Virus record (IMG/VR): IMGVR_UViG_3300045136_000130
Location: 1 to 36,713 of that record
From: a virus
Reading direction: 5' to 3' (one strand)
Length of the DNA: 36,713 bases
Shown here: in pieces, positions 1-36,713 of the stretch
How the letters are laid out: each line of letters begins with the position of its first letter
Numbering within the stretch: the first letter of the stretch is position 1
The notes under the pieces: generated by a model
Told to the model about the DNA's origin: nothing
Database searches by the model: none
What the model saw: only the letters and a program-made list of their open reading frames with translations
Program-made: the position numbers and the translations under genes

Positions 1-1955
1 ACGTCGTCGCGCTGCTGCGCGATGGTGTCGGAGATGAGCTGAAGCTGTTGATTGAGCTGCGCGAGATGCTGCTCCATGCCGAGCTTCAGCAGCTCGATCT
101 GATGCTTCGAGGCTTGGATGTCTCGCTGCGTGTCGCCGCGGATCATCTCCACGTCGATGCGGTTCTGGGCGCGCAGCTTCTCCAGCTCCAGCTCGATCGG
201 CGGCTGCTGCGGCTGGCTCGCGCCTTGCTTGATCGCATCCATCGTCTGGTCGATAACGCTCTCGACCTCTTTGCCGACCTTGAAGCCCGCGATCGCCCAT
301 TTGACGAGCTCCAGAACGACACCAGCAGCCTGAGGAGCCTGCTGCACGAGGGGCATCGTGCGCTCCATGAACACGCCGAGAGCGTCGAGCATCTGAGTCC
401 TCGACTCCCGCTCCTGCGCGTAGTCGATCGCTGCCATCGTATCCGGGTCGATCGAGACCCTCCACTCGAAGTCCTCAAAGCTCTTGATGAGCTGAATCGC
501 TTGCGGCGCGAGCTGGGCGTCGGCTGTGGCCTCGATGTTCGACCACTTCGCGATGCTCTCTGGCTGGCAATGGCGGCTGATGATCTCCGCCTTGATGCGG
601 CACGCGAACGCGACCCAGTCCGCAATCTCGCTCATCGTGAACTGGACTCGCGAGCTCCCGAATTGCGCCTTGAGCTGCTGGGCTCCGAGCGTCTCGTTCG
701 GGTCCGTTGCGCCTCGCATGATGTCGCTGATGCCGAGCACCTCATAGAGCTGCTGCTGCGCGGATGCAAGCTCTACTCGAAGCTGCGCAATGACGTTCGC
801 GATCTGCTCGATCGGGACCCAAGAGATGGTTCCCTGAACGCCGCCCTTCTCTGCGAACGCGGCCCAGTTGTCGACCGGGATCAGAGACAGCTCGCTGCCC
901 TCTTGGAACAACCTCTGGACGCTCCCTTTCGTGTTCTGGTCGTACAGGCCGGCCACCTTGCACGCCTTCACGAGCCACGAGATGCGCGTATTCAGTTCAT
1001 CGATCTGCGTGTAGATGTCCTGCGCCATCGCGTAGTCGCTCTTTGGCATGAAGCGCGAGCTCGTGAGATTCGCAGCGAGCGGTTTCGGGCACGGGAAGAA
1101 GCCTTCGAGTTGCAGCGGGTCGTCGCGAACGTCGAGGATCACAGGGCAACCTGGGCTGTACCAGTAGACCTTCTTCTCGTCCTTGCACCAGATCTCATAG
1201 ACGCACGCCTTCGACCACGCTTCAGACTGCACGTCGATCGGGCTCTCCGCCTTCTTCTTGTTCGTGTAGTTGAGCTGGCACGCGATCGTCTCACCGAACC
1301 GCTTCACAGCTTGGTCTTTCGTCAGATACGTACGACGAGAGACCCACCGGCATTCTTCCCACGTGCGGCAGGGCGACCAGTCGAAGTCCTCCCAGTACAC
1401 GTAGTCGACTGGAACCGACTCCTCCTTGATAACCTCTGCCTCGATCGGCTCGCCCATCGGTGCGCCCGTCACCGGGTCGATCGCGGGCTCGATCGTCTGC
1501 TTCTCGATCTCGACCTCGTAACGGACCCACACCTGACCGAGACCGACGATGAGACGATCCTTGATCGCTTGCTTGAACGCCTCACGATCGAATTTCCCGT
1601 CGTCCTGCAGCCCGCGATTCAGGATCCGCTCAAGGATGACGCCAGCGACGCGCGAGACGTCGTCCTGCGCGTCCTTGTGCATGCGGCTGACGTCGACCTT
1701 CGGCGGCCGGGCGAACAGCGCAGAAAGCAAGACCTGCGTCGTTGACCAGAACAGGTTGACGTTCTTGCGCTGGTCGTCGAAAAGGCCGTCGCGGTTGTCG
1801 AGATACCGCTGGACGACGACCTTCGACTTCTCCTTGAAGCTCTTCAGCTCTTTGCCGGCAGCCTCAAGCTCCTTCGCCCACAGCTCCGCCATCCCCTGCG
1901 GCGTCTTGTCGTAGCTGCTCGGTTGGTTGCTGTACGCGACGTCTTCCTTCTTCAT
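1..1955 (-). CDS. Portal (head-tail connector) protein, open at the window edge
   Basis: I translated this by hand from ATG at 1955; it stays open for 651 codons to base 3. The product forms the dodecameric portal ring at the capsid vertex through which DNA is packaged. Support is its position directly after TerL (ATGA overlap of TerL stop and portal ATG), its length, an N-terminal part with the motif LFARPPKVDVSR typical of podoviral portals, and a C-terminal helical Gln/Glu-rich region. If the window is circular, the frame continues from base 1 into base 36713 and reads QQRDDVKRRRDERFE before meeting the IS607-like element. Without that element the protein would end after about 662 residues. 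With it, the frame runs about 50 more codons into the element and stops at 36524-36526. Confidence 0.9.
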   Translation of the reverse strand, partial: MKKEDVAYSNQPSSYDKTPQGMAELWAKELEAAGKELKSFKEKSKVVVQRYLDNRDGLFDDQRKNVNLFWSTTQVLLSALFARPPKVDVSRMHKDAQDDVSRVAGVILERILNRGLQDDGKFDREAFKQAIKDRLIVGLGQVWVRYEVEIEKQTIEPAIDPVTGAPMGEPIEAEVIKEESVPVDYVYWEDFDWSPCRTWEECRWVSRRTYLTKDQAVKRFGETIACQLNYTNKKKAESPIDVQSEAWSKACVYEIWCKDEKKVYWYSPGCPVILDVRDDPLQLEGFFPCPKPLAANLTSSRFMPKSDYAMAQDIYTQIDELNTRISWLVKACKVAGLYDQNTKGSVQRLFQEGSELSLIPVDNWAAFAEKGGVQGTISWVPIEQIANVIAQLRVELASAQQQLYEVLGISDIMRGATDPNETLGAQQLKAQFGSSRVQFTMSEIADWVAFACRIKAEIISRHCQPESIAKWSNIEATADAQLAPQAIQLIKSFEDFEWRVSIDPDTMAAIDYAQERESRTQMLDALGVFMERTMPLVQQAPQAAGVVLELVKWAIAGFKVGKEVESVIDQTMDAIKQGASQPQQPPIELELEKLRAQNRIDVEMIRGDTQRDIQASKHQIELLKLGMEQHLAQLNQQLQLISDTIAQQRDD

Positions 1956-3331
1956 ACGCGGCTACTCCTCATCGGCGCCGTGTCCCAGAGCTCCTCTAAA
2001 GCGAACCCGCGGTCGGCCGTCCTCGCGAATTGCTTGACCTCCTTCAGAGTCGGTAGCTCGATGCTGCGCGACTCCATCGTGAGAGCGCCGTACGAGAACG
2101 CGTCGCTCCCGTGCGAGGCCCAGTTGTGGTCTGGGTTCTTGCTGTACGTGCGACGCTCCTCGTCGTACTCGTATTGCCAATCGCGCAGCGCCTTCAACCC
2201 GATCTCGCACGTGACCGAGTTCCAGACCGTGCGGCGCGCGATCGTGCGAGCGGCGTTGATCCGGTGCGTCACGCTCACTTGCGGCACGATGTCGGTCTTG
2301 TACCCGGCAGCGCGGAACTGCTCTAAAGCGCTGGTGCGAGTCGCGAACGTCTTCGCTCGAGCGTCGTGCGGCAGCCAGACTTGACCGATACGCTCCGGCG
2401 TCCAACCGAGCCTCTCGTTGAAGCGATCGAGCCAGTCCTGCGCGTCGAGCCCGCTATCCTCGACGTACGCGAGGCACGCGAACCATCCGCCTGGGAGCCG
2501 CTGCCACAGCCACCACGCGCACGTATCGTTGAACCCCAAGTCGCCCGACAGCTCCAGAGGCGAACCGTCGGGGTCGGCGACCAGATCATCGAGCAGCCGC
2601 CCCTCGCGATGAGCGGCTTCGAGCCATGGACCGAGAATCGAGCCGACGTTCGCTGCGCTGAAATCGCAGTAATACTCCTGCCGCGCGAGATTCTCGGGCA
2701 TGCCTTCGCGCACTTCCTGCTCGACCTGCTCGCGCGTCATGACGCCCGTCACGTCGATCGGCATGACCGCGTAATACCATCGGCCGGTGTCATCCTTGCG
2801 CGCGACCTCGCCAATCTCGTAGAACGAGTTGTAGCCGCGCGGAGTGCTGATAAACGCTGCAGTGCCGTTGTTCTCGGTGAGGATCGGGCGCACGAGATGC
2901 CACGCTCGCGGATGCGTCAATGCGAACTCGCTGAAGGTGACATGCACAGGGTTCGCGCCGACGTTGGAGTCGAAGTTGTCAGCCCCGATGAGCTGGATGA
3001 TCGAGCCGCATTTCAGCTCGATTTTCATTTCCGTCTCGTTGCGCTTCACCACGATCTCGGGCGGGAACGTGGCGTCGATCAAGCGCTTCCCGTCCAACGT
3101 GATGTTGTCCCAGACCGCCTTGCGCGCCTGCTTCAGCGTCGGCAGCATATGCCAATACGTGCCGATGCGCTGGTGCGCCATCTTGCTTATCTGCGCCAGC
3201 ATCGTGCGATCCTTGCCTCCACGACGATGCACGCACCAGAACGCACGCTTACCGCCACGATCGAAGAAGCGCATGATCGGCTTCTGGTAGTGGCGCGGCG
3301 TGAAGTTCGCCGGCAACTCGATCTTCGCCAC
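1952..3331 (-). CDS. terL: Terminase large subunit (TerL)
   Basis: 459-residue DNA-packaging motor: ATPase plus endonuclease that cuts and pumps phage DNA through the portal. Visible motifs are an N-terminal Walker A-like CVHRRGGKDRT at residues 33-43, a Walker B-like strand HVTFSEFAL near residue 130, and a C-terminal RNase H-like nuclease with acidic residues in LSGDLGFNDT and in NWASHGSDAFSYG. The RRGGKD form of the P-loop is common in terminases of podoviruses. Start is GTG at 3331 with a weak Shine-Dalgarno (GAAGCAC), so translation is probably coupled to the small gene ending at 3337. The stop overlaps the portal start (ATGA). Confidence 0.95.
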   Translation of the reverse strand: MAKIELPANFTPRHYQKPIMRFFDRGGKRAFWCVHRRGGKDRTMLAQISKMAHQRIGTYWHMLPTLKQARKAVWDNITLDGKRLIDATFPPEIVVKRNETEMKIELKCGSIIQLIGADNFDSNVGANPVHVTFSEFALTHPRAWHLVRPILTENNGTAAFISTPRGYNSFYEIGEVARKDDTGRWYYAVMPIDVTGVMTREQVEQEVREGMPENLARQEYYCDFSAANVGSILGPWLEAAHREGRLLDDLVADPDGSPLELSGDLGFNDTCAWWLWQRLPGGWFACLAYVEDSGLDAQDWLDRFNERLGWTPERIGQVWLPHDARAKTFATRTSALEQFRAAGYKTDIVPQVSVTHRINAARTIARRTVWNSVTCEIGLKALRDWQYEYDEERRTYSKNPDHNWASHGSDAFSYGALTMESRSIELPTLKEVKQFARTADRGFALEELWDTAPMRSSRV

Positions 3332-3336
3332 GTGCT

Positions 3337-3429
3337 TCAGAACGTCAGAATCGCGATCGGCAGCCAGAGCTGGATCACGAGCGCGATCGCGAACATCGCA
3401 TCGCCGAAGAACCCGGGCATCTCGCTCAT
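3337..3429 (-). CDS. Small predicted membrane protein (30 aa)
   Basis: Translated by hand. ATG at 3429 overlaps the stop of the preceding gene in an ATGA junction, the arrangement used repeatedly in this arm, and the stop TGA lies 6 bases before the TerL start. The product begins MSEMPGFFGDAMFAIALVIQ and consists mostly of one hydrophobic segment (about residues 11-29), so a single membrane-spanning peptide is likely. No family recognised. Such short genes between packaging genes are easily missed; the tight coupling on both sides is the main support. Confidence 0.5.
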   Translation of the reverse strand: MSEMPGFFGDAMFAIALVIQLWLPIAILTF

Positions 3430-3974
3430 CGCAACCGCTTCGACCGGATGCTGAACACCGGGCGCCCTTCTGCGTTGGTCGGGTGCCGGAACCCGGTCGG
3501 GTCTTTCACCATCGTGTCAACCTTCCACCCGAAGACAGCCCAGAACGGGCCCGGCGGCCACACGACGATCGCGCTGTAGTCGACCACGGTGTAGACCGTG
3601 ATCCAGCGGCCGATCGAACGATGCCGCATGCCATCCTGCAAGTGCGAGTAGTTGTAGTAGCCGATCTTGTAGTCGTACTGCGGCGTGAGCTGCGCCGGTT
3701 TGAAGCTCATCAGGAATCCGTAGCACGGATTGCGGAACCCGAGCCAGTAGATGTCACCGATCACGCGACCGAAGCGCTCGTGGACCTCACGCACCGTCGG
3801 CTCGTACTGGCCGCGATGCGAGCCCACCCCATCGCGCACGTACGGATCGTCAATCGTGTCGACCCAACGAGGATAGGGCAGGCGCAGGATCGCGCATACT
3901 GCGACCACGATGAACGCGATCGGCCAGAGCAGGATCGATAGCAGGCCGATCGCTGCGCCCTTGGACGTTGTCAT
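3426..3974 (-). CDS. Phage protein with N-terminal membrane segment, unknown function
   Basis: 182 residues starting at MTTSKGAAIGLLS. ATG 3974 overlaps the upstream stop (ATGA), which decides this start over a longer upstream frame. Residues about 7-30 are hydrophobic (one transmembrane helix, N-terminal anchor). The rest has conserved-looking Trp/Tyr/Pro-rich segments, PRWVDTIDDPYV, WLGFRNPCYGFLM and WPPGPFWAVFGWKV. The pattern recalls a family of uncharacterised phage membrane-anchored proteins (DUF7338-like) found near terminase genes; that is recollection of a pattern, not a search. It sits between the terminase small-subunit candidate and TerL, so a packaging or virion-related role is possible but unproven. 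Confidence 0.75.
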   Translation of the reverse strand: MTTSKGAAIGLLSILLWPIAFIVVAVCAILRLPYPRWVDTIDDPYVRDGVGSHRGQYEPTVREVHERFGRVIGDIYWLGFRNPCYGFLMSFKPAQLTPQYDYKIGYYNYSHLQDGMRHRSIGRWITVYTVVDYSAIVVWPPGPFWAVFGWKVDTMVKDPTGFRHPTNAEGRPVFSIRSKRLR

Positions 3975-4276
3975 TGCGTATCCCCTTCGGTGCGGATGAC
4001 GATCTGCAGCGGCCCGTCGTCTGCGCCGTAGACCTTCAGCGGTAGAACCTTGCCGACGAGCTGAAGTAGCGCTACGCGCTCCTCCTTGTGCGGAGATAGC
4101 CCGAAGCGCTCCAGATAGGCCACGATCGCATCCTTCGAGGCGGATGGATCCTCGGCAGCGATGCGACGGCCGATCGCTTTGGCGGCCTCTAGGATGGCTT
4201 CCCGAAGCTCGGTCGTGATCTTGTTCGGCGAGCCCTTCGGCCGGCCGTTGGGGTTGTTCGAACGTCCCTTTGGCAT
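3971..4276 (-). CDS. DUF5681-like DNA-binding protein, candidate terminase small subunit
   Basis: 101 residues from ATG 4276. The N-terminus MPKGRSNNPNGRPKGSPNK matches the Gly/Asn/Arg-Pro-Lys-Gly signature of DUF5681, found in small phage proteins next to TerL. A short helical body follows (ELREAILEAAKAIGRRIA). Recognition of phage DNA for packaging is the inferred role, by position upstream of TerL. A TTG seven codons upstream (4297) would also be in frame, but it lies inside the U-tract of the preceding terminator, so the ATG is preferred. No good Shine-Dalgarno precedes either start. Stop overlaps the next gene (ATGA). Confidence 0.65.
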   Translation of the reverse strand: MPKGRSNNPNGRPKGSPNKITTELREAILEAAKAIGRRIAAEDPSASKDAIVAYLERFGLSPHKEERVALLQLVGKVLPLKVYGADDGPLQIVIRTEGDTQ

Positions 4277-4293
4277 AATGTTGTTTTTTCGCG

Positions 4294-4330
4294 ACAAAAA
4301 GAAGACCGGCCTGCATTGTAGCAGGTCGGC
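4294..4330 (-). terminator. Rho-independent terminator on the minus strand
   Basis: Read on the minus strand: GCCGACCTGC, loop TACAAT, GCAGGCCGGT, then CTTCTTTTT. This is a 10-bp stem with one mismatch and one G-U pair, followed by a T-rich tract. It lies between the promoter-driven gene ending at 4351 and the terminase small-subunit candidate, so late transcription must either start below it or read through it. Confidence 0.65.
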
Positions 4331-4350
4331 AACAGTCGGGTGTTGAGTTT

Positions 4351-4695
4351 CTAGGCAAGCGCCTCCGAAAGACGCTTACCGTATCCGTTCACGATGAAGT
4401 AGGCCGGGTTGAACTCTCCCCATTCGGCGGCCTTCGGCCCTACCAGCTCGCCAGTGCCGGTTGACGGGCAGTACACCGCGAAGCAATCCTGCGCGTACCG
4501 GTCGCACAGGTAGTCGACCATCGTACCGGTCGGCCGATGCTTCACCGAGATCACCGCGGTCGGCTCCGTGTCGCTTTTCGGCGTACCAAGAAGCACCGGC
4601 GACGTGCCGAAGTAGTGCAAATCGCGCACCAGTCGCATTACGTCGACTTCACCTTTGCCGTCGTTCCGGTTCAGCTCGAAGTTCAGAAGGACCAT
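4351..4695 (-). CDS. Small early protein of unknown function (114 aa)
   Basis: Start chosen at ATG 4695 because AAAGGAGA lies 8 bases upstream; a longer reading frame exists but lacks this site. The protein starts MVLLNFELNRNDGKGEV and is soluble, without membrane segments or a motif I recognise. It is a single-gene unit: promoter P1 about 50 bases upstream and an intrinsic terminator just downstream. Strong promoter, strong ribosome site and own terminator fit a highly expressed early phage protein, perhaps acting on the host; this is inference from context only. Confidence 0.75.
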   Translation of the reverse strand: MVLLNFELNRNDGKGEVDVMRLVRDLHYFGTSPVLLGTPKSDTEPTAVISVKHRPTGTMVDYLCDRYAQDCFAVYCPSTGTGELVGPKAAEWGEFNPAYFIVNGYGKRLSEALA

Positions 4696-4746
4696 CTCGA
4701 CTCTCCTTTCGTCCCCAGTTGGAGCCAATCCCCAACCGTTGAGCGT

Positions 4747-4799
4747 ACTTTAAAGCGTATCCCCGCCGCTGTCAAGCCCTCTGGCCTACCGTTCGTCGG
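4747..4799 (-). promoter_or_regulatory. Promoter P1 with conserved upstream box
   Basis: Minus strand: box CCGACGAACGGT (4799-4788), 12 bases, TTGACA (4775-4770), 17-base spacer, TAAAGT (4752-4747). The consensus -35 and optimal spacer indicate a strong host sigma-70 promoter. It is nearly identical to P2 and P3. The upstream box contains the stop codon of the gene ending at 4786. Confidence 0.85.
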
Positions 4800-5139
4800 C
4801 TCGCGAGCGGCGGGCAACCTCCAACGACCACGGCTTGACCTTGACCACCCGCTCAACGACGAATTCGTCGTCGTGCTTCCCTATCTCCCGCAACATTGCG
4901 TACACGCGACCGCTGTCTTCGCGCCTACCGGCGTCGATCGAATCTTGGGAGTCGTGCAGATACGTACGAACGCGCACCGCCTTGCCGCTGATAATCTGTC
5001 CACCCACCGGCTCGTAACCGGCCTTGCGGCACGCCCTACGCGCGGCTGTCTCGCTGACCGTACGCGACACAACGATCGACAGCTCGTTGCGCTCCCAACC
5101 CATACCGCAAACTTGCGTGATGACGACCATAACTTTCAT
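4786..5139 (-). CDS. Small early protein of unknown function (117 aa)
   Basis: Starts at ATG 5139 (MKVMVVITQVCGMGWERNEL) with CGGAGG 6 bases upstream; the longer frame to 5160 has no ribosome site. Soluble, alpha/beta-looking, charged C-terminus ending ADER. No family recognised. It is driven by promoter P2, whose -10 lies about 35 bases upstream, and its last codons and stop form part of the conserved upstream box of promoter P1, so the two units are packed back to back. Probably an early protein. Confidence 0.75.
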   Translation of the reverse strand: MKVMVVITQVCGMGWERNELSIVVSRTVSETAARRACRKAGYEPVGGQIISGKAVRVRTYLHDSQDSIDAGRREDSGRVYAMLREIGKHDDEFVVERVVKVKPWSLEVARRSRADER

Positions 5140-5175
5140 CTCGACCTCCGTGTGAATCAACCAACCGATGACTGC

Positions 5176-5228
5176 ACTTTAAAGCGTATCCCCGCTGCTG
5201 TCAAGCACCAGCGCCTACCGTTCGTCGG
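5176..5228 (-). promoter_or_regulatory. Promoter P2 with conserved upstream box
   Basis: Minus strand: box CCGACGAACGGT (5228-5217), 12 bases, TTGACA (5204-5199), 17-base spacer, TAAAGT (5181-5176). Here the box is one arm of an inverted repeat, CCGTTCGT (5218-5225) and ACGAACGG (5231-5238), a possible operator. Confidence 0.85.
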
Positions 5229-5274
5229 CCACGAACGGCTGTTACGAAAACGCAACATTTGCACCCGGGCGCAA

Positions 5275-5366
5275 GGTTTGATCGGCGGCTTTTGCAGGGC
5301 GCCGACCCGGCCCGGCCCGACCCGAACGTAGGGGTTGATCAGAGGCTTCGGCAGGGCTTCGACCCG
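5275..5366. repeat. Two imperfect 35-bp direct repeats
   Basis: Copy 1 (5275-5309) and copy 2 (5332-5366) share GGNTTGATC, GGCTT, GCAGGGC and CGACCCG in the same order and spacing, offset 57 bases. The stretch between them is very GC-rich (GGCCCGGCCCGACCCG). Possible iterons or protein-binding sites beside the palindrome array. Confidence 0.6.
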
Positions 5367-5490
5367 TACTAGTACGCCGACCGGTACCGGTTCTACCGAC
5401 CAGTACTAGTACTGCCCTATAGGGGCAGTACTAGTACTGGTCGAACCGGTACTAGTACTGACCAGTACTAGTACCGGTCAGTACTAGTAC
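5366..5490. repeat. Array of six GTACTAGTAC palindromes
   Basis: The perfect 10-bp palindrome GTACTAGTAC occurs at 5366-5375, 5403-5412, 5428-5437, 5449-5458, 5465-5474 and 5481-5490. Most copies are extended to AGTACTAGTACT and flanked by GACC or GGTC. Centre spacings shrink from 37 to 25, 21, 16 and 16 bases. Copies two and three face each other across GCCCTATAGGGGC and could form one long hairpin. The sixth copy contains the stop codon of the primase gene. Confidence 0.9.
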
Positions 5491-7406
5491 TGGTCGGTAT
5501 TGGTCGGACCACCTTTCCACACCACCAGAACAGCCCCGCGTGCCCCCGGCCGGAACTCCACCCTGCCGGCCTCACGTAGCGCCTCAAGATCGGCAAAAAA
5601 TCGGTTCCTGTAGCCGCCGACGGCCGCGAATAGGGCATTCTTACTCAACCCGCTCGGGAATGGCTCCAAGGCCTTCCGGACCCTTTCCTCGGCCTCTTTC
5701 ATCCGCCCGGCTGCCGCCTCCTCCTCTACCGTCGGCTCGACCACGCATGACGTAATTTCGTCGCCGTCCTCGTCGAACCCAAGCCCGACCGCCGAGAGCC
5801 GGAACCACCCGAAATTCCCGACCCGATCCCCGTCTCGGCATTTCGTCAGCTCGATCGTCCTGGTCGGGGCTGCCTGATCACCTACGATCGTTATCTCCGT
5901 ATCGAGAGCCCCCAGAAGCGACGTATGCCCGCGGGCCCCCTTCGTCTCGTCCTTCCCCAGATGGTGGGAGACGACTACCGAGCAACGAAACGCGTCCCGA
6001 AGCCGCTTTATAGCTCCTACAGCGGCCCCCATGTCCTCGCTGCTGTTCTCGTTCCCACCCGCCAGCGCAAGGTTGAGGGTGTCGAACGCGATCAGTCTCA
6101 CACGCCCCTCGAGCCCCTCCTCGATCTCCCTGATACGCTCCATGACTCGGGAAACGCTTTCCGGGTCGCGTAGGTTCGGCCAACCGCTCTCAATCACGAT
6201 CCGGCTGCCGACCCCGGCGAACCGCTTGCGCAGCGCTTTCGCACGTACGACCATCGAACCCTCGTAGCTGAACACGACGCAGATCGAACGCTCGTCAGCC
6301 TTGACGCGACGCCCGAACCACGTGACATCCGACGACCCTGCACGCTCAACGGCCGCGCATAGGTCGAGAAGCAGGAAGCTCTTCCCCGCGTTCGGGGAAG
6401 CGATCAGCCCGACGAGAGATACCTTCGGGATGAGACCCTTGACCAACCATTCGGGTGGCTTGCGCTCCGCGATGCTCGCGATCGTCTGGATGTCGGGCGA
6501 CTTTTTTGCGGGAGCTGCGGGCTCCTCCTTCGCGCCCGCGACCGGCTCGAAGTCGAGCCTCGCGCTGCTCATCCCGGCTGCTCGAAGCAGCGAATACGCT
6601 CCCGCGCTGCGAGGGTTGAAGCTCTCCCATCGCTTGATGCACGCATCGCGATCGTAATTCGGCGCCGTGCGGCTCCACGCATCGTAGACTTCGAACTCGA
6701 AACCCTCGGACCGCAGCGCGTGCCCGACAGCGATCCACGATCCGTAGTCCTCAGCGTCGAGATGAGGAAGAGCTTTCAGGCACTCGATCTGGCGCTGCGT
6801 GTAATCGGCCTCCGGGATGCCGAACTCGACCGGGGAACCGCGGCGTATCATCGACCCGGTAGAGCCTGCCGCACCGGACTTGCGCTGCCAGCCTGCAGCG
6901 AGCAGACGCCCCTCGATCTCATCGAGGATCCGCAACGCCGCCGTCTCGTCGACCGTCTTAAGCTCGCGCGACTCGACATCTCGTGGGCCACAACCACCGA
7001 CCCACGTGTACGGCCTGCCAGTGTCCGGGTGGACGCCGTACGCGATGAACTGCTGCCCGTCCGCGAGCCATTCGATCGCGCCGCGCTCACCGTCGCGCAC
7101 GTACTCTCGCCTCATCTTTCGGAAAGGTGAGTCGGTGCGGAAGAGATAGAGGGCTCCCTTGCGCCCGATGCGTTTTGGGGCATTGCCGATGATGCTCTCG
7201 ACGATGCCGAGTACGTCCTCGTTGTCGAAGTCGACATCGAGAGCCGGAGTCGATCGTGTGAGAAGACCGACGTTCGCCTCGTAGTGCTTTGCGGGGTTGA
7301 CGCCGACCTTGTTCTGCCAATCGCTGTAGATCGGGCGCTTGCCTGCGCAAGGGATCGGCTCGTATCCGCGTGCGAGCAGATCGTTCGCTGTCGTACCGTA
7401 GCTCAT
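5484..7406 (-). CDS. Primase-polymerase / RepA-like ATPase (replicative primase-helicase)
   Basis: 640 residues, modular. Residues about 5-165 look like a bifunctional primase-polymerase (AEP/PrimPol) domain: YEPIPCAGKRPIYSDWQ, then the acidic motif ALDVDFDNED. Residues about 195-275 resemble the PriCT-2 primase C-terminal domain (GSWIAVGHALRSEGFEFEV). From about residue 300 follows a RecA-fold RepA-like ATPase with Walker A IASPNAGKSFLLL, Walker B LIAFDTLNLAL and the segment CSVVVSHHLGKDETKGARG. The protein probably primes and unwinds phage DNA for the family A polymerase. ATG 7406 has GGAGGAG just upstream and overlaps the HD gene stop. The last residues and stop are encoded within the palindrome array. 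Confidence 0.9.
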   Translation of the reverse strand: MSYGTTANDLLARGYEPIPCAGKRPIYSDWQNKVGVNPAKHYEANVGLLTRSTPALDVDFDNEDVLGIVESIIGNAPKRIGRKGALYLFRTDSPFRKMRREYVRDGERGAIEWLADGQQFIAYGVHPDTGRPYTWVGGCGPRDVESRELKTVDETAALRILDEIEGRLLAAGWQRKSGAAGSTGSMIRRGSPVEFGIPEADYTQRQIECLKALPHLDAEDYGSWIAVGHALRSEGFEFEVYDAWSRTAPNYDRDACIKRWESFNPRSAGAYSLLRAAGMSSARLDFEPVAGAKEEPAAPAKKSPDIQTIASIAERKPPEWLVKGLIPKVSLVGLIASPNAGKSFLLLDLCAAVERAGSSDVTWFGRRVKADERSICVVFSYEGSMVVRAKALRKRFAGVGSRIVIESGWPNLRDPESVSRVMERIREIEEGLEGRVRLIAFDTLNLALAGGNENSSEDMGAAVGAIKRLRDAFRCSVVVSHHLGKDETKGARGHTSLLGALDTEITIVGDQAAPTRTIELTKCRDGDRVGNFGWFRLSAVGLGFDEDGDEITSCVVEPTVEEEAAAGRMKEAEERVRKALEPFPSGLSKNALFAAVGGYRNRFFADLEALREAGRVEFRPGARGAVLVVWKGGPTNTDQY

Positions 7407-8035
7407 CGCTCCTCCAGCTCATGCAGGATCGCGCGCTCGAATTCCTTCGCGAGCTGGCCGGATGACGCGTACTTGCCTTTCCCGCTCGCGTTGACGAAGA
7501 GGTTCGACTTGATAAACGCGCACGCTGTCTCGATGGCGCGTGGACACCAGAATTCGACTTCTCTGTATTTTTCGTCCTCGTGTTCGTAGAGCTTTGCGTA
7601 ATCGATCTGAGGCATCAGAACTCGGCGCTCGGCGACGTAGCAGATCGAGTCGATCGCTTTCACCGTATCCAGAATCTCCCAACTGGGCCGCGGAACTTTG
7701 AGCTTCTCGAAGATCGCATCCTGAATGCGCTTCTCGACATCGCGGAAGCCCGGCACGAGCGCCTTCAGGGGCGACGAGACGTCGCCAACATACGCCTCGG
7801 CAGCATCATGCAACAGGCATACGATACGCAGTCGTAAGCCTCTGAATCTCGACGCGAGGTGATACGCGAGCAACGAGTGCTGCGCTACAGTCCAACGCGT
7901 GCGCGTATGGCCTGTGAATCGAGGGATGTGCGACAGCGCGTAAGTGATGTCTTCGAGTCGGATGAGTTCGGGCTTCGGGTAGGAGAGATCGAACAGAACT
8001 CCGCTCCGCGTCAGGATAGACGGGGTGTGATTCAC
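7403..8035 (-). CDS. HD-domain nucleotide phosphohydrolase (5'-deoxynucleotidase-like)
   Basis: 210 residues. The HD superfamily metal-binding residues are visible: His in WTVAQHSLLAYHL (about residue 52), the His-Asp pair in CLLHDAAEAYVGD and a later Asp in VKAIDSICYV. The HDAAEAYVGDVSSPLK stretch is like that of YfbR-type 5'-deoxynucleotidases and related phage enzymes, which dephosphorylate dNMPs or hydrolyse dNTPs. The exact substrate cannot be read from sequence. Start is GTG 8035 with GAGGAA 4 bases upstream. Stop overlaps the primase start. Co-transcription with the replication gene suggests a role in adjusting nucleotide pools. Confidence 0.85.
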   Translation of the reverse strand: MNHTPSILTRSGVLFDLSYPKPELIRLEDITYALSHIPRFTGHTRTRWTVAQHSLLAYHLASRFRGLRLRIVCLLHDAAEAYVGDVSSPLKALVPGFRDVEKRIQDAIFEKLKVPRPSWEILDTVKAIDSICYVAERRVLMPQIDYAKLYEHEDEKYREVEFWCPRAIETACAFIKSNLFVNASGKGKYASSGQLAKEFERAILHELEER

Positions 8036-8127
8036 GTGTTCCTCGTGGGTGGGTTGAACAGAGGGGCGGTGAATGTATCATGAACCCGCGCCGCCCCAGC
8101 CAACGCGGGATCGCGTACTCTCGAACC

Positions 8128-8301
8128 TTACTTAGAGCCTCTGCGGGCTGCGGGCGGCGCTTCCTTCTGGTCGAGGTAATACGAAATTGCCCACCGCACG
8201 ATAGCGCTGAGGCTCACGGAATGCTGTTTAGCGGCTGCTTGCAGCCGCTTACGTGTTGCTTTGCTGACAACCAGTCCGATATGGACATCGTCCTTGCTCA
8301 T
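8128..8301 (-). CDS. Ribbon-helix-helix (Arc/CopG-like) transcriptional regulator
   Basis: 57 residues, translated by hand from ATG 8301 with AGGAG 8 bases upstream. The protein starts MSKDDVHIGLVVSKATRKRL, a beta-strand followed by two helices (QAAAKQHSVSLSAIVRWAIS) as in ribbon-helix-helix DNA-binding proteins. It is the first gene of the leftward arm and faces the rightward early genes across a 77-base divergent region, the usual place for a phage regulator. It is the only clear transcription-factor-like gene of the phage itself. Likely autoregulatory; its operator is not known. Confidence 0.8.
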   Translation of the reverse strand: MSKDDVHIGLVVSKATRKRLQAAAKQHSVSLSAIVRWAISYYLDQKEAPPAARRGSK

Positions 8302-8378
8302 GGTGGGTTCTCCTGTTCTGTTGAAAAGGAATTCAAGTATGGCACACTACGCGCCTCACTCAACACGGAGAATACGAC
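8302..8378. promoter_or_regulatory. Divergent control region between the two arms
   Basis: Separates the RHH regulator (minus) from the first rightward gene (plus). On the minus strand TTGAGT, 16 bases, CATACT (about 8364-8337) is a plausible promoter for the regulator. On the plus strand TTGAAA (8333-8338) could be a -35, but the -10 is poor. The inverted repeat TTGAA-AAGGAA-TTCAA at 8333-8348 is a possible RHH operator. These are eye-calls without scoring. Confidence 0.4.
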
Positions 8379-8711
8379 ATGCCGCATCTTTCTATCATCG
8401 TGAACCCCAACGACGCGAACGACATCCGGGAAGCTATCAACGCTTTAAATACTTTGCTGCCGTCCGCTGAACGCGTGGAGCTCATCCACGAGACCGCTGG
8501 CGCAGTGAAGGTGCAGCAGCCGGATAAGGTGGCCAGCATCCCGAAGGTCTACAGCGGGAACGAGCTGCGCAAGCTGGCAGCCGAGAAAGCGAAGCAGATC
8601 GGCACCGAGAAGGTGAAAGCGTTCGTCGCATCGTTGGGGGTCAAGACGATCACGGAGGTCGCTCCAGAGGATAGCGCCAAGGTCTACGAGAAGCTGCAGG
8701 CACTGCAATGA
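8379..8711 (+). CDS. Early phage protein of unknown function (110 aa)
   Basis: First gene of the rightward arm, with CGGAG 8 bases before the ATG. It begins MPHLSIIVNPNDANDIREAI, has no membrane segment, and the C-terminal half (KLAAEKAKQIGTEKVKAFVA) is Lys/Ala/Glu-rich and probably helical. No family recognised. It precedes nuclease and ssDNA-binding-like genes, so a role in early DNA metabolism is possible. The stop overlaps the next ATG (ATGA). Confidence 0.8.
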   Translation: MPHLSIIVNPNDANDIREAINALNTLLPSAERVELIHETAGAVKVQQPDKVASIPKVYSGNELRKLAAEKAKQIGTEKVKAFVASLGVKTITEVAPEDSAKVYEKLQALQ

Positions 8712-8863
8712 GCGCGACGATTCTTCTGGTGGCTGCGGTGACGCTCGTGTATGCGGTCACGTCAATCCTGTTCGCTTTAAAGGGAAGCCCCCTTTGGATC
8801 GTGTACTTCGGCTACGCTGTGGCGAACATCGGTCTGATCCTCGCCGACGCTTGGGGGTCGTGA
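8708..8863 (+). CDS. Small predicted membrane protein (51 aa)
   Basis: Translated by hand: ATG 8708 overlaps the previous stop, and the stop TGA at 8861 is one base before the next ATG. The product starts MSATILLVAAVTLVYAVTSI and has two hydrophobic stretches (about 3-23 and 30-47) separated by KGSPLW, so a two-helix membrane hairpin is likely. No family recognised. The tight packing on both sides supports it as a real gene. Confidence 0.65.
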   Translation: MSATILLVAAVTLVYAVTSILFALKGSPLWIVYFGYAVANIGLILADAWGS

Positions 8864-8864
8864 C

Positions 8865-10001
8865 ATGGGCTACCACGCGAAGCTATCACCTTCGAGCGCT
8901 CACCGCTGGATGCGCTGCCCGGGCTCGGTCGCGTTCTCGGAGCAGTTCGAGCAGCAGACGACAGACGCGACCGACGAAGGCACGCTCGCGCACGAGCGCG
9001 CCGCGCAGGAGCTCGAAGCTCGCATTTTCGGAAGAGAGCCCCAGCTTTGCGAGGTCCCGGATGACTGGATGCCGTACATCCGCAGTTACGTCGACTACTG
9101 CCTGAAGTTGGCCGAAGACGCGGAGTGGATCGTTGTCGAGCGCCGGGTTCCGATCGGCCATCTGACCGGCGAGTACGCGCCCGACGGCGAGCTGGCGACA
9201 GGCACAGCAGACTTCATCGCTTTAAATGATGGAGTCCTGCACGTCTGCGACTTCAAGTTCGGCAAGGGCGATCTCGTGTTCGCTGCGGAAAACGAGGGTG
9301 GGGTGCGTCTGCTGAACCCGCAGCTCGCGATGTACGCTTCGGGCGCGATGTACGAGCTCGGATATCTCGGGGTCGAAAAGGTCGTCCTGCACGTTTACCA
9401 GCCGCGACGGAATCATGTCGATACCGTCGAGGTGACTCTGGACGAGATGGGAGATTTCGCTGAACTCGTGCGCAAGGTGGCGGATGATGTCCGAAAACGG
9501 CCGCACGTCTACTACCCGTCTCCGAAAGCGTGCCGCTGGTGCCCCGGGCGCGCGTTTTGCTCAGCGCGTAAGTCGATGGTCGAGTCGATGGTTGCGGCGG
9601 AGTTCAACAGGCTGCAGCCGCACGAGATGGCCGAGGCGCTGAAGCAGATCCCGAACATCCGCCAATGGTGCGACGATATCGAAACAGGCGTGGTGGCTTT
9701 GCTGCGCAGGGGCGACAAGGTCCCCGGCTACAAGCTGGTCGAGGGACGCGCGACTCGCCGATGGAGGGCAGAAGCAGAGCAGGAGCTGCCGGCCGTCCTC
9801 GGTGACGACGCTTGGCGTGTCGAGCGCAAGCTGATCACGATCGGGGACGCCGAAGCACGTCTCGGCAAAGGGCATGAGATCATCGAGCGCCTCACGACCA
9901 AACCGCAGGGGGCCCCGCATCTTGCTCCCGAATCCGATCCACGGCCGGCGCTGCGGCTCGACGCGTCGGCTGATTTCCAACCCGAGCACAACGAGGAGTA
10001 A
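8865..10001 (+). CDS. DUF2800 protein, PD-(D/E)XK / Cas4-like nuclease fold
   Basis: 378 residues. The N-terminus (HAKLSPSSAHRWMRCPGSVA) and the nuclease-like core GTADFIALNDGVLHVCDFKF followed by GKGDLV match DUF2800, a phage family related to RecB/Cas4 exonucleases. D in GTADF and the D-x-K of CDFKFGKG are the candidate catalytic residues. Cysteines in CRWCPGRAFC may form a Cas4-like iron-sulfur or zinc site. It is usually found beside DUF2815 and DNA polymerase genes in phages, as here, and is presumed to act in replication or recombination. Confidence 0.85.
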   Translation: MGYHAKLSPSSAHRWMRCPGSVAFSEQFEQQTTDATDEGTLAHERAAQELEARIFGREPQLCEVPDDWMPYIRSYVDYCLKLAEDAEWIVVERRVPIGHLTGEYAPDGELATGTADFIALNDGVLHVCDFKFGKGDLVFAAENEGGVRLLNPQLAMYASGAMYELGYLGVEKVVLHVYQPRRNHVDTVEVTLDEMGDFAELVRKVADDVRKRPHVYYPSPKACRWCPGRAFCSARKSMVESMVAAEFNRLQPHEMAEALKQIPNIRQWCDDIETGVVALLRRGDKVPGYKLVEGRATRRWRAEAEQELPAVLGDDAWRVERKLITIGDAEARLGKGHEIIERLTTKPQGAPHLAPESDPRPALRLDASADFQPEHNEE

Positions 10002-10008
10002 ACGTAAC

Positions 10009-10548
10009 ATGGCACGAGTGTCAAAACGCATCGTTCTCAAGAACGTCCGATTCAGCTTCCTGTCCGTCTTCCGCCCGAAGGAGGATCTTCAGGGCCGCAA
10101 GCGCTACTCGACGACAATCCTGATTCCGAAGGATCATCCGCAGGTGTCGGAGGTGAAGGCAGCGATCAAGTCGATCATCGACGAGTGCTGGAAAGGTAAG
10201 ACGGCCGGCCTGCACAACCCCTTGCGCGACGGCGACGACAAGAACGACTCGAATTACGGTCGCGAGGGCTACGCTGGCCACTATTTCCTGAACGCGAGCA
10301 CGCCGGAGGAGCGCGCGCCGGATGTCGTCGACGCATCGCTGAACAAGGCGAACCCCGCCGACTGGAACAGCGGCGACTACGGTAACGTCTCGATCGTCCT
10401 CTACGATTTCGACGTGACCACGAAGAAGGGTGTCGGCTGCGGGCTCGGTAACGTGCAGCTCGTTCGCAAGGGCGAGCCGCTGGCTGGCGGGCCTCGTGCT
10501 GATCGTGAGTTCGCGGTCGAGGCTGTCGAGCCTGAGGAGGATTTCTGA
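10009..10548 (+). CDS. DUF2815 single-stranded DNA-binding-like protein
   Basis: 179 residues from ATG 10009 (MARVSKRIVLKNVRFSFLSV) with GAGGAG about 10 bases upstream; a longer frame upstream overlaps the preceding gene and is rejected. The N-terminal strand pattern, KRYSTTILIPKDHPQV and the acidic C-terminal tail (EPEEDF) match DUF2815, related to phage ssDNA-binding proteins with an OB fold. An acidic tail is typical of SSB proteins, where it recruits partners. It probably coats single strands during phage replication. Confidence 0.85.
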   Translation: MARVSKRIVLKNVRFSFLSVFRPKEDLQGRKRYSTTILIPKDHPQVSEVKAAIKSIIDECWKGKTAGLHNPLRDGDDKNDSNYGREGYAGHYFLNASTPEERAPDVVDASLNKANPADWNSGDYGNVSIVLYDFDVTTKKGVGCGLGNVQLVRKGEPLAGGPRADREFAVEAVEPEEDF

Positions 10549-10577
10549 TCCCTCGAAAGGAGGGGTACTAGGGGCCA

Positions 10578-10614
10578 TGCCGGGGTGCCCCCTCCAGAAA
10601 CCCCGGCACCTTTT
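10578..10614 (+). terminator. Hairpin, possible weak terminator or attenuator
   Basis: TGCCGGGGT (10578-10586) pairs perfectly with ACCCCGGCA (10600-10608) across a 13-base loop, followed by CCTTTT. It lies in the 92-base gap after the ssDNA-binding-like gene. The short T-run makes termination partial at best; it could down-regulate the downstream genes. Confidence 0.45.
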
Positions 10615-10617
10615 CAC

Positions 10618-10634
10618 ACCCACCCACCACGAGG
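10618..10634 (+). repeat. 17-bp leader repeat, copy A
   Basis: ACCCACCCACCACGAGG, ending in the GAGG ribosome site of the gene at 10641. The same 17 bases occur at 32049-32065, and a shortened form precedes the HD gene on the minus strand near 8050-8036. Confidence 0.7.
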
Positions 10635-10640
10635 TTCATC

Positions 10641-10973
10641 ATGGACAAAGACGACAACCAACACCAGCCCGGCGTGAAGCTGGACTCCGGCAAACCCCGC
10701 CACAGCCTCGTGCTTGGCGACTTCTCGCGGGCACTTGAGCTGGTCACCGCAGTCGGAACGTACGGCGCGCAGAAGTATTGTGACCACGGATGGCTCACCG
10801 TACAGAACGGCACCGAGCGCTACATGGACGCACTGTGGCGACATCTTCTCGCGCACCATCGCGGGGATGATTTGGACGATGAGACACTTCTGCCGCATCT
10901 CGCTCACGTCGCGTGGAATGCTCTCGCTGTTCTGGAGCTGGAGGAGAGATGGCTGACGGGGGAGGGCGAATGA
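10641..10973 (+). CDS. dATP/dGTP diphosphohydrolase-like protein (DUF5664 / MazZ-type)
   Basis: 110 residues. The pattern GVKLDSGKPRHSL, GAQKYCDHGW, ERYMDALWRHLLAHHRGD and LLPHLAHVAWNALAVLEL matches the family annotated as dATP/dGTP diphosphohydrolase N-terminal (formerly DUF5664), an all-alpha MazG-like fold with conserved Lys, Glu, His and Asp. In 2-aminoadenine phages such as S-2L the related MazZ makes (d)GMP from (d)GTP. Many phages without that pathway also carry the domain, so here only a general nucleotide-pool role can be claimed. ATG 10641 is preceded by GAGG at 10631. Stop overlaps the HNH gene start. Confidence 0.75.
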   Translation: MDKDDNQHQPGVKLDSGKPRHSLVLGDFSRALELVTAVGTYGAQKYCDHGWLTVQNGTERYMDALWRHLLAHHRGDDLDDETLLPHLAHVAWNALAVLELEERWLTGEGE

Positions 10974-11632
10974 CCGAGGAGCAGAAAGAGCGGAAGCGCG
11001 CTCGTGATAAGGCTTATCGCGAGGCAAATAAAGAGCGGCTGCGAGCTCGAAATAAGGCTTATTACGAAGCAAACAAAGAGCGGGTGCGCGCTCGAATGAA
11101 GGCTTGGTACGAAGCAAACAAGGATCGGTGGCGCGCCTATTGCGAGGTAAACAAGGAGCGGCGGCGTACTCAAAGTAAGGCTTGGCGCGAGGCAAACAAG
11201 GGGCGGGAGCGCGCTCGAATGAAGGCTTGGTACGAAGCAAACAAGGAGCGGCAGCGCGCTTATGGGAAGGCTTATCGCGAAGCAAACAAGGAGCGGCGGC
11301 TCGCTCAAAAGAAGGCTTGGCGCGAGGCGAACAAAGAGAAGATACGCGCTTATTTTAAGGCTCGTTATAAGGCCAACCCGGAAGCGTGCTCAAACAAAGC
11401 AGCAATCCGCCGCGCTCGCCTACTCGGTCAGACGGTAGACAGGAACTGCCCCATCGCGAAGGCCATCTACGCTATCATGCGAGCGTACCGTAAAGCGGGC
11501 ATCGATGCTCACGTCGATCACGTGATCCCTCTCGTACGTAACGGCCCGCATCACTGGTCGAACCTGAACGTCGTGCCCGCAGAGTACAACCTGAGAAAGG
11601 GCGCGAAGATGCCGCACGAGGTCGATCTGTGA
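10970..11632 (+). CDS. HNH endonuclease with 15-residue tandem repeats
   Basis: 220 residues from ATG 10970 (overlaps the previous stop; GGGGGAGGG 2-8 bases upstream). Residues about 7-140 are nine copies of a charged unit of the type ERxRARxKAWYEANK, likely one long helix; the fourth copy is 4 residues short. The C-terminal HNH domain has HVDHVIPLVRNGPHHWSNL and NVVPAEYNLRKGAK, giving the His-Asp-His, Asn and final Asn residues of the beta-beta-alpha-metal nuclease. Repeat-bearing HNH proteins are common in phages, where they may be free-standing homing endonucleases. The repeat may be a DNA-binding or spacer rod. Confidence 0.85.
   Translation: MTEEQKERKRARDKAYREANKERLRARNKAYYEANKERVRARMKAWYEANKDRWRAYCEVNKERRRTQSKAWREANKGRERARMKAWYEANKERQRAYGKAYREANKERRLAQKKAWREANKEKIRAYFKARYKANPEACSNKAAIRRARLLGQTVDRNCPIAKAIYAIMRAYRKAGIDAHVDHVIPLVRNGPHHWSNLNVVPAEYNLRKGAKMPHEVDL
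10988..11382 (+). repeat. 45-bp coding tandem repeat in the HNH gene
   Basis: Nine units of about 45 bp with a recurring GAAGCAAACAAGGAGCGG core. The segment beginning GCGCGCTCGAATGAAGGC is identical for over 35 bases at 11086 and 11209 (offset 123 bases, explained by 15+11+15 residues). One unit has lost 12 bases in frame, evidence of slippage or unequal recombination. Confidence 0.8.
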
Positions 11633-11808
11633 GCCTCTTGACTTTGCGAAGGCGGGCGCGCATCATCGCGCTGTTCGTGCCCGCTGTCTTCGTCTATCTT
11701 TACCACTACATCGGAATCGCATTCTCGGAACTACGCAAAGACGTCAGAAACGCTTGGAAGGAATCACGTGCATCTGGACTACGAGACCTACAGCGAGGCC
11801 GACATTAA
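11629..11808 (+). CDS. Small predicted membrane protein (59 aa)
   Basis: Translated by hand from GTG 11629, which overlaps the HNH stop (GTGA), to TAA at 11806-11808. It overlaps the DNA polymerase start by 41 bases. The protein has a basic N-terminus (RRRARII) and one hydrophobic helix (IIALFVPAVFVYLYHYIGIA), then a charged tail, so a single-pass membrane protein is predicted. No family recognised. The basic-then-hydrophobic pattern supports a real gene, although the overlap makes it less certain. Confidence 0.55.
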   Translation: MSLLTLRRRARIIALFVPAVFVYLYHYIGIAFSELRKDVRNAWKESRASGLRDLQRGRH

Positions 11809-13753
11809 GACGGTCGGCCTCGCTCGCTACGCTCGCGATAAGAGCACTCGCATCATCCTCGCCGCGTGGGCTGACGCCAACGGGCACATCAAGCAGTATG
11901 ATGAGCGTAACCCGAAGTCGAACACGCTCGACGAGTTGCGATCCGACCTTCTCGAAGCGAAGATCATCCACGCTTGGAACGCCGGCTTCGAGCAGGAGAT
12001 CACGGAGCACGTCCTCGGTCTGAGGCTGCCCGACGAGAAGTGGTCCTGCACGATGGGCCACGCCCAATACCGCTCGCTGCCCGCATCGCTCGACGAGGCG
12101 TGCCACGCTCTCGGAATCGAGGGGAAGACGGGCGAGTCGTCGCGACTGATCCGCATCTTCTGCATGCCGCCGAAGCCCGTCAGTCCGAAGGAACAGCCGG
12201 GCGACTGGCAGCGCTTCGTCGAGTACAACCAGAACGATATCGTCATCGAGGCAGCCGTCGCGACGTATCTCGACGAGATCGGCCTCGGGTGGCCGGAGGA
12301 GGAGCTGCGCGTCTACCAGATGTCGCAGAGGATCAACCGTCGCGGAGTGCCTGTCGACGTCGAGCGGGCCCGCATCGCGAGCCGCGTCTTCGATCATCTG
12401 TGCGCTGACGCGTTGCGCGAGATTCAGGAGATTACGGGGGTCGAGAACCCGAACAGCCCGATTCAGATCAAGCAGTGGGTCCAAAGTAAACTGGGCGTTC
12501 AGCTTGACTCGCTCGATGCTGCCACGATCAACGGTCTGTTGAGCAAGGAGCTGCCGCAGGACGTACGGCGCGTGCTTCTGCTGCGCGTCGGTGCGGGGAT
12601 GTCGGCTCCGAAGAAGTACGACGTCGCGGTCCGCCAGACCGTCGATGGCGTGATGCGTCACATGCTCCAGTACAGCGGGGCGGGGCGCACTCATCGATGG
12701 AGCGGTCGCGGCCTACAGCCGCAGAATCTCCGCCGCGGTCTCGGCAGCGACGAGGAGATTCAGACCGCGTGGGACGTCCTACAGCACGAAGACGTCGACC
12801 TTCTCCGTTTGCTCTATCCTGCGCCGTTCAAGCTGGTCGCTGATCTCGTGCGTTCGATCGTGCGCGACCCGGGAGGCCGTAAGCTCGCGATCGCCGACTT
12901 CGCTTCGATCGAGGTCGTGATGCTCTACTGGGCCGCCGGCGACGAGGAGAAGATGAAGCGGTTCGCCGAAGGGCTTGACCCGTACAAGGACTTCGCCGCC
13001 GCGCAGTTCGGCGTGAAGTACGAGGAGGTCACGAAGGAACAGCGCACTTTCGCCAAGCCGCCGGTGCTCGGTGGCGGATACGGTCTCGGAGCCAAAACGC
13101 TGATCGAGTACGCGGCAGGGATGGGCGTCAAGATGACACCCGAAGAAGCGCAACGAGCGATCCGCACGTATCGCGACACGCACCCTCTGGTCGTCGCTCT
13201 GTGGGATGGGCTCGAAACAGCGATGAAGCAGTGCATCATCCACCGCAAGCCGTACAGGTACCGCGAGTTCGTCTTCGCTCCGCGCGATCACCACGTCGTC
13301 TGCCGTCTACCGGCAGGGACCGAGATCACCTACATCAACGCTCGTGTCGTCGAGATGCGCCGCATGCGTATCCCGCCTGCCGACGTCGAGTCGTCCGCCG
13401 AGAGGCTGCGGGATTGGAAAGAGGACCCGGATAACTGGTACTGGTCGGATGTCATCCAGTACGACGGGGTGAATCAGCACACCGGGCAGTGGGGTGAGAT
13501 CAACACGTGGGGCGGGAAGCTCACCGAGAACGTCGTGCAATCGATCAGTCGCGACGTGCTCGCCCACGCGTTGCGTGAGGCGGAGTGCCGGGGGCTCGAT
13601 GTCGTCCTGCACGTCCATGACGAGATCGTCGTGCTGGCGTGCGAGGAGGCCGACCTGCGCGAGCTGCAGGAATGCATGACGGCCCCGGACTGGTGCCGGA
13701 ATGCCCCTATTCGTAGTGCGGGCTTTCTGGCTCCAGCCTACCAGAAGGACTGA
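11768..13753 (+). CDS. Family A DNA polymerase with 3'-5' exonuclease domain
   Basis: 661 residues, GTG start at 11768 with AAGGAA 4 bases upstream. Proofreading domain: Exo I LDYETYSEAD near residue 3, Exo II HAWNAGFEQE near residue 60, Exo III YNQNDIVIE near residue 155. Polymerase domain: motif A ADFASIEVVML (about 376-386), motif B QRTFAKPPVLGGGYG (about 425, fitting R-x3-K-x7-YG), motif C VLHVHDEIVV (about 614-623). No 5'-3' exonuclease domain, as usual for phage enzymes. Replicates the phage genome with the PrimPol/RepA-like protein. Motif A has Val where Pol I enzymes normally have Arg two residues after the Glu. Confidence 0.95.
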   Translation: MHLDYETYSEADIKTVGLARYARDKSTRIILAAWADANGHIKQYDERNPKSNTLDELRSDLLEAKIIHAWNAGFEQEITEHVLGLRLPDEKWSCTMGHAQYRSLPASLDEACHALGIEGKTGESSRLIRIFCMPPKPVSPKEQPGDWQRFVEYNQNDIVIEAAVATYLDEIGLGWPEEELRVYQMSQRINRRGVPVDVERARIASRVFDHLCADALREIQEITGVENPNSPIQIKQWVQSKLGVQLDSLDAATINGLLSKELPQDVRRVLLLRVGAGMSAPKKYDVAVRQTVDGVMRHMLQYSGAGRTHRWSGRGLQPQNLRRGLGSDEEIQTAWDVLQHEDVDLLRLLYPAPFKLVADLVRSIVRDPGGRKLAIADFASIEVVMLYWAAGDEEKMKRFAEGLDPYKDFAAAQFGVKYEEVTKEQRTFAKPPVLGGGYGLGAKTLIEYAAGMGVKMTPEEAQRAIRTYRDTHPLVVALWDGLETAMKQCIIHRKPYRYREFVFAPRDHHVVCRLPAGTEITYINARVVEMRRMRIPPADVESSAERLRDWKEDPDNWYWSDVIQYDGVNQHTGQWGEINTWGGKLTENVVQSISRDVLAHALREAECRGLDVVLHVHDEIVVLACEEADLRELQECMTAPDWCRNAPIRSAGFLAPAYQKD

Positions 13754-13758
13754 TCCGG

Positions 13759-13810
13759 CCGACGAACGGTCGGTTCGAGGGTTGACAGACTGGTCGATCG
13801 GCTTTAAAGT
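13759..13810 (+). promoter_or_regulatory. Promoter P3 with conserved upstream box
   Basis: Plus strand: CCGACGAACGGT (13759-13770), 11 bases, TTGACA (13782-13787), 17-base spacer, TAAAGT (13805-13810). Same architecture as P1 and P2 but facing right. Starts a new transcription unit after the polymerase gene. Confidence 0.85.
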
Positions 13811-13833
13811 ACGCTCATGGTTGATGGAGGTGT

Positions 13834-13890
13834 TTGAACGATTTGATGGAACACTTCCGGGGCATCCGGGGTGAATTGAAAGGAGAGTAG
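13834..13890 (+). CDS. Possible 18-residue leader peptide after P3
   Basis: A TTG at 13834, three bases after GGAGG, opens an 18-codon frame (LNDLMEHFRGIRGELKGE) ending at TAG 13888-13890, 3 bases before the next ATG. The next gene's ribosome site AAAGGAG lies inside it. Could be a leader peptide coupling translation, or chance. Confidence 0.25.
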   Translation: MNDLMEHFRGIRGELKGE

Positions 13891-13893
13891 ACG

Positions 13894-14076
13894 ATGACGT
13901 ACAACGAGGCAGTGAAAGCGGCCTGCAAGAAGGCCAAGAAGTACCAGAAGGAGATTTACGTCGTTCACGAAGACGGAGAGTTCGATACGTGCGACGACGA
14001 TGATCTGGAGACCTTCTATCTCAGCGCGCCCGTAATCGGGGTTGCGTTTCCCGACGGAGATTACGAACTTGCATGA
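13894..14076 (+). CDS. Small acidic early protein, unknown function (60 aa)
   Basis: ATG 13894 with AAAGGAGAG 6 bases upstream. It begins MTYNEAVKAACKKAKKYQKE, a basic helical N-terminus, followed by an acidic stretch (DTCDDDDLETF). It is the first full gene after promoter P3. No family recognised. Small size and strong expression signals suggest an early host-interaction protein, by context only. Confidence 0.7.
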   Translation: MTYNEAVKAACKKAKKYQKEIYVVHEDGEFDTCDDDDLETFYLSAPVIGVAFPDGDYELA

Positions 14077-14094
14077 GCTGAAAGGAGAGCAAAC

Positions 14095-14346
14095 ATGACG
14101 CTGATCAAGACGAAGTATCTCGGACCGACGAGCACGACGGGTTCGAAAATTTCGGTGACTGCGTACGGCATCAAGCATCGCATCATCGAGCCGTACGATC
14201 ATTCGATGGGCTCCTTCGAGAACCATCGGAACGCGGCTAGCAAGTTCGCGAAGCTGCTCAACCTTGATGGTGAGTACGCGGTGACGTCGTGGAAGAACGG
14301 CTACACGTTCACCCTGATCGGCGAGACCGAGCACCTTGGAGGCTGA
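14095..14346 (+). CDS. Small early protein, unknown function (83 aa)
   Basis: ATG 14095 with AAAGGAG 7 bases upstream. Starts MTLIKTKYLGPTSTTGSKIS; the strand-rich beginning and the final GYTFTLIGETEHLGG suggest a small beta-rich domain. The segment ISVTAYGIKHRIIEPYDHSM with the later helical NHRNAASKFAKLLN resembles small phage proteins of unknown function, but I cannot name the family. Second gene of the P3 unit. Confidence 0.75.
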   Translation: MTLIKTKYLGPTSTTGSKISVTAYGIKHRIIEPYDHSMGSFENHRNAASKFAKLLNLDGEYAVTSWKNGYTFTLIGETEHLGG

Positions 14347-14349
14347 ACC

Positions 14350-14508
14350 GTGGACAAGTCAATGAGCCCAGAGGACGTGTTGCGTCTCGTTCTGCACGCA
14401 TGGAAGGCGCGGAAGAACGCGATGGTCGGGGAATACTACCTGCGCACCATAGAGTTCGGCCGCGTCATGGATGAGGTCGAGGAATACCTTGAAGGAGATG
14501 CCGAATGA
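14350..14508 (+). CDS. Small helical protein, unknown function (52 aa)
   Basis: Translated by hand: GTG 14350 with TTGGAGG 8 bases upstream; stop overlaps the next ATG (ATGA at 14505). It reads MDKSMSPEDVLRLVLHAWKA and then an acidic helical C-terminus (VMDEVEEYLEGDAE). No hydrophobic segment or known motif. The good ribosome site and tight junctions with both neighbours support it. Confidence 0.65.
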   Translation: MDKSMSPEDVLRLVLHAWKARKNAMVGEYYLRTIEFGRVMDEVEEYLEGDAE

Positions 14509-14870
14509 AAGTCGATCACCCGCTCCGTCTTTATCCCTCTGCGTTCGCACTCGCGATCGAGCGCTCGCGCGAGAACCCGGACCTGATCATCGGCGGTCAC
14601 GCTGGCAGTGGCGGGTTGCAGAAGCACTCGATCGGCGGCATCTACCCGTTCGATGTCGTGCCGATTGCGTCCGGGAGCACGACGCTGTACTACGTCGTCG
14701 ACACCCGCAAAGGGTTCGACGAACAGGTGCCTGTCGTGTTCAGCCGAATCAGTGAGGCGTACTACTTCGCTCGGAATCTCGAAAAGCTGAAGCGCGAAGG
14801 TTTCGTGCCTCAGCACGTCTTGAACGCGCGCGAGGCCGCCTATGACGCAGCCGAGCGCGGGGAGCGGTGA
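14505..14870 (+). CDS. Phage protein, unknown function (121 aa)
   Basis: ATG 14505 with GAAGGAG 7 bases upstream, overlapping the previous stop. Starts MKVDHPLRLYPSAFALAIER. Contains a Gly-rich segment IIGGHAGSGGLQKHSIGGIY and an alternating strand region (TTLYYVVDTRKGFDEQVPVV). Soluble; no family recognised. Part of the P3 early unit. Confidence 0.75.
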   Translation: MKVDHPLRLYPSAFALAIERSRENPDLIIGGHAGSGGLQKHSIGGIYPFDVVPIASGSTTLYYVVDTRKGFDEQVPVVFSRISEAYYFARNLEKLKREGFVPQHVLNAREAAYDAAERGER

Positions 14871-14871
14871 C

Positions 14872-15462
14872 ATGGCGACCCGGGAAGAATGGCTCGAAGC
14901 CGCCGTTCGTACGCTGCTGGATGACGTGTTCAACGGCGCGATCAGCGAGAGCTTGATCGAGGTAAAGTGCGGGTGGCCGCGCGGTAAACCTTCGCAGGTT
15001 GCTAGCCGATTCGGGCAGTGCTTGCCCCGCAACGAGTCCCCCGAAGGGAAGAACAGGATCATCATCAACCCGATTCTGTCCGACGGCGAGACTGTCCTAA
15101 GCGTACTCACCCACGAGCTGTGCCATGCGATCGACGATTGCCAGCACGGTCATGGTGAGCAGTTCGCGGCTATCGCAGAAGCGGCGGGCCTACGGGGCTT
15201 GTGGGCTAGTACGTTCCCGGGGCCTGAGCTGAAAGAGAAGCTGAAAAAGCTGCTGGATCGTCTCGGCCCATACCCGAGCGCGGAATCGAAAGTCAAGCTG
15301 CCAAAGGTGCAGAAGACTTTCCTGCGGAAAGCAGAGTGCCCGGATTGCAAAACCATCATCCGGATCACGCAGAAGTGGATTGACGCGGCATCCGCGCGTG
15401 GCGGGCTGCGTTGCCCGGTATGCGGTACCGACAAGCCGATGGTCGTGGAGGAAAAGCCATGA
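14872..15462 (+). CDS. SprT-like zinc metallopeptidase domain protein
   Basis: 196 residues from ATG 14872 (GGGGAG about 7 bases upstream); an ATG at 14842 is in frame but overlaps the preceding gene. The zincin motif HELCHAIDD lies near residues 81-89, with the third ligand candidate in QHGHGEQF. The C-terminus has a zinc-ribbon-like pair, CPDC and CPVC. This matches the SprT/Spartan family architecture of HExxH plus zinc ribbon. Spartan relatives degrade proteins crosslinked to DNA; the phage role is unknown but may be clearing protein-DNA roadblocks or host proteins. Confidence 0.85.
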   Translation: MATREEWLEAAVRTLLDDVFNGAISESLIEVKCGWPRGKPSQVASRFGQCLPRNESPEGKNRIIINPILSDGETVLSVLTHELCHAIDDCQHGHGEQFAAIAEAAGLRGLWASTFPGPELKEKLKKLLDRLGPYPSAESKVKLPKVQKTFLRKAECPDCKTIIRITQKWIDAASARGGLRCPVCGTDKPMVVEEKP

Positions 15463-15857
15463 AGAATTGGGAGCTGTTTCTGATCCTGATCGGCGCCTAC
15501 GCTCGCGCGACCATCGCCGCCATCCTCGCTTTCGCTGTTCTCGCCTTCGTGGTCGGCTACTCGAACAACGCGTGCGCGCAGCCCATCAAGCCGACCAGCG
15601 ACGTCAGGAAGTTCGAGCTGACGATCGAATGGTACGACGACCGGCTCTCCGTCATCAACCGCTGCCGCAAGCTCGGCGCGTGGCGCGGCGTTCCGGATGA
15701 TCTGGTTGTGCGGCAGCGCTACCCCGGGTGCGCGGAGTTCTACCCGGAGTCGAATCGCTGCATCATCCATGTCCAGCGCCCGAAGATGCTGGACGACCCT
15801 CTGACGACTGTCGTAGGGCATGAGGTCCTTCATTGCGCACTCGGGGAGTACCATTGA
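15459..15857 (+). CDS. Membrane-anchored zincin-like protein
   Basis: 132 residues; ATG 15459 overlaps the SprT gene stop, with GAGGAAAAG upstream. Residues about 5-37 form a hydrophobic N-terminal segment (LFLILIGAYARATIAAILAF) ending at NACAQP, so a signal anchor or a cleavable signal peptide; the mature part would lie in the periplasm. Near the C-terminus is GHEVLHCALGEYH, an HExxH motif with a downstream His, as in small metallopeptidases. Two zincins in adjacent overlapping genes is unusual. Function unknown. Confidence 0.75.
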   Translation: MKNWELFLILIGAYARATIAAILAFAVLAFVVGYSNNACAQPIKPTSDVRKFELTIEWYDDRLSVINRCRKLGAWRGVPDDLVVRQRYPGCAEFYPESNRCIIHVQRPKMLDDPLTTVVGHEVLHCALGEYH

Positions 15858-15874
15858 TCGACGGCGCTTGACAC

Positions 15875-15894
15875 GCGGCCCGGAATCGGGCCGC
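15875..15894. other. Perfect inverted repeat in the gap after the membrane zincin gene
   Basis: GCGGCCCG (15875-15882), loop GAAT, CGGGCCGC (15887-15894). A very stable RNA hairpin with no T-tract, 9 bases after TTGACA (15868-15873 region). Could be a transcript-stabilising hairpin, an operator or a pause site. Confidence 0.55.
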
Positions 15895-15925
15895 AATTCC
15901 ACCACCCACCATGAAAGGAGCTACC

Positions 15926-16273
15926 ATGACAATCGAGATTCGCCTGAAACCCTTGATGGGCAAAGTCGACAGCCTCGGGCTGCTGAAAGCCGAGGTGGCT
16001 GAAGTCGCGCGTGAGGAAGAGGAGCTGAAGCGCGAGCTTGTTGAGTTCGCGGAATCGGTCGGGCTCGACACCACGAACTCGATCCGCATCGAAGGTACCT
16101 GCTATGCAGCGACCGTCGTCCGTACCCTGAGGTCGAAGACGAACTGGCAAGCCGTCGTCGAGGGTCTGCTCGCCGAGAACAAGACTCTGCTCGGCGCGGT
16201 GTCCCGTCTGATCGAGAAACACACAGACCTTGGGGACGGAGCGGTCACCACGGTTCGGGTCACCAACCTTTAG
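15926..16273 (+). CDS. Coiled-coil protein, unknown function (115 aa)
   Basis: ATG 15926 with AAAGGAG 5 bases upstream; an ATG at 15911 is in frame but overlaps this ribosome site. Starts MTIEIRLKPLMGKVDSLGLL, then a strongly charged helix (KAEVAEVAREEEELKRELVE) and a later second helix (VVEGLLAENKTLLGAVSRLI). The beta-strand region IRIEGTCYAATVVRTLRSKT between the helices recalls phage proteins predicted to act in recombination or mutagenesis, but no family is assigned. Confidence 0.75.
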   Translation: MTIEIRLKPLMGKVDSLGLLKAEVAEVAREEEELKRELVEFAESVGLDTTNSIRIEGTCYAATVVRTLRSKTNWQAVVEGLLAENKTLLGAVSRLIEKHTDLGDGAVTTVRVTNL

Positions 16274-16282
16274 GAGGAAACC

Positions 16283-16819
16283 ATGCTCTACGGTCTTTTC
16301 ATCTTCTTTCTTGTCTCGGCAGCCGGCTTTGTGTGGGCGTGCCGTCGTGCCCACGACAACGGAGACCTGAGTAATGGGTTGATCTACCTTCTGGCGTCGA
16401 TCTTTTCCGTGATCTTCGCTGCTCTCGTCGGCGTCTCTCTCGTCAGCGACGCGTACGCTAAGGCGACGGTCCGCGAAGAGCCCGGTGTCGTCATCATCGA
16501 GAACGACGACGGCATCGCGATCGTCGATGCTCTAGGGGTCGAGATCAAGAAGACGGCTGACGGGCAGCTCTACTACCGCACGATGATCTCGATCTCGGCC
16601 CCGAAAGGGTCGCAGCCAGTCGTCGTCTACGGCGCGGTGTTGCGCGGTCAGTGCCTTGCGAAGCGCGGCACGATGCTTCTGATCGACGTCGGCACCGAGA
16701 TGATCGTCGCGAAGGGCGACTACAGCCCGGAGCTGACCGCTGGGGGATCAGCGGCCTCGATGATCGGCGAAGCCGTCTGCGCTGCCGGGGAGAAAAAGCC
16801 CCGGGGGCCGCTTGCGTGA
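16283..16819 (+). CDS. Predicted membrane protein, unknown function (178 aa)
   Basis: ATG 16283 with AGGAGG 5 bases upstream. Two hydrophobic helices: about residues 2-20 (LYGLFIFFLVSAAGFVWAC) and about 33-57 (LIYLLASIFSVIFAALVGVS), followed by a soluble, strand-rich C-terminal domain from about residue 62. With two helices that domain would face the same side as the N-terminus. No family recognised. Confidence 0.75.
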   Translation: MLYGLFIFFLVSAAGFVWACRRAHDNGDLSNGLIYLLASIFSVIFAALVGVSLVSDAYAKATVREEPGVVIIENDDGIAIVDALGVEIKKTADGQLYYRTMISISAPKGSQPVVVYGAVLRGQCLAKRGTMLLIDVGTEMIVAKGDYSPELTAGGSAASMIGEAVCAAGEKKPRGPLA

Positions 16820-17360
16820 GGCCGCTTTAGAGCGAGCGTGCAGGGGCCGAGCTGCGAAGCGCGGTTGCCTGCTGGTGAAGGTAAAGCCGGTAGACGTTGG
16901 GTGGCCAGATAGGGCTCTGCTGCTTCCAAACGGCTACGTGGTCTGGATCGAGTTCAAGCAGCCCACCGGCCGGCTTCGCCCGGCGCAGGAACAGACGCTC
17001 GCCCGACTCCGCGCACTCGGCCACGCCGCTATCGTCATCCGGTCTCGCGACGACTTTGACCATGTCCTCGATCACATACTCTCCGCACCCGTTTCAGCGC
17101 CGCGCGCTGGAGCGCATGCTGCGCAGCCCTTCGTACGGGCTGTTTCTGTCCCCCGGAGCTGGCAAGACTGGGATCGTCCTCGCCGGGCTGACGGAGCTGA
17201 AACGCGCCGGAGCCATGCGCGCGGCTCTCGTCATCGCCCCGAAGCGGCCGATGGAAAAGACGTGGCGGCAGGAGGCGGAGAAGTGGGGCTTCCCGCTGAC
17301 GTTCAGCCTCGTCGCAGGAGGCCCAGAAAGGCGCCTGAAGGCCCTTCAGGAGCCGGCTGA
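16812..17360 (+). CDS. VRR-NUC domain nuclease
   Basis: TTG start at 16812, overlapping the previous stop. The first ~85 residues are a clear VRR-NUC (PD-(D/E)XK superfamily) domain: GWPDRALLLPNGYVVWIEFK gives the Asp and the E-x-K catalytic residues, followed by QEQTLARLRALGHAAIVIRS. Such enzymes are structure-specific nucleases, often paired with SNF2 helicases in phages, as here. The frame stays open about 100 codons past the start of the helicase gene (299-base overlap), and that extension is low-complexity Arg/Pro/Ala, as expected of out-of-frame GC-rich DNA. Confidence 0.8.
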   Translation: MREAALERACRGRAAKRGCLLVKVKPVDVGWPDRALLLPNGYVVWIEFKQPTGRLRPAQEQTLARLRALGHAAIVIRSRDDFDHVLDHILSAPVSAPRAGAHAAQPFVRAVSVPRSWQDWDRPRRADGAETRRSHARGSRHRPEAADGKDVAAGGGEVGLPADVQPRRRRPRKAPEGPSGAG

Positions 17361-18429
17361 CGTCTACCTACTCAACCCGGAAAACGTCGCTTGGCTGGCC
17401 GATCTGAGCCTCTCGCAGACGCCCGCGTGGGACGTCCTCGTGGTCGACGAGTCGCAGAAGTTCAAGAACACGCAGGCCCAACGATCGAAGGCTTTAAAGG
17501 CTATGCTGCCGCAGTTCCGTCGACGGTACGTCTTGAGCGGCACCCCGGCAGCCGAGAGCCTGATGGACCTGTTTGGGCAGGTCCGAATCCTCGACAACGG
17601 GCGGCGGCTCGGGCGCACGCTGACGGCATTCCGCGAGCGGTACTGCATCGAGATGCCGCAGTGGGGCGGCTACAGCCTGTGGGAGCTGCGTGACGGGGCT
17701 GACGCGGAGATTTACTCCGCCATCTCCGACATCTGCTACCGCCTCGACGCGGCCGACTACATCGAGATGCCGGAGCGTCGCGACAACGACATCCTGATCG
17801 AGTCGCCGGATGCCCTGCAAGCCTGCGAGCGCATCCGTAGAGGGACGTTCGACGGACTACCCGGCCAGCAGGTGGCCGCGAAGCTGAACAGCATGCGGCA
17901 GGCGACAGGGGGCGCGATCTACCTTCCCGACGGGTCTGTGCAAAATTTGCACGACGACAAGCTGCGTGCTCTCGCCGATCTGGTCGACGAGCATCAGGGG
18001 GAGCCTCTGATGGTCGCCGTCCAGTACCGTCACGAGATCGACCGCATCCTGCTCTATCTCGCCAAGCACGTCGGCGTGCGCGCGGAGTTCATCGCCGGCG
18101 GTCTCAGCACGAAACAGGTCAACCGACTCATCGACGAATGGAACGGGGGCCGGCTGCCTGTTCTCGTCGTCCACCCGGGAAGCGTCAGCACCGGTCTCAA
18201 CCTTCAGTCGGGCGGGCGCGCGATCGTGTGGTACAGCCTCACGTGGTCGCTCGACGAATACATCCAGACCAACGCCCGCATCTGGCGTCAAGGCCAGAAG
18301 CGCGGTGTCGTGATCCACCATCTCATCGTGAAGGGCTCGATCGACGAGATTGTGCTCGAAGCGATTCGTCGCAAAGACATCACCCAAGAAGAGCTCTACC
18401 GTGTTCTCGAAGCCTCAATTGAAGCCTGA
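17062..18429 (+). CDS. SNF2-family DEAD-like helicase
   Basis: 455 residues from ATG 17062 (MSSITYSPHPFQRRALERML). Walker A SPGAGKTGIVLAG (residues 30-42), Walker B VVDESQKFKN (about 133-142), motif III LSGTPAAESLMDLFGQ, and C-terminal motif V/VI LNLQSGGRAIVWYSLTWSLD with QTNARIWRQGQKRGV. All ATPase motifs look intact. The start overlaps the VRR-NUC gene; no strong ribosome site, so coupled translation is likely. SNF2/VRR-NUC pairs are common in phage replication regions and probably process branched or stalled DNA. Confidence 0.9.
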   Translation: MSSITYSPHPFQRRALERMLRSPSYGLFLSPGAGKTGIVLAGLTELKRAGAMRAALVIAPKRPMEKTWRQEAEKWGFPLTFSLVAGGPERRLKALQEPADVYLLNPENVAWLADLSLSQTPAWDVLVVDESQKFKNTQAQRSKALKAMLPQFRRRYVLSGTPAAESLMDLFGQVRILDNGRRLGRTLTAFRERYCIEMPQWGGYSLWELRDGADAEIYSAISDICYRLDAADYIEMPERRDNDILIESPDALQACERIRRGTFDGLPGQQVAAKLNSMRQATGGAIYLPDGSVQNLHDDKLRALADLVDEHQGEPLMVAVQYRHEIDRILLYLAKHVGVRAEFIAGGLSTKQVNRLIDEWNGGRLPVLVVHPGSVSTGLNLQSGGRAIVWYSLTWSLDEYIQTNARIWRQGQKRGVVIHHLIVKGSIDEIVLEAIRRKDITQEELYRVLEASIEA

Positions 18430-18847
18430 CTCCCACTACTACATCGGCAAGCCGTGCCGCTGCTGCGGCGGAACGCTGCGCTACTTGTCGAACAAGAGCT
18501 GCGTCACGTGCGGTAAAGGGCGATCTCGCGTTCGCTGGCGCATCGAAAGCGGACAGGTCGATGAGTACCTGAACGATCTGATCGACATGCTCCAGGACTC
18601 TAAGCTGCCGCCCACCGATAGCTTATTCGGCCGACGGCTTTGCTACGGGATGATCCAGCAGGCCGTTGAAGACCTGCAGTCCGACGATCCGGAGCTGATG
18701 GATGACGCGAAGGTCTGGGTGCTTTCCGACAGCACACGTCCGATGTCGTTCCGCTTCTGCTGCGACGTTCTGGGCGTCGATCACGACATCGTGGCTTCCG
18801 CGATCCTGAGCGGAAGAGTGACTCGTCTACCTGAACTTGCTGCGTAA
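18401..18847 (+). CDS. Zinc-finger-containing phage protein, unknown function (148 aa)
   Basis: GTG 18401 overlaps the helicase gene by 29 bases; protein starts MFSKPQLKPDSHYYIGKPCR. A four-cysteine knuckle, CRCCGG then SCVTCGKG (about residues 20-40), suggests zinc binding. The C-terminal part SFRFCCDVLGVDHDIVASAI looks like a helix-turn-helix-type segment. It may be a DNA-binding regulator, perhaps of late genes, but this is inference. It is the last rightward gene and overlaps the convergent metallophosphoesterase gene by 21 bases. Confidence 0.75.
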   Translation: MFSKPQLKPDSHYYIGKPCRCCGGTLRYLSNKSCVTCGKGRSRVRWRIESGQVDEYLNDLIDMLQDSKLPPTDSLFGRRLCYGMIQQAVEDLQSDDPELMDDAKVWVLSDSTRPMSFRFCCDVLGVDHDIVASAILSGRVTRLPELAA

Positions 18848-19561
18848 ATACCGCAGGCTGACGAACATCTCGTCGAACGTTCCGGAGCGGACTTCGTGGA
18901 GCATCACGATTCCGCGCCAGTGCTTGTTCCCCTGGGGGCCGAGGTAGTCCTCTTCGTGCTCGTAGCACGAGCCGACGATCATCCCGGTGATGGTCTGCCC
19001 GTCGGCCCTTGTCGCGTACGCGATCTGCTTGCCTTGCTGGTGGCCGGCTACGCAGCTCATGTGCTTCTTTGCCAGTAACGCGGGCGCTGTGGTGATGGGG
19101 CGCCCCATCACGCCAGACGTGAAGTAGTGGGCGTACATCACCCCGTCGCGCTGCACCGGGCGCAGGAACTCATGAACCCGCCACCCGAAGCTCTCGTATT
19201 CGAGCTGCTGGAGGGATAGAACACCGTCCAGCTCCGGTTGGAGCTCGGTAGCGCGAACGATGCGATGCTCGTGGTTCCCGAGCGTCAGATCGAGCGTCGG
19301 CCGGTACCCGGCAGCCCTTGCGATCGGCGTCATCAGAACTTCCATTGCCGCCCTCGCGGCGTCGATGTCCGCCAAGTAGCGCCGGCCCTCGAACGACTTC
19401 TTGCCCTTGTCGTAGCTCGACAGGGAAGCCATGTCGGCGAAGTCGCCGAGGCAGATGATGCGGTCCGGCCGCTTTTCGGCGGCGTATCGTCCGATCGCTT
19501 CGAGGAACTTGTTCGAGATTCCGGGTTTCGCCTGTACGTCGGGGATGATCAGATGCTTCAA
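18827..19561 (-). CDS. Calcineurin-like metallophosphoesterase
   Basis: 244 residues starting at TTG 19561 (LKHLIIPDVQAKPG), with GAGGG about 5 bases upstream and the previous stop overlapping; an open frame extends further upstream but is Arg/Pro-rich shadow sequence. Metallophosphoesterase signature: IPDVQAKP, then ICLGDFADMAS, then LTLGNHEHRI and the later CVAGHQQGKQ. The first motif has Gln in place of the second-metal His, as in many phage members. Substrate unknown; phage relatives are annotated as serine/threonine phosphatases or nucleases. Last gene of the leftward arm. Confidence 0.85.
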   Translation of the reverse strand: MKHLIIPDVQAKPGISNKFLEAIGRYAAEKRPDRIICLGDFADMASLSSYDKGKKSFEGRRYLADIDAARAAMEVLMTPIARAAGYRPTLDLTLGNHEHRIVRATELQPELDGVLSLQQLEYESFGWRVHEFLRPVQRDGVMYAHYFTSGVMGRPITTAPALLAKKHMSCVAGHQQGKQIAYATRADGQTITGMIVGSCYEHEEDYLGPQGNKHWRGIVMLHEVRSGTFDEMFVSLRYLRSKFR

Positions 19562-19944
19562 GAGGCCCTCGCGTGGTCGATGCGGGTGGATTCGATGATG
19601 CGGTTCATCCAGTGGTGGAAAGACGGGTTGTCGATCAGGAAGGCCACGAACCCGATCGAGAAGCCGGTCACGAAGCCCTCCTCCCCGCTCTCGTCCCGCA
19701 CACCGTAGACGTGGTTGATCGCGTGCCCGATCTCGTGGAGGATCGTCGTCAGCACGCGGTCCGGTGAGTGGTTGCGCGCGTGGTCGCGGTTGATGTGGAT
19801 CACCCCGTTGTCGAAGTCGCACAGCCCATTCAGGAACCGCATGTCGGGCAACGTGCGGTGGCTGGTGAACGCGATCCGCATCCTATGGGCCCCGATCTTC
19901 ACCGTCGTCGGAAGCCCCTCTTGGATCGGGAGCCTGCGGTTCAT
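19558..19944 (-). CDS. HExxH zinc metallopeptidase-like protein
   Basis: 128 residues, ATG 19944 overlapping the endolysin stop. The zincin motif LTTILHEIGHAINHVYGV places HEIGH at residues 70-74; the downstream Glu in GEEGFVTGFSIGFVAFLIDN is a candidate third ligand. No signal peptide or membrane anchor is obvious. The sequence before the motif (MRIAFTSHRTLPDMRFLNGL) looks like the lead-in of ImmA/IrrE-like or related small zincins. Located between the endolysin and metallophosphoesterase genes, so expressed late. Target unknown. Confidence 0.8.
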   Translation of the reverse strand: MNRRLPIQEGLPTTVKIGAHRMRIAFTSHRTLPDMRFLNGLCDFDNGVIHINRDHARNHSPDRVLTTILHEIGHAINHVYGVRDESGEEGFVTGFSIGFVAFLIDNPSFHHWMNRIIESTRIDHARAS

Positions 19945-20270
19945 GGGCGTCGTTCGAAGTGAGGCTTGTCTTTAAAAGACGCCCAGTTCCCTCCCCACGA
20001 GTTCTTCGGTGACAGAGCCTCCCAGAAGCGGCCGAGCTCTTCGATGTCGTACGTGAGCTCACCGCCCTTGAAGAAGTAGATGTCGGCAGCGCAACGCCGA
20101 ACGTGGTTGCTGTTCATCGTCTTCGAGCGCCCGGCCGCTACGTGTAGCTTCTGCATCTCGATCGGGCGCTCGAATTCGCCGAAGGTGTACTCGTAGCCGA
20201 GGCCGGAAGCGTACGTCAGCAGCCGCACGATGTCGCGCGCGAAAGCGCTTTGCTCTTCCCGCAGACTCAT
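19941..20270 (-). CDS. Endolysin, M15-type peptidoglycan peptidase
   Basis: 109 residues. Zinc-binding pattern of the VanY/M15 peptidase family: SNHVRRCAADIYFF gives His56 and Asp63, and DKPHFE gives His104; the Trp-rich SWGGNWASF is also typical. It is probably an L-alanyl-D-glutamate or D-Ala-D-Ala type peptidase that cuts cell-wall cross-links at lysis. No signal peptide, so it needs the adjacent holin for export. Stop overlaps the following gene; start overlaps the holin stop. Confidence 0.9.
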   Translation of the reverse strand: MSLREEQSAFARDIVRLLTYASGLGYEYTFGEFERPIEMQKLHVAAGRSKTMNSNHVRRCAADIYFFKGGELTYDIEELGRFWEALSPKNSWGGNWASFKDKPHFERRP

Positions 20271-20764
20271 CGCTTGCTCCGAGTCCAGATCGTCAGCCCC
20301 TTCTCGACGCTCCTGCCGCCGACGTAGCTGATGACGAGAGCCATCGCGAGGTTGCCGAAGATGTCGATGTAGGCGTTCTGGATGTCGAACCCTGCCCCGC
20401 TCCCGACAGCGAACGCGGTGAGAGCCAAGAGCACGTACGCGAGAGACGCTGGACGGATGTTCTTCGAGAGCCAGCTATCGCTGGTCATGTCCGCCTGCCA
20501 GCGCTTCGTGATCTCCTGCGCCTCCGCAGCCTCTCCCTGCTGCTCGATCCGCTTTTCTTCGAGCGCGAGAGCAAGCAGCTTCTCCGGCCTCTCCGCCTCG
20601 ATCTTCTTCAGCGCGAAGAGCTGTTCCGGCGACATGCCGCCAGCCGTCATGTCGGGCAGCTTCATTCCGAGAGCCTGCTCGACCTTCTCCTTTCCGGCGG
20701 CCATCAGTGCGTTCGCCACGAGCGGCAGCCCATTGGCGATCAGGTACCCTAGGATCGGTGCCAT
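20267..20764 (-). CDS. Holin, 3TM gene-transfer-agent type
   Basis: 165 residues. It begins MAPILGYLIANGLPLVANAL, has a central helical region with charged repeats (KRIEQQGEAAEAQEITKRWQ), then SDSWLSKNIRPASLAYVLLA, which is the signature of the 3TM holin family described for gene transfer agents. Hydrophobic segments lie near the N-terminus, at about 112-132 and at about 138-152. Forms membrane lesions that let the endolysin out. ATG 20764 with AAGGGGAG 4 bases upstream. Confidence 0.85.
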   Translation of the reverse strand: MAPILGYLIANGLPLVANALMAAGKEKVEQALGMKLPDMTAGGMSPEQLFALKKIEAERPEKLLALALEEKRIEQQGEAAEAQEITKRWQADMTSDSWLSKNIRPASLAYVLLALTAFAVGSGAGFDIQNAYIDIFGNLAMALVISYVGGRSVEKGLTIWTRSKR

Positions 20765-20765
20765 G

Positions 20766-21053
20766 TTACTCCCCTTGCCGGCGCTGCTGGATCACCGTGA
20801 TCACCAGCTCCCGCAGAGACCGGATTTCGGTCATCAGTTGCGTGAACTGCGCGTCGTTGTGGTCACGGCGAACGTACGTCTCGCTGACGTGACGCTCGAA
20901 GTTCGACAACGAATCGCGGTTGCGGAGGACCTGAGCCCATATCGCTGTCGCGACTCCTGACAAGACGATCCACAGCCCCGAGAGGACCGCCAAAGCTAGG
21001 TCTCTCCACTCCACCACTCGTTCTCCTACGTCATGCGGTTTCGGACTCGCCAT
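20766..21053 (-). CDS. Small membrane-anchored coiled-coil protein, lysis cassette
   Basis: 95 residues. Hydrophobic helix at about 17-40 (LALAVLSGLWIVLSGVATAI), then a charged helical tail (RHVSETYVRRDHNDAQFTQL, then SLRELVITVIQQRRQGE). This N-anchored, coiled-coil layout is like XhlA-type holin accessory proteins or i-spanin-like proteins. Its place directly upstream of the holin supports a lysis role. Overlaps the preceding gene by 23 bases. Confidence 0.75.
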   Translation of the reverse strand: MASPKPHDVGERVVEWRDLALAVLSGLWIVLSGVATAIWAQVLRNRDSLSNFERHVSETYVRRDHNDAQFTQLMTEIRSLRELVITVIQQRRQGE

Positions 21054-21201
21054 CGTTCGTCTCGGGCTTCTTCTCGGCAGCCTGCGCGACGAGCTGAGCC
21101 ACGTACGCGCGCAGCGCGAGTACTTCGCCCGTCAGGCGGCTGATCTCCGCGTTCAGCGTTTCGATGATGAACTTCGGTTCGAGATTGACTTGGTTCTGCA
21201 T
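21031..21201 (-). CDS. Small coiled-coil protein (56 aa), lysis cassette region
   Basis: Translated by hand. ATG 21201 with CAGGAG 8 bases upstream, stop TGA at 21031-21033. Starts MQNQVNLEPKFIIETLNAEI and continues as a helix (SRLTGEVLALRAYVAQLVAQ) with leucines spaced as in a coiled coil, then a charged tail. No membrane segment. Similar short proteins of unknown function are often found upstream of holin genes in podovirus genomes. The strong ribosome site makes it convincing. Confidence 0.7.
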   Translation of the reverse strand: MQNQVNLEPKFIIETLNAEISRLTGEVLALRAYVAQLVAQAAEKKPETNDGESETA

Positions 21202-21298
21202 GGTTGGTCTCCTGTGGTTGAGTGGGACAGCCTGCGTTAGCTGGCCCGGCTATTTTACTACGCCGCGTCTGTCACGCTGATTGTGCTGCCCAGTTCGC

Positions 21299-21712
21299 TT
21301 AGATGAGGCGTTCGGCCTCGATCGTATAGGTTCCGCTTGAGGTGACCGTATTACCGCCATCAAGAGAGATTTGTATCAGAAGCGACGAATTTCTTACTTG
21401 TCCGGGTGTTGAAGCCGTAATGCTCCACTGCCGGGTCGTATTCAGTTGCAGCCACGCGTTCAATGTGCCTGATGGTGTGTCTCCGGATTGAAGCGTTGCC
21501 CTGACGTAAGCATTTGGGTTCGAGCCTTTCGTCCACCAGCGATGCTGGAAAAGAGTTCCTTGGCCAGTGACTACCGTGTTGACGGTTCCGTCTGACGCGA
21601 ACTGAAGGGTCACCGTTATGGACGAGTCAGAGGAGTATTGGAAGGTTCCGCCCGGCAGCGGGACGACGAGCCTGCCGCCCGAGGGAGCCATCATCATGTT
21701 CATCATCCCCAT
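21299..21712 (-). CDS. Putative tail-fibre-associated protein (137 aa)
   Basis: Starts MGMMNMMMAPSGGRLVVPLP, Met-rich at the very beginning, then a beta-rich body with many Ser/Thr/Gly (FQYSSDSSITVTLQFASDGT). Ends in GTYTIEAERLI. The ATG shares its last two bases with the fibre gene stop (TAATG). The composition and position suggest a small virion or fibre-cap protein; no family is certain. Confidence 0.7.
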   Translation of the reverse strand: MGMMNMMMAPSGGRLVVPLPGGTFQYSSDSSITVTLQFASDGTVNTVVTGQGTLFQHRWWTKGSNPNAYVRATLQSGDTPSGTLNAWLQLNTTRQWSITASTPGQVRNSSLLIQISLDGGNTVTSSGTYTIEAERLI

Positions 21713-23106
21713 TACGTTACGTCCCCCATAACGATAGCTTCGGTCGCGCTGTTGAACCAGATGGTTGCCATCCCGCGCGCTGCCAGCGTTCGGTTGCCGG
21801 TGTTAGACGTACCTGATTGCCGCAGCGTCAGGCCAGAGCCCTGCGTGAGCGTGATCGATGATGCACTGTCGTTGTAGATGCTGAAACTGTCCCCGGCAGC
21901 GTACGTATTGGCCGGGATCGTCACGCCGGAAGTGAGAGCGATGCATTGAGCGACTTTCGCGGTGTTCAGAGTGGTGTCTGTAGTCCTCGGAACACGACGG
22001 AAGCCAATCTCGTTTGTCATACTGTCAACGCTGACGTATGACTTTCCGTCGGTCTGGAAGCTGATGCGGTTCTGGTTGTTCTGAGTCAGGTTGAATTGGG
22101 AGTTCGTCAAACCACCGAAGTAAAGCTGACCGCCGACTACTCGCCACGACGAGTTGACTCCGCTCGTGTGAAGGATGTTGATGTCGCCGTTATCTACCAA
22201 TTCAGCGATTACGTTTTCCGATCCGCTGACTCGTCTGCCAAACTGTAACTTCCAGCCAGTGTTATCGCCGAACAGAATCCTGCCTGCTACAGGTGACGAG
22301 TAACCCGCCGCAAGGGCGACGTTGCTCCCGATGACTGTATTTGGTAGACCTGTGGTGCTATTTACCAGTATGCTGCCGCCGCTGGTGAGTCCGCCGTTGA
22401 TCGTGTGGGTGCCGCTGGAAGGTGTGTTGATCGTGACGTTTCCATCTACGGAGATTGATACATGCGAACCCCCATTGCCGATGGCAGTAATGGACGTATA
22501 AGCGCCGGCAACGCGAGCGCTCGGTACAGTACCGCTCGCGAGGTTGGAGGCATTCAGGTTCGTCAGGTTAGCGCCGCTGACTGCCGGCAGGGTGGCTGGG
22601 AACCGGGCGTCCGGAACCGTACCGCTCGCGAGATTGGAGGCGTTCAGGTTCGTCAGGTTGGCACCGCTGATTGCCGGAAGGGTGGCCGGGAACCGGGCGT
22701 CCGGAACCGTACCGCTCGCGAGATTGGAGGCGTTCAGGCTCGTCAGGTTAGCACCGCTACCCGAGAACGCCCCGGAGGCTGATACGTCACCAGTGATTGA
22801 CAAACCTGTCGCCGAGAATGTCGCTCGCAGAACCCCCTGAATCGACACCGAGATCTGCCCAGCAGCCGGGCGGTAGAGACCGCTCGAAGTCTCCGAGTTG
22901 AACGAGATGGACGGGGTGCCAACCGTGCCGTCGGTGGCGCGGAAAGGTCCTGTCATCCCGCCTGCGCCGTTGCGTGCGAGCGAGTTCGTGATCTCCGCCG
23001 CTACGTCGTTCAGGGTGTTGTTCGCCCAAGACGCCTGAATCAGCGTGTTGGGGGACACCGGGTTCCCTGACGGGAGGGTGTAAACTCCTGCGTTGTTCCG
23101 AGGCAT
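21712..23106 (-). CDS. Tail fibre protein with 30-residue tandem repeats
   Basis: 464 residues. N-terminus MPRNNAGVYTLPSGNPVSPN with the following SWANNTLNDVAAEITNSLAR is a virion-attachment region widely found in podovirus fibres. Residues about 115-200 are three tandem units of the type SGANLTNLNASNLASGTVPD followed by ARFPATLPA. The C-terminal half is strand-rich and ends in NRTLAARGMATIWFNSATEA, a pattern seen in receptor-binding fibre tips. Probably the receptor-binding protein. AGGAGTAGGAG lies directly before the ATG. Confidence 0.9.
   Translation of the reverse strand: MPRNNAGVYTLPSGNPVSPNTLIQASWANNTLNDVAAEITNSLARNGAGGMTGPFRATDGTVGTPSISFNSETSSGLYRPAAGQISVSIQGVLRATFSATGLSITGDVSASGAFSGSGANLTSLNASNLASGTVPDARFPATLPAISGANLTNLNASNLASGTVPDARFPATLPAVSGANLTNLNASNLASGTVPSARVAGAYTSITAIGNGGSHVSISVDGNVTINTPSSGTHTINGGLTSGGSILVNSTTGLPNTVIGSNVALAAGYSSPVAGRILFGDNTGWKLQFGRRVSGSENVIAELVDNGDINILHTSGVNSSWRVVGGQLYFGGLTNSQFNLTQNNQNRISFQTDGKSYVSVDSMTNEIGFRRVPRTTDTTLNTAKVAQCIALTSGVTIPANTYAAGDSFSIYNDSASSITLTQGSGLTLRQSGTSNTGNRTLAARGMATIWFNSATEAIVMGDVT
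22525..22764 (-). repeat. 90-bp tandem repeats in the fibre gene
   Basis: The core ACCGCTCGCG (plus strand) recurs at 22531, 22621 and 22711, exactly 90 bases apart. Units two and three are nearly identical over their shared length. Each encodes 30 residues of the fibre shaft, so copy-number change would alter shaft length in frame. Confidence 0.85.
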
Positions 23107-23184
23107 CTCCTACTCCTATGGACGCTTTCTATGCCGGCCTGATGCGGCCGATCCTCCTGCTGTTAATGATGTCTCTCGCTGTGC

Positions 23185-25011
23185 TCATTCGTTTGTCAGC
23201 GCAGGCAGCGATGCGCCGGGTGCGCGCTGGAGTGCTGCGAGAATTTCGGCCTTCGCTCTCGGAAGAGGCTGCCCGGCCTCCAGAGCTTTCACGATACTGG
23301 TTCTGAACGCCTCTGGGTCGCGCAGCAGTAAATCGATCTCCTGTTGCAACATCTCATCCCCGCGCTTCACGGCGACGTTCCACAGCCTCTCGATGACCCC
23401 CGACGCCGGCATCTGGCGACGAGCGAGAAGAGCAGCGGTGTCCATCAACGTGTTCGACCCTCCTCCGCCGGTGCCTGCATTCTTCACTCGTTGCGTGATG
23501 TTCTGGCGATTCAACGCCTCAAGCGTCGCCGTGAGACGCTGGCGGCTCTCCGGCGTCAAAGCGTCACCGAATTTGCTCTCGCCTTTCGACGAGAGAGCCT
23601 GACGTAGACGAGCCTCCGTGACACGCGGAACCCCGCCGATGTCGCCGGTCCGCAGAACCCCCTCCGGGGTCTCGAACGTCTCGCGAATGCCTTTCGCCGA
23701 CTTCGCGGCCTGAACCGGTACGCTGTCCTTCGCGTAGCCCTCGACGACCTTCTGCCACTTCCCGCCCGTTACGTCGTTCAGGATCCGATCCAGCTCCTGC
23801 TTCAGGCTGATGTAGTAGGGGTCTGTGCGCGGGGCTGTGGCGAAGACGTTGTCCGGCGTGCCCTTGATCGCGCCCTGCATGTTCGCGCGAAGGGTCATCA
23901 GGTGCTCTGGAGTGATCTCCGGCCCAAGCTCATCGAGCTGCCGCTTGATCTCCAGCAGCACGGGGCGCATTTGGTTCTGCCCCGGCGGCGACTTTAAAGC
24001 CTGTTCGATCTTGCTGTAGAAGCCCTCCAGCTCCTTCGCGAACTTCTTCGGGCGCACTGCGGCCGAAGCCTCGCCCTGCCTCTGCATCCAGTTCTCGCTG
24101 CGCGCCTGACGCAGCCTTTCAAGCTCGTCAGCGTTCTGCGTCGCGCGCTGTACGTTCTGCCACGCAGCGCGGTTCGTCGCTTCGTCGAGCTGAGCCCACT
24201 GCGCCGGATCGCGCGCACGGCTGGCGCGCTCCAGCACCGCGATCTTCGGGTTCTGGGTGACGCCCGCCGTCGACAGTGGGATGTCTTCCGCTCCCTTCGG
24301 GTAGTAGGTCTGGATGTCGGCGACCGCTTGGCGGGCTTCTTTCTCCCCGACGTCGCGGAGGATGCGATCGGCGGCTCGCTCTTTCGCGCCAGCCTGAGTC
24401 AGGGCCCTCCGAAGCACTTTCGCTCCTTGGACGGCGGCCGGGACGGCGGCCCCGCCGGCAGCGCCGACGGCGGTGTTGACGATCCTCGACTCGTTGTCGA
24501 GAGTCGGCTGGAGAGCGCCTGCTGCACCGCCGGCGAGAGCCGCATCAGCGATTGCCTTCTTCGCGAGGCTCGCGTTTTTCAGAATGCGTCCGCCGGTCAG
24601 AGCTTGCGCACCCTTCACGAACCCGCCGGCCGGGACAGCGAGGGTCGGCAGCACTTCTCCGGCGACCTGAAGGAGCCCTCCCCCGGTCATGCCCTGCGCT
24701 GCCTGAGACTTCAACGCCCGCTGCTCGCGCAGCTCCTCGTCGCTCGGCCCGCGCCCGACGAGCTGCTTCGCGCCCTGCCACGCGGTGTCGAGTCCGGCGC
24801 CGAGATTGATCGCAGCTCTCTGAAGCCACGGGCGGGCCGCCTCATCCGCTTTAAACCGCTCGGCTTGAGCGGCCTGATCGGCCAGAATTTGCTGCTGTCG
24901 CGCGGCCTGCTGCTGGACGTGAAAGCTGTTCGCCCACGCCCAAGCCGTGTTGGGGTCTGGAGCTTCGACGTCGTACTCGCGCCCGTCTATCGTCACCGTG
25001 TACTGGTTCAT
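23185..25011 (-). CDS. Internal virion / DNA-ejection protein (608 aa)
   Basis: Starts MNQYTVTIDGREYDVEAPDP, a small beta domain also seen at the start of other podovirus ejection proteins, followed by helical Ala/Gln/Glu-rich sequence. A Gly/Ala-rich, weakly hydrophobic stretch lies about residues 110-200 (ADAALAGGAAGALQ and TAVGAAGGAAVPAAVQGAKV), possibly a membrane-active segment used in DNA entry. Position between fibre and other internal protein genes supports the role. Not a T7 gp15/16 homologue that I can recognise. Confidence 0.75.
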   Translation of the reverse strand: MNQYTVTIDGREYDVEAPDPNTAWAWANSFHVQQQAARQQQILADQAAQAERFKADEAARPWLQRAAINLGAGLDTAWQGAKQLVGRGPSDEELREQRALKSQAAQGMTGGGLLQVAGEVLPTLAVPAGGFVKGAQALTGGRILKNASLAKKAIADAALAGGAAGALQPTLDNESRIVNTAVGAAGGAAVPAAVQGAKVLRRALTQAGAKERAADRILRDVGEKEARQAVADIQTYYPKGAEDIPLSTAGVTQNPKIAVLERASRARDPAQWAQLDEATNRAAWQNVQRATQNADELERLRQARSENWMQRQGEASAAVRPKKFAKELEGFYSKIEQALKSPPGQNQMRPVLLEIKRQLDELGPEITPEHLMTLRANMQGAIKGTPDNVFATAPRTDPYYISLKQELDRILNDVTGGKWQKVVEGYAKDSVPVQAAKSAKGIRETFETPEGVLRTGDIGGVPRVTEARLRQALSSKGESKFGDALTPESRQRLTATLEALNRQNITQRVKNAGTGGGGSNTLMDTAALLARRQMPASGVIERLWNVAVKRGDEMLQQEIDLLLRDPEAFRTSIVKALEAGQPLPRAKAEILAALQRAPGASLPALTNE

Positions 25012-25014
25012 CGA

Positions 25015-26193
25015 CTACATCCCCTGCGGAGGAACCCCGCGCGGGCGTACAGCGCCCGGCGGCGGCCCCTGTGGCACGGCCTGCTGCGCGCCCGGCGGGG
25101 GAGCCCCGCGCGGGCGCACGACGCCGGCGGGCGCCGTCTGTACGCCGGCGCCGAGAGCCGCTTTGTCCTCCTGCGCGTACGCGTAAGCCCGGTTGAAGTA
25201 TTCCTTCACGATCTGCAGGTTCTGGCGGAATTGCGCGAGGGTCTGCGACTGGTCCAGAGACGCGACTGTCGCCTGCAAGAGGACATGCTCGCGCTCGGTG
25301 ATCTGACCGAGAGCACCACCAGTTTGCGACGCCGCTCGGATGGCCGCGAGAGCCTGAAAGCCGATGTTCGCGCGGATCGTTTCGAGCACCGCTTGCAGGT
25401 CTCGTGCTTGGTTCCCGGGGAGCCTGCGCAGAAGATCGCCCAGAGTTCCAACCGTGTTGTTCCCGATGAGTGCTTCCGCCCGGCCGACGGCACGTAGGCT
25501 GAAGTCAACGGTATCCTCGACGTTACGAATCGCGGCGATCTTCTTCTGCCGCCTCTCTGCCTGCTTTTCTTGGTACTCCTCTTGTCGGCGAGCTGCTTCT
25601 TGGGCGCGGATTTCGAGACCCCATTGCTGGTTGGCGAGTCTGTCCGCCTGCATCTGGGCGGCCAAGTTCTGGGCCTGCATGCGCATCTCGTTCGCCTGCT
25701 CCTGCGCGCGCGTACGCTCCTCCACGCTTACCGCGCGCTGCGCAAGCTGCTCATACCGATTCGCCTGATTCAGCAACGTCTGGGCTCGCTGCTGCGTCTC
25801 GAAGGTCGGGTCCTGCACGAACTGTCCGCTCGGATCGACAACACCCGCCTTTCCGACAGCAATCGGCTGACGCAGCGCGATCGACTGCTTCAGGAACTCT
25901 CCACCGAGAGGGCCGAACTCCTTTCCGGCCTGCTGCGCAGCGAGCGCAAGCGCGAGCTTGCGCCTCGCGCTTTCTTGGTTGCGCCCCATCTGCGCGATCT
26001 GAGCCGAAGGGTCGACCGGCGCGTTGAGAGCCTCCGTCCCCTGGGAGTACAAGTCATCCGCCTTCTGCTGAAGTTCGTCGGCGTAGGACCTGCCAAACGG
26101 GGGTGGGACAGGAGCCCTACGCAGCGCGAGCGACCGCAACAGCCTCGGGTCCGGGCTGAAGAAAGGGTTGTCCTGATCGATGAACGGATTCAT
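25015..26193 (-). CDS. Internal virion protein, long coiled coil (392 aa)
   Basis: Helical throughout; residues about 125-215 are a continuous Gln/Arg/Ala/Glu-rich coiled coil (EERTRAQEQANEMRMQAQNL). The later segment GALGQITEREHVLLQATVAS then LDQSQTLAQF resembles a motif seen in many podovirus internal proteins. The tail is Pro/Gly-rich with repeated VRPRGAPP-type units. Probably ejected with DNA or part of the inner core. ATG shares one base with the upstream stop. Confidence 0.75.
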   Translation of the reverse strand: MNPFIDQDNPFFSPDPRLLRSLALRRAPVPPPFGRSYADELQQKADDLYSQGTEALNAPVDPSAQIAQMGRNQESARRKLALALAAQQAGKEFGPLGGEFLKQSIALRQPIAVGKAGVVDPSGQFVQDPTFETQQRAQTLLNQANRYEQLAQRAVSVEERTRAQEQANEMRMQAQNLAAQMQADRLANQQWGLEIRAQEAARRQEEYQEKQAERRQKKIAAIRNVEDTVDFSLRAVGRAEALIGNNTVGTLGDLLRRLPGNQARDLQAVLETIRANIGFQALAAIRAASQTGGALGQITEREHVLLQATVASLDQSQTLAQFRQNLQIVKEYFNRAYAYAQEDKAALGAGVQTAPAGVVRPRGAPPPGAQQAVPQGPPPGAVRPRGVPPQGM

Positions 26194-26558
26194 CAGTATT
26201 CATCCCACGGGGTTCCCGCACCGGCAGCGTAATCGACAGCGGGGCTCGCGCCGGGGCGGCGACGTCTCGTGAATCCTTCGAGCGCGGCGCGGCGTTTGCG
26301 GAAAAGCTCCTGCTCGCCTTTGTCCGCCTTGTAGTCTCCGTAGATACCAGCGAGCTGCCCACCAAGCGTCGCGACATCCTGCCACGGGCTCGTTGGGATG
26401 TAGTGGCCCGAAACCATCTTCCCGCCCCCGTATGGGGTGTTCCGCAGAGCTTCAGCGCGCGAGCGCATGCGCGCGAGCTTCTCCTCCTCCGGCCTCAAGG
26501 CTCCGATTTCGAGGAGATAGGTGAGGACGTCCTCATCTAGCTGGTTGTCGTAGTTCAT
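26193..26558 (-). CDS. Small virion-region protein, unknown function (121 aa)
   Basis: ATG 26558 with GAGG 7 bases upstream; starts MNYDNQLDEDVLTYLLEIGA. Helical beginning, then GGGKMVSGHYIPTSPWQDVA and a basic stretch RKRRAALEGFTRRRRPGAS. The stop shares one base with the next gene's start. It lies between internal virion protein genes and is probably a minor structural or assembly protein. Confidence 0.7.
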   Translation of the reverse strand: MNYDNQLDEDVLTYLLEIGALRPEEEKLARMRSRAEALRNTPYGGGKMVSGHYIPTSPWQDVATLGGQLAGIYGDYKADKGEQELFRKRRAALEGFTRRRRPGASPAVDYAAGAGTPWDEY

Positions 26559-26559
26559 G

Positions 26560-27966
26560 TCACACCTCGTTGTAGTTGACGGCCAGTAGGCCGCCGATGT
26601 TTACCACCGCATGAGCTGGGGCCTCTTGCGCGATGACGCCGATCTGCGGACGTCCGAACATCTCGTAGATGTAAAGCGGCGTTCCGCGAGCGGTCTCGCC
26701 GATGCGTTTGATCTTCGACTTCAGACGCCTATCGGAGAGCGCAAACATCCGACCGATCTGAGCGGCGGTCCCGATCGTTCCGAGCACGCCCTGTCTCTGC
26801 GCTTGCTGGTTCGCGAGCATCGCGTTGTACTGTCCGAGTTGCGCTTGGTACCCCATGTCCGCGGCCCCGAGAAGGTTGGGCGTCTGTGCTAGTCCAGCGG
26901 TGTTGAAGCTCGGCATCTGCGGTGTTCCGACCTGCTGTCCAGTCAGAAGAGCATTCAGTTCGTTCAACGGCTGCACGCGGGCCGCCTGCTGTTCTGCGAT
27001 CGCTTGCTGCCGCAGGCGTTGCTGGAACTCCTGCTCTTGCAACATTTGTGCGAAGTTCTGCTGGTTCACAGTGAGTTGGTTGGAGAAGTTCTGCTGCAAC
27101 GCCCTGTTGTAGATGTCGGCCATTGTTTGGTTCTGGCCGAACTGCTGCGCCTGCGCTTGATTGGCGAACTGCGCCAGAGCCGCGTTCTGCCCGAAACGTT
27201 GCTGTTGTGCCTGATTCCAGAAGTTCCCGGCGGTGACGTCCATCCCTTGTAGACGAGAAGCCTCCTGCCCTGCAAGTTGCGCGGCGTTGAAGATCGCTTG
27301 GTTGTAGGCGTCGTTCCGCGTCCGCTCGAAGTTCCCCATCTCACGGTTCCACGCTTCACTTCCGCGCGCGATTCCGCGATTCACCAGAGACGCCTCAAGG
27401 TCGCTGGCTTGTTGGCTGAAGCGCGGATCAAGACGAGAGAGTGCTTGCTGGTAGAGAGCATCACCAGCCTGGGATGCATAATCTCTGCTTCCGCCGACGT
27501 ACCTTCGAATCGGCCCACCACCAGCGAAAGCACGCGCGATGCTGCCGGGGTCTTGGATGAACCCCAGAGCTTGCGGAGCCGGACCAGTGAGCTGAGCCTG
27601 AACACCTTGCGACGCGGCCGGCAGGTTGCTCCAGTCGAACGGCTGCGACATTGAGTCGCGAACACGCCCGAGGAACGTCTCCGCCTGATTGCTCAACCCC
27701 ATCTGGACGGCCATCTGGGAATCGAGAGCGGCCTGCTGCTGCGGGGACAGATTCAGGCGGCTGGTCCACTGAGTCACCTTCTGCCCAGTGGCGGGGTCGA
27801 TGGCTTCGTTCGTTTCCCACGTCTGGGAGCCCCAGGGAGTCTCTATCGTGGGACGGTTTGCCCACGTCTGATTCGTCAGGTTCTGCTGATTCTCTGCCGC
27901 TTGTTGCCGCGCCAGACCGAGATAGTCAGGTGGCGACGGTGGCGGCGGTGCGCTTCTACGACCCAT
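26560..27966 (-). CDS. Virion protein with C-terminal peptidase S74-like domain
   Basis: 468 residues. N-terminus is Pro-rich (MGRRSAPPPPSPPDYLGLAR), the middle is very rich in Gln/Asn/Ala and helical. The C-terminus has LSDRRLKSKIKRIGETARGT and PQIGVIAQEAPAHAV, which is the intramolecular chaperone / S74 signature with the catalytic Ser in LSDRRLK. In S74 proteins this domain trimerises the protein and then cleaves itself off; here the domain is short, so cleavage is uncertain. Probably a tail or internal structural protein. Confidence 0.8.
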   Translation of the reverse strand: MGRRSAPPPPSPPDYLGLARQQAAENQQNLTNQTWANRPTIETPWGSQTWETNEAIDPATGQKVTQWTSRLNLSPQQQAALDSQMAVQMGLSNQAETFLGRVRDSMSQPFDWSNLPAASQGVQAQLTGPAPQALGFIQDPGSIARAFAGGGPIRRYVGGSRDYASQAGDALYQQALSRLDPRFSQQASDLEASLVNRGIARGSEAWNREMGNFERTRNDAYNQAIFNAAQLAGQEASRLQGMDVTAGNFWNQAQQQRFGQNAALAQFANQAQAQQFGQNQTMADIYNRALQQNFSNQLTVNQQNFAQMLQEQEFQQRLRQQAIAEQQAARVQPLNELNALLTGQQVGTPQMPSFNTAGLAQTPNLLGAADMGYQAQLGQYNAMLANQQAQRQGVLGTIGTAAQIGRMFALSDRRLKSKIKRIGETARGTPLYIYEMFGRPQIGVIAQEAPAHAVVNIGGLLAVNYNEV

Positions 27967-28372
27967 TTACTTCCCCTTTTTTCGGCAACCAGCGGCAGTC
28001 CTCACGCCGCATCACCATGATATGAAGAGCCCCGTCGGGATGCGCATCTTCGATCACTGTCTGCGTCTTGAACCCAAGATGCCGACTCAATCTGAGAGCC
28101 CTCTCGTTCCCGCTCGAAATGATGCCGATGACGACCTTGCAATTGCAGACGTTGAACGGGTAATCGAAAGCCGCGCGAAGCAGGGACTTAGTCCCCCAAT
28201 AATCGCCCTTCGACGCGACGTGCATCTCGATCGCCGTTCCGGTGTAATTGTCGTACCCGACAACAGCGACAAGCTCACCATCCTTCTCCCGACCGATGCA
28301 AACGAAATGCTCTGTCGGGACGATACCAGTTCTCTTGACGATGAAGTCCCGCATCTCCTTCTGAGTGGCCAT
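27956..28372 (-). CDS. GNAT-like N-acetyltransferase
   Basis: 138 residues from ATG 28372 (MATQKEMRDFIVKRTGIVPT), which shares two bases with the upstream stop (TAATG). The fold pattern is GNAT-like: CIGREKDGELVAVVGYDNYT strand pair, then MHVASKGDYWGTKSLLRAAF, and near the end NERALRLSRHLGFKTQTVIE, the typical final helix and strand. Acetyl-CoA binding is likely; the substrate is unknown. GNAT genes in tail operons recur in podoviruses and may modify virion proteins. Confidence 0.8.
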   Translation of the reverse strand: MATQKEMRDFIVKRTGIVPTEHFVCIGREKDGELVAVVGYDNYTGTAIEMHVASKGDYWGTKSLLRAAFDYPFNVCNCKVVIGIISSGNERALRLSRHLGFKTQTVIEDAHPDGALHIMVMRREDCRWLPKKGEVNGS

Positions 28373-30009
28373 TACATCGGCCCTCCCGGTTGGATGTTGA
28401 TGATCGAACCCGCGTACTTCGTCCTCGGCAATCCGCGCAGCCCGACGCGAAGAGCACCGTAGTAGCCTACTCCGGACAGGCCGGTCCACGCCTCAAACGT
28501 GTTGGAGCTTCCGGCCCAGTTCGCTTGGTTCCATTGCGATTGGTCCCACTTCGCTCCGCTCGGCGGAACGTACCCCGGCGACCCGCTGATCGTGTCGAAC
28601 GTGAACTGCGTATTGAGCCGAATCGCGACGTTGGGCGTGTCGGTAGCGTTGATGATCGTACGAACGAGCTGAAAGCACTTCAGCACGCCGGGCTGCCCGT
28701 AATCGTAAAAGGCACCTTGGATGTCGCCCTCGATCGTGCTCCCGGCAGCGCCAAGCCGCGTCTCACCGTCGGTCTCCTCTTCCTCCGTGAAAGCGAAACA
28801 GACGCGCCCGTCGTCTGTGCCGAAGACGAACTGACTACGCCAGATCGTAGAGGACAGGATCGGCACGCCATCGAACGTCGACCACGCGGCCGTCGATACG
28901 TTCATCACCCACTGCCTCCAGTAGCCGTCCACCGTCTTCGGCTCCTTGACGATGAGGATGTCGAGAGGCGCGAAATGATGAATCTGCCACGTGTCGGAAC
29001 CGTTTCCTCGGTTCGACGTAACGGCTGGTCCGATGGCTGGAGCGATCTTCCCGGTGATCGGGTTCGAGATGACCGAATCAGTCCACCGGCCGCCGACGAG
29101 CATGCTCAAGGATACGAGACCCTGATCGCACACCGCGTAGATGTCGATGCCGACCTTGCGCCAGAGGCTCGACCCTTTCGGGAAGCGCCCGACCTTCCAC
29201 GCACCGATGAGCTGGAAGTTCGCTGCGTTCGATGGGTCGTACCCGCCGTAGACGATGATGTCGCCCTCGCTCCCGAACACGACCATGTTATCGGTGATGT
29301 CGAGGCCGCCGTCCTGCGTGAAGGTGTCAATGCCGACGATCTCACCCCCATGCTTGAGCTGAGCACCGAAGTCGAACGGGGACAGAGCACCCTGAACCGA
29401 GTCGAGCGGGAGATAGTAGGCGACCGATCGCCCGCTGAACGTGAACCACAGACGCTTTTTCCAGACCGCTATCGAAGTGATCTGAGTGATATTCGGCGGC
29501 CCGTTGGTCAGGTTGTTGGTACGGTTGACCCAACCGCTCGTAGAGTCGTACGTCCAGTAGCCGCCGCCTCTGTTGACGGCGCATAGGTAGTTCACGTTCC
29601 CGTTCTGGAACTGGACGAAGTTCCAATCCGCGCTCGCCCCAGCCACCGTCTGCATCGACGTCGGGTTGTCGGCGCTGTTCGTGACGTTGAAGATGCGATC
29701 AGCCACGAACGCGAACAGCCGATCGTCGATCGGGTTTGCCGCGGCGTAGGCAGCGACAGCGTTCACGGTCGTGTCGCCACCAACAGAGAGACCCGTCACG
29801 TGCTCACGCCAACCTCCGCGCAGCTCCACACCGTTCGCGCGACAGATGACGTTCTGCAACACCGTCGCGTCGGTGGCCGGCATCGTCATGTAGGTGTCGC
29901 GAAAATTCAGGCCGCCGAGCGGAGTCGGGACCGGCATCATCGCGTTGTTGCGAGCGGTCGCGACCTTTCGGCTATGCCCACGCGGCTTGACGATCGGCTG
30001 CAGCGGCAT
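28372..30009 (-). CDS. Tail protein, tubular/stabilisation-protein type (545 aa)
   Basis: Starts MPLQPIVKPRGHSRKVATAR, then GGLNFRDTYMTMPATDATVL, a start typical of podovirus tail-hub or stabilisation proteins. The body is strand-rich with repeated Trp/Gly turns (GGGYWTYDSTSGWVNRTNN, VVFGSEGDIIVYGGYDP), as in a beta-propeller. The large size and position after the adaptor gene are consistent with the nozzle protein (analogue of T7 gp12). Exact family not confirmed. Confidence 0.75.
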   Translation of the reverse strand: MPLQPIVKPRGHSRKVATARNNAMMPVPTPLGGLNFRDTYMTMPATDATVLQNVICRANGVELRGGWREHVTGLSVGGDTTVNAVAAYAAANPIDDRLFAFVADRIFNVTNSADNPTSMQTVAGASADWNFVQFQNGNVNYLCAVNRGGGYWTYDSTSGWVNRTNNLTNGPPNITQITSIAVWKKRLWFTFSGRSVAYYLPLDSVQGALSPFDFGAQLKHGGEIVGIDTFTQDGGLDITDNMVVFGSEGDIIVYGGYDPSNAANFQLIGAWKVGRFPKGSSLWRKVGIDIYAVCDQGLVSLSMLVGGRWTDSVISNPITGKIAPAIGPAVTSNRGNGSDTWQIHHFAPLDILIVKEPKTVDGYWRQWVMNVSTAAWSTFDGVPILSSTIWRSQFVFGTDDGRVCFAFTEEEETDGETRLGAAGSTIEGDIQGAFYDYGQPGVLKCFQLVRTIINATDTPNVAIRLNTQFTFDTISGSPGYVPPSGAKWDQSQWNQANWAGSSNTFEAWTGLSGVGYYGALRVGLRGLPRTKYAGSIINIQPGGPM

Positions 30010-30012
30010 GCG

Positions 30013-30774
30013 TCACGATCCGATTCCGGTGATCGGGACGCTGTGCGCCCCGATGGGGACAAACGGCGGGTAGAGGCCCGCCTTCTTCATCGAGAGGACG
30101 GGGGCACCCTCCAGACGAGCGACGCGCGAGTCGAACGCGCGGTTGAAGTCGTTCGTCGCCGCGGAAGCGTCGAACTGCATCATCTCCAGCCACTTCACAC
30201 GAGCGAGGCACTTCAGAACGTACTCGTCGAAGCCGATGAAGATGTCACCGTTCTTCGAGGCGACGTTCTTGAAGGTCGTCGGGTCGTCCGCGTCCTTGAC
30301 ATACCCCTGCGACAGGTACTCCAACGTGAACGACTGCGCGCTCGACGGCGGGTTGAGGAAGTAGATTTTGCCGTTGAAGTAGCGCCACATGAGACGGATG
30401 CTCACGTACGGCGCGATCGTTTTGATCGTCTGCCACGTACGCGGCAGCAGCGGGCCGATCGCCGGCATCCGGGTCGTGGCGCTGTTCTCGGTCTGGAAGA
30501 TGAACGCGAAGAAGTCCGCCGGAAGGTCATATCCCTTCTCGGCCTGGTTCGGGAAGTCGGCCTGCACGCTGATGGAGTATGAGCGAATCAGCTCCGGCCA
30601 TGCGTAGAGGCCGGCGAGCTCCTTCGCGGCATCGTTTGCAGCCGCCACCATGCGGATCACGCCGGTGTCGGTCGACCCGGCAGCATCCGCGATCGAGCCC
30701 GCGAACCCTACCCTCTGTGCGACGTGGTTGACGACAGCGGACAGGGTTGCGGTGTTCTCGATCTGGAACGGCAC
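30013..30774 (-). CDS. Tail tubular A-like / head-tail adaptor protein (253 aa)
   Basis: GTG 30774 with GAGGAG 6 bases upstream. Starts MPFQIENTATLSAVVNHVAQ; helical N-terminal region with DAAKELAGLYAWPELIRSYS followed by a beta domain (LPADFFAFIFQTENSATTRM). This N-helix plus beta-sandwich, with WPEL-type sequence, is the usual look of gp11-like adaptor proteins that sit under the portal ring. The position between the capsid block and the nozzle-like gene fits. Confidence 0.75.
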   Translation of the reverse strand: MPFQIENTATLSAVVNHVAQRVGFAGSIADAAGSTDTGVIRMVAAANDAAKELAGLYAWPELIRSYSISVQADFPNQAEKGYDLPADFFAFIFQTENSATTRMPAIGPLLPRTWQTIKTIAPYVSIRLMWRYFNGKIYFLNPPSSAQSFTLEYLSQGYVKDADDPTTFKNVASKNGDIFIGFDEYVLKCLARVKWLEMMQFDASAATNDFNRAFDSRVARLEGAPVLSMKKAGLYPPFVPIGAHSVPITGIGS

Positions 30775-30777
30775 TCT

Positions 30778-31413
30778 TTACTCCTCCTGCTTCTTGCGCA
30801 TCTTCGCGAGCTGCGCTCGAAGCTCCGCGAGCTCTTGGTCACGCTTCCGCAGCTCTCCCATCACCTCGGCGGCGACCTGCTCACGCGCACGCTCGACCAG
30901 CTTCTCCGGCGAGTTCGTCGCGTCGAGATACGCTTGCGCCTTCTGCTTGAAGGACTGCAGGCCGCTGATCTTTTGCGCCACAGCGTCGCTCACGCTCGCG
31001 AGCTGCTCGACGGTGTGGACGTTGAAGTATTTCAGGTCCTCGACCAGCGTCGCAGGGATGAAGCCGACGGAGCTCAACGGGGTCCCAACCTGCTGAGACT
31101 GCCCGGCGACGAACCGCTCGTAGTGCTTCCTGAACCGCTCGATGTCCTGCTCCGAAGCGATGCGATCGATCTGCGAGAGTTTGTCACCGGGGACGAAGAT
31201 TTTGATGAAGACCTCATCCTTGTGGATCGGGCGACCCGCTTTCACCGATTCGGCCTCGTTCAGAACCGGCTTGCGGTAGAACTGGACGTACAGCTTCTCG
31301 TCGCCGACGTAACGCGACTCGCGCTCCTGAGCGTCGTCATACGCGCTCGCGTCGAAAGCGGAAAAGTCGGTCGGTTGCTTTTGCAGCTCCCGGATTTCTT
31401 CGATGGTGGGCAT
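30778..31413 (-). CDS. Virion-region protein with C-terminal coiled coil (211 aa)
   Basis: Starts MPTIEEIRELQKQPTDFSAF. Contains a central strand region (EVFIKIFVPGDKLSQIDRIA) and a helix-hairpin-like part DLKYFNVHTVEQLASVSDAV, then a long charged coiled coil to the end (RKRDQELAELRAQLAKMRKK). TAGGAGC lies 5 bases before the ATG. Similar proteins sit between capsid and tail genes in other podoviruses, with no assigned role. Confidence 0.75.
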   Translation of the reverse strand: MPTIEEIRELQKQPTDFSAFDASAYDDAQERESRYVGDEKLYVQFYRKPVLNEAESVKAGRPIHKDEVFIKIFVPGDKLSQIDRIASEQDIERFRKHYERFVAGQSQQVGTPLSSVGFIPATLVEDLKYFNVHTVEQLASVSDAVAQKISGLQSFKQKAQAYLDATNSPEKLVERAREQVAAEVMGELRKRDQELAELRAQLAKMRKKQEE

Positions 31414-31440
31414 GGATTGCTCCTATGGTTGGGGGTTGGC

Positions 31441-31470
31441 GCGCGGAGGGTCGTAGCCCTCCGCGCTTTT
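31441..31470 (+). terminator. Strong hairpin with a T-tract on the plus strand
   Basis: GCGCGGAGGG (31441-31450), loop TCGTAG, CCCTCCGCGC (31457-31466), then TTTTCTT on the plus strand. As a terminator it acts on rightward (antisense) transcription; for the leftward late mRNA it is a 10-bp hairpin preceded by an A-rich stretch and could act as a processing or stability element. Confidence 0.6.
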
Positions 31471-31476
31471 CTTCGA

Positions 31477-31986
31477 TTACAGCGTCACGCCGACAGACGG
31501 GAACGTCAGGACGGCAGTCTCGTTGGTCGCCTCCGCGCCGCCGGTGGCGGTGCCGAGCACGATGCCGTTGATGGCGCGAGAACCGGCAGTGCCAGCGCTC
31601 TCAACGACGCCGGCGGTCGCCGTCGTGTTCAGGCGAGTGCCCTTGGCGGTCGAAGCTGCGGTGCGCAGCGGACCCTTGCCATAGACTTGGAACCAGCCGT
31701 ACTCGTTGGTCGCCAGAGCAGCCTGCGCGACAGCGACACGAGAGCCGTGCCCGAACTGGCCGGGAGCGGTGTTCGCGGTCGTGATATGCGCGAAGGTGTA
31801 CGGGGTGCCCTGCTCGACCACAGCGTAGCCGCGGCCCGTGATAGCGGCGGCCGCCCTACCGTAGATGTACAGCTTGCTCGAACCGTCTGCGGGATCGACG
31901 ACGAGACCGAGAACGCCAAGAGTGAACTGAGGGACGGACGAGGCTGCTCCAACGTCCGCGATGCTGATGCCGATAGTACCTTGCAT
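31477..31986 (-). CDS. Putative head decoration protein (169 aa)
   Basis: Starts MQGTIGISIADVGAASSVPQ. Rich in Ala, Gly, Thr and Val with few charges, strand-dominated (VVEQGTPYTFAHITTANTAP, SRAINGIVLGTATGGAEATN). This composition and the place right after the capsid gene resemble decoration or cement proteins. CAGGAGG lies 7 bases before the ATG. A terminator-like hairpin separates it from the capsid gene. Confidence 0.7.
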   Translation of the reverse strand: MQGTIGISIADVGAASSVPQFTLGVLGLVVDPADGSSKLYIYGRAAAAITGRGYAVVEQGTPYTFAHITTANTAPGQFGHGSRVAVAQAALATNEYGWFQVYGKGPLRTAASTAKGTRLNTTATAGVVESAGTAGSRAINGIVLGTATGGAEATNETAVLTFPSVGVTL

Positions 31987-32014
31987 GGTATTTCCTCCTG
32001 ATCTTTCCGTGGCT

Positions 32015-32047
32015 GGTAAAACAGGGGTGAGCCGCGAAGCTCACCCC
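32015..32047 (-). terminator. Terminator or attenuator downstream of the capsid gene
   Basis: Minus strand: GGGGTGAGC, loop TTCGCG, GCTCACCCC, then TGTTTTACC. A perfect 9-bp stem with a short T-tract. Partial termination here would give more capsid mRNA than downstream mRNA, a common phage strategy. Confidence 0.65.
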
Positions 32048-32048
32048 A

Positions 32049-32065
32049 ACCCACCCACCACGAGG
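32049..32065 (+). repeat. 17-bp leader repeat, copy B
   Basis: ACCCACCCACCACGAGG, identical to 10618-10634 but here antisense to the late operon, just after the capsid stop. With flanking bases, CAACCC and GGGTTG form a 6-bp stem around it. Confidence 0.7.
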
Positions 32066-32070
32066 GGTTG

Positions 32071-33045
32071 TTACGGCCGGGTGTCGACCACGCGGCCTTG
32101 GAACTGAGCTCCACTGCACGCGAGATTACCTGCCCACGCGAGAATCTGGACCTCCGCGTCTTGGTTGATCGCGTACCGCTTGTTGGGCGACAACGGCACC
32201 ATGTTGCGCCGGCTGTGCGGGCGGAGGAACAGGTACTTCGTGTTCAGGAAGAAAGCGGTCTTCGTCGGGCAAAACCCGCCGATACCACCGTCGAGCACGA
32301 CATCCGCGTCCATGAACTTGATCGTCGGGAAGCCGAACGACGCCGTCTTCGGGTCGGTGAAGCGTTGCTGCGCTTGCAGCTCACTGACGTAGTTGTTCCA
32401 CATGATCGTGTCGACCACGATCAGGTCAGGACGATCCACGCCGCGAACGAGCTTCGACCAGATGTCGTTGAACGTCTTCTGCACCGGGGTCGAAGCGGAG
32501 ACGTAGGTGTTGACGTCAGCCACCTTCGAGCGCCAGAACGTCCACGTCGCACGGTCGATGCCGCCATAGACGCCGGAGTTCGGAGAGACAGGAACCGCGG
32601 CGTTCAGGCCGGTCAGCTCCTTGCCGCCGAATCCCGTCCCGTCTGCGTACACGCCGCCCGCCAGCTTGTTCATCATCGTCGCCTCCGCGACGGCGATGCG
32701 CGACTCCAGAAGGTCGATGAACGCCTCCTTGCCGCTGTTCTGCAGGTCTTCCAGACCGCTGATGACGACAGGGCACGCGAGCTGCTTCCACGCGAATTCG
32801 GCAGCGCTGATGACGTCCTGAGCTGCGACCGGAAGCAGGTCGTAGCCCGAGTACCACCCGGCGTTGCCGTTCTCGGCGAACGACAGCTCTTGGAAGATGA
32901 CGTTACCGCCCGAGGCCGGCTTGACGTTGCCGCGCTCGTTCAGCTTCGCCAGCAGGGCGTTGTTTTTGGTGACGTTGTCCGCGATCGTCCGCGAACGATT
33001 TTGGATAGTCGTCGCGACGATGTCGCTGACGTTTGCGAAAGCCAT
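32071..33045 (-). CDS. Major capsid protein
   Basis: 324 residues. Starts MAFANVSDIVATTIQNRSRT, then LLAKLNERGNVKPASGGNVI, and contains WYSGYDLLPVAAQDVISAAE, a start and core widely seen in podovirus capsid proteins with an HK97-like fold. C-terminal RPHSRRNMVPLSPNKRYAIN is a conserved-looking part of the A domain or P domain. GAAGGAG lies 7 bases before the ATG, the strongest site of the late arm. Directly downstream of the scaffold-like gene, as expected. Confidence 0.9.
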   Translation of the reverse strand: MAFANVSDIVATTIQNRSRTIADNVTKNNALLAKLNERGNVKPASGGNVIFQELSFAENGNAGWYSGYDLLPVAAQDVISAAEFAWKQLACPVVISGLEDLQNSGKEAFIDLLESRIAVAEATMMNKLAGGVYADGTGFGGKELTGLNAAVPVSPNSGVYGGIDRATWTFWRSKVADVNTYVSASTPVQKTFNDIWSKLVRGVDRPDLIVVDTIMWNNYVSELQAQQRFTDPKTASFGFPTIKFMDADVVLDGGIGGFCPTKTAFFLNTKYLFLRPHSRRNMVPLSPNKRYAINQDAEVQILAWAGNLACSGAQFQGRVVDTRP

Positions 33046-33205
33046 GATTTAGCTCCTTCGGTCAGGTTGCAAAAGGGAGATGCTGCTTTACCCTATCGCC
33101 GCTTGGCATCCGTGTTCAGTGGATGGCACGCGCCTGTCAGCTTTGGGCTGTCCGGACCTGTTCAGTGGTGACCCGTCGGGTCCACACTCCCGTCCGCCGG
33201 AGGAA
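33046..33205 (-). other. Capsid gene leader (160 bases)
   Basis: Non-coding gap between the scaffold-like and capsid genes. On the minus strand CCACTGAACA occurs twice (about 33135 and 33178 regions) and GACCCG-A-CGGGTC forms a small inverted repeat. TGAACA, 17 bases, TAGGGT is a poor promoter match. A long leader here may carry a late promoter or mRNA-processing site; nothing is certain. Confidence 0.35.
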
Positions 33206-34393
33206 TCAACCGGCCTGCGCCGCGATAGCCTGCTCGATGCTGGCCCGGATTGACGGAGCTGCTCCGCCAGCGGGTGCTCCTCCCGGAACACCAGACGCAG
33301 GGCCTCCGGCCACGCTGACGGCAGCCGCCTTAGCACGTTGAGCGGCCGCCGTCAAGCTCTGCGCGGTGTTCTGGAGCTGAGCGTTGCTATTTCGCGACAT
33401 GATAACAGACCTAACTTCTGGGTGCAATTGGCACGCCTGAGCGTAGGCGTCCTCGTACGAAAGCTCGTACCCGCGGCTGGCCGCCACCTCGATCAGATCG
33501 GCCATGATCTCCCGAACGTCCTCGAAGAACTCATGCCTCGGGTCGGCGGCGAACTGCTCTAAAGACTGAGTCTCCTTCTGGTAGGCGGCCTGAAACGCCT
33601 GCTGGCGCTGCTGCTGAATCTGGCCCAAGAGCTGCTGCACCGGCGCGAGCTGCTGCTGGACGAGCTGCTGTACCTGAGGCAGGATTTGCTGGTCGGCAGC
33701 GGGCTTCTGGCTCTGCACCGGCAGCCCGGCCAGAACGCTGTCGAGCATCTCGATGTCGACCCCGAACTGCTGAATGAGGCTCGCTACCACCTCCGCTTTA
33801 AATTTAGGGCTTCCGTGCGTCAAAGCGTTGCTTGCGTACAACAGATTCCCGACGAACTGGAACGGGTCTCCGCCGTTCGCCTGAATCAATGGGATGTACG
33901 GCTGCAACACCTCCGTCATCCGCTGCGTGAACTGGCGGGCGCCGGCCGTCTGCTGCAAAGCCTGCTGGATCTCCTTCTCTCGCCGAACGAGCGCCTCCTG
34001 GAGGACCGGGCTCGCCGACATGAAAGCCTCGCGTTCAGCGGGCTTGAGAGACTGCGGAGGGCGCAACGTCTTCTGCTGCGGCTGCTCCGCGGGGGCCCCT
34101 TCGGCAGGCTTCTTCGCGGCGTCCGGCGCCTTCGGTGCCGGCGGCGTCGGGGGCAGTCCCGGTTTGGGAACGTCCGTTCCCTGTTTGGGAGCGAAGGTGC
34201 CGTCCGGGTTACGCTGGCGATCGGTCTTCGGTTCGTCGGCGGGCGGCGACTCTGACGTCTCGCTGACGCTTCCTGTGGGTGCGCCGGAGGGCTCCGCGGC
34301 CGGTGGCGGCGGGCTCACCGGTGTGGTGGATGAGGCGGAGTCGGCCGATTCGATGGCCGACTCCAAGGTCTCGCGGATGGTGGGTTCTTCCAT
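33206..34393 (-). CDS. Scaffolding / capsid assembly protein (395 aa)
   Basis: Starts MEEPTIRETLESAIESADSA. The first ~110 residues are Pro/Ala/Ser/Glu-rich and probably disordered, the rest is helical and Gln-rich (QILPQVQQLVQQQLAPVQQL). SLKPAEREAFMSASPVLQEA and the segment ERDQ-like helices are typical of podovirus scaffolds. It precedes the capsid gene. AAGGAG lies 6 bases before the ATG. Scaffolds guide procapsid assembly and leave before packaging. Confidence 0.8.
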   Translation of the reverse strand: MEEPTIRETLESAIESADSASSTTPVSPPPPAAEPSGAPTGSVSETSESPPADEPKTDRQRNPDGTFAPKQGTDVPKPGLPPTPPAPKAPDAAKKPAEGAPAEQPQQKTLRPPQSLKPAEREAFMSASPVLQEALVRREKEIQQALQQTAGARQFTQRMTEVLQPYIPLIQANGGDPFQFVGNLLYASNALTHGSPKFKAEVVASLIQQFGVDIEMLDSVLAGLPVQSQKPAADQQILPQVQQLVQQQLAPVQQLLGQIQQQRQQAFQAAYQKETQSLEQFAADPRHEFFEDVREIMADLIEVAASRGYELSYEDAYAQACQLHPEVRSVIMSRNSNAQLQNTAQSLTAAAQRAKAAAVSVAGGPASGVPGGAPAGGAAPSIRASIEQAIAAQAG

Positions 34394-34404
34394 GGTCTTC
34401 TCCT

Positions 34405-34545
34405 TTAGAAGCTCTGGTTGTCTTCGCCGTTGTACGGAGCGTCGAGAGCTGACGCCGCCCCGATACCGTAAAGCGGCCCTTCCTTGCGGATGAGATACCT
34501 GCGCACCACTTCACGCGGCGAAAGATCGCGCTGAAAATCGCCCAT
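34405..34545 (-). CDS. Small head-region protein (46 aa)
   Basis: Translated by hand: ATG 34545 with CGGAGG about 8 bases upstream, stop TAA at 34405-34407, 11 bases before the scaffold ATG. Starts MGDFQRDLSPREVVRRYLIR, then a short Gly/Ala part ending NGEDNQSF. No family recognised. Tight spacing to both neighbours and a ribosome site support it. Confidence 0.65.
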   Translation of the reverse strand: MGDFQRDLSPREVVRRYLIRKEGPLYGIGAASALDAPYNGEDNQSF

Positions 34546-34547
34546 TC

Positions 34548-34916
34548 TTAACGCCTCCGCCTCTTCTCCAGTTCGTAGATGGCGCGTTCCACTGCCTCAC
34601 GACGCGCACGATGATCACCCCCCGTGGTGTAGTAGTCGGCGCGCTCTTTCGCGGCGCGCTCGAAGTGGTTGGTGAAGTCGTCGACGGTCGTCAACCCATG
34701 CCTTCTCATGTACTCGCGATGCTTCGATCGCGAACTGATGTCCGTACCATCTGACGCGCGCAGCCCGTCGTAGTGGCGATCGTTCCACAGCAGCCCGTCG
34801 GCCTTGTGGTGGTTGAACCCGCCCCTGCCGTGCTTCGTGTAGTACGACTCGGGCAACTCGTCGACACCCTTCTCGTACAGCTTCCCCTCGAAGTAGACGT
34901 AGGTCCGGCGCGCCAT
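34548..34916 (-). CDS. Head-region protein, unknown function (122 aa)
   Basis: ATG 34916 with GGGG 5-8 bases upstream; starts MARRTYVYFEGKLYEKGVDE. Contains the basic, Tyr-rich N-terminus typical of small podovirus proteins located after the portal (VYFEGKLYEKG), then SYYTKHGRGGFNHHKADGLL. C-terminus is helical and Arg-rich. No DNA-binding motif identified; probably a minor virion or assembly protein. Confidence 0.75.
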   Translation of the reverse strand: MARRTYVYFEGKLYEKGVDELPESYYTKHGRGGFNHHKADGLLWNDRHYDGLRASDGTDISSRSKHREYMRRHGLTTVDDFTNHFERAAKERADYYTTGGDHRARREAVERAIYELEKRRRR

Positions 34917-34925
34917 TTTCGCCCC

Positions 34926-35129
34926 TCAATGCTTGCTCTGCCTTGCGTAATGGATGATGCCCGCCAGGATGCGCACGATCTCGATCGCCGGGTCGGTCGT
35001 CCGATCGAAAGGCGGAAGACCGATCATGCCGAGAGCACGATCGAGCTCCGCGAGAGCGTAATCAAGGTCCGACACGGCATCGACCGGCGCAGCGGACAGG
35101 AGATACACCGTTCCGTCAGACTTACTCAT
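34926..35129 (-). CDS. Small phage protein (67 aa), next to the IS607-like element
   Basis: Starts MSKSDGTVYLLSAAPVDAVS, continues as helices (DLDYALAELDRALGMIGLPP; EIVRILAGIIHYARQ). No family recognised. Its ATG (35129-35127) lies one base inside the inferred right edge of the IS element, which cut it away from the portal gene. Without the element the portal stop would overlap this ATG. The element leaves only AGTCAGG as a possible ribosome site, so expression may now depend on transcription through tnpB. Confidence 0.7.
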   Translation of the reverse strand: MSKSDGTVYLLSAAPVDAVSDLDYALAELDRALGMIGLPPFDRTTDPAIEIVRILAGIIHYARQSKH

Positions 35130-35134
35130 CCTGA

Positions 35135-36343
35135 CTAGGCAGGAACAAAGCTGACTTCCTGCTTCGCAGAGGCCGGTTTCACCTTCGTCTTGCGACGAAG
35201 GCCAGAGCCTTCCTCTCCACAGGCGTTACTTCCGGCGGAACTCGCCGTAGTGAGTGCTAGGCGCTCAAGATTCTTTGCCGCATTCACGTCGCGGTCGTGG
35301 ATTGCGCCGCACGCCGGGCATGTCCACCTGCGCACCGAAAGCGGCAAGGTCTCCAGCTTGTGCCCGCACGCCGAGCAGGTCTTGCTGCTGGCGAAGAAGC
35401 GATCCGCGACCACCACTTGCCCACCGCGCATCACCGCCTTGTACTCCAACTGCCGCCTAAACTCGAAGAAGCTCATGTCGGCAATGGATCGGGCCAGATG
35501 CCGGTTCTTCACCATGCCGCGCACGTTCAGGTGCTCGATGCCGATGGTGTGGAACCGGCGTGTGAGGCTGGTGGTGAGCTTGTGCATGGCGTCCTGCCGG
35601 ATGGCAGCGATGCGTGCGTGCAGTTTCGCCAGCCTGGCCTTGGCCTTGCGGCGGCTGGCCGATCCCTTTTGCTTGCGCGACAGGCTGCGCGAGAGCCTGC
35701 GCAAGCGGTCCAATAGCACCTTGTGGGCCTTCGGACCAGGGATTGTTTCTCCCGTCGAGAGTGTTGCCAGCGCCGAGACACCCAAGTCCACACCGACCAC
35801 GCCTTGGTTCTCGGCTTTGGGCAGGTGTGAGTGATCGGGCGTGTCCACGGTGATGCTGACGAACCAGCGGTCGGCCACACGGGAGACCGTAGCCGACTTG
35901 ATCTTGCCGTTGAATCGCAACGACTCGCGCATGCGCACCCAGCCGAGTTTGGGGATGCGAATGCGACAGCCGTCGAGGTCGAACTGGTCGTTGGTGAGGG
36001 TGAAGCGGTCGTCGCGGCCTTTCTTTCGAAACTGCGGATAGCGGGCGCGGCCCGCAAAGAAGTTCTTGAATGCGTCCCCAAGCTGGATGATCGCCATCTG
36101 CGGGGCACACTTGGTGACTTCGAGCATCCAGGGAAACTGCTCGCGCTTGATGGTGTTGAGCTGACGGCGCAGCGCCATCTCGTTGGGTTTAGGCAATGTT
36201 GGATTAGCCTTGTGGGCTTCGTACTGCTTCTGCCACTGCTCCAGCGCCCAGTTGTACGCCTTGCGGGCAACGCCCGCAGCCTTGGCAAAGTGCGCTGCCT
36301 GCCCGTTGTTGGGATCGAGCGCGATTTTGTGGGCGATCAGCAT
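35135..36343 (-). CDS. tnpB: TnpB RNA-guided nuclease, IS607-associated
   Basis: 402 residues. RuvC residues all visible: Asp186 in VVGVDLGVSALATLS, Glu270 in TIGIEHLNVRGM, Asp352 in AIHDRDVNAAKNL. The zinc ribbon has CSAC (323-326) and CPAC (342-345). N-terminal helical/WED-like part looks complete, so an active enzyme is expected. TnpB family members are guided by an omega RNA made from the 3' end of the gene and the adjoining element end, and cut the empty target site to keep the element. The ATG overlaps the tnpA stop. Confidence 0.95.
   Translation of the reverse strand: MLIAHKIALDPNNGQAAHFAKAAGVARKAYNWALEQWQKQYEAHKANPTLPKPNEMALRRQLNTIKREQFPWMLEVTKCAPQMAIIQLGDAFKNFFAGRARYPQFRKKGRDDRFTLTNDQFDLDGCRIRIPKLGWVRMRESLRFNGKIKSATVSRVADRWFVSITVDTPDHSHLPKAENQGVVGVDLGVSALATLSTGETIPGPKAHKVLLDRLRRLSRSLSRKQKGSASRRKAKARLAKLHARIAAIRQDAMHKLTTSLTRRFHTIGIEHLNVRGMVKNRHLARSIADMSFFEFRRQLEYKAVMRGGQVVVADRFFASSKTCSACGHKLETLPLSVRRWTCPACGAIHDRDVNAAKNLERLALTTASSAGSNACGEEGSGLRRKTKVKPASAKQEVSFVPA
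35139..35162 (-). ncRNA. Hairpin at the tnpB 3' end, candidate omega RNA end
   Basis: Minus strand GCAGGAA (35162-35156), 10-base loop, TTCCTGC (35145-35139), eight bases before the inferred element edge. A stem at the 3' end of tnpB next to the right end is the position of the guide-proximal omega RNA hairpin in studied TnpB systems. The guide would then be the first bases of the next phage gene. The full RNA boundary was not determined. Confidence 0.5.
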
Positions 36344-36627
36344 TGCGCAGCCTCCAATGCCTTGCGCACTCCGTCCAGCAGGACAAGAAATTTGTCATTG
36401 CTTATGCCATACCTGCGAGCAATCAGCACCGCAAAAAGCTCCAGATCACTCATGCTTGCATGGGCTGGCACACTCTGGGCGAGCCGCGTCAAGTCATAGC
36501 GCCGACGACCACCCGGCGTGCGCTCATCCGGCATCAGCTTGCCTTCGCGCTCCCAGCGCCGCAGCGTCTGTGCCGCGACGCCCAGAAACTCGGCGGCTTC
36601 GTGAATGCTGACCATCTTGCGGGGCAT
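36337..36627 (-). CDS. Truncated IS607-type TnpA: MerR-like helix-turn-helix without the recombinase domain
   Basis: 96 residues from ATG 36627. The first ~50 are the MerR-like DNA-binding domain of IS607 TnpA: SIHEAAEFLGVAAQTLRRWE followed by GKLMPDERTPGGRRRYDLTR. In full-length proteins (about 200 residues) a serine recombinase domain beginning with YxRVSS follows. Here it is absent; after AQSVPAHA comes SDLELFAVLIARRYG and LLDGVRKALEAAQC, which resembles the C-terminal end of IS607 TnpAs. This looks like an in-frame internal deletion. An ATG at 36642 is in frame, but it lies at the -10 of the predicted promoter. Such a protein can bind the ends but cannot recombine. Confidence 0.8.
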   Translation of the reverse strand: MPRKMVSIHEAAEFLGVAAQTLRRWEREGKLMPDERTPGGRRRYDLTRLAQSVPAHASMSDLELFAVLIARRYGISNDKFLVLLDGVRKALEAAQC

Positions 36628-36633
36628 GCTCAC

Positions 36634-36662
36634 AATATACATGAAAAAGCAAGAACGCGCAA
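36634..36662 (-). promoter_or_regulatory. Candidate promoter of the IS607-like element
   Basis: Minus strand TTGCGC (36662-36657), 17-base spacer, TATATT (36639-36634). It would start transcription just before ATG 36627, so the mRNA would have almost no leader and the upstream in-frame ATG at 36642 would not be transcribed. Confidence 0.4.
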
Positions 36663-36713
36663 CTAGAATGTAAACTGTTCAAGCCCTCGAATCGCTCATC
36701 GCGTCGCCTCTTC

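What the first reader, a model, noticed from the sequence alone, without database searches (positions are those of the whole stretch)
35120..36713. IS607-like element inserted exactly at the portal stop / next-gene start junction of a circularly closing genome
The portal frame, open at base 1, continues across the window ends to 36713 and reads sensibly (QQRDDV then KRRRDERFE). If bases 35131-36684 are removed, the portal reads on to RFEG and stops in an ATGA overlap with the 67-aa gene, the same junction type used throughout this arm; shifting one base gives RFEDE and a stop. So the element sits at a GG inside the last codons of the portal gene. In the present state the portal gains about 50 foreign codons read from the element (stop at 36524-36526). 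Either the phage tolerates a tailed portal protein, or the insertion is a minority variant.
Basis: partly seen in the sequence, partly recalled or inferred. Interest (0 to 1): 0.75.

Follow-up and report, generated by a model that had tools for sequence, protein, structure and literature searches.

The report
Transposase-dead IS607 element in a phage
A bacterial jumping gene that has lost the core of its own jumping enzyme but kept its RNA-guided DNA-cutter sits at the start of a small phage gene, not in the portal gene, and offers that gene a replacement start codon.

Summary
The IS607-like element is real; the portal/circle reading is wrong. Two close relatives (98% portal identity) show that the portal continues QQRDDV-RAQLQQ... 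for 90-95 residues; in one of them 2,344 bp, absent from this contig, separate the window's two ends. Base 1 is most simply an assembly break. The last 29 bp are the end of another small gene plus codons 1-5 of the "67-aa gene", so the element interrupts codon 6 of that gene; both relatives have the empty site (ATGAGCGACACGAGG|GTGTATC). The right end is at 35108-35110, not 35131: related elements share ends that put 35131 inside the terminal hairpin of a covarying TnpB guide RNA. The element body is 1,574 bp with GG on each side. TnpB keeps its catalytic triad; "TnpA" is a 101-aa remnant, a MerR-type DNA-binding domain plus a tail, without the serine-recombinase core. Defective or missing TnpA is common in this clade (43 of 75 readable genome copies). 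An ATG in the element's right end restarts the small gene in frame (MSKSDGT-VYLLS...). The predicted guide matches the empty site of both relatives, consistent with untested RNA-guided drive. A known kind, well resolved.

The parts
35110..36683 (-). IS607-derived element body, 1,574 bp (net insertion 1,576 bp with one GG)
   Evidence: Empty site ATGAGCGACACGAGGGTGTATCTCC in L003 and L004; best plasmid alignments stop at 36686 and 35108 although the query went further; shared ends in related loci
36684..36685 (-). GG core at the left end (third G at 36686; the clear left ends that I read have GGG)
35108..35109 (-). GG core at the right end
36337..36642 (-). 101-aa TnpA remnant: MerR-type HTH (Pfam match residues 12-49) plus C-terminal tail; serine-recombinase core absent
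   Evidence: Pfam MerR 2.2e-14, no resolvase domain; matches residues 1-49 (94%) and 175-209 (57%) of the 209-aa TnpA of L082; DNA alignment
35135..36343 (-). TnpB, 402 aa; its ATG overlaps the stop codon of the TnpA remnant
   Evidence: D186, E270, D352 invariant in all nine aligned sequences, window included
35108..35249 (-). Covarying part of the TnpB guide RNA scaffold (omega/reRNA), overlapping the 3' end of tnpB; weak RAGATH-18-like match at 35156-35223
   Evidence: Covariation in 50 right ends; RAGATH-18 22.5 bits, E 0.33, gathering 44.9, and sub-threshold at the same place relative to tnpB in 9 of 10 relatives
35088..35107 (-). Predicted 20-nt guide, i.e. phage flank just after the right-end GG
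   Evidence: First 28 nt of the flank identical in L003 and L004 (29 of 30 overall); start after the fixed right-flanking base follows ISXfa1 in PMC10711439 (passages)
36673..36686 (-). Conserved left end, GGGCTTGAACAGTT
36685..36699 (-). Native first five codons of the interrupted small gene (ATGAGCGATTCGAGG); this frame now stops in the element after MSDSRA
34926..35129 (-). Rest of the small gene with an element-borne ATG: MSKSDGT + VYLLSAAPVD... (67 aa; native 65-aa forms in L003/L004 begin MSDTR + VYLLS)
36696..36713 (-).
1..1955 (-). Portal gene, cut by the contig end after residue 651 (741 and 746 aa in L003 and L004)

Best explanation
A non-autonomous IS607-derived insertion sequence entered codon 6 of a small gene in the structural region of a phage. 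Its TnpA has lost the catalytic domain, so it was most likely inserted by an IS607 TnpA acting in trans from the host or another element, by GG-to-GG serine recombination, or it lost the domain after landing. It keeps a TnpB with its catalytic triad and a structured guide RNA whose guide is the phage flank, so it should cut phages with the empty site and favour copies that carry the element. The phage may tolerate it because the right end carries an ATG, five bases after the tnpB stop, that reads in frame into the small gene and replaces MSDSR by MSKSDGT. Shown: boundaries, empty sites, domain loss, covarying guide-RNA structure, in-frame ATG. Inferred: movement in trans, nuclease drive, actual translation of the restarted gene, tolerance.
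For: Empty sites in 2 of 2 fetched relatives that cover the locus. Element ends shared with related elements in unrelated flanks. TnpA core missing against L082 and seven other intact TnpAs. TnpA-defective or TnpA-less copies are frequent: 43 of 75 genome loci with enough upstream sequence (5 more of 80 cut), 5 of 7 plasmid and 5 of 7 viral loci (copies of one genome count separately; 'intact' means at least 190 of 209 residues in one frame, and none of the 36 intact ones has a stop inside). TnpA-less units are repeated in one genome: 10 Thiothrix fructosivorans loci without TnpA, six of them with a 156-nt leader that is identical but for one base in one copy; that genome also holds a full-length TnpA frame at 75% identity and a more distant one at 39%. 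Guide RNA: 39 pairs, 93.7% of cells paired, 282 cells with compensatory change against a shuffle mean of 84 and 36-55 in slid controls. Guide-side flank identical for 28 nt in both empty relatives. TnpB gene drive shown for an IS200/605 element in plasmids (PMC11870625: abstract and discussion); IS607 TnpBs are RNA-guided nucleases (PMC11061315 and PMC10711439: passages).
Against: Only 29 bp of left flank exist, so a chimeric contig is not fully excluded. No reads, expression or cleavage data. A Malikia MAG with eight TnpA-less copies has no TnpA match at all, so trans mobilisation is not shown there (the MAG may be incomplete). The RAGATH-18 match is below threshold wherever tested, absent in one of ten relatives, and in the window it was outranked by a chance-level match on the other strand. 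The RNA structure was predicted from the same alignment on which it was counted, and the window RNA alone folds only modestly better than shuffles (z -1.99, 7 of 200 as good). The TAM is not established. The restart ATG has no well-placed ribosome-binding site; re-initiation after tnpB is assumed, and an in-frame exit has a one-in-three chance.
Confidence: 0.78

Rival explanations
1. The 101-aa TnpA remnant is not debris: it is a DNA-binding regulator (HTH plus C-terminal helix) that binds the element's left end, represses tnpB and/or poisons intact TnpA complexes.
For: HTH about as conserved as among intact TnpAs (window to L082 dN 0.03, dS 0.82; to L116 dN 0.02, dS 0.81) while the tail is strongly changed (dN 0.40-0.51 to six intact TnpAs; intact L082 to the other five 0.04-0.09) (the six comparators done before the script stopped). 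Other cut-down TnpAs that keep the HTH: Geoalkalibacter (117 aa, keeps part of the core) and Thiodictyon (58 aa, same deletion on two contigs). TnpA of IS1535 without residues 1-50 does not bind its ends (PMC6188088, passages).
Against: No relative of the tail was confirmed in the genome or viral scans. Tail dS (1.5-3.2) is well above that of the HTH and TnpB (0.5-1.0), so the tail may be a recombinant or scrambled piece rather than a selected domain. Breakpoints differ between cases. Of eight HTH-retaining deletions that I could read, five keep frame and three do not, not clearly above chance. HTH similarity may simply predate a recent deletion.
Confidence: 0.2
2. Recent debris: a dying copy, deleted after insertion, with no present function for TnpB or the remnant.
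For: TnpA core is gone; such loss is common in the clade; of RAGATH-18-associated IS607 loci 80% have two ORFs and 30% of those TnpAs are pseudo (PMC11061315, passages).
Against: TnpB is open with its triad; the guide RNA fold is kept in the family and formed in the window (modest z).
Confidence: 0.25
3. One reading: insertion at the portal stop in an exactly closing circle.
For: The frame across the joined ends is open.
Against: Four of four relatives that reach further read RAQLQQ at that point, and two place about 2.3-2.4 kb between the window's ends.
Confidence: 0.02
4. Assembly chimera: the element belongs to a host chromosome and was joined to the phage contig.
For: The left flank is only 29 bp and the contig ends there.
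Against: The right flank is continuous phage DNA (97% to L003), and the two flanks meet at one GGG in two empty relatives.
Confidence: 0.05

Closest known systems
IS607 family: complete relatives with both ends and intact TnpA (genome loci L123, L124); best DNA match L082 (IMGVR_UViG_3300045256_000126)
   Same: Gene order tnpA-tnpB with overlapping stop/start; L123/L124 share both ends; L082 TnpB 84% identical in protein and DNA
   Different: The window TnpA lacks the serine-recombinase core and the element is about 1.58 kb instead of about 1.9 kb. L082 has intact TnpA and TnpB, but its flanks do not match the conserved left and right ends, so it is not itself a complete element
ISFba1-type IS607 TnpB with RAGATH-18-derived reRNA (PMC11061315, passages)
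   Same: IS607 TnpB with a 3' guide RNA; weak RAGATH-18 match at the expected place and strand
   Different: Match is sub-threshold; here the RNA overlaps the tnpB coding sequence, while that paper describes reRNAs independent of it
TnpB gene drive of an IS200/605 element in plasmids (PMC11870625, abstract and discussion)
   Same: Guide copies the insertion-site flank, so copies without the element are targets
   Different: Here the carrier is a phage, the family IS607, and nothing has been tested
Other TnpA-less or TnpA-deleted copies (Geoalkalibacter pGSUB1 L086; viral L091, L092, L093, L096; Thiothrix and Malikia multicopy units)
   Same: TnpB kept, TnpA cut down or lost
   Different: Breakpoints differ case by case; no relative of the window's diverged tail was confirmed

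Membership tests
IS607 family | TnpA with N-terminal HTH and serine-recombinase catalytic domain | tested here: not met
   HTH plus tail only; catalytic core deleted. The element is therefore filed as a transposase-dead derivative, not a complete IS607 element
IS607 family | Insertion at GG without target duplication | tested here: met
   Empty sites of L003 and L004 against both junctions; GG target and (G)GG preference in PMC6188088 (passages)
IS607 family | Ends shared with elements that carry intact IS607 TnpA | tested here: met
   e.g. L119, L123, L124, L126, L127; not L082
TnpB RNA-guided nuclease | Family profile and RuvC triad | tested here: met
   NF040570 guided_TnpB 326.1 bits, cut-off 100; below the stricter cut-offs of NF038281 IS200_TnpB (337.8, cut-off 425) and NF038280 IS607_TnpB (299.1, cut-off 350); D186/E270/D352 invariant in nine sequences. 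Assignment of the triad is by motif, partly recalled; ISFba1 has D194/E290/D371 (PMC11061315)
TnpB RNA-guided nuclease | Structured guide RNA at the right end | tested here: met
   Covarying structure ending at the right boundary; no expression data
TnpB RNA-guided nuclease | DNA cleavage next to a TAM | not testable with these tools
   No assay
RAGATH-18 RNA (RF03064) | Score at or above the gathering threshold | tested here: not met
   22.5 bits in the window; 24.4-28.3 in 9 of 10 relatives, E 0.36-3.7; none at gathering in 20 loci; threshold 44.9
Nuclease-dead TnpB (TldR) | Loss of RuvC catalytic residues | tested here: not met
   Triad present; the definition of TldR is recalled

The most novel reading that the evidence does not exclude
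A phage-borne, transposase-dead TnpB element works as an RNA-guided homing drive between co-infecting phages: TnpB cuts the empty small-gene site of sister phages, repair copies the element across, the right-end ATG keeps the target gene alive, and the DNA-binding TnpA remnant regulates it. Spread among phages would then no longer need transposition at all.
Probability: 0.2. Interest if true: 0.72.

Novelty: new member of a known kind. Interest (0 to 1): 0.36.

Why it matters
It corrects a misread genome closure and gives a base-resolved case of an IS607-derived element in a phage with two empty-site relatives, a TnpB with its triad, and a predicted guide that matches those relatives. That makes a simple test possible of whether TnpB elements drive between phages as one has been shown to do between plasmids. 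The outward ATG in the right end (exact motif in 24 of the 76 right ends found) is a plausible reason why some insertions at gene starts can be tolerated.

Tried and rejected
Rejected: exact circular closure and tailed portal; right end at 35131 (inside the terminal guide-RNA hairpin); the remnant's tail as a widespread family (340 pattern stretches in genomes and 20 in viral contigs, none confirmed; relaxed tblastn gave two plasmid records, best E 0.1, the C-terminus of the cut-down TnpA of L100, and 31 phage records, best E 2); RAGATH-18 as a formal hit. Frame preservation of HTH-retaining deletions is 5 of 8 by my reading and is not claimed.

Weak or failed steps: one search failed (search term too short) and was asked again with longer terms. 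One search stopped with an error after six of eleven comparators; only those six are cited. One search found no frames because of a wrong motif. One search aligned the HTH without gaps and dropped 5 of 36 loci; its HTH and tail numbers are not used, only its counts by source. In one search the script labelled the window "upstream cut" because the contig has only 370 bp upstream; it is counted as defective. The right-end search required ACGG, so the constant C before GG is by construction and not claimed; left ends were found by pattern in part of the loci only, others read by eye. Two of 36 "intact" TnpAs lack the exact YARVS[SR] motif (L110, L151). Left out of the TnpA count: L083-L085, L087-L090, L095, L097-L099 and the more distant viral loci L188-L254. 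Of 94 loci, 78 gave a right end, two of them false (L171, L183) and dropped; 50 of the other 76, picked by hand to thin near-duplicates, were aligned for the RNA.

Full report
What was claimed. Mechanically the join does read that way, but relatives show it is a coincidence.

Where the window really ends. The window is a whole virus record of 36,713 bases without exact direct or inverted terminal repeats of 6-200 bases. A scan with the portal (128 relatives, best 80 kept) gave five close full-length ones, L002-L006, 98-100% identical. L002 is identical to window 1-22738 and stops at the same base, so base 1 is most simply an assembly break. L003, L004, L005 and L006 continue QQRDDV-RAQLQQ... 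in a glutamine-rich, variable tail; the portal ORF is 741 aa in L003 and 746 aa in L004. After it come a 424-aa fibre-like ORF, small ORFs, a 64/65-aa ORF ending EQATR/EEATR, and only then the small gene (MSDTRVYLLSAAPVD...). In the 38,688-bp contig of L003 the stretch missing from the window is 2,344 bp. The window's ends do face each other on the map: L003's contig ends both fall in one 90-bp tandem-repeat region (about window 22522-22758), which suggests but does not prove a circular or permuted genome.

Where the element sits. The last 29 bases beyond the element match L003 and L004 at 26 of 29 positions each, across the end of the 64/65-aa ORF and the first five codons of the small gene. 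The other flank is 97% identical to L003 over 34542-35109. Together they meet at the empty site of both relatives: ATGAGCGACACGAGG|GTGTATCTCC. A pattern scan of viral contigs that accepts filled and empty forms found only these two, both empty (the window's own record may be left out of such scans).

Boundaries. The best plasmid alignments stop at 36686 on one side (Allochromatium) and at 35108 on the other (Hydrogenophilus, Cupriavidus malaysiensis, Thiodictyon), although the query ran on to 36713 and 35050. Right ends of related loci share ...CAGGAATGAGTAAGTCTGACGGAAC-GG or a variant of it, followed by unrelated flanks; the left ends that I could read share GGG-TTTGAACAGTT or a variant. The body is 35110-36683 with GG on each side. 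GG, with (G)GG preferred, is the target of IS607 (PMC6188088, passages).

What the element encodes. TnpB (402 aa) has the expected domains and a D186/E270/D352 triad, invariant among the nine aligned sequences. The upstream ORF (101 aa) has only a MerR-type HTH. Against the 209-aa TnpA of L082 it matches residues 1-49 at 94% and 175-209 at 57%; the catalytic core is gone. L082 itself keeps both proteins but not the conserved ends; complete relatives are, for example, L123 and L124, about 1.9 kb. The HTH is little changed (dN 0.03, dS 0.82 to L082), the tail much changed (dN 0.40, dS 3.2) (six comparators); the high dS leaves open that the tail was recombined rather than slowly diverged. No relative of the tail was confirmed elsewhere.

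How common this is. With an alignment of nine TnpBs, 80 genome loci were returned (484 found, best 80 kept). TnpA was intact in 32, defective or absent in 43, and not readable in 5; plasmid loci 2 intact of 7; viral loci 2 intact of 7, the window among the defective (loci left out are listed under Tried and rejected; copies of one genome count separately). Ten TnpA-less loci lie in Thiothrix fructosivorans; six of these share a 156-nt leader that differs in one base of one copy, and the genome also holds a full-length TnpA frame at 75% identity and another at 39%. Eight lie in a Malikia MAG that shows no TnpA. PMC11061315 (passages) reports two ORFs in 80% of its IS607 loci, with 30% of those TnpAs pseudo. 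So this is an ordinary fate for the family.

Guide RNA. In 50 right ends a six-helix structure of 39 pairs that ends just before the right boundary is kept in 93.7% of cells, with 282 compensatory cells; shuffles give a mean of 84 (0 of 500 reach 282) and slid controls 36-55. The structure came from the same alignment, which favours it against the slid controls. The window RNA alone folds modestly better than shuffles (z -1.99). Rfam gives a RAGATH-18 match on the right strand, 48 nt from the right end, below threshold and second to a chance-level match on the other strand; the same sub-threshold match appears in 9 of 10 relatives tried (L105 had none) and none passes the gathering score in 20 loci. 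In IS607 ISXfa1 the fixed right-flanking nucleotide belongs to the scaffold and the guide follows (PMC10711439, passages); the predicted guide here, TGTATCTCCTGTCCGCTGCG, is identical in both empty relatives.

The interrupted gene. From its native start the frame now stops after six codons (MSDSRA*), but the right end carries ATGAGTAAGTCTGACGGAACGG, which runs in frame into the rest: MSKSDGT-VYLLSAAPVD. The ATG lies five bases after the tnpB stop, so re-initiation is plausible but untested. The motif ATGAGYAAGTCTnnnnGAACGG is present in 24 of 76 right ends; an in-frame exit has a one-in-three chance.

How it probably works, and how sure. Insertion of a TnpA-dead or later TnpA-deleted element by IS607 chemistry in trans: likely, inferred. 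Retention or spread through TnpB cutting of empty sites: plausible, by analogy with the IS200/605 plasmid drive of PMC11870625 (abstract and discussion). Literature on IS607 TnpB and on TnpB in phages was looked for (listings with starts of abstracts). PMC11437467 (passages) reports TnpB genes next to CRISPR-like arrays in Thermus phages, and proposes a function without a test in the passages seen. I saw no test of an IS607 TnpB as a drive between phages in those results, which is no proof that none exists.

Verdict. A well-resolved but ordinary kind of event: a transposase-dead IS607 derivative in a phage. The portal, circle and tailed-protein story should be dropped.

Noticed in passing
window 34518-34542: The contigs of L003 and L004 carry about 2.2 kb here (including a 303-aa ORF) that the window lacks.
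   Followed up: partly
window 22504-22758: A region of 90-bp tandem repeats in which the contig of L003 breaks at both ends.
   Followed up: partly
L091, L092, L093, L096: Four other viral contigs carry related elements with TnpA cut down in different ways (in L091 only 18 codons remain, in frame) and TnpB kept.
   Followed up: partly
L184/L277 and L278: An uncultured Thiodictyon MAG holds the same HTH-only TnpA deletion in front of tnpB on two contigs.
   Followed up: partly
L003 5954-6226, L004 5954-6241: Portal C-terminal tails are glutamine-rich and vary in length between otherwise 98% identical phages, a possible cause of the assembly break at window base 1.
   Followed up: no
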